Source: Acidobacteriota bacterium (GTDB lineage: Bacteria; Acidobacteriota; Thermoanaerobaculia; Gp7-AA8). From it: DNA of 64,000 bases. Positions 1-64,000 of this stretch are shown piece after piece; the stretch's first letter is position 1; the number at the start of each line of letters is the position of its first letter. Made by a program: the position numbers and the translations under genes. Under the pieces are notes generated by a model that did not search any database, was not told where the DNA came from, and was given only the letters and a program-made list of their open reading frames with translations. The DNA lies in contig JAFATB010000006.1 of the NCBI GenBank assembly GCA_019244185.1, positions 1-64,000 of the forward strand. The letters run 5' to 3'.

Positions 1-3000
1 CGTTCGCGATCGAATCGGGCAGCAAGGGCGGTCCGCGCACGAGCCGGATCAGTGTCGAGCGCGCCGAGATCAACGTCGCGGTCGATCCGACGTGGTTCAA
101 GATGCCCGCCGGCGCGGTCGCGCGCGTGATCATGCCTCCCGCGGGCGAAGTGAAGCCGGAGCCGATCAACGTGCCGGCGCCGGCGGGCCGGGCCGCCTTC
201 GACTCGGGCACGATCGCGGGCCTGCGCGCGCGCAACATCGGCTCGGCGGCGATGAGCGGCCGCATCGCGGCGGTCGCGGCCACGCACGACGGCGGCAAGA
301 CGACGGTGTTCGTCGGCGCAGCCTCCGGCGGCGTGTGGCGCAGCTACGACGACGGCACGACGTTCAAGCCGGTGTTCGACAAGCAGGCCGTGCAGTCGAT
401 CGGCGCGATCGCGATCGATCCGAGCAACCCGAAGACGGTCTGGGTCGGCACGGGCGAGGGCTGGACGCGCAACTCGACGTCGTTCGGCGACGGCATCTAC
501 AAGAGCACCGACGGCGGCGAGACCTGGAAGAACATGGGTCTGCCCGAGAGCGAGCGGATCACGAAGATCGTCGTGCATCCCAAGAACAGCAACATCGTGT
601 ACGCGTGCGTGCCGGGCAAGCTGTGGAGCGACTCCGCGGATCGCGGCCTCTACAAGACCAGCGACGGCGGCGCGACGTGGCAGCTCGTGCTCAAGGGCGC
701 AAACCTGTCGACGGGGTGCTCGGGGATCACGATGGATCCGTCGAACCCCGACGCGCTGCTCGCCGGCATGTGGGACTTCCGCCGCAAGGGCTGGACGTTC
801 CGTTCCGGCGGTGACGGCGCGAACGCGTCGAGCGGCAGCGGCCTGTTCAAGTCGACCGACGGCGGCGCCACGTGGCGCGAGCTCTCCGACAAGAACATCA
901 AAGGATTGCCGCCGAAGCCGTGGGGCCGCGTCGCGGTTACGGTCGCGCCGTCGAAGCCGAACGTCGTCTACGCGTTCATCGAGGCGGTGCCGCCGCGGAA
1001 CGCGCTCTATCGCTCCGATGACGGCGGCGAAACGTGGTCGATGCTCGACCGCAGCCAGATGATGATCTGGCGCCCGTTCTACTTCGCGAACCTCATCGTC
1101 GATCCGAACGACGAGAACAAGATCTACAAAGTCGGCGGCGGTCTCATCGTCAGCAACGACGGCGGCAAGAGCTTCAGCGGCATCGCCGGCGGCGCGCACG
1201 GCGACTTCCACGACGTCTGGATCGACCCGCAGAACAGCGACCGGCTCATCACCGGCGACGACGGCGGCCTCTGGTACTCGTACGACGCCGGCAACCGCTG
1301 GTGGAAGGCGAACAACCTGCCGATCTCTCAGTTCTACCACGTGAGCGTCGACATGGACGCGCCGTATCACGTGTACGGCGGCCTGCAGGACAACAGCTCG
1401 TGGGTCGGTGACTCGCAGTATCCGGGCGGCGTCACGAACTCGCGCTGGGAGAACTTCTTCGGCGGCGACGGCTTCTGGATGTGGGCCGATCCGAGCGACA
1501 ACGACTACATCTACGCCGAGGCGCAGGGCGGCGAGATCGGACGCGTCAATCGCAAGACGCACGAGACGCGCGGCATCAAGCCGCTGCCGCACTACAACGA
1601 GGGCAAGCTGCGCTTCAACTGGAACACGCCGATCATGGTCAGCCCGAATCAGAAGGGCACGATCTATCTCGGCTCGCAGTTCCTCTTCCGCTCCAGGGAC
1701 CACGGCCAGACGTGGGAGCGCATCTCGCCTGATCTAACGACGAACGATCCGCAGAAGCAGAAGCAGGAAGAGTCGGGCGGCGTGAGCATCGACAACTCGT
1801 CCGCGGAGATGCACACCACGATCTACGCGATCTCGGAGTCGCCGCGGAACGGCGACGTGATCTGGGTCGGCACCGACGACGGCAACGTGCAGGTCACGCG
1901 CGACGGCGGCAAGTCGTGGACGAACGTCGTCGGCAACATCACCGGTCTGGCGAAGAACGCGTGGGTGTCGTACGTCGATACGGGCCATCAGAACGACAGC
2001 ACCGCGTACGCGACGTTCGACCTGCACAACTTCGGCGACATGCAGCCGTACGCGTACAAGACCACCGACTTCGGCAAGACGTGGACGTCGCTGATCCCGA
2101 GCGACGCGCCCGTGCGCGGCTACGCGCACGTCATCAAGGAAGATCCCGTCAATCCGAACCTGCTGTATCTCGGCACCGAGTTCGGCCTCTGGATCTCGCT
2201 CGACGGCGGCAAGCAGTGGGCACAGTACAAGGGCGGCGATCTGCCGAACGTGGCCGTGCGCGACGTGGCCATTCATCCGCGCGACAACGATCTCGTGATC
2301 GCCACGCACGGCCGCGGCATCTGGATCGTCGACGACATCACGCCGCTGCGCGCGCTCACGCCGGACATGCTGAGCAAGGACATCGCGTTCCTCTCGACGC
2401 AGCCGGCCGTGCAGACGATCAACAGCTTCGGCGGCTGGCCGGAAGGCGACGCGACCTACACCGGCCCGAACCAGCAGGGCGGCGCGACCATCACGTACTA
2501 CCAGCGCCGGCGCCACGTCTTCGGCGACCTGGCGATGGAAGTGGTCGGGCCCGACGGCAAGCAGGTCGCGACCGTGCCGAGCAGCAAGCGCCGCGGCCTC
2601 AATCGCGTGAACTGGCCGATGACGCTGAAGGCGCCGCACGTGCCGCCCGCCGCGACCGGCGCGTTCGGCGCGGCCGTCGGCCCGCGCGTGCTTCCCGGCG
2701 AGTACACGGTGAAGATGACGAAGGACCGCAACGTCTACACGACGAAGCTCGACGTCGTCCTCGATCCGCGCGCGACGTACACGGCCGCGGACCGGCAGCA
2801 GCAGTTCGAGCTCGCGACGAAGCTGCACACGCAGCTCGAGAACATGACCTACGCCGTCGAGGAGATCAACGGCGTGAAGTCGGCGCTCGACGACCGCGCG
2901 TCGAAGCTGCCCGCGAACGACGCGCTCGCGAAGAAGCTGCGCGCCGCGTCCGATCAGGTCGACACCCTGCGCCGCAAGATCGTGGCGACGAAGGAAGGCG

Positions 3001-3311
3001 GCATGATCACCGGCGAAGAGCGCCTGCGCGAATTCCTCGCGTCGCTGTACGGCGAAGTGGTCGGCTACGAAGGCCGCCCGTCCGCAACGCAGGTCGAGCG
3101 CACCGAAGCGATCACGCACGAGCTCTCCGACGTGATGACCGCGTTCGACGCGTGGGTCGCGAAACAGCTCCCGCCGATCAACGCCGCGCTCGCGAAGAAG
3201 AAGCTCCCGAAGATCGAGCCGCTCACCCGCACCCAGTGGGACAAGCAGCAGATGGCAAGCGCCGGCGGCGGATCGACCGCCGTCGCCGCGAATCCGTTCG
3301 AGCGCGACTGA
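1..3311 (+). CDS. Secreted Asp-box (BNR/VPS10-sortilin-like) repeat protein, 5' truncated
   Basis: The reading frame is open from base 3, so the gene starts before the window; the in-frame ATG at 102 lies inside sequence that already reads as coding and is not a likely start. The visible part has about 1100 residues. At least nine Asp-box motifs (forms of S-x-D-G-G-x-T-W) run through the first two thirds, which is the signature of seven- to ten-bladed beta-propellers of the VPS10/sortilin and BNR 'glycosyl hydrolase' group. A C-terminal part of about 170 residues is mainly charged helix. Such proteins are usually exported; the signal peptide would lie upstream of the window. The substrate cannot be inferred. 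A strong hairpin follows the stop. Confidence 0.85.
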   Translation, partial: FAIESGSKGGPRTSRISVERAEINVAVDPTWFKMPAGAVARVIMPPAGEVKPEPINVPAPAGRAAFDSGTIAGLRARNIGSAAMSGRIAAVAATHDGGKTTVFVGAASGGVWRSYDDGTTFKPVFDKQAVQSIGAIAIDPSNPKTVWVGTGEGWTRNSTSFGDGIYKSTDGGETWKNMGLPESERITKIVVHPKNSNIVYACVPGKLWSDSADRGLYKTSDGGATWQLVLKGANLSTGCSGITMDPSNPDALLAGMWDFRRKGWTFRSGGDGANASSGSGLFKSTDGGATWRELSDKNIKGLPPKPWGRVAVTVAPSKPNVVYAFIEAVPPRNALYRSDDGGETWSMLDRSQMMIWRPFYFANLIVDPNDENKIYKVGGGLIVSNDGGKSFSGIAGGAHGDFHDVWIDPQNSDRLITGDDGGLWYSYDAGNRWWKANNLPISQFYHVSVDMDAPYHVYGGLQDNSSWVGDSQYPGGVTNSRWENFFGGDGFWMWADPSDNDYIYAEAQGGEIGRVNRKTHETRGIKPLPHYNEGKLRFNWNTPIMVSPNQKGTIYLGSQFLFRSRDHGQTWERISPDLTTNDPQKQKQEESGGVSIDNSSAEMHTTIYAISESPRNGDVIWVGTDDGNVQVTRDGGKSWTNVVGNITGLAKNAWVSYVDTGHQNDSTAYATFDLHNFGDMQPYAYKTTDFGKTWTSLIPSDAPVRGYAHVIKEDPVNPNLLYLGTEFGLWISLDGGKQWAQYKGGDLPNVAVRDVAIHPRDNDLVIATHGRGIWIVDDITPLRALTPDMLSKDIAFLSTQPAVQTINSFGGWPEGDATYTGPNQQGGATITYYQRRRHVFGDLAMEVVGPDGKQVATVPSSKRRGLNRVNWPMTLKAPHVPPAATGAFGAAVGPRVLPGEYTVKMTKDRNVYTTKLDVVLDPRATYTAADRQQQFELATKLHTQLENMTYAVEEINGVKSALDDRASKLPANDALAKKLRAASDQVDTLRRKIVATKEGGMITGEERLREFLASLYGEVVGYEGRPSATQVERTEAITHELSDVMTAFDAWVAKQLPPINAALAKKKLPKIEPLTRTQWDKQQMASAGGGSTAVAANPFERD

Positions 3312-3331
3312 GGTTTACGTCTCTCCCCTCG

Positions 3332-3361
3332 CGGAGCGGCGGGCGTTCGCCCGCCGCTCCG
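3332..3361 (+). terminator. GC-rich terminator hairpin after the Asp-box gene
   Basis: A perfect inverted repeat (12-bp stem GGAGCGGCGGGC, loop GTTC, extended by one more pair) starts 20 bases after the stop. It lacks a long T-tract, like the other hairpins in this window. Confidence 0.65.
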
Positions 3362-3436
3362 TTACCGTTCGGCCGAGATCACGATTGACAGAACGGGAAA
3401 TGGGAACGAATTTGACCTCGTTGGAGAAAGGCGAGC

Positions 3437-3796
3437 ATGCCTAGCCTGAGCGTTGATGAGCTCGTTCAACTCGCGGGAACCCGCCTCACGCGAACGGCGT
3501 CCGATGGCGATACGAGCTGGCGCTCCATCGTTGCAGACGTCAACGAAGCGGGGCTGGTCATCGTGACCAAGCACGATGAGCCCGAAGCAGTGGTGCTTTC
3601 CGTCGAACAGTTTGCTGAGCTGACGAAACGCGCGGCCGTAGCGGATGCGTTGACGGAGCTCCGGACGAAGTGGGACGGCGAACTGGCCTGGCTGAACGAA
3701 CCTGCGGCATCGCAGGAGTTGATGGAGATCTTCCGCTCCACCCCCGAGGAGATCGCCGCGTCGGCGAACGCGGTCGCAGCGCGTCGTGGCAAGTGA
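3437..3796 (+). CDS. Phd/YefM-like antitoxin
   Basis: This 119-residue protein probably neutralises the toxin encoded just downstream and represses the pair. Residues about 25-60 read as the Phd/YefM fold (W-R-S-I-V-x-D-V-N-E, then V-I-V-T-K-H-D-E-P-E-A-V-V-L-S-V-E-x-F). The rest is helical and charged, as expected of a toxin-binding tail. The start is supported by GGAGAAAGG about eight bases upstream. A TTGACA at 3385 may be the -35 box. Its last 11 bases overlap the toxin gene, typical of antitoxin-first operons. The family call rests on motif pattern, not on alignment. Confidence 0.7.
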   Translation: MPSLSVDELVQLAGTRLTRTASDGDTSWRSIVADVNEAGLVIVTKHDEPEAVVLSVEQFAELTKRAAVADALTELRTKWDGELAWLNEPAASQELMEIFRSTPEEIAASANAVAARRGK

Positions 3797-4436
3797 TCCG
3801 TCCGACGCGCCCACGATCTTCGTCCTGGCCGGCGTGAACGGCGCTGGTAAGAGTTCGGTCGGCGGCGCGCGCCTGAAAGACTTGGGTCGGGACTACTTCA
3901 ATCCCGACGTCGTAGCGAGAGAGATCCGCGAGACGACCGGCTGTTCTCTGGAAGAAGCGAACTCCCAAGCATGGCAGGAAGGCAAACGCCGGCTCGAGCA
4001 GGCGATCCGCGCACGCCGGAACTTCGCGTTTGAATCGACACTGGGCGCGCACACCATGCCGGCGATTCTGACTGACGCTGCCCGTCAGGGCTTTCGCGTC
4101 GTGGTGTGGTTCGTGGGCCTCTCATCGCCGGAAAAGCACATCGAGCGCGTGCGACTCCGCGTCGAGGCCGGCGGTCACGACATTCCGGAAGCGAAGATCC
4201 GCGACCGCTGGAACACCTCCCGGCAAAACATCATCGATCTCCTGCCGTCGCTCGAAGAGCTCAAGGTCTTCGACAACAGTGCCGATCGCGATCCCGTCAC
4301 TGGTGAGCTTCCACCGCCACGCCTCTTGCTGCACTGGCGCAATGGCGCTGTCGTTGAATCCGCGGCAGAGCCTCCGGAGTGGGCGAAACCGATCCTCGAC
4401 AGCGCGCACGCTCTCGAGCGGCAGCGCAAGGGCTGA
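3786..4436 (+). CDS. Zeta-toxin-family P-loop kinase (likely toxin)
   Basis: A 216-residue protein starting with GTG inside the antitoxin gene. Walker A is G-V-N-G-A-G-K-S at residues 16-23. F-N-P-D at 38-41 and F-E-S-T-L at 82-86 match the zeta/PezT substrate loop. A Gly-Gly-His-Asp-Ile-Pro stretch with flanking arginines around residues 125-140 resembles the arginine-rich lid. Zeta enzymes phosphorylate UDP-N-acetylglucosamine and block wall synthesis; some relatives phosphorylate other sugars or nucleotides, so the substrate here is inferred. The partner is a Phd-like protein, not the classical epsilon antitoxin. Confidence 0.8.
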   Translation: MASDPSDAPTIFVLAGVNGAGKSSVGGARLKDLGRDYFNPDVVAREIRETTGCSLEEANSQAWQEGKRRLEQAIRARRNFAFESTLGAHTMPAILTDAARQGFRVVVWFVGLSSPEKHIERVRLRVEAGGHDIPEAKIRDRWNTSRQNIIDLLPSLEELKVFDNSADRDPVTGELPPPRLLLHWRNGAVVESAAEPPEWAKPILDSAHALERQRKG

Positions 4437-4458
4437 CGCGACTCGCAATACACGCGTA

Positions 4459-4490
4459 GTGCGGCGCGAGCGTCCTCGCCCGCGCCGCAC
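4459..4490. terminator. Bidirectional terminator hairpin between convergent genes
   Basis: A perfect 10-bp stem (GTGCGGCGCG / CGCGCCGCAC) lies between the stop of the zeta-type gene and the stop of the aldo/keto reductase gene, four bases from the latter. It could serve both strands. Confidence 0.6.
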
Positions 4491-4493
4491 GCG

Positions 4494-5468
4494 TCAGCGA
4501 TTCACGGTGGCCATGTTCGGATAGCGGTCGCCCGCCGTCACGCCTTTCGGCGCGACCTCGTCGATGCGGGCGAGGTCTTCCGGCGAGAGCTCGATGTCGG
4601 CGGCCTTCGCGTTCTCCTCGAGATGGGCGATGCGCTTGCTGCCGGGGATCGGCACGATGTCGTCGCCCTGCGCGAGCAGCCACGCGATCGCGAGCTGCGC
4701 GGGCGTCACGCCTTTCTCCTTCGCGATCGTCTCGATGCGCTTCACGAGCTCGAGGTTCTTCGCGAAGTTCTCGCCCTGGAAGCGCGGCGAGTTGCGGCGG
4801 TAATCGTCCGGCTCGAGATCGTCCATCGTCTTGAACTTGCCGGAGAGAAAGCCGCGGCCGATCGGGCTGTACGCGACAAAGCCGATGCCGAGCTCGCGCA
4901 CGGTCGGCAGGATCTCATCCTCGGGATCGCGGCTCCAGAGCGAGTACTCGGTCTGCAGCGCGGTGATCGGATGCACCTTGTGCGCGCGGCGGATCGTCTG
5001 CGGTGCGGCTTCGGAGAGTCCGAGGTACCGCACCTTGCCCGCCTGCACGAGCTCGGACATCGCGCCGACCGTCTCCTCGATCGGCACGCTCGTGTCGACG
5101 CGGTGCTGGTAGTAGAGATCGATGTGATCGACGCCGAGGCGCTGGAGCGAGCCGTCACACGCGGCGCGCACGTATTCGGGGCGGCCGTTGATGCCGATCC
5201 AGCCGCCGTCTTCGCGGCGCTGGTTGCCGAACTTCGTGGCGACCACGACTTCGTCGCGGCGGTCGCGGATCGCGCGGCCGACGAGCTTCTCGTTCGTGAA
5301 CGGGCCGTACATGTCGGCCGTGTCGAGGAAGTTCACGCCGATGGCGAGTGCGCGGTGGATGGTGGCGATCGATTCGGCATCGTCGCGCGAGCCATAGAAC
5401 TCGGACATGCCCATGCAGCCGAGGCCGAGGGCGGAGACTTCGAGAGAGGCGAGCTTGCGGTGTCTCAT
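4494..5468 (-). CDS. Aldo/keto reductase
   Basis: A 324-residue NADPH-dependent aldehyde/ketone reductase of the aldo/keto reductase superfamily, cytosolic, physiological substrate unknown. The catalytic tetrad is visible: Asp49 and Tyr54 (L-D-T-A-D-M-Y-G), Lys79 (A-T-K-F-G) and His122 (Y-Y-Q-H). The C-terminal [11 protein letters not shown] motif is the NADP phosphate-binding loop. The start at 5468 (M-R-H-R-K-L) fits the usual N-terminus; the frame continues 27 codons further upstream but would run into the divergent PH-domain gene. It resembles the YakC/AKR13-like group. Confidence 0.9.
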
Positions 5469-5500
5469 TGCGGTTCGCGGCGGTGCATACTGCGTGCTGA

Positions 5501-6004
5501 ATGACGGCTGCCGAACAGGTCCATGCGATCCATCACCCCGCACCGGCACTGTTCCGATACTACATCCTGCGCTCGTTGCTCGTCGGGCCGCTCTTTTTCG
5601 TCCCGCTCATCTACTTCTACTTCCGCTACCACACGATGCGCTACGACTTCGACGAGGAAGGGATCTCGATGCGCTGGGGCATCCTCTTCCGCCGCGAGAT
5701 CACGCTGACGTACGCGCGCATCCAGGACATTCATCTGACCAGCAACCTCGTCGAGCGCTGGCTCTCGCTCGCGCGCATCCAGATCCAGACGGCGAGCGCG
5801 AGCGCTGCCGCGGAGATGACGATCGAGGGACTGCACGAGTTCGAGCTCGTGCGCGACTTCCTCTACACGAAGATGCGCGGCGTGCGCGGCGGCGCCGCAC
5901 CGCAACACGTCGAGACGCCCGCGCACGACGCGAGCCTCGCCGCCGCGTTGCGCGAGGTCGCGTCGGAGCTGCGCGCGGTGCGCGAGGCGCTGGAGAAGCG
6001 ATGA
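5501..6004 (+). CDS. Bacterial PH-domain (bPH2, YdbS/YdbT-like) membrane protein
   Basis: This 167-residue protein has a hydrophobic hairpin at about residues 19-42, then a bPH2-type domain ([13 protein letters not shown] and [11 protein letters not shown]). It ends in a charged helical tail rich in Ala, Leu, Glu and Arg. DUF304/bPH2 proteins occur as YdbS-YdbT pairs in many bacteria and are linked to envelope functions; the exact role is unknown. The gene overlaps the next by ATGA, so the two are probably co-translated and form a YdbS/YdbT-like pair. Confidence 0.75.
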
Positions 6005-6783
6005 ACTGGCGGCCGCCCGTGCTGCGGCTCATGCGCGTGCCGCACGAGCCCACGCCCCCGCCCGGCTCGCCGCCGCGCGTCTTCCGCGCCGCGCCGAACT
6101 TCCTCGCGCTGCGCGCGTTCGAGTTCGGACTCAAGCAGCTCGTAGCGATCATCGGTCTCACGTTCGCGGTGATGTTCTCCGTCCTCACGCTCGACCGCTT
6201 CGATCCTCCGCGCTGGGTGCTCCTCATCATTCACCTCGGCGAAGTCGTCGCCGGACTGGCCATCGTCGGCGAGATCTTCCTCGGCTGGATGCTCGTACGT
6301 CTCGATTACGAGCTGCGCTGGTACATGCTGTCCGATCGCGCGATCCGCATTCGCGAAGGCATCACCACCGTGCGCGAAAAGACGGTGGCGCTCGCGAACA
6401 TTCAGAACATTTCGATCAAGCAAGGCCCGCTGCAGCGATTCCTCAAGATCGCCGACGTGGAGGTCAACACGGCGGGCGGCGGCGGCTCCTCGGCGCGGCA
6501 GCCGGGAAAGAAGCAAGTCGCCGAGCCGATGCACGTCGCGTACTTTCGCGGCGTCGACAACGCGGAGCAGATCCGCGACCTGCTGCTCGAAGGCGTGCGG
6601 CGGCAGAAAGACGCGGGACTCGGCGATCCCGACGACGCGCATCACGCGCCGGCAGTCGTCGCGCCGGTGGCGGAGGTTGACGATGTCAACGCCGCCGTCG
6701 CCGAACTGCTCGCCGCATCGCGCGCGCTGCGCATCGCGGCGAGCATGCCGCAGGCGGCATGGCGCGCGGCGCCGCCGGAGTAG
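6001..6783 (+). CDS. Bacterial PH-domain membrane protein with a C-terminus encoded in a duplicated segment
   Basis: A 260-residue partner of the preceding bPH2 protein. Two hydrophobic segments (about residues 45-62 and 75-102) precede a PH-like domain (L-S-D-R-A-I-R-I-R-E-G, then V-A-L-A-N-I-Q-N-I-S-I-K-Q-G-P-L-Q-R-F). I chose the ATG at 6001 because it overlaps the previous stop. The last 45 codons lie in a repeat (6640-6806) whose second copy contains the 3' end of the rlmN-type gene on the other strand. The tail D-V-N-A-A-V-A-E-L-L resembles the helical tail of the first PH protein. That suggests an ancestral tail that once overlapped rlmN. Confidence 0.75.
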   Translation: MNWRPPVLRLMRVPHEPTPPPGSPPRVFRAAPNFLALRAFEFGLKQLVAIIGLTFAVMFSVLTLDRFDPPRWVLLIIHLGEVVAGLAIVGEIFLGWMLVRLDYELRWYMLSDRAIRIREGITTVREKTVALANIQNISIKQGPLQRFLKIADVEVNTAGGGGSSARQPGKKQVAEPMHVAYFRGVDNAEQIRDLLLEGVRRQKDAGLGDPDDAHHAPAVVAPVAEVDDVNAAVAELLAASRALRIAASMPQAAWRAAPPE

Positions 6784-6806
6784 CGGCGCACGACCGGCAC
6801 ATCGAG
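6640..6806. repeat. Tandem duplication copy 1 (PH-gene 3' end / rlmN 3' end overlap)
   Basis: About 167 bases, diverged, match 6840-7008. On the plus strand this copy carries the last codons and stop of the PH-domain gene. On the minus strand it still carries an intact relic of the rlmN C-terminus (R-R-Y-S-G-G-A-A-R-H-A-A-C-G) with a stop at the equivalent place. Confidence 0.85.
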
Positions 6807-6839
6807 CGTGGAAGCGGGTGGGCTCAACGTCGCGACGCG

Positions 6840-7008
6840 CGTCACGCGCCGCGTGCAGTCGTCGCGTCCATTGCGACCGATGACGATGTCAACGCGGCCG
6901 TCGCCGAACTGCTCGCGGAGTCGCGCGCGCTGCGCATCGCGGCGAGCATGCCACAGGCGGCGTGGCGCGCGGCGCCGCCGGAGTAGCGGCGCACGACGGG
7001 CACGTCGA
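6840..7008. repeat. Tandem duplication copy 2 (functional rlmN 3' end)
   Basis: This is the second copy of the unit at 6640-6806. On the minus strand it encodes the real C-terminus of the rlmN-type gene. On the plus strand it keeps a relic of the PH-protein tail, D-D-V-N-A-A-V-A-E-L-L through A-P-P-E and a stop. Confidence 0.85.
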
Positions 7009-7963
7009 GCGTGCGCAGCTCGTCGCGGAAGCGCGCGAGCTCGGCGTCGGTGGCGCGGCGGTAGCCGTCTTCGCGCGTGTCATTCACGTCGATCAGATTC
7101 AGCCGCAGCGGAACGCCGTCGAAGAGGCGCCGCAGCGCGGCGACTTCGTCGCTGCCGGTGTTGATGCCGCCGAGGACGACCAAGGCGATGGTGATGCGTC
7201 CGCCGGTGGCGCGTTGATACGCGCGGATCGCATCCGCGAGCACGTCCACCGGCCACGCGGAGGCGGCGGGCAGCAGCTCGCGGCGGCGCGCGTCGATCGC
7301 GGACGTGAGCGACACGATGAGGCGATACGGCTTGCACTCGTCCGCGAGCTTCAGGATCGCGGGCACGAGGCCGACCGTCGAGATGGTGATCGCTTTCGCG
7401 GAGATGCGTCCGCCGCACGGATGCGCGAGGACCTCGGCGGCGTGGAGGACGTTCGCGTAGTTGTGCAGCGGCTCGCCTTGTCCCTGGAACACCGCGCCGG
7501 TGACGGCGCCCGGCGCCTCGTCGCGCACGGCGACGAACTGCGCGACGATCTCCCACGGCTCGAGGTGGCGCGTGAGCCCGAGGCGACCGGTCGCGCAAAA
7601 GGTGCAGCCCATCGCGCAGCCGGCCTGCGACGAGAGGCAGACCGTGAAGCGGCCGGGCGCCTCGAGCGGAATGCGCACCGCCTCGACGAGCGCGCCGTCG
7701 CGCAGACGGAAGAGGTACTTCACGAAGCCGTCGGAAGGATCGAGCGCGCGCTCGACGATCTCCAGCGGCTCGCGATCGGTCAACCTGTTGACCGCTTCCT
7801 CGACGTGCCGCGGCACGGGTCGCGATGCTGGAAAGCCGGCGCGCCCGTGCGCGACGACATGCGCGAGCACGCGCCGCGCCTCCGCGTCGCGAACGGCGAC
7901 GCCGTTCGCGAGCAGATGCGCGGCGAGCGCGTCGGCCAGCAGGCCGAAGAGATGCGGGCGCAT
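6842..7963 (-). CDS. rlmN: RlmN/Cfr-family radical SAM RNA methyltransferase (divergent)
   Basis: A 373-residue radical SAM enzyme, expected to methylate C2 of adenosine in 23S rRNA (A2503) and possibly tRNA. The cluster motif is C116-A-M-G-C120-T-F-C123. Both mechanistic cysteines are present: Cys109 (T-V-C-L-S-S-Q, equal to E. coli Cys118) and Cys337 (A-A-C-G-M-L, equal to Cys355). G-Q-G-E-P-L-H-N-Y is the SAM-binding GEP loop. The normally conserved S-L-H-A is changed to S-L-T-S-A, so this could be a paralogue with another RNA target. The last 25 or so residues (Ser/Ala-rich) go beyond the family end and lie in the duplicated segment. Confidence 0.75.
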   Translation of the reverse strand: MRPHLFGLLADALAAHLLANGVAVRDAEARRVLAHVVAHGRAGFPASRPVPRHVEEAVNRLTDREPLEIVERALDPSDGFVKYLFRLRDGALVEAVRIPLEAPGRFTVCLSSQAGCAMGCTFCATGRLGLTRHLEPWEIVAQFVAVRDEAPGAVTGAVFQGQGEPLHNYANVLHAAEVLAHPCGGRISAKAITISTVGLVPAILKLADECKPYRLIVSLTSAIDARRRELLPAASAWPVDVLADAIRAYQRATGGRITIALVVLGGINTGSDEVAALRRLFDGVPLRLNLIDVNDTREDGYRRATDAELARFRDELRTLDVPVVRRYSGGAARHAACGMLAAMRSARDSASSSATAALTSSSVAMDATTARGA

Positions 7964-7981
7964 GGGGGGATGGTAAAGCTG

Positions 7982-8078
7982 AATTGAGAACGCAGAACGC
8001 AGAACGCAGAATGTAGAAAAGGGGACCGGCGCGAGCCGTTCCCCTTTCTCAATTCTTCGTTCTGCGTTCTGCGTTCTT
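7982..8078. repeat. Long inverted repeat built of GAACGCA units
   Basis: Both arms contain tandem GAACGCA/GAACGCAGAAC units next to AATTGAG; the arms are inverted around a GC hairpin. This fills most of the gap between the rlmN-type gene and emrA. A shorter piece of the same motif lies beside the hairpin at 18774-18807. Confidence 0.7.
8017..8047 (-). terminator. Terminator of the efflux operon
   Basis: The stem AAAGGGGACCGGC / GCCGTTCCCCTTT with a GCGA loop has one mismatch. Read on the minus strand it lies about 100 bases after the emrA stop and ends in CCCCTTTTCT, a usable U-tract. Confidence 0.65.
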
Positions 8079-8146
8079 CATTCAGCCTTTCTCTACATCA
8101 CCTCCTTACCGGAAGGATATAAAGAAATCCTTAATCCGTAAACTAT

Positions 8147-9355
8147 CTATTTCGTGTACACCGTTACTTCCGCGCTCGCGCCGACCGGCACGCGATCGGC
8201 GGCCGGTCCGGTCCACTTCACGCGCACGGGCACGCGCTGCACGACCTTCACGTAGTTGCCGCTGGCGTTGTCGGGCGGGAGCAGCGAGAACGTCGAGCCG
8301 GTGCCGCCGGAGAGGCTCTCCAGCGTGCCGTCGAACTCGCCGTCGACGGCGTCGACCTTCACTTTCGCGCGCTGGCCCGCGCGCATGGCGCGCACCTGCG
8401 TCTCCTTGAAGTTCGCGATGACGTAGGTCTGCAGCGGCACGAGCTGGACGATTGGCTGGCCCGCGGTGACGAGCGAGCCGGCGTGCACGGTGAGCTTTGA
8501 CGCGATGCCGTCGCGCGGCGCGGTGATGCGCGCGTACGAGAGGTTGAGCTGCGCGGCGGCGAGCGCGGCGCGTGCGGTGTCGACGCGCGCGTGTGCGAGC
8601 GCGTCGTCCGCTTCCGCGGCGCGGATCTGCGCGTCGACGGGCGCGGTCTGCTGCAGCCGGCCCACCGCCTGCTGCACGTCCGCCTCGGCCTGCTGCTTCG
8701 ACTGTTCCGCCGATGTCAGGTGCGCGCGCGCCTGCGCGAGCTCGGCCTGCGCGGCCTCGTTCGCGGCGCGCGCGGCGTCGACCTGCGACTTCGAGATGTC
8801 GCCCTTGCCGCCAAGCTCCTGCGCGCGCGACCAGTCGTTGCGCGCCTTGTCCGCGTTCGCCTGCGCGCGCGAGACGGCGGCGCGCGCTTCCGCGATCGCG
8901 CTCGACTGCGTGCCCACCTTCTGCTGCGAGCTCTGTACGGCTGCCTGCGCGGTGGTGAGGCCGCCGCGCGCGGTGGCGCGGGCGACGGAGAGGCGCGCGT
9001 CCGCGGCGTCCGCCTGCGCGCTCGCCGTGGCCAGCTCGCTCGTGGCCTGCTGCACCTTCACCTGCGCGTCGCGCGCGTCGAGCTGCACGAGCAGGTCGCC
9101 GGCGCGGACGTGCTGGTTGTCGTGCACGAACACTTGTTCGACCTGGCCGGGGATGCGCGGCGCGACGGCCACGACGTCCGCGGCCACCTGCGCGTCATCG
9201 GTCGATTCTTTGTTCGACGTCATCAGCGCATACGCGCCGTACGCGATGAGCAGCAGCACGACCACTGCCCCGAGAATCATGAACATCCGGCGCGCGCGTG
9301 CCTTCGGCAGCACGGGATCCGGACGGGTAGTTGAGCTCTGTTCCGACATCGTCAC
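8147..9355 (-). CDS. emrA: EmrA/HlyD-family membrane fusion protein
   Basis: A 402-residue periplasmic adaptor linking the EmrB-like transporter to a TolC channel. One transmembrane anchor sits at about residues 27-46. The lipoyl-like half (V-A-P-R-I-P-G-Q-V-E-Q-V-F-V-H-D-N-Q-H-V-R-A-G-D) is followed by a very long Ala/Gln-rich coiled-coil hairpin (about residues 95-260). The second lipoyl half (Y-A-R-I-T-A-P-R-D-G) and a beta-barrel come after. It overlaps emrB by ATGA; the alternative Met at residue 3 cannot be excluded. It is the last gene of a seven-gene operon. Confidence 0.9.
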   Translation of the reverse strand: MTMSEQSSTTRPDPVLPKARARRMFMILGAVVVLLLIAYGAYALMTSNKESTDDAQVAADVVAVAPRIPGQVEQVFVHDNQHVRAGDLLVQLDARDAQVKVQQATSELATASAQADAADARLSVARATARGGLTTAQAAVQSSQQKVGTQSSAIAEARAAVSRAQANADKARNDWSRAQELGGKGDISKSQVDAARAANEAAQAELAQARAHLTSAEQSKQQAEADVQQAVGRLQQTAPVDAQIRAAEADDALAHARVDTARAALAAAQLNLSYARITAPRDGIASKLTVHAGSLVTAGQPIVQLVPLQTYVIANFKETQVRAMRAGQRAKVKVDAVDGEFDGTLESLSGGTGSTFSLLPPDNASGNYVKVVQRVPVRVKWTGPAADRVPVGASAEVTVYTK

Positions 9356-10935
9356 ATCTCCACATGGACTTCGATCTTCTCGCCGCCGCGCTCGGGAGCG
9401 CGGAGCACGAAGACGAGCGGCAGCACGAGGATGAAGAGGATCCCCGCGAGGTAAAAGAGTTTTTCGAAAGAGATCATCATGGCCTGGCGGCGCACGAGAC
9501 CATCGAGCATGTTGCGCGCGAGCGCCTGCGACGACACCGCGTCATAGCCGCGCGCGGCGAACGACTTCGCCATCGCGGCGATGCGCGTCATCGCTTCCGG
9601 ATCGCCCGCGGCGAAGTATCCCAGCATCGACTCGCGGGCGTGCGTCGTGTTGCGCGCGAGCAGCGTTGCGAAGGCGGCGAGGCCGATCGAGCCGCCGACC
9701 TGGCGCAGCAGCGAGTTGAGACCCGTGGCGTCGGAAAGACGATGCCGCGGGATCGACGCGAGCGCGAGCGTCGTCAGCGGGATGAAGAGACAGCTGAACG
9801 CGATGCCCTGCAGGACGAGCACGGTCACGACGCCGCGCGAGCTCGTCGACAGCGTGTAGTGCCCCATCAGCCACGCGGTGTAGCCGAAGAGCAGGATGCC
9901 GAACGCGATGACCGCGCGCGGCGAGACTTTGTTGTAGATCCTGCCGACGATCGGCATGATGAAGATCATCGTCAGCGAGCGTGGCATCATCGCCAGACCC
10001 GCCTGCGTGGCCGTGTAGCCGAGCAGCAGCTGCATGAAGAGCGGCAGCAGGAACGTGACCGCCATCAGCATCGCGAACATCACCGCGCCGACGAGCGTGC
10101 CCGACGTGAAGATGACGTCGAGGAAGAGCGAGAAGTCGACCGCAGGGACGGGCGCCGACAGCTCGCGAATGATCCACGCCACGATCGTGACGACGGAGAG
10201 GAACGCCAGTCCGGTGATCAGCGTCGACTGGAACCAGTCGTTGCGGTTCCCTTCCTCGAGCACGTACTGCAGCGTGCCGAGTCCGACGATCATCAGAATG
10301 ATCCCCGCGTAATCGAGATTCTTCCGCTGCTCCTCGGCCATCGCATGGTTGTGCGCGCGCACGTCTTCCGGCTCGTGCACGAACGCGGTGACCATGACCA
10401 GCGAGATGAGGCCGATCGGCAGGTTGATGTAGAAGATCCACGGCCAGCTGTAGTTGTCGACGATGTAGCCGCCGAGCGTCGGGCCGAAGGCGGGTCCGAG
10501 GACGACGGCCATGCCGAAGATGGCCATGGCCATGCCTTGCTCTTCGTAGGGAAAGGTCTGGCGCAGGATGGCCTGTTCGGTCGGCTGCAACGCGCCGGCG
10601 CCGAAGCCCTGCAGCACGCGGCAGACGACGAGCACCGGCAGCGTGCGCGCGAAACCGCACAGCATCGAGCCGAGAATGAAGAGCACGAGCGAAGCGAGAT
10701 AGACGCGCTTCTGCCCGAACAGGCGCGCGAGAAATCCGGTGAGCGGCATGACCATGACGGTGGCCATGACGAAGCCGGTGGTGACCCACGTGATCTGCTC
10801 GACGGTCGCGCCGAGGGAGCTCTGGAGATGCGGGACGGCGACGTTGACGATCGACGCGTCGATCGCGCCCATGAGCGTGCCGAACGTGACCGAGATCGTC
10901 ACGAGCCACTTGTTGACGGGCTTGCGTTCGGTCAC
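9352..10935 (-). CDS. emrB: EmrB/QacA (DHA2) family MFS drug exporter
   Basis: A 527-residue inner-membrane proton antiporter with 14 predicted helices. Family motifs are visible: D-A-S-I-V-N-V-A-V-P-H in helix 1 (motif D1), G-F-L-A-R-L-F-G-Q-K-R (motif A), R-V-L-Q-G-F-G-A-G-A (motif B) and L-G-P-A-F-G-P-T-L-G-G (motif C, antiporter signature). With EmrA and a TolC protein it forms a tripartite pump. Start and stop overlap both neighbours by four bases, so translation is coupled. Confidence 0.92.
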   Translation of the reverse strand: MTERKPVNKWLVTISVTFGTLMGAIDASIVNVAVPHLQSSLGATVEQITWVTTGFVMATVMVMPLTGFLARLFGQKRVYLASLVLFILGSMLCGFARTLPVLVVCRVLQGFGAGALQPTEQAILRQTFPYEEQGMAMAIFGMAVVLGPAFGPTLGGYIVDNYSWPWIFYINLPIGLISLVMVTAFVHEPEDVRAHNHAMAEEQRKNLDYAGIILMIVGLGTLQYVLEEGNRNDWFQSTLITGLAFLSVVTIVAWIIRELSAPVPAVDFSLFLDVIFTSGTLVGAVMFAMLMAVTFLLPLFMQLLLGYTATQAGLAMMPRSLTMIFIMPIVGRIYNKVSPRAVIAFGILLFGYTAWLMGHYTLSTSSRGVVTVLVLQGIAFSCLFIPLTTLALASIPRHRLSDATGLNSLLRQVGGSIGLAAFATLLARNTTHARESMLGYFAAGDPEAMTRIAAMAKSFAARGYDAVSSQALARNMLDGLVRRQAMMISFEKLFYLAGILFILVLPLVFVLRAPERGGEKIEVHVEM

Positions 10936-12518
10936 TGCGCGGCTCCGCGGACGGGCGGTGGGGGCGGCGGCGCGGGCGTGGTGCTCGCGTCGGGCGACGT
11001 CGTCGTGGTGGGCGACGCGTTCGTCGATGACGTCGCGTTCGGCGCCATCGTGTTCGGCGTGGTCGTCGTCGACGGCGCCGCGGTCGTCGTGGCATTTGCG
11101 CCGTTCGCCGACGCCGGGGGATTCGACGTGATCGGCAGCGTGCCGCCGACGTTCGGCGTCGCGTCGCCCGATGTCGCGGACGGCGTTGGCGTCGCCGGAT
11201 GCAGCTCGCCGGTGGCGCGGCGCAGTTGCACGTTCGCGAGCGCGGCGTCGGCGCGCGCGGCGATGAGCGCCTCGTGCGCCTGCTGGTACTGATCTTCGGC
11301 GCGGTCGACTTCGACCGTCGAGCCGTAGCCGGCGGACTTCCGATCGCGCGCGATGGTCAGCGCGTCTTCCGCGACCTGCACCTGTTCTTCGGCGACGCGC
11401 ACGCGCTCTTCGGCGTTGCGCAGGCTGAGAACCGCCGTGCGGACATCCTGCTCGACGTCGCTGCGGAGGCTGCCGAGTCGCGTCTCGAGGTCCCGCACTT
11501 CGAGTCGCGCGCGGGCGATGTTCGCCGGGATCGTGCCGCGGAACAGCGGCACGCTGGCGACGGCGGTGATGCGGCGCGTCCAGAGCAGGTTGCTCGTCTG
11601 CAGGCCGCCGTAGTCGCCGGCGAACTCGATCGCGAGCGACGGCAGGTACTGCGCGCGCGCGGCGGAGAGCGCGAGCTGCGCCTCGCGCACGTGCGCTTCC
11701 AGTGCTTTGACTTCGGGACGCTGCGCGCGCGCGGTGGCGAGCGCGGCGTCGACGTCGGGCGCGGGCGGCGCGGCGACGACCGGATCGGTGAGCAGGACGT
11801 CGGAGGCCTGGTTCTCGCCGATGGCATTGAGCAGCGCGAGCACGGCGGCGCTGCGGTCGTTCTCCGCGGCGAGCAAACCGGAACGCGCGCGCGACAGCTG
11901 GAGCCGCGCCTGCGCGACGTCGAGCTTCGTGCCGGTGCCGGCTTCGAACTCGTCGTTCGCGACGCGCAGCAGTTCCTGGAAGAGCTTCATGTCCGCCTGG
12001 CGCGACACGATCTGCGCGTCGGCGCGCTGCACCATGACGTACAGCCGCGAGACGGAGGCGACGACGTCGCTTTCCGCGCGTGCGACTTCGTAGCGGCTCG
12101 CGCCCGCCGCCGCGTGCCGCGACTGGTAGAGCCGCAGCGCGGCGAGGTTGAACAGCTGCGCGGCGGCGTTCACCTGCACCTGGTACACGTTGAACGGTCC
12201 GATCACGGACGGAACGCCCGGCAGCGTGAAGCCGAACTCCTCGAGGTTGACCGACTCGTTCGAGCGCATGAGGCGCGCGTCGCCCTGCGGCAGGAGGCCC
12301 GTGAGCGCCTCGCGCTCGGCGATCTGCGAACGCTCGGCCGCCGTCTGCGCCAGACGCGCCGTCGCTCCCTCCGACAGCGCGCGTTGCAGCGCGTCGTCGA
12401 GGGTCAGGCGGATCGTCGCCGGTGCGGTTGCTGTCGTCGTCGTGGTGCTGGTCGTCGTCTGCGCGCTTGCGGTTGCCGCAAGCAACATCATCAGAATCGC
12501 GGTACTACACTGGCGCAA
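10932..12518 (-). CDS. TolC-family outer-membrane channel with low-complexity C-terminal tail
   Basis: A 528-residue outer-membrane factor with a signal peptide (about residues 1-19), a short Thr-rich stretch and then the TolC helical-barrel repeats (L-T-L-D-D-A-L-Q-R-A-L onward). After about residue 430 comes an unusual tail rich in Thr, Ala, Pro, Asn and Ser, ending in a run of prolines. TolC proteins rarely need such a tail; it may lie in the periplasm or span the wall. The gene overlaps the RND gene by 14 bases and emrB by four. It lies between the two pump modules and most likely serves EmrAB. Confidence 0.88.
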   Translation of the reverse strand: MRQCSTAILMMLLAATASAQTTTSTTTTTATAPATIRLTLDDALQRALSEGATARLAQTAAERSQIAEREALTGLLPQGDARLMRSNESVNLEEFGFTLPGVPSVIGPFNVYQVQVNAAAQLFNLAALRLYQSRHAAAGASRYEVARAESDVVASVSRLYVMVQRADAQIVSRQADMKLFQELLRVANDEFEAGTGTKLDVAQARLQLSRARSGLLAAENDRSAAVLALLNAIGENQASDVLLTDPVVAAPPAPDVDAALATARAQRPEVKALEAHVREAQLALSAARAQYLPSLAIEFAGDYGGLQTSNLLWTRRITAVASVPLFRGTIPANIARARLEVRDLETRLGSLRSDVEQDVRTAVLSLRNAEERVRVAEEQVQVAEDALTIARDRKSAGYGSTVEVDRAEDQYQQAHEALIAARADAALANVQLRRATGELHPATPTPSATSGDATPNVGGTLPITSNPPASANGANATTTAAPSTTTTPNTMAPNATSSTNASPTTTTSPDASTTPAPPPPPPVRGAAQ

Positions 12519-15500
12519 GTACTTCCTCCTCCGCCGCCTCCATGTGCACGTGCGATTCCTCTTTGCCGCGCTTCGAGCGCAGCTTGTCCATGTAGACGTA
12601 GAACACGGGCGTGACGTAAAGCGTGAGTGTTTGTGAGAAGAGCAGGCCGCCGACGACGGCCAGGCCGAGCGGGCGGCGCGACTCCGCGCCGGCGCCGAGG
12701 CCGAGGGCGATCGGCAGCGTGCCCATGAGCGCCGCCATCGTCGTCATCATGATCGGACGAAAGCGGATGAGGCAGGCGTCGTAGATCGCGCGCTCCGGTT
12801 CCAGCCCCTGCTTCTCCGCCTCGACGGCGAAGTCGACCATCATGATGCCGTTCTTCTTGACCAGACCGACGAGCATGATGATGCCGACGAACGCGTAGAT
12901 CGACAGATCGACATGGAACACGAGCAGCGTGAGCAGCGCGCCGAAGCCGGCGAACGGCAGCGCGGAGAGAATCGTGAGCGGGTGGATGAAGCTCTCGTAG
13001 AGGACGCCGAGCACCATGTAGATCACGGCGATGGCGACGATGAGCAGCATGCCCAGACCCTGCATCGAGGATTGGAACGCCTGCGCGGTGCCCTGGAACG
13101 ACGTGCTGATGGTGGCCGGGAGCGTGGTGCGCGCAACGCCGTTGATCTGATTGACCGCATCGCCGAGCGATACGCCCGGTTTGAGGTTGAACGAGATCGT
13201 GACGGACGGCGTCTGGCCGGAGTGATTGACGGTGAGCGGGCCGACGCTCGGCAGGAGCTTGGCGAACGTCGACAGCGGCACGAGCTCGCCCGAGGCGGCG
13301 CGGACGTAGAGCAGCGAAAGCGAGCCGATGTCCTGCTGGTACTGCGGCGCGGCTTCCATGATGACCTGGTAGCTGTTGGTCGGCGCGTACATGGTCGAGA
13401 CCTGGCGCGTCGCGTACGCGGAGAAGAGCGCGTCTTCGATCTGGTTCGCGGTGAGGCCGTACGACGCGGCGCGGTCGCGGTCGATGGCGACGCTGACCTG
13501 CGGGTTGCGGATCTGCAGATCGCTGGCGACGTCGACGAAGCCGGGCAGCGTGCGCATCTTGTCGGTCATCTTCGACGCGGAGGCGTAGAGCTCGTCCGTG
13601 TTCGGACCCTGCAGCGTGTACTGGTAAAGAGCTTGACTACTGCGTCCGCCCAGGCGGATCGGGGGCGGGTTCTGCAGATAGACGCGCACGCCGGGAACGG
13701 CGTTCACCATCGGCCGCAGCTTCGCGATCAGCTCGTCCGCGGAGATGTCGCGCTCCTTGCGCGGCACGAGACGCACCGAGATGATGCCGCTGTTGTACGC
13801 GCCGCCGCGGATGCCGACCGCGGAGAAGAACGCGGCGACGCTCGGCTCCTTCTGCACGATGCGCGCGACCGCGAGCTGGTGCCGCACCATGTCCTCGTAC
13901 GAGATGCCCTGCGGTCCTTCGAGCTGCAGGTAGATCTGTCCCTGATCCTCGCTGGGAAGGAAGCCTTTCGGCACCTGCACGAAGAGGAAGCCGGTGGCGA
14001 TGAGGATGGCCAGCGACACGAGCATCGTGGCGCGCTTGTGGCGCAGCACGAAACGGAGGCCGCTCGCGTAGACGGCGAGCATCCGCTCGAAGAAGCGCTC
14101 CGACATTTCGTAGAAGCGGCCGTGGCGGCCATGGTGCGGACGGATGAAGCGCGCGCTGAGCATCGGCGTGAGCGTCAGCGAGACGAAGCCGGAGACGAGG
14201 ATCGACGCGCCGATCGTGACGGCGAACTCGTGGAAGAGCCGGCCGAGGATGCCGCCCATGAAGAGGATGGGGATGAAGACCGCGGCGAGCGAGATCGTCA
14301 TCGACAGAATCGTGAAGCCGATCTCCTGCGAGCCTTTGACCGCGGCCTCGAACGGCTTCTCGCCCTGCTCCATGTGGCGGACGATGTTCTCGAGCATGAC
14401 GATCGCATCGTCGACGACGAAGCCGACCGACAGCGTCAGCGCCATGAGCGAGAGGTTGTCGAGCGAGTAGTCGAAGAGGTACATGACCGCGAACGTGCCG
14501 ACGAGCGACATCGGCAGCGCGAGGCTGGGGATGACCGTCGCGGAGACGTTGCGGAGGAAGAGGAAGATCACGAGGATGACCAGGAACAGCGTCAGCATCA
14601 GCGTGAACTTGACGTCGGTGACCGACTCGCGGATCGAGTCGGCGCGGTCGCGGTGGATGTCGAGGTTGATCGACGCCGGCAGTTCCTGGCGGAAGCGCGG
14701 CAGCAGCTTGCGGATCGCGTTCGACACTTCGACCGCGTTCGTGCCGGGCTGCTTCTGCACGGCGAGGATGACGCCGCGCTTGTCGCGGAACCACGCCGCG
14801 GTCTTGTCGTTCTCGACGCTGTCGAGGATGCGCCCGAGCTGTTCGAGCCGCACCGGCGCGCCGTTGCGGTACGCGACGGTGATCGGGCGGTAGTCGTCGG
14901 CCTTGAGCAGCTGGCCGTTCGCGGTGATGGTCGCGGCCTGATACGGGCCGTTCATCACGCCGGTGGGAAGGTTCACGTTGCTGTTGCGCACGGCGGTGAC
15001 GACTTCGTCGACGCCGATGCCGCGCGTGGCGAGCTGCTGCGGATCGAGCTGGATGCGCACGGCGTACTTTTGCGCGCCGTAGACGATGACCTGCGCGACG
15101 CCGGGCACGGTCGAGAGGCGCTGCCCCATCTGCGTCTCGGCGTACTCGTCGAGCTGGTAGAGCGGCAGCGTGTCGGACGTGAGCGCGATGTAGAACACCG
15201 GCTGGTCCGCGGGATTGACCTTGTTGTACGACGGCGGCGTGGGCATGTTCGGCGGCAGCGAGCGCTGCGCCGCGGCGATGGCGGCCTGCACGTCCTGCGC
15301 GGCGGCGTCGAGAGGGCGCGAGAGCGCGAACTGCAGCGTGATCGACGTCTGCCCCAGGCTCGAGGACGAGGTCATCGAGTCGAGGCCGGCGATGGTGGAG
15401 AACTGCCGCTCGAGCGGCGTCGCCACCGACGCGGCCATCGTCTCCGGCGACGCGCCGGGAAGCGACGCGTTGACGTTGATCGTGGGGAAGTCGACGTTCG

Positions 15501-15612
15501 GCAGATCGCTGACCGGCAGCAGCCGGTACGCCATCGCACCGAACAACAGGATTGCGATCATGACCAGCGTGGTCATGACGGGGCGGCGGATGAAAGGCGC
15601 GGAAAGGTTCAT
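12505..15612 (-). CDS. RND (HAE-1/AcrB-like) efflux transporter
   Basis: A 1035-residue inner-membrane drug/proton antiporter of normal length for the family. It starts M-N-L-S-A-P-F-I-R-R-P-V, typical of the MdtB/C-like branch, and shows the two large periplasmic loops of RND pumps. In transmembrane helix 4, G-F-V-V-D-D-A-I-V-M-L-E-N-I holds the proton-relay Asp pair. I chose the ATG at 15612 because it overlaps the adaptor stop by ATGA and follows AAGGG; the longer open frame upstream is antisense-like noise inside the adaptor gene. Confidence 0.93.
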   Translation of the reverse strand: MNLSAPFIRRPVMTTLVMIAILLFGAMAYRLLPVSDLPNVDFPTINVNASLPGASPETMAASVATPLERQFSTIAGLDSMTSSSSLGQTSITLQFALSRPLDAAAQDVQAAIAAAQRSLPPNMPTPPSYNKVNPADQPVFYIALTSDTLPLYQLDEYAETQMGQRLSTVPGVAQVIVYGAQKYAVRIQLDPQQLATRGIGVDEVVTAVRNSNVNLPTGVMNGPYQAATITANGQLLKADDYRPITVAYRNGAPVRLEQLGRILDSVENDKTAAWFRDKRGVILAVQKQPGTNAVEVSNAIRKLLPRFRQELPASINLDIHRDRADSIRESVTDVKFTLMLTLFLVILVIFLFLRNVSATVIPSLALPMSLVGTFAVMYLFDYSLDNLSLMALTLSVGFVVDDAIVMLENIVRHMEQGEKPFEAAVKGSQEIGFTILSMTISLAAVFIPILFMGGILGRLFHEFAVTIGASILVSGFVSLTLTPMLSARFIRPHHGRHGRFYEMSERFFERMLAVYASGLRFVLRHKRATMLVSLAILIATGFLFVQVPKGFLPSEDQGQIYLQLEGPQGISYEDMVRHQLAVARIVQKEPSVAAFFSAVGIRGGAYNSGIISVRLVPRKERDISADELIAKLRPMVNAVPGVRVYLQNPPPIRLGGRSSQALYQYTLQGPNTDELYASASKMTDKMRTLPGFVDVASDLQIRNPQVSVAIDRDRAASYGLTANQIEDALFSAYATRQVSTMYAPTNSYQVIMEAAPQYQQDIGSLSLLYVRAASGELVPLSTFAKLLPSVGPLTVNHSGQTPSVTISFNLKPGVSLGDAVNQINGVARTTLPATISTSFQGTAQAFQSSMQGLGMLLIVAIAVIYMVLGVLYESFIHPLTILSALPFAGFGALLTLLVFHVDLSIYAFVGIIMLVGLVKKNGIMMVDFAVEAEKQGLEPERAIYDACLIRFRPIMMTTMAALMGTLPIALGLGAGAESRRPLGLAVVGGLLFSQTLTLYVTPVFYVYMDKLRSKRGKEESHVHMEAAEEEVLAPV

Positions 15613-16685
15613 CCCTTGATCTCCACCTTGCTCTTCGGCGTGAGGCGCAGCTGGCCGTCGGTGACGACGGTCTCGCCGGCGTTGAGGCCGTCGGCGACGA
15701 TCGTCTCCTGACCGATGGTGCGGAAGACGGAGATCTGCCGCATCTCGACCGCGTTGCCGGGTTTGACGACGTAGACGAACTGCCCGTTCTGCCCGATCTG
15801 CACGGCACGAGCCGGCACCACGATCGCGGACGGCCGGTCCTCGATCGTCATCGACACGGTGACGAACTGCCCCGGCCAAAGCGCGCGGTCGTGATTGTCG
15901 AAGAGCGCCTTGAGCGTGATCGTGCCGGTCGACGTGTCGACGGCGTTGTCGACGAACGAGAGCTTGCCGTGCGCGGTGGCCGCGCCACCCGACTGCGGCG
16001 AGGCGGCGACGGCGAACGTGGCCGCGCCGCGCGCGCGGATCTGCGCGAGCTGGTCCTGCGGAATCGCGAACTGCACGTACACCGGCTCGACCTGATTGAT
16101 GACGACGAGCGGCGTCGTGTCGTTCGCGTGCACGAGGTTGCCCGCGTGCACCTGCAGGCTGCCGGTGCGTCCGCTGAGCGGCGCGCGGATCGTGCAGTAC
16201 GAGAGCTGCAGCCGCGCGTTCTCGACCGCGGCGCGATCGGCCGCGACGACGGCGCGCGCGGCTTCCGCGCCCGACGCGATGCGGTCGTACTCTTCCTTCG
16301 TCACGTAGTCCTTCTTCACGAGATCCGCGTAGCGCGCGGCATTCGACTCGCCGTTGCGCAGCTGCGCCTCGTCGCGCGCGAGGTTGGCCTGCGCCTGCTG
16401 CATCGCCGCGACGTACGGACGCGAGTCGATCGTGAAGAGCACCTGTCCCTTGGTCACGTCGTCGCCTTCATGGAAGGAGACGTTGAGCAGCTGCCCTTCG
16501 ACGAGCGCGCGCACGGCGACGGTCGACAGCGGCTGCACGTTGCCGATGGCCTGGATGCCGAGGGGCATGTCCTTCTGCTGGACGGTGGCCACGGTGACGG
16601 GCACCGCCTCTTCGCGCGGCGCTTCCTTCTTTTCGGCGCAGGCGACGGCGGCAATGAGCGAGAGAAGCAAGAGACTGCGTTTCAT
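15609..16685 (-). CDS. RND-type periplasmic adaptor lipoprotein (AcrA/MdtA-like)
   Basis: A 358-residue membrane fusion protein. The N-terminus is a lipoprotein signal with the lipobox A-V-A-C at residues 13-16. The lipoyl halves (V-R-A-L-V-E-G-Q-L-L and C-T-I-R-A-P-L-S-G-R-T-G), a short coiled coil and the C-terminal beta-barrel/membrane-proximal domain (G-L-N-A-G-E-T-V-V-T-D-G-Q-L-R-L) follow in order. It joins the RND pump to the lipoprotein TolC encoded just upstream, overlapping both flanking genes by four bases. Confidence 0.92.
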   Translation of the reverse strand: MKRSLLLLSLIAAVACAEKKEAPREEAVPVTVATVQQKDMPLGIQAIGNVQPLSTVAVRALVEGQLLNVSFHEGDDVTKGQVLFTIDSRPYVAAMQQAQANLARDEAQLRNGESNAARYADLVKKDYVTKEEYDRIASGAEAARAVVAADRAAVENARLQLSYCTIRAPLSGRTGSLQVHAGNLVHANDTTPLVVINQVEPVYVQFAIPQDQLAQIRARGAATFAVAASPQSGGAATAHGKLSFVDNAVDTSTGTITLKALFDNHDRALWPGQFVTVSMTIEDRPSAIVVPARAVQIGQNGQFVYVVKPGNAVEMRQISVFRTIGQETIVADGLNAGETVVTDGQLRLTPKSKVEIKG

Positions 16686-18055
16686 CGATTCAACCTTCCG
16701 GTGTCGTGAGCGAGTTGTGCGAGCGAGAGGAACCAGTCGGCCCGCGACTGCACCTCTTCGGCGCGCGCGGTTTCGAGCGCGGACTGCGCGGTGAGCACGT
16801 CGACGATCGTGCCGACGCCCTCGCGGTAGCGCGCGCGGGCGACGTCCGCCGACTGCTGCGCGCTGTTGAGAAGATCGCGGCTCGTGGCCAGCCGCTGCCG
16901 CGCCGTGCGCAGCCCGTAGTAGCTGGTCCAGACGTCGAGCGAGACCTGCTGCGAGAGATCGCGCAGCTGCTCCCGCGCGAGCTCGGCCTCGAGCTCCGCC
17001 TGCCGCACGTCGTAGCGGTTCCGCCAGCCGGTGAAGAGCGGGAAGCTCAGCCCGACCGCGGCGGAGTACGGCGTCGAACGCTCGCCGCCGTTGCCGATGT
17101 TGAAACCGGTCGACGCCGACGTGACGACGCGCGGCAGAAAGCTCGAGCGGACCTCGCGGATGCGCGCGGATGCACGTTCGGCGAACGCGCGCGAGGCGGC
17201 GAGATCGGGACGCGCGCGCTGCGCCGCGTCGATGAGCACGTCGATGGCGTCGGAGACGTCGTTCGCCGGCACGTCGTTCGGCAGCTCGCCGACCTCGAAG
17301 CGCGTCGTCGGAGACACGCCCATCGCCGTCGCCAGCGCGCCTTCGATCGCGCGCAGGTTGCCTTCGATCGTGTCGTAGGTCAGCTGCGCCTGCGAGAGCG
17401 CGGTGCGCGCCTGCAGCACGTCGGCAATCGTGGCGACGCCCGCGTTGTGACGCGCTTCCGCGGCGTCGAGACTGGTCTTGCGCTCGGAGAGCGTCGCGCT
17501 CTGCGCGGCGAGCTGCGCCTTCGCGTCGAGGTACTGGTAATACGCCTGCTGCGTCTGCAGGATGACGTCCTGAATGGCCTGGTTGTGCAGGAAGTCGGAG
17601 GCAATGAGCGTCTGCCGCGCCTGCTCGACGCGCGCGTCGCGCCCGCCGAAGTCGAACAGCAGATACGTGAGCGCGAGCGACGGGCCGATCGACGTCTGCG
17701 AGCTCCCGCCCGCCGCCTTCACGCGCGCGACGCTCGCATCGAGATCGACTTCGGGAAGCCACGCCGCCTGCTCGCTGCCGACCGCCGCTTCCGCGGCGCG
17801 CGCGGTGAGCCACGCCTCACGCGTGCGCGGGTTGTTCTCGAGCGCGATGTCGAGGACGCGCGCGAGCGTGATCGGACCGGTCGAATCCGCCGCCGTCGCA
17901 ACAACCGTCGACGGCACCGCCGGGATCGCGACGTTCTGCGTCACGGTCGGCGTCCACGGCTTCGACGGCGCGTCGGACGTCTTCACGTCCGGCTGGGCCG
18001 TGCGGCACGCGGTGACGGCAAACAGCAGCGCGAAGAACGCGCAAATTCGTTTCAT
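16682..18055 (-). CDS. OprM-like outer-membrane factor lipoprotein (TolC family)
   Basis: A 457-residue outer-membrane efflux channel. The signal peptide ends in A-V-T-A-C (Cys17), so it is a lipoprotein like OprM/NodT. The two TolC repeats are clear (I-T-L-A-R-V-L-D-I-A-L-E-N-N-P and A-Q-R-A-R-P-D-L-A-A-S-R-A). It starts three bases after the tetR stop and is the first structural gene of the operon. It is probably the dedicated channel of the RND module. Confidence 0.92.
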   Translation of the reverse strand: MKRICAFFALLFAVTACRTAQPDVKTSDAPSKPWTPTVTQNVAIPAVPSTVVATAADSTGPITLARVLDIALENNPRTREAWLTARAAEAAVGSEQAAWLPEVDLDASVARVKAAGGSSQTSIGPSLALTYLLFDFGGRDARVEQARQTLIASDFLHNQAIQDVILQTQQAYYQYLDAKAQLAAQSATLSERKTSLDAAEARHNAGVATIADVLQARTALSQAQLTYDTIEGNLRAIEGALATAMGVSPTTRFEVGELPNDVPANDVSDAIDVLIDAAQRARPDLAASRAFAERASARIREVRSSFLPRVVTSASTGFNIGNGGERSTPYSAAVGLSFPLFTGWRNRYDVRQAELEAELAREQLRDLSQQVSLDVWTSYYGLRTARQRLATSRDLLNSAQQSADVARARYREGVGTIVDVLTAQSALETARAEEVQSRADWFLSLAQLAHDTGRLNR

Positions 18056-18058
18056 CAG

Positions 18059-18700
18059 TTACTTCCTGCTCCTCGTTTTCGGTTCGGCTCCCTCGGCCGC
18101 GAGACCATGCAGCAAGAGGTCGGCGATGAGTCGCGCGTCGTCTTCCACCGGCGCGCTCTCGTCCGCGAGCAGCCGCTGGTTGACCATCGCCACGACGGCG
18201 TCGACGAACATCGCCGCGACCTTGCGGCTCTCCGTCGGACGGAACACGCCCTCCGCGATGCCGTCATCGATGACCTTCGTCACGCCGTTCAGCAGCTTGC
18301 GATAGCGGTCGTGACGGTAGCGGCTGCCGTGCGTGCGCATCACCTCGCGCTCGTACAGCAGGATGCGGAAGAGGTCGCGGTTCTCGTCAAAGTACGTGAG
18401 GTAGCGCAGCGCGTACGCCTCGAGCTTCTTCGGCGCCGGCGCGTTGCCGGAGAGGATCTGGTCGATCCGCGCGGTGAGCGGCTCGAGCGACGACTCTTTC
18501 ACCGAGTCGAGCAGTTCCTGCTTGTCGCGGTAGTGGAGGTAGACCGTGCCCTTCGCGATGCCGACTTCCTGCGCGACGCGCTCCATGGTCACGCTGTCGA
18601 GCCCCTCGCGGCACATCAGCCGGACGACGGCCGCCTGGATGCTTTGTCGCTTGAACTCCTGCCACAGCTTCGGCTCTTCTTTGCGTGCGGGTCTTGCCAT
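18059..18700 (-). CDS. TetR-family repressor of the efflux operon
   Basis: A 213-residue regulator. The N-terminal helix-turn-helix spans about residues 37-62 (V-A-Q-E-V-G-I-A-K-G-T-V-Y-L-H-Y). The C-terminal ligand domain has no recognisable ligand signature. A perfect-arm palindrome lies directly before the start codon, so repression of its own operon is very likely. No Shine-Dalgarno sequence can fit between that palindrome and the ATG. A TAAAAT box 15 bases upstream of the ATG suggests a nearly leaderless transcript. It is the promoter-proximal gene of seven. Confidence 0.9.
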   Translation of the reverse strand: MARPARKEEPKLWQEFKRQSIQAAVVRLMCREGLDSVTMERVAQEVGIAKGTVYLHYRDKQELLDSVKESSLEPLTARIDQILSGNAPAPKKLEAYALRYLTYFDENRDLFRILLYEREVMRTHGSRYRHDRYRKLLNGVTKVIDDGIAEGVFRPTESRKVAAMFVDAVVAMVNQRLLADESAPVEDDARLIADLLLHGLAAEGAEPKTRSRK

Positions 18701-18718
18701 AATGACCGTTCGGTCATT
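18701..18718. promoter_or_regulatory. TetR operator abutting the start codon
   Basis: The palindrome AATGACCG-TT-CGGTCATT has perfect 8-base arms and touches the tetR ATG. The GACCGnnCGGTC core is typical of TetR operators. On the minus strand TAAAAT at 18716-18721 overlaps its distal edge and may be the -10 box. Confidence 0.75.
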
Positions 18719-18779
18719 TTACGAACCGAATGGGTCAGTGGGTGATTCCATTCAGTGACAAAGCCTCCATTTGAACGCA

Positions 18780-18807
18780 GAACGGCCGGCGAGAGCGCCG
18801 GCCGTTC
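18780..18807. terminator. Terminator hairpin after the M3 peptidase gene
   Basis: A perfect 11-bp stem (GAACGGCCGGC / GCCGGCCGTTC, loop GAGAGC) lies 27 bases beyond the peptidase stop on the minus strand. It also insulates the tetR promoter region. Confidence 0.65.
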
Positions 18808-18833
18808 CGTTCACATCTGTTGCAATTCCGTCG

Positions 18834-21074
18834 TTACTTCGTCGCCGGCGGCTTCTTGAGGCCGCGCTCGATGAGCAGCGGATCGGCGATCGGATCGCGG
18901 CCGCGGAAGTTGCGGTAGAGCACCGCCGCCTCCTGCGTGCCGCCGCGCGAGAGCACCATGTCGCGGAAGCGCTGGCCGTTCTCGCGGGTCATGCCGCCAT
19001 GCTCCTTGAACCAGTAGTACGCGTCGTCGTCGATCAGCTCGCTCCACATGTAGGCGTAGTAGCCGGCCGAATAGCCGCCGCCCCAGATGTGCGAAAAGTA
19101 CGGCGTGTGATAGCGCGGCGGAACGGCAGCCATGTCGATCTTGAAGCGCTGCAGCGCGGCCGGCTCGAACGTGGCCACGCTCTGCAGCGGCGCGTCGGCG
19201 GGCAGATCATGCCACGCGAGATCGAGGAGCGCCGCGGCGAGATACTCGACCGTCGCATAGCCCTGATTGAACGTGCGCGAGTTCTTGATCTTCTCGACCA
19301 GCGCCTGCGGGATCGGCGCGCCGGTCTGGTAGTGCTTCGCGTAGTTCGCGAAGACGCGCGGCTCGAGCGCCCAGTGCTCGTTGAACTGGGACGGGAACTC
19401 GACGAAGTCGCGCGGCACGTTCGTGCCGGCGAGCGTCGGGTACTTCACGTTCGAGAACATGCCGTGCAGCGCGTGCCCGAACTCGTGGAACATCGTGTTG
19501 ACGTCGTCGAAGCTGAGCAGCGCCGGCTGGCCCGGCGACGGCTTCGTGAAGTTCGTGACGTTGAAGACGACCGGCTTCGTTCCGAAGAGACCGCTCTGGT
19601 CGACGAAGCTGTCCATCCACGCGCCGCCGCTCTTGTTGTCGCGCGCGAAGTAGTCGGCGTACCAGATCGCCAGCGAGTGGCCGTCGGCATCGAAGACTTC
19701 GAAGACGCGCACGTCCGGCTGATAGACCGGGATGTCCTTGCGCTCCTTGAACGTGAGGCCGTACATCTGGTTCGCGGCGTAGAAGACGCCGTCGTGCAGC
19801 ACGCGGTCGAGCTCGAAGTACGGCTTGACCTGCGACTCGTCGAGGTCGTATTCGGCCTTGCGCACCTGCTCGGCGTAAAAGTCCCAGTCGGCGCCGGTGA
19901 GCTGGAAGCCGCCCTTCTGCTTGTCGATGAGCTTCTGCATCTTCGCCGCTTCCTCGCGCGCCTTCGCGGTCGAGGCGGGGACGAGATCGGTCAGCAGCTT
20001 GATCGCGTTCTCCGGCGTCTTGGCCATCTGATCGTCGAGGCTGTACGCGGCGTAGTTCGGATAGCCGAGGAGCTTCGCGCGCTGCGCGCGGAGCTGGGCC
20101 ATGCGGGAGATGATCGCGGTGGTGTCGTTCGGGCCGCCGTGGCTGCCGCGCTGCACGGACGCGTTGAAGAGCCGCTGCCGGACGGCGCGATTCTTCAGCG
20201 ACGCGAGCGCCGGCTGCTGCGTGGTGTTGCGCAGCGTGAGCACCCACTTGCCGTCGAGCTTGCGATCCTTGGCCGCCTGTGCGGCGGCGGCGATGTCGCC
20301 TTCGCTGAGGCCGTCGAGGTCCTTCACGTTGTCGATGACGATCGCGGACGCGGCGGTGTCGGCGAGCACGTGGTCGCGGAACTGCGTGCTGAGCGTCGAC
20401 TCTTCCTGATTGAGCGCGCGCAGCGTGGCCTTGTCGGCTTCGCCGAGCAGCGCGCCCGCGCGCACGAAGTTGCGGTAGTAGCGCTCGACGAGGAACTTCT
20501 GCTCCGCGTCGAGGCCGAGCGTGTCGCGCGTGTCGTACAGCGTCTTCACGCGCGCGAAGAGTTTCGGGTTGAGGAAGATCGCGTCGCTGTGGGCGGCGAG
20601 CTTCGGCGACTCTTCCGCCTCGACCTTCTGGATGGTGTCGTTCGTGTTCGACTGGGCGAGGTTGAAGAACACTTTCGCGACGCGCGTGAGCAGCGTGCCG
20701 GTGCGTTCCATCGCCTCGATCGTGTTCGCGAACGTCGGCGCGTCGGCGCTGTTCGCGATCGCGTCGACTTCCGCGATCTGCTGGCGCATCCCTTCTTCGA
20801 TCGCGGGCTGGTAGTCGCTGTCTTTGATGCGATCGAACGGAGGCGCCTGGAAGGGAAGCGTGCTCGCCTGCGCGAACGGATTGTTCGCGAGGACGTCATT
20901 GCCGGCGGCCGTCGTCGCCGGCGGGGTTGCCGTCTGCTGCGCAGGAGCCGTCGCGGGCGCCGCGGTCGCGGTGTCGGCAACGGGAGTTGCCGCGGGTGCG
21001 GTTTGCGTCGTGGGCATTTGCGTGCAGCCGGCCACGGCCAGGGTCAACCACGTGAATAGCAAAGTTCGATTCAT
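18834..21074 (-). CDS. dcp: M3-family metallopeptidase lipoprotein (Dcp-like peptidyl-dipeptidase)
   Basis: A 746-residue zinc peptidase expected to remove dipeptides from peptide C-termini. The zinc motif H-E-F-G-H-A-L-H-G-M-F begins near residue 529, and the long helical M3 fold matches Dcp/oligopeptidase A in length. The N-terminus is a lipoprotein signal (L-A-V-A-G-C), followed by an Ala/Pro/Thr-rich linker of about 35 residues. The enzyme therefore works in the periplasm on a membrane anchor, unlike E. coli Dcp. I chose the ATG at 21074, where the signal peptide begins. The frame remains open far upstream, but that part is antisense to the MFS gene. Confidence 0.9.
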   Translation of the reverse strand: MNRTLLFTWLTLAVAGCTQMPTTQTAPAATPVADTATAAPATAPAQQTATPPATTAAGNDVLANNPFAQASTLPFQAPPFDRIKDSDYQPAIEEGMRQQIAEVDAIANSADAPTFANTIEAMERTGTLLTRVAKVFFNLAQSNTNDTIQKVEAEESPKLAAHSDAIFLNPKLFARVKTLYDTRDTLGLDAEQKFLVERYYRNFVRAGALLGEADKATLRALNQEESTLSTQFRDHVLADTAASAIVIDNVKDLDGLSEGDIAAAAQAAKDRKLDGKWVLTLRNTTQQPALASLKNRAVRQRLFNASVQRGSHGGPNDTTAIISRMAQLRAQRAKLLGYPNYAAYSLDDQMAKTPENAIKLLTDLVPASTAKAREEAAKMQKLIDKQKGGFQLTGADWDFYAEQVRKAEYDLDESQVKPYFELDRVLHDGVFYAANQMYGLTFKERKDIPVYQPDVRVFEVFDADGHSLAIWYADYFARDNKSGGAWMDSFVDQSGLFGTKPVVFNVTNFTKPSPGQPALLSFDDVNTMFHEFGHALHGMFSNVKYPTLAGTNVPRDFVEFPSQFNEHWALEPRVFANYAKHYQTGAPIPQALVEKIKNSRTFNQGYATVEYLAAALLDLAWHDLPADAPLQSVATFEPAALQRFKIDMAAVPPRYHTPYFSHIWGGGYSAGYYAYMWSELIDDDAYYWFKEHGGMTRENGQRFRDMVLSRGGTQEAAVLYRNFRGRDPIADPLLIERGLKKPPATK

Positions 21075-21128
21075 AAGACTCCGACAACGACCCGGCCGAG
21101 GGCGCGATTCCGGCAAAGAGCGGTTTTC

Positions 21129-22280
21129 GTGAACCGTTCCGTGTCGACGCGCTGCATCCTCCTCCTCGCTTTTGCAGCGGGTGCGACGGTCGCCAACCTC
21201 TATTACAGTCAGCCGCTGCTCGCCGAGATCGCCTCCGAGCTCGGCGTCAGCGCGGGCGCCGCGAGCGCGATCTCGACCGCGACGCAGCTCGGCTACGCCG
21301 CCGGTTTGCTCTTCCTCGTGCCGCTCGGCGATGCCGTGGAGCGGCGCAGGCTGCTCGTGACGACGACCGGCGCGATCACGATCGCGCTGCTGCTCGTCGC
21401 CGTCTCGCATTCGCTGACGGCGCTGCTCGCGTCGAGCGCGATCCTCGGCTGCGCGACGATCGTGCCGCAGCTCGTCGTGCCGTTCGCCGCGCACCTCGCG
21501 TCGGCCGAGGACCGCGGACGCGTCATCGGCATCGTGATGAGCGGCGTGCTGATCGGCGTCATCCTCTCGCGTTCCGTGAGCGGCTTCCTCGCCGGCACGA
21601 TCGGCTGGCGCACGACGTACGTCGCCGCCGCGGGCGCGATGGCCGTGCTCGCGCTGCTGCTGCGGTTTCAACTGCCGCTCGCGCCGCCGGAAGTTGACCT
21701 TCGCTACGGCGAGCTGCTCCGCTCCCTCGGCTCGCTCATCCGCACGCAGCCGCTGCTGCGCCGCCACGCGCTCATCGGCGCGTGCGGCTTCGCCGCGTTC
21801 AGCATCTTCTGGACGAGCCTCGCCTTTCATCTGCAGAAGCTCTCGCCCGCGTACGGCACGAAGACCGTCGGCGCGTTCGGCATCGTCGGCGTCACCGGCG
21901 CATTGATCGCGCCGCTCGCCGGACGTCTCTCCGATCGCCTCGGCTCGCGCACGCTCAATCGCGCGGGACTCGTGCTGATGGCGCTGGCGTTTGCGCTGAT
22001 GGCCGGCGGCGGCGCGTCGCTGGTCGTGCTCGCGATCGGCGTCGTCTTCCTCGACGCGGGCGAGCAGACCAGCCATATCGCCAATCAGGCGCGCATCTTC
22101 TCGCTCGACGCCGCGCTGCGAAACCGCCTCAACGCCGTCTACATGGTCGCCTTCTTCATCGGCGGCGCGCTCGGCTCGATCATCGCCGGATTGGCGTGGC
22201 AGCACGGCGGCTGGCTCGCCGTCTGCGCGGCCGGCGCGGCCGCGTCGATCGCGGGCGCCGTAGCGGCGTCGGTGAAGTGA
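21129..22280 (+). CDS. MFS transporter (DHA1-like exporter)
   Basis: A 383-residue major facilitator with 12 predicted helices. The N-terminal A-N-L-Y-Y-S-Q-P-L-L and V-P-L-G-D-A-V-E-R-R-R-L (motif A form) are typical of the YnfM/YgaY-like sugar and drug exporter group. The substrate is unknown. It is divergent from the M3 peptidase gene with about 54 bases between starts, so promoters must be close or overlapping. Confidence 0.85.
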   Translation: MNRSVSTRCILLLAFAAGATVANLYYSQPLLAEIASELGVSAGAASAISTATQLGYAAGLLFLVPLGDAVERRRLLVTTTGAITIALLLVAVSHSLTALLASSAILGCATIVPQLVVPFAAHLASAEDRGRVIGIVMSGVLIGVILSRSVSGFLAGTIGWRTTYVAAAGAMAVLALLLRFQLPLAPPEVDLRYGELLRSLGSLIRTQPLLRRHALIGACGFAAFSIFWTSLAFHLQKLSPAYGTKTVGAFGIVGVTGALIAPLAGRLSDRLGSRTLNRAGLVLMALAFALMAGGGASLVVLAIGVVFLDAGEQTSHIANQARIFSLDAALRNRLNAVYMVAFFIGGALGSIIAGLAWQHGGWLAVCAAGAAASIAGAVAASVK

Positions 22281-22313
22281 GGAAGTGCGCTACCATGCCG
22301 GCCGGTCGCTTCG

Positions 22314-22772
22314 ATGGATCAGGATCAGCTTCGCGTCCCCACGATCGCGCTTCCGGCGACGGTCCGCTACTTCGACGAGCGACCGCTCACGGGCCGCATC
22401 TTCCTTCCCGTCTGCGCGCAGCATCACGACGGGCCGATGCGCGTCGATGAATGGATCAACCAGTCGAGCGTCTTCTTCCCGTTCGTGCAGGACGGCGCGG
22501 AGCGCGCGACCATCCTCAACAAACGCTACGTCGTCATCCTCACCATCGAAACGGCCGACGATCACGACGCCGACACCGGCACCACGCAGCGCGTCTCCGT
22601 CGAGTGCGGCAACGTGCGCGTGGAAGGTCTCGTGCACATCGACATGCCCGAGCATCAGAGCCGGCTGCTCGACTGGGCCAACCGCGCCGAGCCGTTCCTC
22701 GTGGTGAACGACAACGACCGGCGCCACATCATTCAGAAAACCCGCATCACGTTCCTTCGCGAGGTCGATTAG
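22314..22772 (+). CDS. Conserved-looking unknown protein upstream of pilT
   Basis: I do not recognise this 152-residue protein. It has no signal peptide or membrane segment. It looks like a compact beta-rich soluble domain (repeated V-x-L/I-x-I strands, for example Y-V-V-I-L-T-I-E-T-A). A conserved-looking patch near the start reads F-D-E-R-P-L-T-G-R-I-F-L-P, and the end reads I-I-Q-K-T-R-I-T-F-L. Its stop codon overlaps the GTG of pilT (TAGTG), so the two are probably co-translated and a role in pilus function or its control is possible. Confidence 0.6.
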   Translation: MDQDQLRVPTIALPATVRYFDERPLTGRIFLPVCAQHHDGPMRVDEWINQSSVFFPFVQDGAERATILNKRYVVILTIETADDHDADTGTTQRVSVECGNVRVEGLVHIDMPEHQSRLLDWANRAEPFLVVNDNDRRHIIQKTRITFLREVD

Positions 22773-24232
22773 TGTCGCTCGAATCGCTGCTCCGTCAGGC
22801 CGCCGCCGCCGGCGGCCGTGAAATCCGGCTCGTCGCCGGTCGAAAAATCGTCGTCGTCACACCGTCGGGCGAGCGGGAGATGCAAGGTCCCGACGTCACC
22901 GGCGCGCTCATCCAGCAACTGATCGTTCCGTCGATGCCCGCCGAGGCGCGCAAGGCGATCGCCAGCGGCCGCGCGGCGTGGACCGTGCCGGTGGCGGAGC
23001 TCGGCCTCGTGCGCGCGACCGCGGACGTCGTCGGCGGTGCGCCGCGCGTGACGCTCGCCTTCGACGACGCCGCATCGTCATCGCCAGCACCGATTTCTGC
23101 TCCCGCGCCCACGCCGCCGCCGATCATCGAGTCGACGGGGCCGACGCGCGAGATGGACTCGCTCTTCCGCCAGATGTACGACATGAAAGCGTCGGACCTG
23201 CATCTCTGCGCGGGCTCGGCGCCGCTCGTGCGTCACGACGGCCAGATCAAGCCGCTGCCGGGACGCAATGTGCTCACCGCCGCCGACGTCGAGCGCATCC
23301 TCATGCCGATCGCGCCGCAGCGGAACCGCGAGGAGTTTCGCGAGCGCAACGACACCGACTTTGCGTACGACCTCGCCGGCGTGTCGCGCTTCCGCTGCAA
23401 CTTCTTCATGGACCGCAAAGGCATGGGCGGCGTCTTCCGCGTCATCCCGAGCCGCATCATCACGGCCGAGGAGATGGGGCTGTCGAAGGAGATCCTCGAC
23501 CTCTGCTTCCTGTCGAAGGGACTCGTGCTCGTCACGGGACCGACCGGCTCGGGCAAGTCGACGACGCTCTGCGCGCTCGTCGACTACATCAACCGCCACC
23601 GCACCGATCACGTGATCACGATCGAAGACCCGATCGAGTTCGTGCACGAGAACAAGCAGTGCCTCATCAACCAGCGGCAGGTCGGCGAGCACACCGGCTC
23701 GTTCAAGCACGCGCTGCGCGCGGCGCTGCGCGAGGACCCCGACATCGTGCTCGTCGGCGAGATGCGCGACCTCGAGACCGTGGCCATCGCCATCGAGACC
23801 GCGGAGACCGGGCACCTCGTCTTCGGCACGCTGCATACGTCGTCGGCCGCGACGACCGTCGACCGCGTCATCGACCAGTTTCCGGCCGAGCGTCAGGACC
23901 AGATCCGCGTCATGCTCGCCTCGAGTTTGCGCGGCGTGATCAGCCAGATGCTGCTGCGCAAGATCGGCGGCGGCCGCATCCCGGCGCTCGAGGTGATGCT
24001 CGGCACCGCATCGATCGCGAACCTCATCCGCGAGGCGAAGATCTTTCAGATCCCGTCGATCATGCAGACCTCGCGCAAGCAGGGCATGGTGCTGATGAAC
24101 GACAGCCTGCTCGACCTCGTCAAGCGCGGCATCGTCGAGGCCGAAGAGGCGTACGCGAAGGCGGTCGACAAGCTCGGCCTGGCGGCCATGTTCAAGGCGA
24201 ACAACATCGCCTGGCGCGAGGGGGCGGCGTAG
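22772..24232 (+). CDS. pilT: Type IV pilus retraction ATPase PilT with N-terminal extension
   Basis: A 486-residue hexameric ATPase that powers pilus retraction. The PilT core begins near residue 128 (S-D-L-H-L at 141-145). It has Walker A G-P-T-G-S-G-K-S-T (256-264), the Asp box (I-E-D-P-I-E-F), Walker B (D-P-D-I-V-L-V-G-E, 322-330) and the His box (G-H-L-V-F-G-T-L-H-T). The A-x-I-x-N-L-I-R-E motif typical of PilT/PilU follows. About 100 residues at the N-terminus, then a Pro/Ala linker (102-118), are extra compared with the usual length of about 350. It starts with GTG at the stop of the previous gene. No other pilus genes are in the window. Confidence 0.92.
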   Translation: MSLESLLRQAAAAGGREIRLVAGRKIVVVTPSGEREMQGPDVTGALIQQLIVPSMPAEARKAIASGRAAWTVPVAELGLVRATADVVGGAPRVTLAFDDAASSSPAPISAPAPTPPPIIESTGPTREMDSLFRQMYDMKASDLHLCAGSAPLVRHDGQIKPLPGRNVLTAADVERILMPIAPQRNREEFRERNDTDFAYDLAGVSRFRCNFFMDRKGMGGVFRVIPSRIITAEEMGLSKEILDLCFLSKGLVLVTGPTGSGKSTTLCALVDYINRHRTDHVITIEDPIEFVHENKQCLINQRQVGEHTGSFKHALRAALREDPDIVLVGEMRDLETVAIAIETAETGHLVFGTLHTSSAATTVDRVIDQFPAERQDQIRVMLASSLRGVISQMLLRKIGGGRIPALEVMLGTASIANLIREAKIFQIPSIMQTSRKQGMVLMNDSLLDLVKRGIVEAEEAYAKAVDKLGLAAMFKANNIAWREGAA

Positions 24233-24249
24233 CGTCTCACGCGAAAACA

Positions 24250-24279
24250 CGAACGGCGACGCGTGCGCGTCGCCGTTCG
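24250..24279. terminator. Bidirectional terminator after pilT
   Basis: A perfect 14-bp inverted repeat (CGAACGGCGACGCG / CGCGTCGCCGTTCG) with a 2-base centre lies between the convergent stops of pilT and the secreted-protein gene. Confidence 0.65.
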
Positions 24280-24301
24280 TCGGGAAGCGGTCGAACGTCA
24301 A

Positions 24302-25186
24302 CTACTTGACGAACGCCGTGAAGTCGGTGCCGCCGGTCATCGCGGCGAACGGCGTCGTGTACGTTTTCACCGCGTTGTTCTTCGTGTCGGTGATGGTGAG
24401 CTCGATGCGCAGCGGCGAGGCCGAGCCGTAGAGCACGGCGATGGTCGGCGTGCCGCTCGCGGTCGTGTTGCCCTGATCGAGCATCTTCAGCAGCATCTCG
24501 ATGTTATTCGCGCTGTTGAAGTAGAAGAACACGGTCTCGCTGGTGGCGCTGCCGAAGCCGGTGACCGGCTTGACCAGCGCGTCGGTGTCGGCGGCCGCGT
24601 TGTCGAACGCGCCGCGGTAGCGCACGCGCGCCTGGAAGCGGCCGTTGAGGAGGCACGCGGTCTTCGTGTCGGGGACGCAGCCGCCGGCGAAGGCGACGCT
24701 CAGCGTGTACGCGCCGGTGGTCGGCAGGCTGCCGCCCGCGCTCCAGAGCGTGTCGGCCTCGATGAGGTACGTGCCCGCCGTGGCGAAGGTGTGGTGGATG
24801 CGCGCGCGGCTCGTGCCGGAGCTGAGATACGAGACGCGCGTCACGTCCGCCGAGGTGCCGTTGTTGAGGTACATGTAAAGGAAGATCTCGTACGCGTGCG
24901 AGGAGTAGTCGATGTCGATGGTCTGCCCCGCGGTCACGGTGACGGCGTAGACGTCCTCGCGGCCGTCGAGGAAGTCGCGGCACGAGCTGGTGGTGAGCAC
25001 GCCGTTGATGGTGGTCGGCGGATGGATCAACGTGGACGGGCACGTCGTCATCGCCGAGATCCCGGCGTGATGCGCGTCATGTTGCGCGCGGAGCGACTCT
25101 TCGGCGGCGGCAGGATCGTTGGTCTGCGCGAATGCGCCGAGCGACACAACGAGCAGCGACAAAACGGCGGCGATGCGAACCTTCAT
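24302..25186 (-). CDS. Secreted protein with PPC-like domain, function unknown
   Basis: A 294-residue exported protein with a signal peptide of about 18 residues (M-K-V-R-I-A-A-V-L-S, cleavage after A-F-A). The first half (T-V-T-A-G-Q-T-I-D-I-D-Y through G-A-Y-T-L-S-V) looks like a bacterial pre-peptidase C-terminal (PPC) beta-sandwich. The second half (G-R-F-Q-A-R-V-R-Y-R and E-T-V-F-F-Y-F-N-S-A-N) resembles a beta domain that I associate, from memory only, with secreted Acidobacteria-type proteins. No catalytic motif is visible. The start is set by AGAGGG eight bases upstream; the longer frame lacks a signal peptide. Confidence 0.7.
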   Translation of the reverse strand: MKVRIAAVLSLLVVSLGAFAQTNDPAAAEESLRAQHDAHHAGISAMTTCPSTLIHPPTTINGVLTTSSCRDFLDGREDVYAVTVTAGQTIDIDYSSHAYEIFLYMYLNNGTSADVTRVSYLSSGTSRARIHHTFATAGTYLIEADTLWSAGGSLPTTGAYTLSVAFAGGCVPDTKTACLLNGRFQARVRYRGAFDNAAADTDALVKPVTGFGSATSETVFFYFNSANNIEMLLKMLDQGNTTASGTPTIAVLYGSASPLRIELTITDTKNNAVKTYTTPFAAMTGGTDFTAFVK

Positions 25187-25285
25187 CGTGAACCCTCTCT
25201 CGATCTCTCTGTTTTTCTCTCTCTCGTGGTGGGTGGACGGACTCCGGAAAAGCACGCGTTTGCAAAGATTATTTCAACGAATGGC

Positions 25286-25315
25286 TTGACAAAGTCGCGC
25301 GGCCGCGCCGATCAT
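25286..25315 (+). promoter_or_regulatory. Candidate promoter of the blaI operon
   Basis: TTGACA (25286-25291), an 18-base spacer and GATCAT (25310-25315) would start transcription only about eight bases before the blaI ATG. The BlaI-type operator begins at the last base of the -10 box. Confidence 0.5.
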
Positions 25316-25330
25316 GTCAAAAATTTAACA
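25315..25330. promoter_or_regulatory. BlaI-type operator 1
   Basis: TGTCAAAAATTTAACA, a near-palindrome of form TGTYAAAWWTTTRACA, overlaps the first base of the blaI start codon. The same 16-base pattern recurs 2.1 kb downstream before the serine hydrolase gene. Confidence 0.75.
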
Positions 25331-25710
25331 TGGCCCGCCAGGAACTGAGCCGCCGCGAGCGGCAGATTCTCGACGTCATCTACCGCCTCGAACGCGCGAC
25401 CGCCTCGGACGTGCTGGAGCGCCTCGACGACGCCCCCACCTACACGACGGTGCGCGGCCTGCTGCGCGTGCTCGAAGGCAAGGGCCACATCCGCCACGAG
25501 GACGAGAACGGCCGCTACGTCTACTACCCGACCGTTGCCAAGCAGCGCGCCGCAAAGTCGGCCATCAAGCACGTCGTGAGCACGTTCTTCGACGGCTCGC
25601 CCTCAGAGGCGCTCGCGGCCTTGCTCGGAGGCGAGCGGAGCTTGAACGCGCAGGAGCTCGAGCGGCTGGCAAAGGTGGTGGACGAGGCGCGGCGGAAGGA
25701 GAGGGCGTGA
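25330..25710 (+). CDS. BlaI/MecI/CopY-family repressor
   Basis: A 126-residue winged-helix repressor. The start (M-A-R-Q-E-L-S-R-R-E-R-Q-I-L-D-V-I-Y) and the recognition part (Y-T-T-V-R-G-L-L-R-V-L-E-G-K-G-H-I) are standard for the family. A helical dimerisation and proteolysis region follows. In known systems an M56 membrane peptidase triggers its cleavage. Here the M56 gene lies downstream and matching operators sit at this promoter and at the serine hydrolase promoter. There is no room for a Shine-Dalgarno sequence after the proposed -10 box. Confidence 0.9.
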   Translation: MARQELSRRERQILDVIYRLERATASDVLERLDDAPTYTTVRGLLRVLEGKGHIRHEDENGRYVYYPTVAKQRAAKSAIKHVVSTFFDGSPSEALAALLGGERSLNAQELERLAKVVDEARRKERA

Positions 25711-25838
25711 GGGGGCGGGGGCTGGCCGCGACGCTGACGATGGCGGGGAGGGCGCCGCGCGCGGAGACGTTCGCGCTGTCCGCGCCGGCGTCGCACGCGC
25801 CGGCATCACCCGACGCGCGGCGGAAGGAGACGGCGTGA
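25707..25838 (+). pseudogene. Remnant of a duplicated blaI-M56 cassette
   Basis: This 43-codon frame starts with GTG at the blaI stop. Its middle (25733-25811) copies the M56 coding region 26083-26153, where both read A-P-R-A-E-T-F-A-L-x-A-P-A-S. Its end (25815-25838) copies the end of blaI (D-A-R-R-K-E-R-A in blaI, D-A-R-R-K-E-T-A here), including the stop that overlaps the M56 start. The order blaI end / M56 fragment / blaI end / M56 is what remains if a tandem blaI-M56 duplication lost its interior. It may still be translated as a short leader. Confidence 0.65.
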
Positions 25839-27424
25839 GCGTGAGCCTCATCGCGAGTGCACTGGCGAGCCGCGGCGCGAGCGTCCTCGCGAGCCTGCTC
25901 GCGAGCGCGAGCGCCAACGCGCTGCTCGCGGCGACGCTGAAGGCGACGCTCGCGTTCGCCGCGGCACTCGCGTTCGTGCGGCTCGCGACGCGCGCGTCTG
26001 CCGCGACGCGACACGCGATGCTCGCGGCCGCGCAGCTGGCGGCGCTGACGATGCCGCTCCTCGCGTATGTTGTCCCGCCGCTGACAGTGGCGTGGAGCGC
26101 GCCGCGCGCCGAGACGTTCGCGCTGCCCGCGCCGGCGTCGCAGACACCGGCATCAACCGCGAGCGCCGCACCCGCAGTCGCGCCGCAGCGGCGCGTGCCC
26201 GTGAACCCGCTCCTCGCATGCTGGCTCGCTGGCATCGCGATCGTCGCGACGGCGCGTCTGCCCTCGCTGCAGCGCGCCGCGCGCATCGCGCGCGGCGCGC
26301 CGGCGTGGGAGGCGGAGTGGGAGCCGGCGCAGACGGAACACCGCGGCCCGCGCGTCTACCTCACCGACGCCATCGACCAGCCGGTCACGCTCGGCTCGCG
26401 CATCCTCCTCCCCACCGCCGCCCTCGACTGGCATCCGGCGCAGCTGCGTGCGGTGCTGCTGCACGAGCGCGCGCACGTGGCGCGGCGCGACTCGCTCCTC
26501 GGCCTCGTCAGCGACTTCGCCTGCGCGGTCTACTGGTTCCATCCGCTCGCATGGCTCGTTGCACGACGGGCGCGGCTCGAGCGCGAACAGGCGTGCGATG
26601 AAGCGGTGCTCGCGCAGGGCGTGCGCCGCACCGACTACGCCGCCGCGCTCCTCGACATCGCGCGCAATGCCGCGCGCGCCGCGCACGGAATGGCGATGGC
26701 CGAACGCCCGCAGCTCGAGGTGCGCATCCGCGCCATCGTCGCTGGCGCGACGCCGCATCCGCGCCGCGGCGCACGCGCGGCCGTGGTGGTCGCCGCCGTC
26801 GCCGCCGCGCCGTTTCTCGCCGCGCTCACGCCGCTTGCCATCGCGCGTCCGTCCGCCGGCGAGCCCGATCTCCTCGGCGACGCGATCGCCTCGCCGCGCA
26901 GCGAACGCCTCGGCGCACCCGCGGTGAGCGTCGTCGCGAGCGGCCCCGACGCCGCGCTCATCGCCACTCTGCAGCAGTACGCCGCGCAGCCGCCGCGCGA
27001 CGAGACCGATCTCGTCGCCGACCGCGCGCGCTGGGCGCTCGGCCGCGTCCGCGACGGCGAGCTCGTACGCCCGATGCTCGACGCGCTCGACGATGCGGAC
27101 TGGCGCGTGCGCGCGTACGCCGCATGGACGCTCGCCATCGCCGGCGAGCGCCGCGCCACGCCCGCGCTCGTCACGCAGCTGCGCGATCCCGTCTGGCGCA
27201 TGCGCGCCATGGCCGCGTACGCGCTCGCGGAGCTCGCCGATCCCGCCGCGCACGACGCGATGCAACGGGCGCTCGCCGATCCGGCGTGGCAGGTGCGCAC
27301 GTGCGCCGTCCGCTATCTCGCGGCGCTCCACGATCCCGCCGACCGCGCCCTGCTCGACGCCATGCGCGCCGACCGCCACATCGCCGTCCGCACTGCCGCG
27401 GAGCAAGCCTTGAATCGCTCGTGA
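25835..27424 (+). CDS. M56 (BlaR1-like) membrane metallopeptidase with C-terminal HEAT repeats
   Basis: A 529-residue integral membrane protein starting with GTG. Helices near residues 28-48, 62-82 and 125-140 precede a cytosolic zinc-peptidase domain with H-E-R-A-H at 210-214. A further helix follows near residues 312-330. In BlaR1 the extracellular part is a penicillin-binding sensor. Here it is instead replaced by HEAT-like repeats (about residues 390-527: D-A-D-W-R-V-R-A-Y-A-A-W-T-L-A, D-P-V-W-R-M-R-A-M-A-A-Y-A-L-A, D-P-A-W-Q-V-R-T-C-A-V-R-Y-L). Sensing is therefore probably of a protein or peptide, not a beta-lactam. Its expected substrate is the BlaI protein. Confidence 0.82.
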   Translation: MSVSLIASALASRGASVLASLLASASANALLAATLKATLAFAAALAFVRLATRASAATRHAMLAAAQLAALTMPLLAYVVPPLTVAWSAPRAETFALPAPASQTPASTASAAPAVAPQRRVPVNPLLACWLAGIAIVATARLPSLQRAARIARGAPAWEAEWEPAQTEHRGPRVYLTDAIDQPVTLGSRILLPTAALDWHPAQLRAVLLHERAHVARRDSLLGLVSDFACAVYWFHPLAWLVARRARLEREQACDEAVLAQGVRRTDYAAALLDIARNAARAAHGMAMAERPQLEVRIRAIVAGATPHPRRGARAAVVVAAVAAAPFLAALTPLAIARPSAGEPDLLGDAIASPRSERLGAPAVSVVASGPDAALIATLQQYAAQPPRDETDLVADRARWALGRVRDGELVRPMLDALDDADWRVRAYAAWTLAIAGERRATPALVTQLRDPVWRMRAMAAYALAELADPAAHDAMQRALADPAWQVRTCAVRYLAALHDPADRALLDAMRADRHIAVRTAAEQALNRS

Positions 27425-27442
27425 TGCTTTTCAGCCCGTCGA

Positions 27443-27458
27443 TGTCAAATTTTTAACA
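27443..27458. promoter_or_regulatory. BlaI-type operator 2
   Basis: TGTCAAATTTTTAACA matches operator 1 at 25315 in 14 of 16 positions and lies 17 bases before the serine hydrolase ATG. It places that gene in the same regulon. Confidence 0.75.
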
Positions 27459-27474
27459 CCACCAGGAGCCACGC

Positions 27475-28989
27475 ATGAAAGCTTTCGCCTGCAGCATCCT
27501 CATCGTCCTCACCGCCGCGACCGCGGCGTTCGCGCAAACACCCGCGTGGCCGGCCGAGCTCGACGCCTACATCGAGAAGGCGCGCACCGACTGGGAAGTG
27601 CCGGGGCTCTCCGTCACCGTCGTGCGCGACGGCAAGCTCCTCGTCGCGAAAGGCTACGGCGTGCGCACGCTCGGCCGGCCGGAGCGCGTCGACGAGAACA
27701 CGATGTTCGACATCGCGTCGGTCTCGAAATCGTTCACCGCCGCCGCCATCGCCACGCTCGTCGACGAAGGGAAGATGCACTGGGACGATCCGGTGCGGCG
27801 CTGGCTGCCGCAGGTCGAATTCTCCGATCCGTACCGCACCGCGAACGTCACCATCCGCGATCTCCTCTGCCACCGCGTCGGCGTCGAGCAGGGCAACTTC
27901 CTCTTCCGCTTCACCGGCTACACGACCGACGAAGTGCTGCGGCGCATGCGCTATCTCAAAGAGAAAGACGCCTTCCGCACGACGATGATCTACTCGAACG
28001 TCGGCTACACCGCCGCCGGCGAAGCAGCGGCCGCCGCCGCGGGCATGCCGTTCACCGAACTGCTGCGCACGCGTCTCCTCGAGCCGCTCGGCATGACCGC
28101 TTCGACGATCGGCGTCCCGCACACCGCGTCGCCGAATCACGCGTCGCCGCACGGCCCCGTCGACGGCATCCAGCGACCGATCGATCACACGAAAGCGCTG
28201 AACATCCTCCCCGCGGACGCGATCAACTCGACGCCGCTCGACATCGCGAAGTGGATGCTCTTCCAGCTCGGCGACGGCACCTGGAACGGCAAAACCCTCA
28301 TCTCCAAAGCATCGATGACCCAGATGCACGAGCCGCAGAACATCATCGCTACGACGCCCGACATGCGCGCGAACCGCGGCGTGCAGTTCTTCGCCGCGTA
28401 CGCGCTCGGCTGGCAGGTGATGGACTACCGCGGCCACAAGCTCATCTGGCACAGCGGCTCCGGCGACGGCATGCCGGTCTACATGGCGCTCCTCCCCGAC
28501 GAGCACATCGGCGTCATGGTGATGATCAACACCTGGAACGCGCCGGTGCTGCACGGCACGATCGCCGCGAAGATCTTCGACGTGCTGCTCGGTCTGCCGA
28601 GCACCGGCGGCGACACGGCGGCGGAAGCAGCCGCGTATCGCAAACGCACCGCGCAAGCCGACGCGGAACGCCGCGCGCTCGACACGCCGCCCGCGCCGAT
28701 CGCGAAGCCGTCGCGCCCGCTCGACGCCTACGCCGGCACGTACGTCGATCCGCTGTACGGCGAGATGCACGTGACGCTCGTGAACGGCGCGCTCGTGCTG
28801 CAGTTCGCGCGCGGCGAACGCGCCGATCTGAAGCCGTGGCAATACGACACGTTCCGGGTCGCGTGGCGCGATCGCGTGTACGAGGACTTCGACACCTTCG
28901 CCACGTTCTCGCTCGACGCGCACGGCACGCCGCACCGTTTCGACATGCAGCTCAACCGCGACAACGTCGAGGCGACGCGGTCGCAATAG
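27475..28989 (+). CDS. Secreted serine hydrolase, class C beta-lactamase/PBP-like, with C-terminal DUF3471-like domain
   Basis: A 504-residue periplasmic enzyme with a signal peptide (cleavage near A-F-A-Q, residues 18-21). The serine-transpeptidase-like motifs are S82-V-S-K85, Y173-S-N175 and H326-S-G328 (in place of K-T-G), as in the AmpC-like esterase/D-aminopeptidase group. A C-terminal beta domain of about 110 residues (Y-A-G-T-Y-V-D-P-L-Y-G) resembles DUF3471. CAGGAG precedes the ATG. It carries a BlaI-type operator, so it is the likely output of the BlaI/M56 switch. Whether it hydrolyses beta-lactams, muropeptides or esters cannot be told from sequence. Confidence 0.88.
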   Translation: MKAFACSILIVLTAATAAFAQTPAWPAELDAYIEKARTDWEVPGLSVTVVRDGKLLVAKGYGVRTLGRPERVDENTMFDIASVSKSFTAAAIATLVDEGKMHWDDPVRRWLPQVEFSDPYRTANVTIRDLLCHRVGVEQGNFLFRFTGYTTDEVLRRMRYLKEKDAFRTTMIYSNVGYTAAGEAAAAAAGMPFTELLRTRLLEPLGMTASTIGVPHTASPNHASPHGPVDGIQRPIDHTKALNILPADAINSTPLDIAKWMLFQLGDGTWNGKTLISKASMTQMHEPQNIIATTPDMRANRGVQFFAAYALGWQVMDYRGHKLIWHSGSGDGMPVYMALLPDEHIGVMVMINTWNAPVLHGTIAAKIFDVLLGLPSTGGDTAAEAAAYRKRTAQADAERRALDTPPAPIAKPSRPLDAYAGTYVDPLYGEMHVTLVNGALVLQFARGERADLKPWQYDTFRVAWRDRVYEDFDTFATFSLDAHGTPHRFDMQLNRDNVEATRSQ

Positions 28990-29037
28990 GCCGCCGCGCG
29001 GAAGCAGTCGCGGCCTCGCGCTGTTACGCGCCGGGTC

Positions 29038-30666
29038 ATGATCTCCTTCGCCAACGTCAGCAAGCAGTACGGCAAACAGGTCCTCTTCGTCGACGCGTCG
29101 TTCCAGCTCAACCCCGGCGAGAAAGCCGGGCTCGTGGGGCCGAACGGCGCCGGCAAGTCGACGCTGTTCCGCATGATCGTCGGCGAAGAAGCGCCGGACG
29201 ACGGCGTCGTCAGCCTGCCGAAGAAAATCTCCATCGGCTACTTCCGCCAGGAGGTCGACGAGATGGGCGGCCGCCCCGTCCTCGATGAAGTCATCGCGGG
29301 CAGCGGCCGCCTCGGCGCGCTGCATCACGAGCTGCTCGAGCTCGAGCAGGCCATCGGCGACGTCGCTCGTCCCGACTACGACGCCGTCCTCGAGCGCTTC
29401 GGTCACGTGCAGGAGGAGTATCAGCACCTCGGCGGCTACGAGCTCGAGGCACGCGCCCGCGAGGTGCTGCACGGCCTCGGCTTCGCCGACGAGCAGATCG
29501 ACGGCGACGTCGGTGCGCTCTCCGGCGGCTGGAAGATGCGCGTGTCGATGGCCCGCATCCTCCTCGGCAAGTTCGACGTGCTGCTGCTCGACGAGCCGAC
29601 GAACCACCTCGACATCGAATCGATCGTCTGGCTGGAGCGCTTCCTCAAGAGCGTTCCGTCGACGATCCTCATGACCTCGCACGACCGCGACTTCATGAAT
29701 CGCATCGTCGCGAAGATCATCGAGATCGACGACGGCGACATCCTCACCTACTCCGGCAACTACGACTTCTATGTCCGCGAGCGCGAGCAGCGCGAGGCCA
29801 ATCAGGAAGCGGCGTACGCGCGGCAGCAGGCCAAGCTCGCGAAGGAGCAGCGTTTCATCGAGCGCTTCACCGCGCACGCCGCGAAAGCCGCGCAGGTGCA
29901 GAGCCGCATCAAGATGCTGGAGAAGCAGGAGCGCATCGAGCCGCCGAAGAAACGCCGCGCGATGAAGTTCGACTTCCGCGCGCCGCAGCGCTCCGGCGAG
30001 GACGTGGCCATGCTCGAGTCGGTCTCGAAGTCGTTCGGCCCGCGCACGATCTACGACGGCTTCTCGTTCAAGATCCGCCGAGGGGAGCGGTGGTGCGTGA
30101 TGGGGAAGAACGGCGCGGGCAAGTCGACGCTGCTGAAGATGGTTGCCGGCGCGCTGACGCCCGACGCCGGCAACGTGCGCCTCGGCGCGAGCCTGAAGCT
30201 GGGCTACTTCGCGCAGCAGTCGCTCGACCTGCTCGATCCCGAGCTCACGGTGCTCGAGCAGATCCAGAAAGACTTTCCGCTCGAAGGCCTCGGCACGCTG
30301 CGCAACCTCCTCGGCGCGTTTCAGTTCTCCGGTGACGACGTCGACAAACGCATCCGCTCGCTGAGCGGCGGCGAGAAGTCGCGTCTGGTCATGGCGCGCA
30401 TGCTTCTCGATCCGCCGAACTTCCTCGTGCTCGACGAGCCGACGAACCATCTCGATCTCGCCACGAAAGAGATGCTCGTCGACGCGCTGCAGGACTTCGA
30501 AGGCACGATGCTCTTCGTCTCGCACGACCGCACCTTCCTGCGCGGCCTCGCCACGCGCGTGCTCGAGCTCGCGCCGGACGATCATCCGTCGCCGCTGCCG
30601 TACGGCGGTTCCTATGTCGAATACGTGGAGAAAACCGGACGCGAGGCGCCCGGCGTGCACGCGTGA
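29038..30666 (+). CDS. ABC-F family ATPase
   Basis: A 542-residue soluble protein with two ABC nucleotide-binding domains and no membrane segment. Walker A motifs are G-P-N-G-A-G-K-S-T (about residue 36) and G-K-N-G-A-G-K-S-T (about 356). Signatures are L-S-G-G-W-K-M and L-S-G-G-E-K-S, with D-E-P-T-N-H-L-D twice. The charged linker between domains (about residues 240-300, Arg/Gln/Lys-rich) is the P-site tRNA interaction motif that acts on ribosomes. It resembles the EttA/YbiT-like translation factors; the antibiotic-resistance branch cannot be excluded. Its stop abuts that of the next, convergent gene with no spacer. Confidence 0.9.
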   Translation: MISFANVSKQYGKQVLFVDASFQLNPGEKAGLVGPNGAGKSTLFRMIVGEEAPDDGVVSLPKKISIGYFRQEVDEMGGRPVLDEVIAGSGRLGALHHELLELEQAIGDVARPDYDAVLERFGHVQEEYQHLGGYELEARAREVLHGLGFADEQIDGDVGALSGGWKMRVSMARILLGKFDVLLLDEPTNHLDIESIVWLERFLKSVPSTILMTSHDRDFMNRIVAKIIEIDDGDILTYSGNYDFYVREREQREANQEAAYARQQAKLAKEQRFIERFTAHAAKAAQVQSRIKMLEKQERIEPPKKRRAMKFDFRAPQRSGEDVAMLESVSKSFGPRTIYDGFSFKIRRGERWCVMGKNGAGKSTLLKMVAGALTPDAGNVRLGASLKLGYFAQQSLDLLDPELTVLEQIQKDFPLEGLGTLRNLLGAFQFSGDDVDKRIRSLSGGEKSRLVMARMLLDPPNFLVLDEPTNHLDLATKEMLVDALQDFEGTMLFVSHDRTFLRGLATRVLELAPDDHPSPLPYGGSYVEYVEKTGREAPGVHA

Positions 30667-31113
30667 TTACAAGACCCCGAACGCTCGCTCCGTCACCTTC
30701 CGGCCATTGATCACGACCACCGCGCGATGCGGTCCCGGCATCCAGTGCGACGTCGCGCCGGTCGAGAACGCCGCGTAGCGCGCGCCTTCGGGAACGTGAC
30801 GCGATTCGGTGCGCTCGACCGCGCCGTCCGCGTTCACCCACTTCACTTCGATCAGCGCATCGGTGCTCGCGCCCGAGACGTCGATCGACAGAAAGACATC
30901 CTGACCGCGCGCGAAGGAATCGATCGTCGCGTCCGCCGGCACCGCACCCGACGGCGCGAGCGCGGATCCGAGCGCATACGGATCGCGCGCGAGCGCAGCC
31001 GCCGTATTCACTGCGGCGCGCGCCGCACGCACTGGTTTGCGTCCGCTGCTCGAACGCCCCACCACCGCCACCAGCAACAGCAGAGCTGCCGCCGTACTCA
31101 ATGCTTTCGTCAA
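30667..31113 (-). CDS. Exported or membrane-anchored protein of unknown function
   Basis: I do not recognise this 148-residue protein. A hydrophobic N-terminus (residues 4-19, L-S-T-A-A-A-L-L-L-L-V-A-V-V-G) is a signal or anchor. The rest looks like one beta-sandwich domain (D-V-F-L-S-I-D-V-S-G, E-V-K-W-V-N-A-D-G, H-R-A-V-V-V-I-N-G-R). The start is TTG, preferred because GGAGGA lies six bases upstream. The stop directly abuts the ABC-F stop, leaving no intergenic terminator. Confidence 0.6.
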   Translation of the reverse strand: MTKALSTAAALLLLVAVVGRSSSGRKPVRAARAAVNTAAALARDPYALGSALAPSGAVPADATIDSFARGQDVFLSIDVSGASTDALIEVKWVNADGAVERTESRHVPEGARYAAFSTGATSHWMPGPHRAVVVINGRKVTERAFGVL

Positions 31114-31176
31114 ACGAGATCCTCCGGGACGAAAACTGCTGATTTAGGAGGCGGTCACTGCAGGTTCCATGCAAGG

Positions 31177-32832
31177 TTATTTGCAGCCACGAGCGAGCTC
31201 GAGCGCCGCACGCGCGCTCGGATACAGCGCGTGCGCCGCGTGCGCATACGCGCAACGCTCGCGTCGCCGCGACACGCGCGCGGCGCGCAGCTGGATACGA
31301 TAGCTGCCGGGATCGACGTGCGCCGCGTGCGTGACCGATGCGCGGTCGCCCTGCACGTAGAGGTTCATCGCCACGATCGACGACGCGCTGTGCGTCGCGC
31401 CGAGCGCGCAGAGCGCGAGCGCGGCGAACGCGATCCAGCGCGGCGCGCGGGTGGGCGGGAGGGGGGGTGCTGGAGGAACCACAGGCGCGGATGCGACGAC
31501 CTCAGCGGACGCGATTGCATCCGCCGGCGTATCGACATGCAGCGGCTCCGCGACATTCACCGGTGCGGAGACAGGCGCGGGCGGCGCCTGCGCCGACAAC
31601 ACGCCGAGCGTCGTCCAGACGAGCAGCGACGGCAGCGCGAGCAGCAGCACGGCGTCGAACGCGCCGGCGACGGCCGCCGCGGCGAGCGTGCCGAGGAGCG
31701 CGACGGCGGCGAAGGCGTCGGCGGGATCGCGTGACGTGCGCAGTCGCGCGAACGCGCTGGCGGCGATCCGCAGGAGCGCGAGAAAGAGCAGCGCCGCGGC
31801 GGCGATGCCGCGTTCGGAGACGAAGGCGATCCAGTCGCTGCTCGGCCACGGATTCGACGTCATGCCGGTGTCATGCGGATCGAGCGACGGATCGTGGCGC
31901 GCGGCGCGCGACGGATAGACCACCGGCCAGTTGCCGGGACCGACGCCGAGGAGCGGATGGCGGAGCGACAGGCGCAGCGACTCGGCGTATTGCACGAGGC
32001 GGCCGTGACCGCTGCCGCTCTGATAGTCGCCGACGCGCTTCATCGTCTCGAGATACGGGTTGTCGCTGCGCCAGTGCAGTGCGTTCGGCAGCAGCAGCGC
32101 GAGCGCGATGCCGGCGCCGCTGCAGACGACGAGTGCGAAGAGGCGCCGCCACATGCGGCCTTCGCGGCGCAGCGCGGGCGCGAACACGATCGCCGCGAAG
32201 AGCACGACCGACACGATGCCGAATGCGAGCAACGCCGCGCGCGAGCGCGTGAGGACGAGCGTCGCCAGCACGAGCGCGCTTCCGATCGCCGGCCAGCGCA
32301 CGCGTCGCGCGCGCATCGTCACGAGCAGCAGCGCGGGCCAGCCGAATGCCGCCGCGTGCGCGACGAAGTTGCGGTTGCCGAGCGTGCCGCCCGGCGCGCG
32401 GTTCTCGGAGAAGATCGTGAGGTCGAGGCCGTACGTCTGCAGCAGCGACGTGATCGCGATGAGCACCGTCGCCCACGCCACCGCGGTGACGAGGCCGCGG
32501 TCGCGTCCCTGCTCGCGCAGCGCACGCGCCGTCCAGAAGACGACGAGCGACGACGCGCTGATCGCGAGCGCGCGTTCCGCCGCCCAGCGGTTCGTCGCGA
32601 AAAGCGCGGAGAGCGCGGACAGGCCGAGGTACGCGGCGAGGAAGCGATCGGTGCGCGACCACGACATGCGGCCGAGCGCGCGCCACGCGCCGATGCCCGC
32701 GAGCAGCGCCGTCGCGTGCAACACGAGCTCCTTCGGCACGAAGAAGCGATCGAGCTCGAACGCGTTCAGCGTCGCCACCGCAATCACGATCGCGAGCGCG
32801 CCGAGTTGCAGCACGCGTCGAGCGAAGCCCAT
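31177..32832 (-). CDS. O-antigen ligase/polymerase-like membrane protein
   Basis: A 551-residue protein with about twelve predicted membrane helices. The central periplasmic loop (G-S-G-H-G-R-L-V-Q-Y, then H-P-L-L-G-V-G-P-G-N-W) matches the Wzy_C/O-antigen ligase pattern of R-x-x-x-W/Y and H-P-x-x-G-x-G. A low-complexity Ala/Pro/Val segment (about residues 410-460) separates the last helix and a small C-terminal domain with a tetratricopeptide-like look. Such proteins join or polymerise surface glycans using lipid-linked sugars. No other polysaccharide genes are nearby, so its glycan is unknown. Confidence 0.75.
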   Translation of the reverse strand: MGFARRVLQLGALAIVIAVATLNAFELDRFFVPKELVLHATALLAGIGAWRALGRMSWSRTDRFLAAYLGLSALSALFATNRWAAERALAISASSLVVFWTARALREQGRDRGLVTAVAWATVLIAITSLLQTYGLDLTIFSENRAPGGTLGNRNFVAHAAAFGWPALLLVTMRARRVRWPAIGSALVLATLVLTRSRAALLAFGIVSVVLFAAIVFAPALRREGRMWRRLFALVVCSGAGIALALLLPNALHWRSDNPYLETMKRVGDYQSGSGHGRLVQYAESLRLSLRHPLLGVGPGNWPVVYPSRAARHDPSLDPHDTGMTSNPWPSSDWIAFVSERGIAAAALLFLALLRIAASAFARLRTSRDPADAFAAVALLGTLAAAAVAGAFDAVLLLALPSLLVWTTLGVLSAQAPPAPVSAPVNVAEPLHVDTPADAIASAEVVASAPVVPPAPPLPPTRAPRWIAFAALALCALGATHSASSIVAMNLYVQGDRASVTHAAHVDPGSYRIQLRAARVSRRRERCAYAHAAHALYPSARAALELARGCK

Positions 32833-32859
32833 CGGCGCGATGATACGGTAACGCGACCG

Positions 32860-33048
32860 ATGACCGCATTCGTCTCCGTCTCCTGCCCGTACTGCGGCGA
32901 GCCCGCGGAGCTCGACGTCGACGATGACGGCGCGAGCCGCCAGTCGTACATTCAGGACTGCCCGGTGTGCTGCCAGCCGTGGCAGGTCGAAGTCACGCGC
33001 GACCGCGACGGCGACTGGAGCGCCACGCTCCGAACGGGCGACGAGTAA
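32860..33048 (+). CDS. Small CPXCG-type cysteine-rich zinc-ribbon protein
   Basis: This 62-residue protein has two cysteine pairs, C-P-Y-C-G near residue 9 and C-P-V-C-C near residue 34, as in the CPXCG small cysteine-rich family. The cysteines most likely bind zinc. It is divergent from the ligase gene, with 27 bases between start codons. The function of the family is unknown. Confidence 0.8.
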   Translation: MTAFVSVSCPYCGEPAELDVDDDGASRQSYIQDCPVCCQPWQVEVTRDRDGDWSATLRTGDE

Positions 33049-33067
33049 CGCTATCGATCGCGCTATG

Positions 33068-33589
33068 TCAGCGATCCCGATAGAACAGATCGACCACGAT
33101 CTCCGGCCGGCGATGCCCGAGCTGCTCGCCGGTGTAGCGCGCGTCGTACTGCATCCCGAGCCGCGCGGCGACGCGCTTCGACGCCTCGTTCGGCGGATCG
33201 ATGATCGCCACGACGCGCGGATGCGCGAGCGTCTCCAGCACGTGCTGCATCGCCGCCGCGCCCGCCTCGGTCGCGTAGCCGCGTCCCCAGACTTCGCGCG
33301 AGAAGATCCAGCCGATCTCGTACCTGCCGGTCGTGCCGAGGGGCTGCGTGCCGCTGATGCCGACGAGGCGGTTCGTCGACTTCTCGATCACCGCGCCCAT
33401 GCAGACGTCGAGCTCTGCCATCTGCCGCTCGTGCCGCGCGAAGAACTCATCCGTCTCCGCTTGCGTGTACGGCAACCCGCCGTGCACGTAGCGCATGACT
33501 TCGGGATCTTCGGTGAGCGCCTGAAATTGCGGGCGGTCTTCGGCGGTCCAGGGGCGGATGACGAGGCGTTCGGTCTCCAGTCGGAACAT
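33068..33589 (-). CDS. GNAT acetyltransferase (RimJ/RimL-like)
   Basis: A 173-residue N-acetyltransferase using acetyl-CoA. It has the RimJ/RimL-type opening (L-E-T-E-R-L-V-I-R-P-W-T-A-E-D), I-G-W-I-F-S-R-E-V-W-G-R-G-Y-A-T-E-A as acetyl-CoA motif A, and N-E-A-S-K-R-V-A-A-R-L-G-M at the end. Its substrate (ribosomal protein N-terminus, other protein or small amine) is not evident. Confidence 0.88.
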   Translation of the reverse strand: MFRLETERLVIRPWTAEDRPQFQALTEDPEVMRYVHGGLPYTQAETDEFFARHERQMAELDVCMGAVIEKSTNRLVGISGTQPLGTTGRYEIGWIFSREVWGRGYATEAGAAAMQHVLETLAHPRVVAIIDPPNEASKRVAARLGMQYDARYTGEQLGHRRPEIVVDLFYRDR

Positions 33590-33618
33590 GGGGCGAGAGA
33601 ATACCGTTCTATGAGCGC

Positions 33619-34347
33619 TTGAGCGACAACACGCAAATCGAATGGACGGACGCGACGTGGAATCCGCTGCGCGGCTGTACGAAGATCAGCCCTGGCTGCA
33701 CGCATTGCTATGCCGAGACGTTCGCCGAGCGCTTCCGTGGCGTGCCCAACCATCCGTACGAACAGGGCTTCGATTTGCGCCTCGTGCCGGAGAAGCTCTC
33801 CGCGCCGCTCGAGTGGCGCCGTCCGCGCCGCATCTTCGTCAACTCGATGAGCGACCTCTTCCACGAGGACGCGCCGGCGGAGTACATCGCCCGCGTCTGC
33901 GACACGATGCGCGCCGCCGACTGGCACACGTACCAGGTGCTGACCAAGCGCGCCGATCGCCTGCACGCGATGCTCAATGGTCCACTGGTTGACCATGCCC
34001 GGCTGCCGCACATCTGGTGGGGCGTGAGCGTCGAGAACCGCAAGTACGGACTGCCGCGCATCGACCTGCTGCGCGACACGCCCGCCGCGGTACGCTTCCT
34101 TTCCGTCGAGCCGCTCCTCGAAGACCTCGGCACCGTCGATCTCACCGGCATCCACTGGGTCATCGCCGGCGGCGAATCGGGACATCGCGCGCGGCCGCTC
34201 GATCCGGAGTGGGTGCGCTCGCTGCGCGATCAATGCGCCGCGGCGGGCGTCGCGTTCTTCTTCAAGCAATGGGGCGGACGGCAGAAGAAGAAAAACGGCC
34301 GCGTGCTCGACGGCCGGACGTGGGACGAGATTCCTTCGTTCAACTAG
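33619..34347 (+). CDS. DUF5131/Gp37-Gp68-like radical-SAM-type protein
   Basis: A 242-residue protein of a family first noted in phages. It starts with I-E-W-T-D-A-T-W-N-P and has cysteines C-T-K-I-S-P-G-C-T-H-C-Y, able to bind an iron-sulfur cluster (C-x6-C-x2-C). H-W-V-I-A-G-G-E-S-G and F-F-K-Q-W-G-G follow, all diagnostic of the family. The activity is unknown. The start is TTG; no ATG or GTG fits the conserved N-terminus. It converges on the DUF488 gene and their stop codons share the bases CTAG. Confidence 0.82.
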   Translation: MSDNTQIEWTDATWNPLRGCTKISPGCTHCYAETFAERFRGVPNHPYEQGFDLRLVPEKLSAPLEWRRPRRIFVNSMSDLFHEDAPAEYIARVCDTMRAADWHTYQVLTKRADRLHAMLNGPLVDHARLPHIWWGVSVENRKYGLPRIDLLRDTPAAVRFLSVEPLLEDLGTVDLTGIHWVIAGGESGHRARPLDPEWVRSLRDQCAAAGVAFFFKQWGGRQKKKNGRVLDGRTWDEIPSFN

Positions 34348-34784
34348 AGGTGCCGGATGGTGATCCCGCCCCATTTCGCGGCGAGATACTCCGCCGCGAT
34401 GCGGCGATGGCAATGTTCCGGCGTGGCCTCGCTGCAGAGCAGTACCGAGCGCACGTCGAAGAGCGAGCGCGGAAGCTCCTTCTCCACTTTCCGCTCGCGC
34501 AACAGCGCCGCATACGCCTGCTCGTAATCCGCCCACGTGAGCTTTCCCGCGCGATACGCCTCGAAGTCTTCCTGACGCGGCGTGAGCAGCAGCTCGTGCA
34601 CGTACTCCGCGTCCACGATCTCGCGCAGGAAGAACTCGAGGTCGTGCTTCTTCGTGAAGCCCGCCAGCTGCGAGACGTTGTTGAGGCGGACGTCGATCAG
34701 GCGTTGGACCTTCGCGCGTCGCAGCGCGCCGAAGAAATCGGCGGCGCTCTTCTTCGTGAAGCCGATCGTGCAGAGCTCGATCAC
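34344..34784 (-). CDS. DUF488 family protein
   Basis: A 146-residue protein starting with GTG. It has the DUF488 features T-I-G-F-T, D-V-R-L-N-N-V-S-Q-L-A-G-F, and a C-terminal L-L-C-S-E-A-T-P-E-H-C-H-R with paired Cys/His. Members are often encoded beside DUF5131 proteins or in defence and stress islands; no reaction is established. It overlaps the convergent DUF5131 gene by four bases. Confidence 0.82.
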   Translation of the reverse strand: MIELCTIGFTKKSAADFFGALRRAKVQRLIDVRLNNVSQLAGFTKKHDLEFFLREIVDAEYVHELLLTPRQEDFEAYRAGKLTWADYEQAYAALLRERKVEKELPRSLFDVRSVLLCSEATPEHCHRRIAAEYLAAKWGGITIRHL

Positions 34785-34801
34785 GCCCGTAGAATAGCCG
34801 C

Positions 34802-35368
34802 ATGGGGCAGAAATCGAAGGAAGTCGACGCGTACATCGCGAATGCCGCGCCGTTCGCGCGACCGATCCTCGAGCGCATCCGCCGCGCGTTTCACGAAGCC
34901 GATCCCGACCTCGTCGAAACGATCAAGTGGCGCAATCCAACCTTCGAGCACGACGGCATCCTCGGCGCGATGTCGGCGCACAAGCAGCACGTGAACTGGG
35001 GCTTCTGGCTCGAGCTCGCGAACGAGGGGCTCACGCGCGTGCACGACGTCTCCGAGCTGCCGTCGGAAGAAGAGATCGTCGCGCGCGTGAAGAACGCGAT
35101 GAAGCTGCGCGCGTCGGGCGCGAAGCTGCAGCGCGCGCCGCGCAAGGAAGCCGCGCCGGTCGACGTCCCCGACGATCTCGCCGCCGCGCTGAAGAAACAC
35201 GCCAAGGCGCGCGCGACGTTCGAACAGTTTCCGCCGAGTCACCGCCGCGAGTACATCCAGTGGATCACCGAGGCGAAGCAGGCCGCGACGCGGGAAAAAA
35301 GGATCGCCACCACGCTGGAATGGCTCGCGGAAGGAAAGCCGCGGAACTGGAAGTACATGAAGAAATAG
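34802..35368 (+). CDS. YdeI/OmpD-associated family (DUF1801-type) protein
   Basis: A 188-residue soluble protein. The first half has the DUF1801 pattern (D-P-D-L-V-E-T-I-K-W-R-N-P-T-F). The C-terminal part (F-E-Q-F-P-P-S-H-R-R-E-Y-I-Q-W-I-T-E-A-K) is the YdeI 'bacteriocin-protection' segment. The molecular role is not known. It starts 17 bases from the divergent DUF488 start. Confidence 0.82.
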   Translation: MGQKSKEVDAYIANAAPFARPILERIRRAFHEADPDLVETIKWRNPTFEHDGILGAMSAHKQHVNWGFWLELANEGLTRVHDVSELPSEEEIVARVKNAMKLRASGAKLQRAPRKEAAPVDVPDDLAAALKKHAKARATFEQFPPSHRREYIQWITEAKQAATREKRIATTLEWLAEGKPRNWKYMKK

Positions 35369-35376
35369 CGCGGCAA

Positions 35377-36144
35377 TTACGGCTCGTCGAGAAACGAGAG
35401 GATGATCGGATTCACCCACTCCGGCCGCTCGCCGAACGTGTTGTGTCCGGTCTTCGGCAGGATGCAGAGGCGCGCGTCCGGCAGCGCGCGGTAGAGCGCG
35501 ATCGTGTGATCCATCAGGATCTCGTCGTGATCGCCGGCCAGGACGAGCACGGAGCGATGGAGGCCGTGCAGCAGTTCGGGACTCAGCTCCGCCGGCGTCG
35601 GCGACGTCAGCCAGAGATGATTGAGTTTCGCGTCGAGCGAGAGCTGCGCGGCGCCGGTCGTGCGCGCCTCCTTCTCGCGCATCTCCGCGAGATCGGGCAG
35701 GCCTTCGGGTGAGAAGTTCGCGCCGCTGACGATGAGGCGGCGCACGAGATCGGGACGGCGGATGCCGAGGATCAGCGCCACGATGCCGCCGTCGCTCCAG
35801 CCGACCACGTCGACGTTCTTCAGATGCAGTTCGTCGAGCAGCGCCGCGGTGTCGCTCGCCATCGCCGCGTACGACAGCGGACCTGTCGTCGCCGGAGTGT
35901 GACCGTGCCCCACCTGCTCGGGCGCGACGATCGCGTGCGACAGCGCGAAGCGCGACAGCTGATGTGAGAACGAGCCGTCGACGGTGTTGCCGCCGCCGTG
36001 GAGCAGCAGCAGCGGACGTCCGGCGCCGCGCGTCTCGTAGTAGAGCGGATGTCCGTTGACGGTCGTCGTGTGCGAGCGCGCGAAGCAGCCGGTGGCGGCG
36101 AACGCGAGCAGGAAAAAGAAAAAGCGGCGCGTCATGCCGTGCAT
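35377..36144 (-). CDS. Alpha/beta hydrolase lipoprotein
   Basis: A 255-residue alpha/beta-hydrolase. The oxyanion region is L-L-L-H-G-G-G, the nucleophile elbow G-W-S-D-G-G, the acid Asp is in G-D-H-D, and the catalytic His is in K-T-G-H-N. The N-terminus has a run of Phe and Leu ending in A-A-T-G-C, a lipobox, so the enzyme is probably anchored on the periplasmic side. The start may be 36144 or nine bases later at 36135 (M-T-R-R-F). The substrate is unknown. Confidence 0.85.
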   Translation of the reverse strand: MHGMTRRFFFFLLAFAATGCFARSHTTTVNGHPLYYETRGAGRPLLLLHGGGNTVDGSFSHQLSRFALSHAIVAPEQVGHGHTPATTGPLSYAAMASDTAALLDELHLKNVDVVGWSDGGIVALILGIRRPDLVRRLIVSGANFSPEGLPDLAEMREKEARTTGAAQLSLDAKLNHLWLTSPTPAELSPELLHGLHRSVLVLAGDHDEILMDHTIALYRALPDARLCILPKTGHNTFGERPEWVNPIILSFLDEP

Positions 36145-36175
36145 GATGCGCCGCCGGTTGCTGACTCGCGAAGAA

Positions 36176-37198
36176 CTACCGCGAGTTCACGTCGCGGACG
36201 AGCAGGATGCGCTGCGCGAGCGGCAGCGACGAATTCGCGTTCGTCACTTCCACCTCGATCACGTCGCCGCGTTCGAGTCCGCTCAGCGGATACGCGCGGC
36301 CGCTCATCTCGATCTGCGCGTTCGACGGGAACTGGACGGTGATGCTGTTCACGCCCGTGCCCGCGTTCGTGTTGAAGCCGGAGATCCAGTTCGCGGAGTC
36401 GAGCTGGATCGTGCGGCGGCTGAGATCGACCGAGCGCACGGTGCCGCGGATCGTCGAGACGTTGTTGTACGTGCCGTTGTTGCTGGATCCGTTGTTGTAC
36501 GTCCCGTTGTTGTTGCTGCTGATGCTGCGCAGCACGTTGATGTCCTGCGCCGAGTAGCGGCCGTTGCCGAGGTCCGTCGTACGGATGTCGACTTCATCGC
36601 CGCGCTCGAGATCGCTCACGCGGTAGGACTGGTTGTTCCAGTACACCGGCGTGTTCGTGCTGAAGTCGACAAGCACGGTCGAGCCGTAGCCGCGATCCAC
36701 TTCGATGGTCCGGCGGCTCGTGTCGATCGAGCGCACGGTGCCGCGGATGCTCGTGGTGTAGCTGCCGTTCGGATAGTTGCCCGTCGGGTAGCTCGAGCCG
36801 TTGTTGTTCGTCGCGTCGTAGAGCACCGACACCGACTGCGCCACGAGCGTGTTGCCCGACTCGTCGACGCGGACCGAGATCTGATCGCCGCGCTCGAGGT
36901 CCTGCGGACGATACGACTGTCCCTGATAGTCGACCGGCGTATTGGCGTCGTAGTAGACGCGCACGGCGCTGCCGCCGCCGTTCGAGAGCATCGAGGTGTT
37001 GTAGCCGCTGACGTTCGTGAGATAGATCGAGCGGTTGCTGAGATCGACCGAGTCGACCGTGCCGCGGATCTCGTAGTTGCCGTTCGCGCCGTTGCCGCCG
37101 TTGCCGCCGCCGAGGATGTCGCCGATGCCCGACGAGCCGCAGGCGGCGAGCAGGAGGAGCGCTAAACTCGCTGCTGCCAATGATTTGTAGTGTTTCAT
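36176..37198 (-). CDS. Lipoprotein with three DUF5666-like beta repeats
   Basis: A 340-residue lipoprotein (lipobox L-A-A-C near residue 20). Three repeats of about 80 residues each begin I-R-G-T-V-x-S-V/I-D and contain R-x-I-x-V/L, then a Y/R-P/S-L-E-R-G-D-x-V/I-x-V segment; the pattern fits DUF5666 small beta-barrels. Linkers are rich in Asn, Gly, Ser and Tyr. It probably sits in the periplasm or on the outer membrane; no activity can be assigned. Confidence 0.75.
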   Translation of the reverse strand: MKHYKSLAAASLALLLLAACGSSGIGDILGGGNGGNGANGNYEIRGTVDSVDLSNRSIYLTNVSGYNTSMLSNGGGSAVRVYYDANTPVDYQGQSYRPQDLERGDQISVRVDESGNTLVAQSVSVLYDATNNNGSSYPTGNYPNGSYTTSIRGTVRSIDTSRRTIEVDRGYGSTVLVDFSTNTPVYWNNQSYRVSDLERGDEVDIRTTDLGNGRYSAQDINVLRSISSNNNGTYNNGSSNNGTYNNVSTIRGTVRSVDLSRRTIQLDSANWISGFNTNAGTGVNSITVQFPSNAQIEMSGRAYPLSGLERGDVIEVEVTNANSSLPLAQRILLVRDVNSR

Positions 37199-37263
37199 CG
37201 TACGTAGTCTCCCGCTCCTCGGAAGAGCAGAAAGCGTGCCCTGATTCGCCGGCTTGGGTTGCC

Positions 37264-37279
37264 AACCGGCCGGTCGGTT
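37264..37279. promoter_or_regulatory. Candidate operator of the MFS gene
   Basis: AACCGGCCGGTCGGTT is a near-palindrome with arms AACCG/CGGTT, a TetR-like pattern, directly followed by TACACT (37280-37285), a possible -10 box. Transcription from there would start almost at the ATG at 37293. Confidence 0.4.
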
Positions 37280-37292
37280 TACACTAGCGCGC

Positions 37293-38564
37293 ATGCCGAG
37301 CACCGCCGATCGCGCTCCCGCGTACTCCTGGTACGCGCTCGCCGTCCTCACCACCGTCTACGTCCTCAACTTCCTCGACCGCACGCTCATCTACATCCTC
37401 TTCACGCCGATCAAGGCGGAGATGCATTTCTCCGACGTGCAGCTGGCGCTGCTCGGCGCGACGTCCTTCGCGATTTTCTACACGCTCCTCGGCATTCCGT
37501 TCGGCCGCCTCGCCGACCGCGTTGTGCGCAAGAACCTCATCGCCGTGGGCCTGGCGACGTGGAGCCTTTTTTCCGGACTGACAGGGTTCGCGAACAGCTT
37601 CTGGACATTGTTCCTTTGTCGCGTCATGGTCGGCGTCGGTGAAGCGACGCTCGGTCCCGCGGCGCTCTCGCTCCTCAGCGACTACTTTCCGCCGCGGATG
37701 CGTGCGACCGTGCAGTCGGTGTACTCGTCTGCGATCGCGGTGGGCGGCGGCATCGCGTACTTTTTCGGCGGCGTGATCGCGCAGCGCTTCGGCTGGCGCT
37801 GGGCGTTCTATCTCCTCGGCTTCCCCGGACTCGCGTTGGCGCTGCTGGTCTTCTTCCTGCGCGAGGAGCCGCGCGGCCGCACCGAAACCGTCGCCGCGCG
37901 CTACACCGCAAGCGACTGGCGCGTGCTCTTCCGCTCGCCCGCGCTCTGGTGTCTCTACCTCGGCTACGGATTCTTCTCGCTCGCCTCGAACAACCTCGGC
38001 ATCTGGGTGCCGACGTTCTTCGTGCGCGTGCACCACATGAGCGTCGCGTTCATCGGTCAGGCCGCGGGCATCCTCGCGCTGGTCGTCGGCGTGCCGGTGA
38101 CGATCCTCGGCGGCTATTACTCCGATCGCTTCAGCAGGATGGCCGGCGGCGGACGCATGGCTTTCACCGCGGCGGCGGCGCTCGCGTCGATCCCGCTGTG
38201 GCTCGGGCTCCTGTGGAGCAACAACATGATCCTGCTCGTGCTGCTGAACATGCTGCTGTACGGGCTCGCGCTGATGTGGGTCGCGCCCGCGGCCGCGGAC
38301 ATCCACGACATCGCCGGACCGCACCTGCGCGGCCTCGGCATCGGCATCTTCTTCTCCGCCGCGAACGTGATGGCGTATCTCGTCGGCGCGCCGCTCATCG
38401 GAAAGCTCAACGACACGCTCGGCGTCGCGACGGATCCGGGGCGGATGCGTCTCGCGCTCCTCGTCTGTCCCGTCGCGGCGTTGTGCAGCGCGCTCTTGCT
38501 CTTCCTCGGCAGCCGTGCGCGTTCGGCGAAAGCGCCCGTGCACGACGCACGCGTCGTGGCATAA
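37293..38564 (+). CDS. MFS transporter (Spinster-like/organic anion type)
   Basis: A 423-residue major facilitator with 12 predicted helices. Helix 1 Y-V-L-N-F-L-D-R-T-L and motif A G-R-L-A-D-R-V-V-R-K, plus R-V-M-V-G-V-G-E-A-T-L-G-P, are typical of the Spinster/ACS-like branch. The substrate is unknown. I prefer the ATG at 37293 over the TTG at 37254, because the latter falls in the likely promoter. Confidence 0.88.
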   Translation: MPSTADRAPAYSWYALAVLTTVYVLNFLDRTLIYILFTPIKAEMHFSDVQLALLGATSFAIFYTLLGIPFGRLADRVVRKNLIAVGLATWSLFSGLTGFANSFWTLFLCRVMVGVGEATLGPAALSLLSDYFPPRMRATVQSVYSSAIAVGGGIAYFFGGVIAQRFGWRWAFYLLGFPGLALALLVFFLREEPRGRTETVAARYTASDWRVLFRSPALWCLYLGYGFFSLASNNLGIWVPTFFVRVHHMSVAFIGQAAGILALVVGVPVTILGGYYSDRFSRMAGGGRMAFTAAAALASIPLWLGLLWSNNMILLVLLNMLLYGLALMWVAPAAADIHDIAGPHLRGLGIGIFFSAANVMAYLVGAPLIGKLNDTLGVATDPGRMRLALLVCPVAALCSALLLFLGSRARSAKAPVHDARVVA

Positions 38565-38573
38565 GCTACGGCC

Positions 38574-39062
38574 ATGAACAACCGCGAATACTTTCTCAAG
38601 CGCTGGGACGGCGAGCAGCGCGCATTCTCCGAAGTGCTGCGCGCCGTGCCGAACGATCAGCTGTCGTACACGCCGCACGAGCGGTCGACGAAGGCGGGCG
38701 ACCTCGCCTGGCAGATCGCACTCGAGCAGCGTCTGCTCATCGATCTGCTCGACAAGCAGAAGATGGTGTGGGAGTCGCTGCCGCGGCCGGAATCGATCGA
38801 CGGCATCGTCGCCGCGTACGACGAGGCCACGAACACGCTGCGCGACAAGCTGAAACACTTCGACGATTCGAAGTGGGAACTGCCGGCGAAGTTCATGTTC
38901 GGCGAGCACGTCGCCGGCGAGTCGACCGTGCAGGACTTCGCGTGGGGCTTCCTCTTCGACCTCGTGCATCACCGCGGACAGCTCACGGCGTACTTGCGTC
39001 CGATGGGCGCGAAGGTGCCGTCGATCTACGGTCCGTCCGGGGACTCGGGCGCCGGCAGTTAG
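38574..39062 (+). CDS. DinB-superfamily protein
   Basis: A 162-residue four-helix protein of the DinB/YfiT type. The C-terminal metal-ligand motif H-H-R-G-Q-L is present. In the usual first ligand position (H in D-x-x-x-H-I) this protein has D-L-A-W-Q, so metal binding may be changed. Related proteins are thiol- or stress-linked transferases. It starts nine bases after the MFS stop and may be cotranscribed. Its stop codon lies in the loop of a terminator hairpin. Confidence 0.8.
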   Translation: MNNREYFLKRWDGEQRAFSEVLRAVPNDQLSYTPHERSTKAGDLAWQIALEQRLLIDLLDKQKMVWESLPRPESIDGIVAAYDEATNTLRDKLKHFDDSKWELPAKFMFGEHVAGESTVQDFAWGFLFDLVHHRGQLTAYLRPMGAKVPSIYGPSGDSGAGS

Positions 39063-39071
39063 CCGGCGCCC
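39047..39071. terminator. Terminator hairpin with the dinB-like stop codon in its loop
   Basis: A perfect 10-bp stem GGGCGCCGGC / GCCGGCGCCC encloses AGTTA; the TAG stop of the upstream gene straddles the loop and stem. It serves the convergent pair of genes. Confidence 0.6.
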
Positions 39072-39084
39072 ACGTTTCACGGCC

Positions 39085-39873
39085 TCACTTCATCGCCATC
39101 GACGGATACGAGAGATCCGGGCGATACCAGCCGGAGTGCGTCTCGTATTTGCGCGTGATGGCGAGCGCGCGCATCTGGATGGCGTTGAACGCGTCGCCGA
39201 GAGCGGCGCGGTTGCGCTCGTCCGCGGCCGCGTAATCCGCTTCGCTCTTGCCGCTGACGGCGACGGCGAGGAGCGGCAGATCGTTGCCGGTCTCGCCCAT
39301 GAAGACGTCGAAGCCGTCGGTCATGTTCTTCGCCTTGAACAGCGCCGCGCAGTCGCGCGCGACGGCCGCCGCTTCCTCTTCCTTGCCGGGCATGAGGTAG
39401 TACATCAGCCAGCGGACGTAGCGCTGCTCGTCCGGCTTCACGCGCGGCGTCGCGGGCGTGTACGAAAGATCGGGACGGCGGCGCACCACGAGCTCGCTGT
39501 ACTGCTCGATGGGCGCGGTGCCGCGCGACATGAGCGACTGCCAGCGCTCCTTGCCGACCGAGTCGGCGATCGACTTCCACGCGCCGTCCATCGAGTCGAG
39601 TTTGCTGTACGCGTTCAGCGGCAGGATGTAGAGGTAGTGCAGGTCTTCGGTCGTGTAGACGTGCATGCCGAAGACGTTGGGATCGGCCTTCTTCTCGGTC
39701 AGCGCGGCGAGGATGTCGTGCGTGGCCGCCTCGTACTGCGGAATCATCCCCAGCCGCGGCACCTCCGCGTGAATGAGATAGAGCTGCGGCATCGCCGGTG
39801 GGGTTTGCGTTTGTGCGGTCGCCACGAGCGGACACACCAGGAGCAGCAGTGCTGCGAGCACCAGTCGTTTCAT
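39085..39873 (-). CDS. Secreted protein of unknown function
   Basis: A 262-residue exported protein with a signal peptide of about 20 residues (cleavage near A-T-A-Q). The mature part looks like two ferredoxin-like alpha/beta units (Q-L-Y-L-I-H-A-E-V-P, H-Y-L-Y-I-L-P-L, V-R-W-L-M-Y-Y-L-M-P). This suggests a tandem dimeric alpha-beta-barrel fold of the NIPSNAP/antibiotic-monooxygenase type. No cofactor-binding residues stand out, so no reaction is proposed. Confidence 0.6.
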   Translation of the reverse strand: MKRLVLAALLLLVCPLVATAQTQTPPAMPQLYLIHAEVPRLGMIPQYEAATHDILAALTEKKADPNVFGMHVYTTEDLHYLYILPLNAYSKLDSMDGAWKSIADSVGKERWQSLMSRGTAPIEQYSELVVRRRPDLSYTPATPRVKPDEQRYVRWLMYYLMPGKEEEAAAVARDCAALFKAKNMTDGFDVFMGETGNDLPLLAVAVSGKSEADYAAADERNRAALGDAFNAIQMRALAITRKYETHSGWYRPDLSYPSMAMK

Positions 39874-39927
39874 TGAGGTTTCCTCCTTCTGATGCCTCGA
39901 TGTACGGGCGCCGATCGCAATCGGATG

Positions 39928-41727
39928 TCAGACGAGTTTCGCTTCGAGCTCCGCCCACCGCGCGTACAGCCGCTCGACCTCCGCGTGCGCCGCCTGCAGC
40001 TCCGCGTAGCGCGTCTGCAGCGCGCCGGCGTCGGCGGCGATCGACGGATCTTCCGCGCGCCGCTGCGCTTCTTCGACGCGCGCTTCGGCGGCGAGCACCG
40101 TTTCCTCCATCGCATCGAACTCGCGCTGTTCGAGGTACGAGAGGCGCTTCGTCTTCGGCGCGGACGGCTTCGGCGCCGCCGTTGACGGTGTTAACGATGC
40201 GGCGGGAGTGTCGCGCTGCGCGGCCTCCCACTGCGGGAAATCGGCGAAGAACTCCGCGTTGCCGCGGCCGTCGAGCGCGAGAAGGCGCGTCGACACGCGG
40301 TCGAGCAAGTAACGGTCGTGCGTCACGAGGACGAGCGCGCCGGGAAAATCGAGCAGCGATTCCTCGAGCACGTCGAGCGTCGGGATGTCGAGATCGTTCG
40401 TCGGCTCGTCCATCACGAGGAGGTCCGCCGGCTGCAGCATCAGTCGCGCGAGCACGATGCGTGCTTTCTCGCCGCCGGAGAGCCGCGACACCGCGGTCTC
40501 GAGCTGCTCGCTGCGAAAGAGAAACCGCTTCGCCCAGCCGGCGACGTGAATGGGTCGGTCGCGATAGATGACCGAGTCGCCTTCCGGTGCGAGCGCGCGT
40601 TTCAGCGTGACATTCGGATCGAGGCTCTCGCGGTTCTGTTCAAAGTACACGACGCGCAGGCCGTCGGCGCGCTCGATGCTGCCCGCGTCGGGCGCGAGCG
40701 TGCCGACGATCATCCGCAGCAGCGTCGTCTTGCCGGAACCGTTCGGGCCGAGGATGCCGAGGCGCGCGCCGGGCGTGAGGAGCAGATCGAGGTTGCGCAC
40801 GATCGGCTGGTCGCCCATCGTCTTCGTGAGCCCGCGCGCGGACCAGAGGCGTTTCGTCTTGCGCTGCGAGGCGGTGAAGTCGATCTCGGTGTTGAACGAC
40901 TGCGCACGGTCGCGCCCTTCGGCCAGCTCGTCGATCAGCTTCTCCGCGTTCTGGATGCGCGCTTTCGCTTTCGTCGTGCGCGCTTTCGCACCGCGGCGCA
41001 GCCACTCCATCTCGCGCCGCACGAGGTTCGCGAGCGTCTCCTGATACGCGGCCTCGTTGCGCAGCACCTCGTCGCGCTTCTCGAGGAGATCGCTGTAGGT
41101 GCCGTCAACCGCGAGCAGGCCGCCGGCGTACGCGCGATTCAGCTCGAGCATCCGCTTGGTCACGTTCTCGAGAAAGTAGCGGTCGTGGCTGACGACGACG
41201 AACGCCTTCGGATCGCTGCCGAGGAGCGATTCGAGCCAGAGGATGGCATCAACGTCGAGATGGTTCGTCGGCTCATCGAGGAGGAGCACGTCCGGCTCGC
41301 GCACGAGCTCGCGCGCGATGGCGAGGCGTTTGCGCCAGCCGCCGGAGAGCGTCTCCGTGCGGATCGCGCGATCGGTGAAACCGGCGCGGCCGAGCGCGAG
41401 CGCGACGCGCGCGAATTTCTCGTGCTCGTCGAGACTCGTGTCCGATGACAGCGCGTCGAGCAGCACGTCTTCCGCGGAACGTCCCGGCGCGAACACCGGA
41501 TCCTGCGGCACGTAGCCGACGCGCACGCCCTTGCGCAGCGCGCGCGTGCCGGAGTCGGCGTCTTCCGCGCCCGCGAGGATCTTCAGCAGCGTCGACTTCC
41601 CCGAGCCGTTCGGGCCGACGAGTCCGACGTGATCGCCTTCGAAGAGCGTGAAGGAGAGATTCTCGAAGAGCGGCCGCGCGCCGTAGGCTTTCGTGAGACC
41701 GTCGGCGGAAAGAAGAACGGGCGGCAT
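39928..41727 (-). CDS. uup: ABC-F ATPase, Uup-like
   Basis: A 599-residue soluble twin-ABC protein. Walker A motifs are G-P-N-G-S-G-K-S-T and G-P-N-G-S-G-K-T-T; signatures are L-S-G-G-W-R-K and L-S-G-G-E-K-A; D-E-P-T-N-H-L-D and D-E-P-T-N-D-L-D follow. An Arg-rich linker (about residues 240-290) and a C-terminal coiled coil after an Ala/Pro/Lys linker (about residues 525-599) match Uup, a DNA- and ribosome-linked member. I chose the ATG at 41727 because the family N-terminus begins there; the frame stays open far upstream but crosses the sigma operon antisense. Confidence 0.88.
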   Translation of the reverse strand: MPPVLLSADGLTKAYGARPLFENLSFTLFEGDHVGLVGPNGSGKSTLLKILAGAEDADSGTRALRKGVRVGYVPQDPVFAPGRSAEDVLLDALSSDTSLDEHEKFARVALALGRAGFTDRAIRTETLSGGWRKRLAIARELVREPDVLLLDEPTNHLDVDAILWLESLLGSDPKAFVVVSHDRYFLENVTKRMLELNRAYAGGLLAVDGTYSDLLEKRDEVLRNEAAYQETLANLVRREMEWLRRGAKARTTKAKARIQNAEKLIDELAEGRDRAQSFNTEIDFTASQRKTKRLWSARGLTKTMGDQPIVRNLDLLLTPGARLGILGPNGSGKTTLLRMIVGTLAPDAGSIERADGLRVVYFEQNRESLDPNVTLKRALAPEGDSVIYRDRPIHVAGWAKRFLFRSEQLETAVSRLSGGEKARIVLARLMLQPADLLVMDEPTNDLDIPTLDVLEESLLDFPGALVLVTHDRYLLDRVSTRLLALDGRGNAEFFADFPQWEAAQRDTPAASLTPSTAAPKPSAPKTKRLSYLEQREFDAMEETVLAAEARVEEAQRRAEDPSIAADAGALQTRYAELQAAHAEVERLYARWAELEAKLV

Positions 41728-41747
41728 GGAAGGCGGAAGATACCAGC

Positions 41748-41770
41748 GAACGAAACCGGCGCAGCCCGTG
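41748..41770 (+). promoter_or_regulatory. Candidate ECF-type promoter of the sigma/anti-sigma operon
   Basis: GAAC (41748-41751), 15 bases, then CGTG (41767-41770) resembles the AAC / CGT pattern of ECF promoters, 11 bases before the sigma ATG. It would allow autoregulation. This rests on short motifs only. Confidence 0.3.
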
Positions 41771-41781
41771 TTTAGGCGTGC

Positions 41782-42399
41782 ATGAAGAACTCCTGGACCG
41801 GCGGAATGGCCGCCACGCTCGAGGAGAACGGCGAGGCGACTCTGGCCGTGGCGGTGCATCGCTGCGAGCCCGGCGCGCTGGAGCGGCTGATCGACCGCTT
41901 CGAAGGCGCGCTGTACGGCTACGCGTACGGCATCCTGCAGAACACCTTCGACGCGCAGGAAGTCGTACAGGACGCGATGCTGCGCGCGCACCGGGCGCTG
42001 ACGCGGCAATACGACGAGGCGCGCTGCGCGGCGCTGGCGCTCCGGCCGTGGCTGTTCAAGATGGTGCGCAACCTCTGTCTCAACAAGCGCCGCTCGAAAA
42101 CGCGCGCGCTCGAACAGCCGCTCGCGTCGTTCGACGACGACCGCCTCGGGCCGTTCGTCCGCGAGCACGGCTCCGAGCTCGAGCGGCGCGAGGACGCGGA
42201 GCTGCTGCGCGGCGCGATGGCGCGCCTCCCGGTCGAGGCGCGCGAGCTCATCGTGCTGCGATTCATGGAAGAGATGTCGTACGCCGACATCGCGAAGACC
42301 GTCGGAGCGTCCGAAGCGGCGCTGCGCGGCAAGGTGTTCCGCTCGCTCAAGCTCCTGCGGGACGCACTGGAAGAAAAAGGGGTGGCCCATGCGGTGTAG
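41782..42399 (+). CDS. ECF-family RNA polymerase sigma factor
   Basis: A 205-residue group 4 sigma factor. Region 2 lies at about residues 30-100 (A-L-E-R-L-I-D-R-F, D-A-Q-E-V-V-Q-D-A-M-L-R-A, P-W-L-F-K-M-V-R-N). Region 4 lies at about residues 140-195 (L-P-V-E-A-R-E-L-I-V-L-R, M-S-Y-A-D-I-A-K-T-V-G-A-S-E-A-A-L-R-G-K-V-F-R). There is no region 3 or C-terminal extension. The gene overlaps the next one by 11 bases, and that next gene begins with an anti-sigma domain, so the pair is almost certainly a cognate sigma/anti-sigma set. Divergent from uup with 54 bases between starts. Confidence 0.93.
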   Translation: MKNSWTGGMAATLEENGEATLAVAVHRCEPGALERLIDRFEGALYGYAYGILQNTFDAQEVVQDAMLRAHRALTRQYDEARCAALALRPWLFKMVRNLCLNKRRSKTRALEQPLASFDDDRLGPFVREHGSELERREDAELLRGAMARLPVEARELIVLRFMEEMSYADIAKTVGASEAALRGKVFRSLKLLRDALEEKGVAHAV

Positions 42400-43255
42400 A
42401 TCGGTTCTGACTCGAGTCGATGCGCTGCGCACCGGCGAGCTTCCGCCGGACGAACGCGGCGAAGTGGAGACGCACATGGAGACGTGCCGCAGCTGCAATG
42501 CGTCGGTGCACGACGTCGGTACGCTCGCGCATACCATCAAGGCGATCGCGCCAGCGCCGCCGCGCTCGTGCCGCGACGCGCTCGCGGATTCGTACGATCG
42601 CGTCGGCGAAGTGTGGGTGGCGTTCTCCGACAGCGGCCTGCGCATGCTCCATCGCGGCGGCAGCTTCGAGGAGTTCCGCGCGCTGCACGCCGAGCGCACC
42701 GGACGCACGCTCAAGTCCGCGACGCTTTCCGACAAGCTGCGCAAGCAGGTCGTCGCCGCGACGAGCGGCGAAGGCGTGGACAAGCCGCAGGTCGACTGGC
42801 GCGCGGACGCGACGCCGCTCGAGCGCGCCGTGCTGGAGACGCTGACGCGGATTCCGCGCGGCGAGGTGCGCACGTATGAATGGGTCGCGCGGCAGGTCGG
42901 ACGGCCGCGTGCGACGCGCGCCGTCGGCTCGATCTGCGCGAAGAACTCGGTGCCGTTCGTCGTGCCGTGCCACCGCGTCGTGCCGTCGACCGGCGGCGTC
43001 GGTCAGTACGCGTTCGGCAGCGCGGTGAAGCGCGACCTGCTGCGGCGCGAAGGCGTCGACGTCGACGCGCTCGACTCGCTCGCGAAACAGCGCGTCCGCT
43101 ACATCGGCTCGCGCACCACGAAGATCGTCTGCTTCCCCACGTGCAAAGACGCGCGGCGCATCCGCGAGGACAACCGCGTCCCTTTTCACGCGGCCGGCGA
43201 AGCGCTGGAGAAAGGATTCCGGCCATGTCTGCGATGCAAGCCGTTCGCGGCCTGA
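42389..43255 (+). CDS. Anti-sigma (ZAS) - O6-alkylguanine-DNA alkyltransferase - Ada Zn-domain fusion protein
   Basis: A 288-residue fusion. Residues 1-50 have the exact zinc anti-sigma motif C3-x25-H29-x3-C33-x2-C36. Residues about 70-222 are a full alkyltransferase domain: Arg finger R177 in T-R-A-V-G, N186, active site P-C194-H-R-V-V and E221. Residues about 235-285 are the Ada methylphosphotriester domain with all four zinc cysteines (C248, C252, C280, C283), C248 being the methyl acceptor equivalent of E. coli Ada Cys38. The AraC-type DNA-binding domain of Ada is absent. Domain order is the reverse of Ada. Predicted role: bind the ECF sigma factor and release it when DNA-derived methyl groups are accepted. 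Function is inference; the domains are clear. Confidence 0.9.
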   Translation: MRCRSVLTRVDALRTGELPPDERGEVETHMETCRSCNASVHDVGTLAHTIKAIAPAPPRSCRDALADSYDRVGEVWVAFSDSGLRMLHRGGSFEEFRALHAERTGRTLKSATLSDKLRKQVVAATSGEGVDKPQVDWRADATPLERAVLETLTRIPRGEVRTYEWVARQVGRPRATRAVGSICAKNSVPFVVPCHRVVPSTGGVGQYAFGSAVKRDLLRREGVDVDALDSLAKQRVRYIGSRTTKIVCFPTCKDARRIREDNRVPFHAAGEALEKGFRPCLRCKPFAA

Positions 43256-43866
43256 GCGTTCCCGAGATCCACGCGGTGTCGCGGCCCGCGCGCGCCTTCA
43301 CCGGCGACTTCTACTTCACGCACCGCGAAGGCGCGCGCACGTGGTTCGCCCTCGGCGACGTCGCGGGCAAAGGTCTGCCCGCCGCGATCGTGATGGCGAT
43401 GATCCAGGAGGAGCTCGAGCTGCGCATCGCGTCGTGCGCGAGCGCCGCGTGCGATCCGGCGACAACCACGCGCCGCCTCCACGAGTTCCTCGCGCCGCTG
43501 CTCCCGCGCAATCGCTTCGCCACCGCCGTCCTCGGCCATCTCGACGACGACGGCACGCTGACGATCGTGAACGCCGGCCACTGTCCGCCGCTCCTCGCCC
43601 GCGCCGACGGCCGCGTCGAGGAGCTCGGCTCCACCGGCCCGCTCCTCGGCATCCTTCCCTGCCCGCGCTGGAGCTCCGTCAAACGCCGCCTCGAACCCGG
43701 CGACGCGCTCGTGCTCTACAGCGATGGCGTGACCGAGGCCACGATCGATGGCGGCGAGGAGCTCGGGGTGGAGGGTTTGCGCGAGCGCGTCGCGCGTCGC
43801 GAGAACCTGCTCGACGGACTCGACACGCACGACGACGTGACGCTCGTCGTCGTGCGACGGCCGTGA
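43225..43866 (+). CDS. PP2C/SpoIIE-type serine phosphatase (RsbU-like catalytic domain)
   Basis: A 213-residue stand-alone phosphatase domain. Metal-binding residues are visible: G-D28-F-Y, G-D45-V-A-G-K-G, Y-S-D-G-V-T-E-A and D-D-V-T-L-V-V-V. N-A-G-H-C-P-P-L-L is the SpoIIE/RsbU signature. It has no N-terminal sensor domain and no membrane segment. The ATG at 43225 lies inside the end of the fusion gene, with AAAGGA eight bases upstream, so the three genes 41782-43866 are one unit. No anti-anti-sigma (STAS) substrate is encoded in the window, so its target is unknown; the sigma or its anti-sigma partner are candidates. Confidence 0.88.
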   Translation: MSAMQAVRGLSVPEIHAVSRPARAFTGDFYFTHREGARTWFALGDVAGKGLPAAIVMAMIQEELELRIASCASAACDPATTTRRLHEFLAPLLPRNRFATAVLGHLDDDGTLTIVNAGHCPPLLARADGRVEELGSTGPLLGILPCPRWSSVKRRLEPGDALVLYSDGVTEATIDGGEELGVEGLRERVARRENLLDGLDTHDDVTLVVVRRP

Positions 43867-43869
43867 GCA

Positions 43870-46401
43870 TCAGTCATAGACGAACCGTTCGTCGTCATTC
43901 GGCGTCGCACCCTTACGAACGATGACGGCGAACGGATCGACCTGCGCCAGTCCGCCGGCGAGTTGCCAAAGCGTGATGAAGAAAGCGCGACCCAGTTCCT
44001 CGCGGCGCAGCGGCGTCGCCGCAAGAATGTTGCTCGCTTCAGCCATGAGCTTTCGCTGTTGCACCGCAATGCTCTGAACGGCGTCATCGATCGCGCGGCC
44101 GGAGAGGTTGATCTGACGCATCGACTTCAATTGCCCAAGCATCCGCTCGAACGCTAGAACGACGCGCAGCGCATTGGAGACGGGGAGACGCTGCGCAGCG
44201 CCCACCTGGACCTGCGTTTTCTGATCGTCGGCACGGAAGTTCGCGTTGTCGAAGACGACCGTGGTACCGCCCGGCACCAGTCCAGTCTCACGGACGTGTT
44301 TCCATCGCAGGAACAGCAGTCCGTTGCGATCGCGGATCGTAAAGGGATTCGGCGAATCGGAGAGATATAGCGCGGTCAGGTTCTCGACGAACTGCTCCGA
44401 TGCGGTATCGACGCTTTGATTCAGGATCGTTTCGAGCTCACTTTCGCTGAAATCCAGAACGGCGCTCGCGACGAGATCTCCAAACGGCTGCTTCGATGCC
44501 GCATTGACGACCAGTTCCGTGAGCGCGGTCGTCGGTCCGGCGAGAACGCCCAGTGCGATCATCTGTTTTTCCCAGTCGGAGAGCTGCGTGCGTGTCGGCG
44601 GCGGCGTCCACCGGATGGATGCGTCCAAGCTGACATGGTCGCTGACGCGTGGGTCGCGTAGCTTATCCGCGGACGTGACGACCGCAAGCACACGCGTATC
44701 GGCCAGGAACGTGACGCTGCGCAGCGCACGCCAGCTCTTTGACCACGCTTCGATCGAAGTCCGCACGCCGAGATTGAGATCGCCCGTTGCCGTGACCTCG
44801 TAATCCCAGTCCTGCTGCAACAGTGTGCCGACTCCCGCGTTGAGACCGAACGCGGAGATGTTCAGCGACGTCTCGATACGAAGTCCACCGGAACCGGACC
44901 ACGTGGCGTCGTTCAGCGTGACACCCGCATCACCCTGCCGCGCCAGCGCGAGCGCCTCGGTGAAGTCGCCGTGCACACATTTGCGGAAGGCCGGCAGCGC
45001 AGGATCGATGGACAGATCGAGCGCCGTGGTGCGGGTATCGAAGCGCGATCGTTTATGGGCGAGCTCGATCCCGATCTTCACCTCCGCCGCGGCTTTCACG
45101 GCAGCGTTCACGCGCTCGAGCGCGCGTTGGTATCGGACGACGAGTTCCTTTACCGCATTCAACAGCGGATTGAGGTGGTGCTGGAAGTCATCGACGAGCG
45201 CGCCCGTCCGAGCGTCGATCGCATTCGTCAGCGCTTCTTTCAGTTTCGCCTTGAGATCGACACTTACACCGATCCGCGCGAGCCACTGTTGGAGCTGCGT
45301 GGTGACACTCTGGCTGTTCAGCAAGTGATTGACGGTCGCGGAGAGCTGCTGATCGAACAGCTGGTGCAGATCGCCGAAGGTCGTGAGATCGTTCTCGATC
45401 AGCTTCACGAGCGGAGCGAGCGGTGTGGTGATCTGAGAGACGACCGCGCTCGCAACTTTGTCGATGCCGGTGATTGTGACGCCGACACCGGCTTTCAGCG
45501 CGATGCCACGCGAGGACTCGCGCACTTGTACGAGTCGGACGCGAACACGGTTCGTTCCCTTGTCACGCGTCAGAAGAATGTTGAAGCTGCCGTTCACTTC
45601 CGCGTTGAAGTCGAGCGAAGCGGCAATCTTCGCCTCGGCGGTGATCGGCGCCGCAGCGAGACCGAGGGTCTTTTCGCTGACCTCGCCCGTCATCACGACC
45701 GTCTTTCCGAACGAGAGACCGCCCGACACGGCGATCGAGCCGGTGTTGTGCAGACGCACGACCTGCCCGTCTCGGAGGTGGGCGGCGTCGTACGGCAACT
45801 TGAATGCACGCACGTCATCGATGAGCGCTGTGAGCGCGGAGTCGGAGACCGCGTGCTTGAAGTAGTTGCCAACGGTGACCGACGCGTTCGCGCCGAATGC
45901 CGCCTTTCCGCTGACAACACCAATGGGGAACGACGGCACATTTCCGAGCGCGGAGACGGCGCCGTCGATCACGAACGAAAGGAATGCCTCGCTGTCTTTC
46001 TCGTACGTGATCGCGCCGTCGTCGAACAGATCGCCATCGTCGTCGCCCGCTACGGTCGCGGACGCGTTCGCGCCGAGCTCGATCGCAACGGCGTTGACGT
46101 TCAGCGTGTTGTCCACGGCGACCGGCCAGGAGAGCTTCTGCTTCGCTGCCGCACCAACGTTGCCGAGGAGGAACGTGAGCGCGGTACGGTTGTTTGCAAT
46201 GAAACTCTGAATTTGCTGCGCGTTGAGATTGAGCCGCGCAATCGCATCGGCGACCGGACCCTGCGCATTCGGATTGGCCTGGTAGGCCACCAATGCATCG
46301 AGAATGGCTTGAGGACTGTTCAGCGCCCGCAGTTCGTCCAGCAGTTTCGGGATGTCCTGGAGAAGCTGTACCGCACGGGTTCCTTGCTTGAGGATTTCCA
46401 T
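43870..46401 (-). CDS. Large orphan protein of unknown function
   Basis: I do not recognise this 843-residue protein. It has no signal peptide or membrane helix. Three parts can be seen: helical residues 1-90, a beta-rich stretch with Gly and Ala (about 90-300, 470-600) and a central amphipathic helical bundle (about 300-440, many Leu/Asn/Lys heptads). The third and fourth parts repeat the style of alternating beta strands and short helices. The DNA is visibly less GC-rich and uses more varied third-codon bases than all neighbours, suggesting transfer. The start is firm: GGAGGT lies seven bases upstream. It converges on the phosphatase gene with three bases between the stops. Confidence 0.7.
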   Translation of the reverse strand: MEILKQGTRAVQLLQDIPKLLDELRALNSPQAILDALVAYQANPNAQGPVADAIARLNLNAQQIQSFIANNRTALTFLLGNVGAAAKQKLSWPVAVDNTLNVNAVAIELGANASATVAGDDDGDLFDDGAITYEKDSEAFLSFVIDGAVSALGNVPSFPIGVVSGKAAFGANASVTVGNYFKHAVSDSALTALIDDVRAFKLPYDAAHLRDGQVVRLHNTGSIAVSGGLSFGKTVVMTGEVSEKTLGLAAAPITAEAKIAASLDFNAEVNGSFNILLTRDKGTNRVRVRLVQVRESSRGIALKAGVGVTITGIDKVASAVVSQITTPLAPLVKLIENDLTTFGDLHQLFDQQLSATVNHLLNSQSVTTQLQQWLARIGVSVDLKAKLKEALTNAIDARTGALVDDFQHHLNPLLNAVKELVVRYQRALERVNAAVKAAAEVKIGIELAHKRSRFDTRTTALDLSIDPALPAFRKCVHGDFTEALALARQGDAGVTLNDATWSGSGGLRIETSLNISAFGLNAGVGTLLQQDWDYEVTATGDLNLGVRTSIEAWSKSWRALRSVTFLADTRVLAVVTSADKLRDPRVSDHVSLDASIRWTPPPTRTQLSDWEKQMIALGVLAGPTTALTELVVNAASKQPFGDLVASAVLDFSESELETILNQSVDTASEQFVENLTALYLSDSPNPFTIRDRNGLLFLRWKHVRETGLVPGGTTVVFDNANFRADDQKTQVQVGAAQRLPVSNALRVVLAFERMLGQLKSMRQINLSGRAIDDAVQSIAVQQRKLMAEASNILAATPLRREELGRAFFITLWQLAGGLAQVDPFAVIVRKGATPNDDERFVYD

Positions 46402-46457
46402 CGCAGACCTCCGTAGCGGATGAGAGGGACGCGATGCGTAAGTTCTCTAGCGCAAGT

Positions 46458-47201
46458 TCAAGCGCGCGAACGCAGCCACGCCTTCGCGCGCCACCACACG
46501 CGTGCGAGATCGTCGCGGCGGCGGGCGCCGGCGGTCGGAACGCCGGCGTCGCGGAGCCAGACCACGCGGTTCGCGTCGTCGACGTCGCGGAAGCGCTGCA
46601 CGACTTCGTCGGAGAACTGCGAGCGGTGGCAGGCGACGACGCGCACGAGATCGTTCCACGTCGCGCGCACGTCGACCGCTTCCGCGCGCGGATCGGCGCG
46701 CGTGAAGCGCAGCGGCGCGTGCAGCAGCTCGACGCGCGACTCGACGAGCGTCAGCGGAACCGGCAACGCGAGCCGTTGCACGAGCGTGCCGGTGGCGCGG
46801 TGATCGGCGTGCCACGTACAGCCGTGGTGGCGATTGAACGTCACGATGCGATCGGGGCGCACCTCGTCGACGAGCGCGCGGACGTGCGCGTGCAGCGCCC
46901 GCGTCCCGCCCGCGGCGTGCGACCACGCGCGGAGCACGTCTTCGGGCTCGTCGCCGCTGCCGTCCGGCAGGCGCGCGAAACGAACCTCGCCGCCGAAGAG
47001 CGTGGCCGCGGCGCGCATCTCGTCTTCGCGGATGCGCGCGACCTGCTCGGGATCGATGTTGCCGAGAAGGCCGCGTCCGCGCTCGCCGGAGGTGAGGACG
47101 AGGAAGTGCACGCGCGCGGAGGACTGCAGGACGAGGCGCGCCAGCCACGGCGCGACGAAGAGCTCATCGTCGGGATGGGCGCCGATCCAGAGCAGTTCCA
47201 T
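46458..47201 (-). CDS. PIG-L/LmbE-family deacetylase
   Basis: A 247-residue zinc deacetylase of N-acetylglucosaminyl compounds. The family motif A-H-P-D-D-E lies at residues 8-13, and T-W-H-A-D-H-R-A-T holds the third zinc ligand region. The acceptor (for example a glycolipid or bacillithiol-like precursor) is not clear. It starts nine bases after the DUF1573 gene stop and is probably cotranscribed with that gene and the PAP2 gene. Confidence 0.88.
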   Translation of the reverse strand: MELLWIGAHPDDELFVAPWLARLVLQSSARVHFLVLTSGERGRGLLGNIDPEQVARIREDEMRAAATLFGGEVRFARLPDGSGDEPEDVLRAWSHAAGGTRALHAHVRALVDEVRPDRIVTFNRHHGCTWHADHRATGTLVQRLALPVPLTLVESRVELLHAPLRFTRADPRAEAVDVRATWNDLVRVVACHRSQFSDEVVQRFRDVDDANRVVWLRDAGVPTAGARRRDDLARVWWRAKAWLRSRA

Positions 47202-47210
47202 CGCGGCAGG

Positions 47211-48095
47211 TCAGCGGATGGTGGCGTTCACGTCGAGCGACGCCGCGACGCTCGAATCCTTCTTCAGCGTGATCTTGAGGGCTTCGTGAAAGGCGCCGGG
47301 CTTCGCGCGCGCGCCGTCGATGGTGATGGTCACGGACTGCTTGCCGTTCGGCGGCACGAGGTCGTTGTATTTATAAAAAAGACAGCGGCACGACGAGCGT
47401 GACAGCGCGATCGTCGCCGGAGCATCGCCGTGGTTCGTGACGACGAACTGCCGCGCGGTGCGCGTGCCTTTGCGCACGATGCCGTAGTCCTGCGATGCCG
47501 GCGTCACGGTGAGCACGTCGGGCGGCGAATTCGGCGTGGCGATCGTGTCGTCGACGGCGCTCGTGCCGCTGGAATCGCTCGCCGTCACCGACGTCGACGT
47601 CCGTTCCGCAACCGGCTGCTCGACGATCGTCGCGGGCGTCGTTTTCTTCTCCGAGCTCGCCCGCCAGATCAGCCAGCCGATGAGCGCGAGCACGACCACC
47701 GCCGCGATGAGGATGCCGACGACGCGCGTCGCCGAACCGCCCGTGTCCGGCGGCGGATCGTAGACGCCGACGCTGCCGGCGGGCGGCTCGGATTCGGGAG
47801 ACGTGGCAAGCGGGCGGAGGCCGGGCTCGGTCTTGAAGCGCGGCTGAGGATTCGCCGGTGGCGCGGCAACAGGCGCCGCCGCGGCGGTCCCGCCTTCGAG
47901 CTCGTCGAGCTTCACGAGCGCCGCGTCGAGGTCGCGGATGAGGCGCTGATATTCGGTGGCGAGATGCTCGGTGGGCGCGTCGGCGGTCATGTTGACCAGC
48001 GCCTCGCGATGGCGGCGGTAACGCTGCCGCAGCAGCTCGAGCTCGCGCGCGCGTTCGCCGCGAGTCGCATTGACGGTGCCGAAATCGTCCGACAT
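47211..48095 (-). CDS. Single-pass membrane protein with C-terminal DUF1573-like domain
   Basis: A 294-residue protein. A soluble N-terminal helical part (residues about 10-68, basic and Leu-rich) is followed by a Pro/Ala linker and one transmembrane helix (about 124-145). A Ser/Thr-rich linker leads to a C-terminal Ig-like domain (D-Y-G-I-V-R-K-G-T-R-T-A-R-Q-F-V-V-T-N-H-G) with the Cys pair C-R-C that marks DUF1573. The helix puts the N-terminal part in the cytoplasm. Its start overlaps the PAP2 stop by one base. The role is unknown. Confidence 0.75.
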   Translation of the reverse strand: MSDDFGTVNATRGERARELELLRQRYRRHREALVNMTADAPTEHLATEYQRLIRDLDAALVKLDELEGGTAAAAPVAAPPANPQPRFKTEPGLRPLATSPESEPPAGSVGVYDPPPDTGGSATRVVGILIAAVVVLALIGWLIWRASSEKKTTPATIVEQPVAERTSTSVTASDSSGTSAVDDTIATPNSPPDVLTVTPASQDYGIVRKGTRTARQFVVTNHGDAPATIALSRSSCRCLFYKYNDLVPPNGKQSVTITIDGARAKPGAFHEALKITLKKDSSVAASLDVNATIR

Positions 48096-48727
48096 CAGCG
48101 TTGATCTTTACAAAAAACCAGCTCGGACACCAGACAACAAACCGACGCGATGCCCAGGCCCGCGGTCCAGCCGGCCACGACGTCGGACGCCCAGTGACGA
48201 TCGCGCACCAGCCGATTGATCCCCGCGCCGACCGGAATCACGACGATTCCCGCCAGCGCCGCAGGCGTCAGCAGCTTCTCGCGCACGAGCACGTACGCCG
48301 GCACGAGCAGCTCCGCCGTCGCCGCCATCGCGTGGTCGCTCGGGAACGACGGCTTCGGCCTGCCGTCCTTCGACGTCGGCGCGTACTGCAGCGGCAGCAT
48401 GCGCTCGCACGTCATGCCCGCGGCCTTCACCAGCGCCGGTCCGAGCACGACCGGCAGCCAGGCGCGCGCGCCGCGCCGACACGTCCCGAGCGCGACGAGA
48501 CCGTTCATCGTGAGAAGGAACTCCGTCGCGCTGATGGCTTTGAAGAAGAGCGCGACCGGCGATTCCGGATCGGGATCGCGCGCGAGCACTTCCTCGCGCA
48601 CTTCCTGATCCGTCTCCGCCAGTTCGCGGTTGGCGACCGCGCGGAACATGCGCGCGAGCAGCGCCGACGCACCGAGGGCGGTGAGCGAAAAGAGAGCGAT
48701 ACGCGCGGCAGACTTGCGGCGATCCAT
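48095..48727 (-). CDS. PAP2-superfamily membrane phosphatase
   Basis: A 210-residue membrane protein with about five predicted helices. The lipid-phosphatase motifs are P-S-F-P-S-D-H-A-M-A and R-L-V-R-D-R-H-W-A-S-D, with K-D-G-R-P-K-P before them. The enzyme would dephosphorylate a lipid phosphate, perhaps undecaprenyl diphosphate, at the outer face of the inner membrane. I prefer the ATG at 48727, which has GGAGG seven bases upstream, over the ATG 24 bases further up. It heads a run of three genes with PIG-L. Confidence 0.85.
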   Translation of the reverse strand: MDRRKSAARIALFSLTALGASALLARMFRAVANRELAETDQEVREEVLARDPDPESPVALFFKAISATEFLLTMNGLVALGTCRRGARAWLPVVLGPALVKAAGMTCERMLPLQYAPTSKDGRPKPSFPSDHAMAATAELLVPAYVLVREKLLTPAALAGIVVIPVGAGINRLVRDRHWASDVVAGWTAGLGIASVCCLVSELVFCKDQR

Positions 48728-48893
48728 CGCTCGTCCTCCGAGCAAGCGCAATGCCGCAAACCCACCAGAAACCGCACAAGGCGTGCTACACTGCCGTCAG
48801 TCCATCAGACCATTATTGTTTCCATGTTTAGAGACCGCCGGCGGGAGCTCCAGTTCCGCGTGCGCCGTCGTACGCCGGCAAGGGAGACCAATC

Positions 48894-49718
48894 GTGACCA
48901 CGCCTCAATCGCGCATCGCCGACCACGTCCACTCCGCCCTCGACGTCGTCCCGCAAACCCCGATCATCGAGCCGCTGCGCCGCGCCTTCGCCGCGCATGA
49001 AGGCGCGCTGGCCGACATCGAGAACGCGTTCCGCACCTTCACGTCGGCCGCCCCGACTCCCGAGCGCGCACGCTACTTCTTCCACAGCTGGAGCCTCACC
49101 AACCACAGCGCGATGTGCGTCTCCGGCATCGGCAACCGCATCACGCTGCGCCTCCTCGACGAGCGCAACGGCATCGACAAGCCGCGCCTCACCTCCGCCC
49201 TCCTCGCCCTTCACCGCATCTCCGACGAGGACCTCGGCGCCCTCGGCGGCACGCTGCACGCCGATCTGTTCTACGAGATGGCCGACCTCTTCTGCGACGG
49301 CGACGCGTGGATGCGCCGCGGCTTCGCACTCGACAGCGCCCGCGCGTTCAAAGACTACAAGAACCGCACGGGCCTGCGCATGCCGGACCTGATGTTCGGA
49401 CTGCTCTCGACCGTCGCGCACGAGGTCTACACGCACGGCGAAGTGGAGTTCATCCTGCCGCTCTTCCGCGGCCTCGTGCAGCAACACTTCGACATCGATG
49501 AGAAACAGCAGCGCCGCCGCCTAGCCTGGATCAGCGTCCACTGCGGCCCGACCGAGCGCGAGCACTTCCGCCACGCGGTCGAAGCGATCGATCATTACTG
49601 CGCCGCCACGCACACGGACCTCGGCGCCTACGAGCTCGAACAGCTCTTCGGCGAGTACATCGAGAACAAGGCCGCCGTGATGCGCGATCTCTCGCGGCTG
49701 ATGACGACGCTCAACTAG
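48894..49718 (+). CDS. Heme-oxygenase-like-fold protein (possible diiron oxidase), unknown substrate
   Basis: A 274-residue all-helical protein. It begins with GTG, supported by AAGGGAGA upstream; the frame continues earlier but without coding look. His/Glu pairs occur at the places expected for a heme-oxygenase-like diiron oxidase (H-S-W-S-L-T-N-H, H-A-D-L-F-Y-E, H-E-V-Y-T-H-G-E and T-E-R-E-H-F-x-H). The order and spacing fit only loosely, so the iron-enzyme call is tentative. It lies eight bases before an ATP-grasp gene and is probably cotranscribed. Enzymes of this fold in such settings cleave or oxidise amino-acid-derived compounds. Confidence 0.5.
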   Translation: MTTPQSRIADHVHSALDVVPQTPIIEPLRRAFAAHEGALADIENAFRTFTSAAPTPERARYFFHSWSLTNHSAMCVSGIGNRITLRLLDERNGIDKPRLTSALLALHRISDEDLGALGGTLHADLFYEMADLFCDGDAWMRRGFALDSARAFKDYKNRTGLRMPDLMFGLLSTVAHEVYTHGEVEFILPLFRGLVQQHFDIDEKQQRRRLAWISVHCGPTEREHFRHAVEAIDHYCAATHTDLGAYELEQLFGEYIENKAAVMRDLSRLMTTLN

Positions 49719-49726
49719 CCGCCCGC

Positions 49727-50950
49727 ATGCGTCACCTGCGCGAGCTCGGCACGACGGCGGACGCGTTCCGCGCGCATCGCACGGAGTTCCTCGCCGCGAT
49801 GGCGCGCGCCGCCGGCCGCGCCGTCCCGTGGGGCGATGAGCTGTTCAATCCGTATCCGTTCGCGCTCGACGAGCCGTACGTCGAGCGCCTGATGCGCTTC
49901 GGCCGCGCGGTGCACGCGGGCATCCACGCCGTCGTGCAGAACTTCGCGCGCGACGAGCGCATCCGCGCGCGCTACGCGCTCGACCCGCGCCTCTTGCCGA
50001 TCCTCGAGCGCGCCGCACACGAGCCGTACACGATCGGGATGTTCCGCCCCGATTTCGTGCTCGACGAGGACGGCGACTTCCGCGTCTGCGAGATCAACGC
50101 GCGCTTCTCCGCGAACGGCTACGCGATCAACGACATCATCGACGGCACGCTCGCCGCGCTCACCTATCTTCCGCCGAACGTGCACCGCGTCCCCGGGATG
50201 TCGACGATCCGCGAAACGATGACGCGCGCCTTCCGCGACGAACGCCCCGTCGCGATCGTCCTCCGCAGCGAAAGCGGTAGCGAGATTCACCTCCTGCTCT
50301 CGGAACTCGACACGTACACGATCGCACCCGCGGACCTCGCGCACGACACGCGCAATCCGCACTACGTCCTCGAGCTCGATCGCCTCGAACTGCTCGACCT
50401 CGCGCCGCATGTGCTCGAGCGCATCATCCGCACCGGCTCCCGCAACGACGTGCGCACGCTGATCCTCGTCCACGACAAACGCCTGCTCTCGATCCTCTCC
50501 GATCCCGCGATCATGCGCGATCACGTCGACGCCGATGACTGCGCGCTCCTCGCCCGACACATCATCCCCACCCGCCCCGCCTCCGATCCCGAAGCCCGCG
50601 CCGCCGCACTCGACACGCCCGAGCACTGGGTTCTCAAACCCAGCAGCGGCGGCCGCGGCGTCGATGTCTGGATCGGCTCCGAAACGCCGCGCTCTCAATG
50701 GGAGTCGCGCCTCCACACGCACGATCACACCGACACGCTGCAACGCTTCATCCCCCAACGCCGCTTCACGATCCGCCACCTCGACGGCGACACGCTCCGC
50801 GACAGCGAGATGCACGTGGTCGGCCTCCTCCCCTGTTTCGAAGACCACGTGTTCGGCCCCGGCATCTTCCGCGCCGGCACCGGCAGCGTGATCAACGTCC
50901 ACCAACAACGCGGCGAGGTGCTGCCGTGTGTTGTGGATACCAAGGGCTGA
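49727..50950 (+). CDS. Circularly permuted ATP-grasp-like ligase (glutathionylspermidine-synthase type)
   Basis: A 407-residue protein. F-R-P-D-F-V-L-D-E-D-G-D-F-R-V-C-E-I-N-A-R-F (about residues 107-128) is typical of the permuted ATP-grasp group. H-W-V-L-K-P-S-S-G-G-R-G (about 302-313) is the nucleotide-binding lysine and glycine loop. These enzymes join a carboxylate to an amine using ATP. The C-terminus (V-V-D-T-K-G) and stop lie in a long palindromic repeat and mirror the C-terminus of the convergent gene (I-V-D-T-R-G). Confidence 0.7.
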   Translation: MRHLRELGTTADAFRAHRTEFLAAMARAAGRAVPWGDELFNPYPFALDEPYVERLMRFGRAVHAGIHAVVQNFARDERIRARYALDPRLLPILERAAHEPYTIGMFRPDFVLDEDGDFRVCEINARFSANGYAINDIIDGTLAALTYLPPNVHRVPGMSTIRETMTRAFRDERPVAIVLRSESGSEIHLLLSELDTYTIAPADLAHDTRNPHYVLELDRLELLDLAPHVLERIIRTGSRNDVRTLILVHDKRLLSILSDPAIMRDHVDADDCALLARHIIPTRPASDPEARAAALDTPEHWVLKPSSGGRGVDVWIGSETPRSQWESRLHTHDHTDTLQRFIPQRRFTIRHLDGDTLRDSEMHVVGLLPCFEDHVFGPGIFRAGTGSVINVHQQRGEVLPCVVDTKG

Positions 50951-51125
50951 CGAGAGGCCTCCGGCGGGCCGGCACGGCCGGCAGCGCTAAGGGCCTAGCC
51001 TAGACGCACGTGCGGTCGCGGTTAACGTTGTTGACGGCAGCCGCACGTGAGTACTGGCTAAGCCCTTAGCGCTGCCGGCCGCGCCGGCCCGCCTGAGGCC
51101 CTTCGTCAGCCCCTGGTATCCACAA
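50931..51125. repeat. Long palindromic element A, spanning the ends of two convergent genes
   Basis: The arms are about 70-75 bases on each side of 51028, mostly identical. From outside in they read TTGTGGATACCA, GGGCTGACGA, a GC-rich CGGGCCGGC stretch, GCGCTAAGGGC, AGCC and CACGTGCGG. The outer part is coding: it supplies the last six codons and the TGA of both the ATP-grasp gene and the PaaK-like gene. It should fold into a strong hairpin and can end transcription from both sides. Its inner part is related to element B at 54369. Confidence 0.85.
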
Positions 51126-52284
51126 TCCGGCGAATCTTGCGCGACGTCGGCGAACGTTCGAGGTCTTCGCTGCGCATGGGGCGGATGTGAAGGAGGAAGT
51201 CGGCGCCGGTGGCGCCGAGGAGCTCGTGGACGCGCGATTCGAGCGCCTGCTGGCGGGTGGCGTCCCAGTTCGCTGGAGGCACGACGCGGATTTCGAGGCG
51301 GTCGCGGAGCGACTCCGCGTCGGACGAGAGGTGCAGCTGATAGTCCGTCATCTCCTCGAACACTGGGGCGACGGCGGGGAGGTTGAAGTAACTGCCGTCG
51401 AGCGTGAACGAATTCGACTCGCGTCCGACGAACTGGAACGTCGCGCGCGTTTCGGATTTTGCGATCCAGCGCACGCGGTCGCCCATGCGGTAGCGGAGCA
51501 CGGGGATGCGGCGGCGGATGAGATTCGTCACCACCATGTCGCCCACGCCGTCGGCGTCAGGATTGAGGATCTCGATGTGCAGCATGCGCGGGTCGTAGTG
51601 GAAGACGTCGGGCGCGTCGTTCGCGCCGCGGTACGCCCACACGCCAGTTTCCGCGGAGCCGTATGCGGAGACGAAGACGTCGGTTTGGAAGGCTTCCGTG
51701 AAGAGCTTGCGCTGCGCGGGGCGGACCGCTTCGCCGGCGGCGAGGATGCGTTTGAGCGGCAAACGCTGGTTCGTGTCGACGAGATGGCGCGCGAGCTGCG
51801 CGAGGCGCCCCGGCTCGCCCATGATCATGTCCGCGTGGAACGCGCGCGCGACCTCGACGGCGACCGCGTCGGTGGCGGTCGATTCCAGCGGCAATGACGT
51901 CGCGCCGATCTGCTCGCAGTAGTCGGTGAAGATCTCCATCGAGCGATACATCATGCGGCCCGCGAACAGATTGAGCGCGATCGCATCCGGCGGAATCACG
52001 CCCGCTTCCGCGAGCATCGGCGCGAAGCGTCTGCGCTGCTCGTGGTTGTCTTCCGTGTCGACGGGGAAGCAGAGATACGACCGCGTGCCGCTGCCGCCCG
52101 AGGGGCTCAGATAGAGGCCGTGCAGGTTCGCGGGATTCGTGTAGAAGGTCTGCAGCGCCGCGTCGAGCGTCTGCTTGTCAAGGAGCGGAACGTCTTCGAA
52201 CTTCGTCGCGGAGAGGTCACGTCCGGCGTACAGCGGATGCACGCGTGCCAGGGAAAGGATTTGTTCGGGGGTCACGCCTTCCAT
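51106..52284 (-). CDS. PaaK/LuxE-like adenylate-forming enzyme
   Basis: A 392-residue enzyme of the acyl-adenylate superfamily. S-P-S-G-G-S-G-T-R-S (about residue 60) is the P-loop-like motif, A-Y-G-S-A-E-T-G (about 220) the aromatic/Glu motif, and Y-R-M-G-D-R (about 268) the nucleotide-binding Arg-Gly-Asp motif. It is like phenylacetate-CoA ligase and CapK-type coenzyme F390 synthetase, but is a little short. Its acid substrate is unknown. It starts 12 bases after the ATP-grasp gene of the same strand, so it probably forms an operon with that gene and the HExxH gene. Confidence 0.78.
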   Translation of the reverse strand: MEGVTPEQILSLARVHPLYAGRDLSATKFEDVPLLDKQTLDAALQTFYTNPANLHGLYLSPSGGSGTRSYLCFPVDTEDNHEQRRRFAPMLAEAGVIPPDAIALNLFAGRMMYRSMEIFTDYCEQIGATSLPLESTATDAVAVEVARAFHADMIMGEPGRLAQLARHLVDTNQRLPLKRILAAGEAVRPAQRKLFTEAFQTDVFVSAYGSAETGVWAYRGANDAPDVFHYDPRMLHIEILNPDADGVGDMVVTNLIRRRIPVLRYRMGDRVRWIAKSETRATFQFVGRESNSFTLDGSYFNLPAVAPVFEEMTDYQLHLSSDAESLRDRLEIRVVPPANWDATRQQALESRVHELLGATGADFLLHIRPMRSEDLERSPTSRKIRRIVDTRG

Positions 52285-52296
52285 AATGCCACATAA

Positions 52297-53319
52297 CTAT
52301 CGTTGCGCGGCGCGTTTCAGGCCTGAATCCACGATTTCCTGAATCAATTCCGGATACGTTTTTCCCGATTTTTTCGCCGCCGACGCGAACTCCTCGGATC
52401 TCGCGATGTCGGGATTCGGATTCGCCTCGAGGAAGTAGAGCTGCTCGTCCTTGCCGAGGCGATAGTCGATGCGGCTGAAGCCGTCGAGATCGAGGATGCG
52501 CGCGATGGCTTTCGTGTTGTCGATGACGTGCGCGCGCAACGCGTCGGAGAGCTCCGCCGGCACCTGATAGATGCTGTGCTTTCGCTGATACGCGCGGTTG
52601 TGTTTCGCGTTCGCGGTGGCAATGCCGTACGCGCCGCGCGGCAGCTCGCGGAACTGCAGCTCCCACACGGGCAAGACTTCCACGCGCTGATTGCCGAGGA
52701 TGCCGACGTTCAGCTCGCGGCCATCGATGAACTCCTCCGCGATTGCATCGGAGCCATTGCGGCGGTGGATGAACGCCACGCGCTCGCGGAGCTGCGCGTC
52801 GGTGTCGACGACGGACTTTTGCGAGATGCCGAGCGAGGCTTCCTGCACGAGGCTCTTCACGATCAGCGGAAACGGGAGCTCGCGCGGACGGACGACGCGT
52901 TGGTTGCGAGGAAAGACGGCGAAGCGCGGCACGCGGATGCCGTGATACGCGAGGAGCTTCTTCGACATCGCCTTGTCGCGCGCGAGCATGAGACCGCGCG
53001 GACGGCAGCCGGTGTACGGCATCTGCATCAGCTCGAGGTACGCGACGACGTTCCAATCGAGCTCCTGCCGTCCGAGAAACTCTTCCAGCAGGTTCCAGAC
53101 GATGTGCGGGTGCCAGTCGTCGATGAGCGCACGGAGCGGATCGAGTGAGTCGGAGACCGCGACCACGCGCGTCTCGTGGCCGAGCTCGCGCAGCGTCGAC
53201 ACGACGTCGTATTCGGTCTTGCAGTCGTACCACTGTTGTTCGCTGAGACCGTCGAGCGAGTCGGGCGGCACGAGCGACGGGTGCACGAGGACGGCGACGC
53301 GCAGCTTCTTCCGCGTCAT
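52297..53319 (-). CDS. ATP-grasp ligase, D-Ala-D-Ala-ligase-like
   Basis: A 340-residue ATP-grasp enzyme. P-L-I-V-K-S-L-V-Q-E-A-S-L-G-I-S (about residues 150-165) is the ATP-binding strand, E-E-F-I-D-G-R-E-L-N-V-G (about 198) and F-L-E-A-N-P-N-P-D (about 303) hold the metal-binding Glu and Asn. It is like D-alanine-D-alanine ligase but lacks its usual serine loop, so another carboxylate-amine pair is likely. The ATG at 53319 overlaps the next gene's stop by four bases; the longer open frame upstream has no coding look. Confidence 0.78.
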   Translation of the reverse strand: MTRKKLRVAVLVHPSLVPPDSLDGLSEQQWYDCKTEYDVVSTLRELGHETRVVAVSDSLDPLRALIDDWHPHIVWNLLEEFLGRQELDWNVVAYLELMQMPYTGCRPRGLMLARDKAMSKKLLAYHGIRVPRFAVFPRNQRVVRPRELPFPLIVKSLVQEASLGISQKSVVDTDAQLRERVAFIHRRNGSDAIAEEFIDGRELNVGILGNQRVEVLPVWELQFRELPRGAYGIATANAKHNRAYQRKHSIYQVPAELSDALRAHVIDNTKAIARILDLDGFSRIDYRLGKDEQLYFLEANPNPDIARSEEFASAAKKSGKTYPELIQEIVDSGLKRAAQR

Positions 53320-54341
53320 AGCGCGAACGTGTTGCGCCGGCGGTAGTGCACGTCCATGGTCGTGACGGTGAGCAGGATCGCGAACTCCATCTTCAGGCGG
53401 CTTTCCGGGCCGGCCGCGCGCAGTTTCAATTCGCGGCTTCGGCCGATGAGATCGTGAAAGACCTGCTCGCGAGTGTACTGAAACTCCCCCGTGAAGTTCG
53501 ACACGAGCCCGCGGATCTCCGCGCGGTTGCGGCGCAGAAAACGGGACGCGAGCTCGTGCTGCCGGTCGCGCGGATCGTCGGAGAAGAGTCGTTTGAGGTC
53601 GCCGTCCCACGTCGTCGGGAAGCTGACGTCGTACTGGCTCTGCTTCTTCTCGTAGTACTCACGCAGCGTCATGTCGAGCGTGCCGATCGCCTCGGTCTGC
53701 ACCTTCTTGCGGCGGCGCGGCTTCCGATCGCGCAGCTCGCGGAGCAGCGCGTCGACGAACTCGAGCTTCTCGAGCGCGGGCCAGTCGAAGTACTGCTTCT
53801 GCCACGTCGCCCGTCGCGCGCCGAGGACGACCGCGAACGTTTCCGCGAAATCCTCGTGCGGATGCGCCTGTGCGTAGTAGAGCCGCAGGTGCTGCACGAA
53901 GCGCCGGCTCGCGGGATTGGGGCGGTACTGCTTCGGATACCGCGTGGTCCATTTGCCGAAGAGCGCGCGGACGCGTGCGTCGCGCCCGAGGACGAAGGCG
54001 TTGTCGAGCACGTGCCCCGACTCGTGGCGCAGGATCTTCATCAGTTCGACCTTCGTCCCGCCTTCGACATCGCGCATCTTTTTGCGCTCGAGCTGCATGA
54101 GCCGCGGATGCGCGAGATAGAACGGGATGGCGATGCCGGTCGCGCCGCGCGGGACGAACCATTGCGTCGAGAGCCACGCGTACGGCCGAATGGCGAGATG
54201 CCGCCGCGCCAGCTCGCGATGCAGTTTCTCGATCGCGGGCTCGAGCCACGTGCCTTCGATGCGCAGTCCGAGCTCGCGCAGCCGCACGTCGAGCAGTTCC
54301 TCCTCGCCGAGGGTCTCCCACGCAAAGCGAGGCGCCTCCAT
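53316..54341 (-). CDS. HExxH zinc-metallopeptidase-like protein
   Basis: A 341-residue soluble protein, fairly basic. L-R-H-E-S-G-H-V-L-D-N-A (about residue 105) is an HExxH zinc motif; H-E-D-F-A-E-T-F-A-V (about residue 161) is the likely third ligand region. A conserved middle (L-M-Q-L-E-R-K-K-M) and C-terminal R-x-R-x-x-T are typical of a 'putative zinc-binding metallopeptidase' group often found beside ATP-grasp genes. No signal peptide is seen. It heads a three-gene unit with the ATP-grasp and PaaK-like genes. Confidence 0.75.
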   Translation of the reverse strand: MEAPRFAWETLGEEELLDVRLRELGLRIEGTWLEPAIEKLHRELARRHLAIRPYAWLSTQWFVPRGATGIAIPFYLAHPRLMQLERKKMRDVEGGTKVELMKILRHESGHVLDNAFVLGRDARVRALFGKWTTRYPKQYRPNPASRRFVQHLRLYYAQAHPHEDFAETFAVVLGARRATWQKQYFDWPALEKLEFVDALLRELRDRKPRRRKKVQTEAIGTLDMTLREYYEKKQSQYDVSFPTTWDGDLKRLFSDDPRDRQHELASRFLRRNRAEIRGLVSNFTGEFQYTREQVFHDLIGRSRELKLRAAGPESRLKMEFAILLTVTTMDVHYRRRNTFAL

Positions 54342-54368
54342 CCAGCCCGAACAGTTCCAAACCCTTGC

Positions 54369-54490
54369 CAGCCGGCCCGGCCGGCTGCGCTAAGGGCCGA
54401 GCCTATTCGCACGTGCGGCTGCACTGAACGTCATTGAGTGCAGCCGCACGTGCGGATAGGCTATGCCCTAAGCGCCGGCGGCCGCGCCGC
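54369..54490. repeat. Long palindromic element B, spanning the 3' end of the DUF3291 gene
   Basis: A core palindrome (54387-54475) has arms of about 42 bases: GCGCTAAGGGC, AGCCTA, CGCACGTGCGGCTGCACT, then the complement after a short loop. Outer arms are CG-rich and partly matching. The half-unit is close to that of element A. The right arm encodes the last eight residues (A-R-P-P-A-L-R-A) and the TAG of the DUF3291 gene. Elements A and B flank the three minus-strand genes 51106-54341. Confidence 0.8.
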
Positions 54491-54943
54491 CCCGCCGGAG
54501 GCGCTCGCGGTCAGGCTCTTGAACGTAAACGCGAACTCCGTCGCCCCATGCGCCTCGAGATGCGCGAGCCGCTCCTTCGCTTCATCGATGCTCGGGATGT
54601 GACCCGCGGGAACCCACCAGAGCGCGACGGACGCGCCGGCGAACTGGTCGAACCATGAGCGGCGGTCGCGGAGCAGTTCCGCATGGGCGGTGCGGTAGAC
54701 GTACTGCTTCAGCGACTCGATGTCCTTCCATACCGACAGATTGAAGAGGATGCGCTCGTCGTCGTAAGGGCGGAGATACGTCGCATTCCCCTCGCCGGTC
54801 TGGAGGCGCCAGACGAAGCCGGGGCTGCCGTCGGCGAGCGCGTTGATCTCCTCGAGACGCGCGACGAAGCCGGCCATCACCGGCGAGTCGAGCGGCTCCT
54901 TCATGCGCGCGATGTTCACCTGGGCAATGTGCAGCTCGCTCAT
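54461..54943 (-). CDS. DUF3291 family protein
   Basis: A 160-residue soluble protein. A-Q-V-N-I-A-R-M, F-V-A-R-L-E-E-I-N-A-L-A, G-S-P-G-F-V-W-R-L and L-S-V-W-K-D-I-E-S-L are the DUF3291 motifs, an antibiotic-monooxygenase-like ferredoxin fold. Its activity is not known. The last residues come from palindromic element B, so its C-terminus was probably changed when that element arrived. Confidence 0.8.
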   Translation of the reverse strand: MSELHIAQVNIARMKEPLDSPVMAGFVARLEEINALADGSPGFVWRLQTGEGNATYLRPYDDERILFNLSVWKDIESLKQYVYRTAHAELLRDRRSWFDQFAGASVALWWVPAGHIPSIDEAKERLAHLEAHGATEFAFTFKSLTASASGGAARPPALRA

Positions 54944-54964
54944 GAATGTATCGTAGCCGCCCAG

Positions 54965-57583
54965 TTAGATCGGTAGCCAGTACGAGAACTTCACCAGGAA
55001 GACATCCTGCGACGGCGCGCCGGGGAGCGCGGAGAGATCGCGGCGGAAGCGGAAGTCGCCGAACGGCACGACGTCGGAACGGTTCTCGTTCCAGACGACG
55101 AAGAGCGCGGAGCCGGGGCGGAACTCCCACCGCACGACGGCGCTCCCGCGCACGCTGCGGAAATTGAAATCGGGATCGCCGAAATCGTACGTCTGCGATG
55201 CGAAGCGCGCGGTGTACGTCGCGTCCGCGGCGTCGTGCAGCGTGTCGACGGGCGAGTAGCGCAGCTCGCGCGCCTCGTCGAGTTGTTTAAAGGAGTGATA
55301 GTCGCCGCTGGCGATGAACGGCTGCACGTACAGCTGCATCGACAGGCGCGCGGTGGCCGTCCAATCGGCGCGGATGCCGACGTCGAGCGTGCGCTGGTCG
55401 AGCGTCGCGAAGAGATACCGGTTGCCGAACGTCGGCGTGTACGACGCGTCGGGAACCGTGGCGACGTACTGCGCGGCATCGCGGCTGCGGTTGAAACCCG
55501 GATCGATGCGCAGGCGCAGCGACGGCGCGGGGCGGTATTGCAGGATGAGGCTCGTGCGGCGGAAGTAGCCGCCGAGTTCATCTTCCGAATCCTCGATGTA
55601 CGGCTCGACCCAGAACTTCTTGCGCGAGTCGTTGCCGGCGCCGACGTAGACGTCGAACTGCTTCGGCCGCACCGCCGCGGGACCGCCGCGGGTGAGCTGC
55701 GCGTCGATGGCGCGCCAGTCGTAGCCGCCGCCGCCATACACGTACCAGTAATTCTTGTGTTCGACGTACCAGTTTCCGTAGAAGCCGTTCGCCGTGTTGT
55801 CGCTGTCGAAGTTCCAGTTCTGGTATTTGCCGATCCACCAGCTCCGCTCGCGCGTGTACTTGCCGACGTCGGTGTTCGTGTACTGCATCACCGCGTGCGT
55901 GGCGATCGTGTCGGTGCGCGGCAGGTAGCCGACGTCGTTGAGCTCGAAGCCGGGCGAGAGCGCCATCACCTGCAGGTTCGGGCGCCAGTGGCCGGTCTGC
56001 TTGCCGATCATCGCGCGTCCGCCGAATCCGGCGAGCGAGGTGCGGTTCGGATCGAGCTCGACGTGACTCGCATCGGGGCGCTGGTAGTAGCGCGCGGGAC
56101 TCTCCTGCGCCAGCGTGATCGCTTCCTTCGAGCCTTCGATGAGCGTCGTGCCGGTGAGCCATTCGAAGAGCCACGACTTGTTCGCGAAGCGCGTGTAGCC
56201 GTCGACGCCGCCGAAGTACGCGTTCGAGCGCAGCGTCGGCTCGAGGTTGTCGGTGAGCCTGCGGTTGACGGACGTGAAGAGGAAGCCGGCACGCGAGTCG
56301 CGGCCGTACTCGCGCGTGGCGCGCGCGACGAGGTAGTTCGTCATCGGCTCGACGGTCGCCTTGCCGATCTGCGCGCCGGTGCGGAACCACGCCTGTTCGC
56401 GGTCGGTGAGCGCCTCGATCGCGCCGACGGTCCAGCCTTTGCCGAGCTTGCCGGTGACCTTCGCGGCGCCGAGGATCGTGGTTTCGCCGGGAGCGTCCGT
56501 CCAGTCGGCGGCGATCGAGCCTTGCGGCGCACGGCCGATGCGGCGCGAGTAGAAGAACGTCGGGAAGTACGTGTTGAAGCCCCAGCGGCTGTTCGCCGGA
56601 CCTTCGCCGAAGTTGAAGATGTTCCCGCCCTCGGTGAAGAACGGCCGCTTCTCCGGGAAGAACGTCTCGAACTGGCTGAGGTTGAGCACCGCGGGATCGA
56701 CCTCGACCTGGCCGAAGTCGGGATTGATCGTGCCCGTGAGCGTGAGGCTGGACGAGAGGCCGTACTTCACGTCGACGCCCGCGTCCATCCGCTGCGAGCT
56801 CGGCGTCACGAACGGATTGTCGTTGCGGCTGGCGAGGTCTTCGCGCGCGACGCCGTACGGCACGACCTCGAACGCGCGCCGCGGCTTAATCCCTTCGATG
56901 CCGGTGAGATCGGCGAAGCGCGAGACGTAGCCGTTGTCGGTTTTCTTCGAGAACACGAGGCGCGAGCCCTCGTGCAGGCGCGCGTTCCAGCGGCCGATGT
57001 TGAAGCCCCAGACGTACGACGGCTGCTCGGGAAAGCGGAGCTGCGAGTACGGGATGCGGATCTCCGCGGTCCACCCTTTCGCGCTCGTCTTCGTCGCCGA
57101 CTCCCACACCGCGTCCCAGCTCGTGTCGTCGTAGATGTCGTTGTACAGGATCATGTCCGCCTGCACGTTCGACGGATTGATCATGAACTTCGCGCCGCTC
57201 AGGCGGTCGTGCTGCGAGTCGATGCCGATGGTGAGGTAGTCGGCGGATTCGAGATCGCTGTCGCGGCGCGCGAGCAGCGGCGTCGGCGGCGCGTCGTCTT
57301 CCATCACCGCGCCGAAGTAGATCGCGTCGTCGTCGTAGACGACCTTCACGCGCGTCTGCCGCGTGGCCGGCTCGCCCTCGTGCGGATCGCGCTGCGTGAA
57401 GCCGGTGATCTCCGGCGCGTTCTGCCACGCGGGATCGGAGAGATCGCCGTCGAGCACCGGCGCCTTCTCCGCGCGCACGGCGCGATACGACGGCCGCGGC
57501 TTCGGCGCGTCCTCCGCGAAAACATTCAGCGCGAGAACCGTGTTGCAGAGTACGAGGCAGAGAACGCGGAGCGATGGTCTCAT
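54965..57583 (-). CDS. Outer-membrane/secreted DUF5916 protein with CBM9-like domain
   Basis: An 872-residue exported protein with a signal peptide of about 22 residues (cleavage near V-F-A-E). The N-terminal part (K-A-P-V-L-D-G-D-L-S-D-P-A-W through F-N-I-G-R-W-N-A-R) is a CBM9-like carbohydrate-binding beta-sandwich. The long C-terminal part is DUF5916 (F-E-V-V-P-Y, N-P-D-F-G-Q-V-E-V-D-P-A-V-L-N-L-S-Q-F-E-T-F-F-P-E-K-R), probably a beta-barrel, ending in aromatic strands. The start is set by GAGGA seven bases upstream; an ATG 36 bases earlier has no signal peptide in place. Confidence 0.88.
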   Translation of the reverse strand: MRPSLRVLCLVLCNTVLALNVFAEDAPKPRPSYRAVRAEKAPVLDGDLSDPAWQNAPEITGFTQRDPHEGEPATRQTRVKVVYDDDAIYFGAVMEDDAPPTPLLARRDSDLESADYLTIGIDSQHDRLSGAKFMINPSNVQADMILYNDIYDDTSWDAVWESATKTSAKGWTAEIRIPYSQLRFPEQPSYVWGFNIGRWNARLHEGSRLVFSKKTDNGYVSRFADLTGIEGIKPRRAFEVVPYGVAREDLASRNDNPFVTPSSQRMDAGVDVKYGLSSSLTLTGTINPDFGQVEVDPAVLNLSQFETFFPEKRPFFTEGGNIFNFGEGPANSRWGFNTYFPTFFYSRRIGRAPQGSIAADWTDAPGETTILGAAKVTGKLGKGWTVGAIEALTDREQAWFRTGAQIGKATVEPMTNYLVARATREYGRDSRAGFLFTSVNRRLTDNLEPTLRSNAYFGGVDGYTRFANKSWLFEWLTGTTLIEGSKEAITLAQESPARYYQRPDASHVELDPNRTSLAGFGGRAMIGKQTGHWRPNLQVMALSPGFELNDVGYLPRTDTIATHAVMQYTNTDVGKYTRERSWWIGKYQNWNFDSDNTANGFYGNWYVEHKNYWYVYGGGGYDWRAIDAQLTRGGPAAVRPKQFDVYVGAGNDSRKKFWVEPYIEDSEDELGGYFRRTSLILQYRPAPSLRLRIDPGFNRSRDAAQYVATVPDASYTPTFGNRYLFATLDQRTLDVGIRADWTATARLSMQLYVQPFIASGDYHSFKQLDEARELRYSPVDTLHDAADATYTARFASQTYDFGDPDFNFRSVRGSAVVRWEFRPGSALFVVWNENRSDVVPFGDFRFRRDLSALPGAPSQDVFLVKFSYWLPI

Positions 57584-57657
57584 CGGTTCCTCACGGGCAA
57601 AGGTGATACGTTTCTCCAAGAGACGCCTGGGATGCGAAAAGGTTTGGCAAGCGGCGC

Positions 57658-59313
<1,656 letters not shown>

Positions 59314-59334
59314 GGTAGTCTCTCGCGCCGACGC

Positions 59335-59613
59335 ATGCGACGCCGATCCGCCGCCCTCGTTCTCCTGTTCGCTCTCCTCGCCTGTGGCGCCGAACGCGTC
59401 GACCGCGCGCGCTGGCAGCGCATGTCGCACGACGACCGCGTGCTCTGCGTGAAGTCGCTGATCGGCGCGGAGAAAGTGAAGAACGCGAAAGGCGGCGGCG
59501 GGCGCGTCTACGATCGGCCCGCCGACGAGTACGTGGCGAGGATCGATGCCGCGTACGCGAACGGCGATCGGCGCGACGTCGCGCAAGTCTTCACGGAGGT
59601 CGCATCGCGATGA
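59335..59613 (+). CDS. Small lipoprotein of unknown function
   Basis: A 92-residue protein with a lipoprotein signal (L-F-A-L-L-A-C, Cys at about residue 17) and a short charged mature part (V-L-C-V-K-S-L-I-G-A-E-K-V-K). No known domain. It follows nadE by 21 bases and overlaps the next gene by ATGA, so it is cotranscribed with the methyltransferase. Confidence 0.65.
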   Translation: MRRRSAALVLLFALLACGAERVDRARWQRMSHDDRVLCVKSLIGAEKVKNAKGGGGRVYDRPADEYVARIDAAYANGDRRDVAQVFTEVASR

Positions 59614-60338
59614 AACCGGTGGCACCGCATCCGCCGCTCACGAAGTACTACGGCGATCCGACGGAGCGCGAGCATTACGTGCGCGACATCTTCGATGAGA
59701 CCGCGCCGTGGTACGACTGGGCCACGCGCTTCATGTCGTTCGGCTCGGGACATTGGTACCGCCGCGAGGCGCTCAGGCGCATCGGACTTGCGCCGGGGAT
59801 GAAGCTGCTCGATCTCGCCAGCGGCACCGGCGTCGTCGCGCGCGCGGCCGCGGAAGTCCTCGGCGATCCGCGCGCGATCGTCGAGATGGACGCGAGTCTC
59901 GGCATGCTGCGCTCCGCGAAAACGTCGAGCGTGAAAGTCGAGTCGGCGGCCGAGCGCATCGCCGCGCGCGACGAATCGTTCGACCGCCTGACCATCGGCT
60001 TCGCGCTGCGCCACTTCGCCGATCTCGCCGCCGTCTTCGGCGAATGCCGGCGCGTGCTGCGTCCGGGCGGGCGTCTGCTGATCCTCGAGATCACCGCGCC
60101 CGAAGGCCGAGCATCGCGCGCGATGCTCGGCGTGTACATGGGCGCGATCGTGCCGAACGCGATCCGGCTCCGCACGCGCAGCCGCCGCGCGGCGGAGCTC
60201 TTCCGCTACTACTGGGAAACGACGCGCGACTGCGTGCGCCCCGAAGTCATCCTCGACGCGCTGCGCGAGGCGGGCTTCCGCGACGTGCAGCGCCGCGTCG
60301 AGATGAAGATCTTCAGCGAGTACTCGGCGACGCGGTGA
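59610..60338 (+). CDS. UbiE/MenG-like SAM methyltransferase
   Basis: A 242-residue class I methyltransferase. F-D-E-T-A-P-W-Y-D-W-A-T-R-F-M-S, then L-L-D-L-A-S-G-T-G-V-V-A (SAM motif I) and L-R-P-G-G-R-L-L-I-L-E are the UbiE/COQ5 signatures. It is expected to methylate a quinone ring; without neighbours for quinone synthesis the exact substrate is inferred. Its last 26 bases overlap the convergent gene at 60313. Confidence 0.85.
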   Translation: MKPVAPHPPLTKYYGDPTEREHYVRDIFDETAPWYDWATRFMSFGSGHWYRREALRRIGLAPGMKLLDLASGTGVVARAAAEVLGDPRAIVEMDASLGMLRSAKTSSVKVESAAERIAARDESFDRLTIGFALRHFADLAAVFGECRRVLRPGGRLLILEITAPEGRASRAMLGVYMGAIVPNAIRLRTRSRRAAELFRYYWETTRDCVRPEVILDALREAGFRDVQRRVEMKIFSEYSATR

Positions 60339-60621
60339 CCGCGTCCGCGACGAACATCGCGTGCGCGTCGTCGAAGCGCACGTTCGGCGCCGTCGTGAGA
60401 CCCGCGCGCTGCGTGCCGGGCGTCAGGCGGTGCTGCACGAAGTTCTGGAACTGCTCCTGCGACTGCCAGACGTCGAAGACGTGAAAGCCGTCCGCGCCGA
60501 ACCACGCCACGTGCACGAGGCCGCCGTCCGGCTGCTCGTTTTCCCAGTTCACGCTGCGCCGCACTTCCTCGTACTGCTCGCGGCTGACCTCGGGCCAATG
60601 CATCTGCATCACGATCGCCAT
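60313..60621 (-). CDS. Small ferredoxin-fold protein, ABM-like
   Basis: A 102-residue protein. It looks like a dimeric alpha-beta-barrel of the antibiotic-biosynthesis-monooxygenase type (Y-E-E-V-R-R-S-V-N-W, V-A-W-F-G-A-D-G-F-H-V-F-D-V-W-Q-S-Q-E-Q-F-Q-N-F). No cofactor site is visible, and many such proteins are not enzymes. The gene end overlaps the UbiE-like gene by 26 bases tail to tail. Confidence 0.65.
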   Translation of the reverse strand: MAIVMQMHWPEVSREQYEEVRRSVNWENEQPDGGLVHVAWFGADGFHVFDVWQSQEQFQNFVQHRLTPGTQRAGLTTAPNVRFDDAHAMFVADAVTASPSTR

Positions 60622-60684
60622 CGGATTCTTCCTCCGAAGGCGTTCTACGGACGCCGCGCGCGAACGGATGTCCGCGCGCCAGCG

Positions 60685-61062
60685 TCATTCCGCGGCGGCG
60701 GCGGCTTCGGCGGCGCGCAGCTCTTCGAGGCGCGCGATCTGGATGCCGAGGAACTCGCGGAGCGGCTGCTCCTGCTCGGGCGCGAGCGGCAGGAACGAGA
60801 TCGCGGAGCGGAACACGTACTCGGAGCCTTTGTCGTTGCGCCGCACCTGCACGATCGAGCGCAGCACCTCGCACGGGATGTAGATGCCGCCGTAGCTGGG
60901 AAAGACGAGCGTCGCGGCGGCGCCGGCTTTCACCGGCGAGCGGTGGATGACCGCGGCGCCGCTGAGACTCAGATCGATCAGCTCTCCGTTGACGTCGGAA
61001 AGCTGCACCGGAATCGAGGCGGTGGGATACCGCTCCGCGCGGCGACGATCTTTGGCGGCCAT
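60685..61062 (-). CDS. PilZ-domain protein (possible c-di-GMP receptor)
   Basis: A 125-residue protein. The PilZ c-di-GMP motifs R-R-R-A-E-R at residues 6-11 and D-L-S-L-S-G at about 30-35 are both present, so c-di-GMP binding is possible. A helical tail rich in Glu and Ala follows. It is encoded 12 bases after the SAM hydrolase-type gene and may be cotranscribed. Links to motility or pili are inferred from the family. Confidence 0.8.
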   Translation of the reverse strand: MAAKDRRRAERYPTASIPVQLSDVNGELIDLSLSGAAVIHRSPVKAGAAATLVFPSYGGIYIPCEVLRSIVQVRRNDKGSEYVFRSAISFLPLAPEQEQPLREFLGIQIARLEELRAAEAAAAAE

Positions 61063-61074
61063 CGACGAGCTCGA

Positions 61075-61833
61075 TTATACCGGCCGCAACTCGACGCGCT
61101 CGAGACGCCGCAGCTGCAACCGTTCCGCGGCACTCGCGTTCGCGACCGAGATCTCCACGCAGCCGGTCGAGCCGATGATGAGAAACGCTCCCGGCGCGGC
61201 GTCGCCGTAGTTCGCTTCGATGCGATCGATGCGGACGTCGCGCATGCGCAACGCGAACGGCGCGAACGGCACGCGCGCGCGTTCGAGGTCGGTGATCGCG
61301 TTGCCGAAGCGGTCGATCGCCACGATGGTGCCGCGCGCGAAGTCGCCGGCGTAGTGCGGCGGCTGATAGTCGAGCGTCACGAGACGATCGAGCGGCGGAC
61401 CGAGCTCCGCGAGCGCGGTGCCGTTCGCGAGCGCGGCCGCAACCGGCGCGAAGCGATCGCGCCCGTGAAAGGTCGTGCTGCCGCCGGGAAGAAACAGCTT
61501 CTCGTTCGTCACCGCATGCGCGCGCGTGCCGTGCCAGACGAACGTGAGCAGGCCGTTGTCGGGCGCGAGAAACGTGCGGCCGTCTTCTTCGAGCGCGACG
61601 ATCTGACGCGACGTCCCGACGCCGGGATCGACGACCGCGACGAAGATCGTGCCCGTGGGCCAGTACGGAGCGACGCTGCGCAGGAACCACGCGCCGCCGA
61701 GGATGTCGAAAGGTGGGAGGTCGTGCGCGAGATCGTGAACGGGTGCGGTGGTGCGCGACGCGAAGACGCCCTTCATCGCAGCAACGTACGGATCGCGCGT
61801 GCCGAAGTCGGTCAGCAGAGCGATGCGGCGCAT
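61075..61833 (-). CDS. SAM hydrolase / DUF62 (chlorinase-fluorinase-like) enzyme
   Basis: A 252-residue protein of the SAM hydroxide adenosyltransferase family. L-T-D-F-G-T-R-D-P-Y-V at the start, V-D-P-G-V-G-T, A-P-D-N-G-L-L-T, F-H-G-R-D-R-F and I-D-R-F-G-N-A-I-T-D are the family motifs. The typical reaction cleaves SAM to adenosine and methionine with water or hydroxide; halide use is rare. I chose the ATG at 61833, where the conserved start begins. Confidence 0.88.
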   Translation of the reverse strand: MRRIALLTDFGTRDPYVAAMKGVFASRTTAPVHDLAHDLPPFDILGGAWFLRSVAPYWPTGTIFVAVVDPGVGTSRQIVALEEDGRTFLAPDNGLLTFVWHGTRAHAVTNEKLFLPGGSTTFHGRDRFAPVAAALANGTALAELGPPLDRLVTLDYQPPHYAGDFARGTIVAIDRFGNAITDLERARVPFAPFALRMRDVRIDRIEANYGDAAPGAFLIIGSTGCVEISVANASAAERLQLRRLERVELRPV

Positions 61834-61854
61834 CGCGGCACTATACTCGCCGCC

Positions 61855-62538
61855 GTGCTCGCGAACGCGTTCCCGACCGTTCCGCCGCCGGCGCAGCGGC
61901 TGCTCGTTTTCGCGCGCCTGCCGCTGCACGGAACGGTCAAAACGCGCCTCGCCGCGGAGCTCGGCCACGACCGCGCGCTCGAACTGTACGAGGCGATGCT
62001 GCGCGACCTGCTGACATCGATCGGCGCGCCAACGCGCGAGACCGAGATCGAGTGCCTCTGGCCGCCCACGCCGCACGCGAACGGCGCGCTGCTGCGCCGC
62101 GCGTTCGCGGATCACGCCGTGGCCATGCAGACCGGCGCGGACCTCGGCGTGCGGTTGTCGATGGCGTTCTCCGAGCGCTTCTTCTTTCACCGCACGCGCA
62201 AGATCATCGCCATCGGCGCGGACGATCCGACGCTGCCGCGCGCGCTCATCGATCACGCCTTCGCGCTGCTCGACTCGTGCGACTACACGCTCGGACCCGC
62301 GACCGACGGCGGCTACTACCTCATCGGCTGCCGCGCCGCGTCGTTCGATCCGCGCGTCTTCGAAGACATCGATTGGGGGACGCCGTCGGTTTACGCGACG
62401 ACGCGCGCGCGCATCGCGGAGCTGAACTGTTCCGTCGCCGTGCTGCCCGAGCGTTACGACATCGACGTCGCCGCCGATCTCGAACGCTTCGCGGGCGAAG
62501 AACACGACGGCGAGCTGGGGAGACTGCTGCGCTCATGA
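61855..62538 (+). CDS. DUF2064 glycosyltransferase-like protein (TIGR04282 type)
   Basis: A 227-residue GT-A fold nucleotidyl- or glycosyltransferase-like protein. V-F-A-R-L-P-L-H-G-T-V-K-T-R-L-A (nucleotide loop), I-G-A-D-D-P-T-L-P and G-P-A-T-D-G-G-Y-Y-L-I-G are the family motifs; the Asp pair binds metal. Members lie in several sugar and arsenosugar pathways; the substrate here is unknown. GTG start, 21 bases from the divergent SAM hydrolase start. It overlaps the next gene by ATGA. Confidence 0.82.
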   Translation: MLANAFPTVPPPAQRLLVFARLPLHGTVKTRLAAELGHDRALELYEAMLRDLLTSIGAPTRETEIECLWPPTPHANGALLRRAFADHAVAMQTGADLGVRLSMAFSERFFFHRTRKIIAIGADDPTLPRALIDHAFALLDSCDYTLGPATDGGYYLIGCRAASFDPRVFEDIDWGTPSVYATTRARIAELNCSVAVLPERYDIDVAADLERFAGEEHDGELGRLLRS

Positions 62539-64000
62539 AGATCCTCACCGCGGACGAGATGCGCAACATCGACCGCCGCGCGACGGAACGCTTCGGCGTG
62601 CCGTCGATCGTGCTGATGGAGAACGCCGCCATCGCCGTCGTCGACGCGCTCTTCGAACATTACGCATCGGCGGAACGCGTGGCGCTCGTCTGCGGCACCG
62701 GCGCGAACGGCGGCGACGGATTCGCGGTCGCGCGGCATCTCGAGAACCGCGGCGTCGTGCCGGTGGTCGTGATCGTCGGCGACCGCACGCGCATCGCCGG
62801 CGACGCGCGGACGAACCTCGACATCTGCGAGCGCCTCGGCATCCCGATCTTCGCGATCGCGGACGAAGCGGACATCGAGACCGAGCTCGCGCACGTCGCC
62901 GACTGCGACGTCCTCGTCGACGCGCTCTTCGGCACCGGCCTCAATCGTCCGCCGGCCGGCGTGCACGCGGGCGTCATCCGCGCGCTCGCGGAGCTGCGCA
63001 TCCCGGTGCTCGCGATCGATCTGCCGAGCGGCCTCGATGCGTCGTCGCCCGCGCCGTTCGAGCCGTGCGTGCAGGCCGAGGTGACGGTCACGTTCGCGGC
63101 GCCGAAGCTCTGCCACGTCTTCGAGCCAGCCGCGCTCTACTGCGGCGAGGTGATCGTCGCCGACATCGCCATTCCGAACATCGCCGTCGACGAGGAGAAC
63201 GTCGCGCTCGCGCTCATCACGCCGCGCGATCTGCAGCCGCTCGTCGAGCCGCGCCTCGCCGCGACGCATAAGGGCACGTACGGCCACGCCGGCATCATCG
63301 CCGGCTCGCCCGGCCGCAGCGGCGCCGCCGTGCTCGCCGCGCGCGGCGCGATCCGCATTGGCGCGGGACTCGTCACGGTGATGACCGACGCGCAGACCGC
63401 GACGCTGGTGAACGCGGGTTCGATCGAGTCGATGACCGACGCGCGCGGCGACCTCGCCGCGTTCCTCGAGCGCAAGGACGCGATCCTCATCGGTCCCGGA
63501 CTCGCGGACGACGAGACCTCATACGCGGACATCCGCGCGACCGTCGCCGCCATCGAGCTGCCGCTCGTCATCGACGCGTCCGCGCTGAACGCGTTTGCAT
63601 TACGCGCGAACGAGCTCAATCCGCGTGGACTGCCGCGCGTCCTCACGCCGCATCCCGGCGAGCTCGCGCGCCTCACCGGCGGCGACACCGCGACCATCAA
63701 CGCGAACCGCATCGCATCCGCGCGCGCGGCCGCGCGCGCGACGAATTGCGTGGTCGTGCTGAAAGGACATCAGACGCTCGTCGCGGAGCCCGACGGGCAA
63801 GTGCACGCCAATCCGACCGGCAATCCCGGCATGGCCAGCGGCGGCATGGGCGACGTCCTCGGCGGCGTCATCGCGGCATTGCTCGCGCGCGGCGCCGATC
63901 CGGTCGATGCGGCGTGCGCCGGCGTGTACCTGCACGGACTCGCGGGCGATCTCGCGAAAGAGGAGATCGGCGACACCGGCCTCGCGGCTCTCGATGTCGC
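62535..64000 (+). CDS. nnr: Bifunctional NAD(P)HX epimerase/dehydratase, 3' truncated
   Basis: The gene runs off the window; about 488 residues are visible. The N-terminal YjeF/NnrE epimerase domain has G-T-G-A-N-G-G-D-G-F and D-A-L-F-G-T-G-L-N-R. The C-terminal NnrD dehydratase, ribokinase-like, has H-K-G-T-Y-G-H-A-G-I-I-A-G-S, T-P-H-P-G-E and N-P-G-M-A-S-G-G-M-G-D-V-L. The enzyme repairs hydrated NADH and NADPH. The ATG at 62535 overlaps the previous stop (ATGA). Only the last few residues appear to be missing. Confidence 0.93.
   Translation, partial: MKILTADEMRNIDRRATERFGVPSIVLMENAAIAVVDALFEHYASAERVALVCGTGANGGDGFAVARHLENRGVVPVVVIVGDRTRIAGDARTNLDICERLGIPIFAIADEADIETELAHVADCDVLVDALFGTGLNRPPAGVHAGVIRALAELRIPVLAIDLPSGLDASSPAPFEPCVQAEVTVTFAAPKLCHVFEPAALYCGEVIVADIAIPNIAVDEENVALALITPRDLQPLVEPRLAATHKGTYGHAGIIAGSPGRSGAAVLAARGAIRIGAGLVTVMTDAQTATLVNAGSIESMTDARGDLAAFLERKDAILIGPGLADDETSYADIRATVAAIELPLVIDASALNAFALRANELNPRGLPRVLTPHPGELARLTGGDTATINANRIASARAAARATNCVVVLKGHQTLVAEPDGQVHANPTGNPGMASGGMGDVLGGVIAALLARGADPVDAACAGVYLHGLAGDLAKEEIGDTGLAALDV

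What the first reader, a model, noticed from the sequence alone, without database searches (positions are those of the whole stretch)
41782..43866. DNA-alkylation sensor fused to an anti-sigma factor, in an operon with an ECF sigma and a PP2C phosphatase
The sequence shows directly that the gene after the ECF sigma factor encodes C3-x25-H29-x3-C33-x2-C36 (the same spacing as the RsrA ZAS motif), then a full alkyltransferase with R177, N186, C194-H-R and E221, then the Ada zinc domain with C248, C252, C280 and C283. In Ada, methylation of the equivalent of C248 is a damage signal that activates transcription through an AraC-type domain. Here that domain is missing and an anti-sigma domain is present instead. 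I infer a one-protein switch: methyl transfer to C248 or C194 weakens binding to the sigma factor, which then induces repair genes. I do not know of a described system of this build.
Basis: partly seen in the sequence, partly recalled or inferred. Interest (0 to 1): 0.93.

Follow-up and report, generated by a model that had tools for sequence, protein, structure and literature searches.

The report
Anti-sigma factor built from DNA-repair enzyme
In a lineage of Acidobacteria, one conserved protein joins a predicted anti-sigma-type zinc domain to an enzyme of the family that repairs alkylated DNA, directly behind a sigma-factor gene; repairing a lesion would likely free the sigma factor and switch on its own operon and a few other genes, a kind of damage alarm that we did not find described in the papers searched.

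Summary
Window 41782-43866 encodes an ECF sigma, a 288-aa zf-HC2/MGMT/Ada_Zn fusion and a SpoIIE-type phosphatase. It is no chance fusion: all 18 genomes searched of this family show it (16 full length; two show the part left on a contig end), as do three other families. The predicted zinc ligands and repair residues are invariant in 136 of 136 aligned rows.

New here: a two-block ECF-type promoter, CGAACG-N14-YGTGTT, precedes the sigma gene in 22 of 23 loci exactly, in one with a mismatch. The same sequence precedes unrelated genes: DUF1203 in 6 of the 7 genomes that have it, a SAM methyltransferase in three. Zinc-less cousins keep sigma plus MGMT; one family adds an Oxygenase-NA damaged-DNA enzyme.

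Best reading: alkyl transfer to the repair cysteines likely releases the sigma; binding and release are untested. Main rival: thiol sensing by the CHCC zinc site, with a precedent in Corynebacterium SigH-RshA. Closest prior note: ECF group 122, listed with MGMT neighbours and without an anti-sigma (PMC8999054).

The parts
41747..41772 (+). ECF-type promoter CGAACG-N14-CGTGTT, 9 nt before the sigma start codon (-35/-10 role and leaderless mRNA inferred)
   Evidence: Both blocks conserved in register in 22 operon loci while flanks vary. Taken alone the match in the window means little: at up to 1 mismatch 1 match was found, 1.52 expected by chance
41782..42399 (+). ECF sigma factor, 205 aa
   Evidence: Sigma70_r2 E 1.3e-11, Sigma70_r4_2 E 7.8e-11; sigma70-ECF superfamily E 4.1e-23
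42389..43255 (+). fusion protein, 288 aa: predicted zinc anti-sigma domain + O6-alkylguanine-DNA alkyltransferase + Ada zinc domain
   Evidence: Pfam, homologues, conservation
42389..42583 (+). ZAS-like anti-sigma domain, residues 1-65; predicted zinc ligands C3, H29, C33, C36
   Evidence: zf-HC2 E 1.7e-6; NCBIfam antisigma E 2.1e-5 and RsrA model E 9.6e-4, both under their cut-offs; first 14 of 21 Foldseek rows are anti-sigma domains, from five entries, E 0.26-3.2
42575..43060 (+). MGMT domain, residues 63-224, with Y163, R177, N186, C194-H-R, E221
43100..43243 (+). Ada_Zn domain, residues 238-285, with C248, C252, C280, C283
   Evidence: Ada_Zn_binding E 7.9e-12; aligned to N-Ada chains 1adn and 1u8b
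43225..43866 (+). SpoIIE/PPM-type phosphatase, 213 aa from the chosen start, motifs GDVAGKG, YSDGV, DDVT present
   Evidence: SpoIIE E 4.2e-39; motifs read; present behind the fusion in 19 of 22 fusion loci, window included, and in the partial G015 locus

Best explanation
[quoted passage not shown] Free sigma would then read the CGAACG-N14-YGTGTT promoter of its own operon, making coupled amounts of new sigma and new repair/anti-sigma protein, plus a small lineage-specific set of genes (DUF1203, SAM methyltransferase). SHOWN: gene order, domains, invariant residues, promoter sequence and its recurrence. INFERRED: sigma binding, release on alkylation, leaderless start, feedback. The phosphatase's role stays open.
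Against: No binding or activity data. The zinc site is CHCC, the redox-sensing type of RsrA, and a thiol-type sigma system elsewhere raises an MGMT-like gene. The identified targets in f1 include no recognised alkylation-repair gene besides the operon itself; AlkB genes lack the promoter. The window's own genome has no second site that I judged convincing: the other exact match lies antisense inside a DinB gene. The N-terminal fold matches are weak by E-value (0.26 and above), and small helical bundles match easily. The N-termini of zinc-less cousins could not be aligned to the ZAS domain: hhalign probability 13 over the linker only for f16, nothing useful for f33, and no anti-sigma family in Pfam for L053, L184, L190.
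Confidence: 0.55

Rival explanations
1. The CHCC zinc site is itself the sensor, as in RsrA: disulfide formation or thiol attack by electrophiles expels zinc and frees sigma, and the MGMT/Ada_Zn part is only the output enzyme, carried on the same chain.
For: C3 is an invariant cysteine, making this the CHCC class; passages of PMC4960319 tie redox sensing in RsrA to Cys as the N-terminal ligand. Precedent seen on checking: in Corynebacterium glutamicum, deleting the anti-sigma RshA of SigH raises a cluster with a putative methylated-DNA methyltransferase, cg0184-cg0186 (PMC3489674, two passages). One promoter match lies before a DinB-family gene with a sub-threshold mycothiol-transferase resemblance.
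Against: Zinc-less sigma-linked cousins keep MGMT and lack the zinc ligands, so zinc is not the common element. The catalytic cysteines of the repair parts are just as invariant.
Confidence: 0.27
2. The protein binds sigma but switches by DNA occupancy or turnover, not by alkylation chemistry: binding to DNA lesions competes with sigma, or the protein is simply degraded after repair.
For: MGMT and Ada_Zn are DNA-contacting domains (Pfam; DNA-bound structures among the matches).
Against: Occupancy alone does not explain why the four Ada_Zn cysteines are invariant in a protein that already has an MGMT domain.
Confidence: 0.1
3. The third gene drives the switch: the SpoIIE-type phosphatase dephosphorylates a partner-switching protein that frees sigma, and the fusion is a constitutive brake.
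For: The phosphatase keeps its catalytic motifs in the window and follows the fusion in 19 of 22 loci.
Against: Absent behind the fusion in L046 and in both f42 loci, where sigma and fusion remain.
Confidence: 0.05

Closest known systems
ChrR of Rhodobacter (ZAS anti-sigma + cupin sensor domain)
   Same: Soluble ZAS domain followed by a sensor domain on one chain, with an ECF sigma (PMC4960319, passages read)
   Different: Sensor would be a suicide DNA-repair enzyme, not a cupin; zinc site CHCC instead of HHCC
RsrA (single-domain CHCC ZAS, sigma-R)
   Same: Ligand pattern: RsrA ligands Cys11, His37, Cys41, Cys44 (PMC4960319, passages) have the same spacing as C3, H29, C33, C36
   Different: RsrA is single-domain and senses disulfide stress
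E. coli Ada
   Same: The same two repair parts, a methylphosphotriester-type zinc domain and an O6-methylguanine transferase, in one chain (matches to Ada chains; function recalled)
   Different: No AraC domain here; Ada_Zn at the C-terminus instead of the N-terminus; would act through an ECF sigma rather than by binding promoters (inferred)
ECF group 122 (PMC8999054; passages and first part of one section read)
   Same: ECF sigma with a 6-O-methylguanine DNA methyltransferase gene conserved beside it
   Different: Listed as having no cognate anti-sigma; whether this sigma, or a zinc-less cousin's, belongs to group 122 could not be tested
SigH-RshA of Corynebacterium glutamicum (PMC3489674, two passages read)
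   Same: ECF sigma with an anti-sigma; its network includes a putative methylated-DNA methyltransferase
   Different: The methyltransferase is a separate target gene, not part of the anti-sigma

Membership tests
ZAS anti-sigma factors | HxxxCxxC motif with a fourth Cys/His ligand 23-26 residues before it (definition as in PMC4960319) | tested here: met
   C3/H29/C33/C36 in 136 of 136 rows and 22 of 22 N-terminal rows
ZAS anti-sigma factors | Gene directly downstream of an ECF sigma | tested here: met
   22 of 22 ZAS loci
ZAS anti-sigma factors | Anti-sigma domain fold | tested here: inconclusive
ZAS anti-sigma factors | Binds and inhibits its sigma | not testable with these tools
   Needs proteins; no complex model was made
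O6-alkylguanine-DNA alkyltransferase (MGMT/Ogt) | PCHR nucleophile with Tyr, Arg, Asn, Glu partners (roles recalled) | tested here: met
Ada_Zn (N-Ada) | Four zinc cysteines, the first being the nucleophile (recalled) | tested here: met
   C248, C252, C280, C283 invariant; alignment to N-Ada chains
Ada adaptive-response regulator | AraC-type DNA-binding domain | tested here: not met
   None in the Pfam scan at E up to 0.1
ECF group 122 | MGMT gene as conserved neighbour | tested here: met
   MGMT protein behind sigma in 33 of 33 linked loci; group feature from PMC8999054
ECF group 122 | Sequence model of the group's sigma | not testable with these tools
   No ECF group models on hand; the founding paper, looked up by its DOI from memory, is not held
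SpoIIE/PPM phosphatase | Metal-binding motifs of the catalytic domain | tested here: met
   SpoIIE E 4.2e-39; motifs read in the window's protein (one of 13 proteins scanned there, L047, missed the SDG pattern)

The most novel reading that the evidence does not exclude
A stoichiometric DNA-lesion counter: the repair enzyme is the anti-sigma, so each lesion repaired irreversibly spends one brake molecule and frees one sigma, and the system resets only when newly made enzyme outlasts the damage. Zinc-less cousins behind other ECF sigmas, one kind with a damaged-DNA oxygenase in the operon, would make this a wider class of sigma-linked alkylation alarms independent of AraC-type Ada.
Probability: 0.4. 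Interest if true: 0.93.

Novelty: new variant of a known kind. Interest (0 to 1): 0.86.

Why it matters
It would be an adaptive response to DNA alkylation that works by sigma release instead of by the AraC-type Ada activator, and would give anti-sigma factors a DNA-repair enzyme as sensor. It offers a candidate answer for ECF sigmas noted beside MGMT genes but thought to lack an anti-sigma. The promoter sequence and two target families make it directly testable.

Tried and rejected
Chance fusion or degenerate sites: rejected. A regulon in the window's own genome: 30 sites with up to 1 mismatch (8 for the reversed control) were read; apart from the operon I judged none a convincing promoter, and the only other exact site lies antisense in a DinB gene. 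In the window alone the pattern at 1 mismatch is no more frequent than chance (1 found, 1.52 expected). A link of the promoter to AlkB genes: 5 places in 4 of 18 genomes; the only site with up to 1 mismatch and spacing 13-15 lies behind the match in L194, and a 2-mismatch site lies 336 nt upstream in L191. Oxygenase-NA in family f1: 0 of 18. DUF1203 or the methyltransferase in the own genome: none found. Of 6 methyltransferase places, 3 have the motif; the other 3 show no like site in the stretch held, and 2 of these matches cover only the C-terminal part. 33 of the 59 exact motif matches are unassigned; the reversed-pattern control (5) does not keep CpG content, so the excess is only a guide. 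Homology of zinc-less N-termini to the ZAS domain: not shown; the Pfam scan of L053, L184 and L190 gave no anti-sigma family, and in L180 zf-HC2 falls under its cut-off. Literature: 10 searches showed no description of such a fusion in the listings; subscription papers and preprints are not held, and long listings were seen only at the top (20 of 1,930). A sigma-plus-fusion complex model was not attempted.

Full report
WHAT IS THERE. On the + strand the window holds three overlapping genes: an ECF sigma factor (41782-42399), a 288-residue fusion (42389-43255) and a SpoIIE-type phosphatase (start taken at 43225, end 43866). The fusion has three Pfam domains over their cut-offs: zf-HC2 at residues 3-36, the O6-methylguanine transferase DNA-binding domain at 144-223 and the Ada zinc domain at 238-285; no AraC domain. 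The Ada-type zinc domain aligns with N-Ada of E. coli, C248 falling on the first cysteine of FCRPSC (that this is Cys38 is recalled).

CONSERVED, NOT CHANCE. The protein search found 2,479 relatives; the 120 listed all cover 90-100% of the query. In 136 aligned rows (17 genome loci and 119 database proteins, the latter biased to close kin; P0001, a shortened call of the same gene, was left out) the four zinc-site residues, the tested MGMT residues and the four Ada_Zn cysteines never vary. In the class, 27 of 148 genomes match at E 1e-20, some of them by plain MGMT genes. In the window's own family the system was seen in 18 of 18 genomes: 16 full length; one C-terminal piece with the phosphatase behind it (G015); and one contig end that keeps the sigma and the first 58 residues with all four zinc-site residues (G011). 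A draw of 396 genomes of the phylum gave 57 with a match at E 1e-30, most of them to the MGMT part only; beyond the family and one genome of the same order (f2) there were five full-length ones in two other families, f58 and f42. In the MGMT tree the ZAS-type rows form one side of a branch (support 87/74), with the f58 rows inside f1, which suggests transfer between lineages.

LINK TO SIGMA. A sigma gene lies directly upstream on the same strand in 33 of 33 linked loci (22 ZAS-type, 11 zinc-less) and in none of the 17 stand-alone MGMT loci that could be judged. That is 20 loci given, less L005 (no hit), L027 (same place as L053) and L167 (no upstream sequence); L162 has a sigma about 2 kb downstream. 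The stand-alone loci hold at most about 1.5 kb on each side. The phosphatase follows in 19 of 22 fusion loci, missing in L046 and both f42 loci.

PROMOTER AND REGULON. Upstream of the sigma gene two blocks, CGAACG and YGTGTT, 14 nt apart, are conserved in register in 22 loci while the flanks vary. The second block ends 9 nt before the start codon in 20 of 21 loci and 11 nt in L035 (the L182 start is unsure and was left out). A 23rd locus, L183, differs in one base. This looks like an ECF promoter giving a leaderless message (inferred). The exact pattern occurs 59 times in the 18 family genomes, its reversed control 5 times. 17 are operon promoters. Six stand before DUF1203 genes; DUF1203 occurs in 7 of the 18 genomes and the seventh has the site with one mismatch. 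Three stand before SAM-methyltransferase genes, out of 6 such places found. The other 33 are unassigned. Recurrence before an unrelated gene family in six or seven genomes is hard to explain by chance. In the window's own genome only the operon has a site I judge convincing, so its regulon may be the operon alone.

COUSINS WITHOUT ZINC. In families f16, f13 and f33 an ECF sigma is followed by MGMT-Ada_Zn proteins whose N-termini lack the zinc ligands (in L053 of f13 the Ada_Zn match is under its cut-off). In G317 (L190) it is followed by an MGMT protein with an extra N-terminus and no Ada_Zn match. In 40 of 40 f16-type rows chosen from the listing the MGMT and Ada_Zn cysteines are invariant. 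In f33, 5 of 6 loci add an Oxygenase-NA gene, described by Pfam as acting on damaged DNA (one copy runs off the contig), and the six f33 sigma genes share another upstream motif, TTCCACC...GTATAA. MGMT is thus the element common to all that were examined. I could not show that these N-termini are anti-sigma domains.

HOW IT LIKELY WORKS. Inferred: the ZAS domain holds sigma; alkyl transfer to C194 or C248 changes or destabilises the protein and lets sigma go; sigma drives its own operon and a few other genes; new unmodified fusion recaptures sigma when lesions are gone. The main rival is that the CHCC site is a thiol sensor. In RsrA the ligands Cys11, His37, Cys41, Cys44 have the same spacing and Cys11 is needed for redox sensing (PMC4960319, passages); and in Corynebacterium the SigH-RshA network includes a putative methylated-DNA methyltransferase (PMC3489674, passages). 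A dual sensor is also possible. The phosphatase keeps its motifs, but its target is unknown.

WHAT IS KNOWN. One review (PMC8999054; passages and the first part of one section read) lists 6-O-methylguanine DNA methyltransferases as conserved neighbours of ECF group 122, among ECFs without a cognate anti-sigma. The present fusion would supply such an anti-sigma, but whether this sigma is in group 122 was not testable. Ten literature searches showed no description of a ZAS-MGMT-Ada fusion. I file it as a new variant: a ZAS anti-sigma with a sensor domain, like ChrR, whose sensor is new.

Noticed in passing
window 42389-42475: The database call of this very gene (P0001) starts at residue 30 and so loses C3 and H29; automated annotation would hide the anti-sigma domain.
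   Followed up: yes
L037 (G016:C82) 9334-9359 and 10351-10376: The operon promoter plus first codons occur twice on opposite strands 1 kb apart, the second copy running into an unrelated open frame; a real inverted duplication or an assembly artefact.
   Followed up: partly
L184-L189 upstream of sigma: Six f33 sigma genes share a different upstream motif, TTCCACC then GTATAA, close to the start codon.
   Followed up: no
L094 (G009:C22:37606-37631): A strong promoter match (CGAACGAAAC...CGTGTT) with no good open frame close behind it; a small RNA or short gene is possible.
   Followed up: no
L110 (G011:C181:3196-3221): Promoter match 9 nt before a 150-aa open frame with a signal-peptide-like start (by eye), the same spacing as in the sigma operon.
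   Followed up: no
G000:C2:356704-356943 and G000:C3:92914-93153: The genome has two further MGMT-domain genes; the genome's only Ada_Zn match is in the window, and no promoter match at up to 1 mismatch lies before either.
   Followed up: partly
window 38574-39062 and 39928-41727: A DinB-family gene and a divergent gene with ATP-binding cassette motifs (ABC-F-like, by eye) lie upstream of the operon.
   Followed up: no
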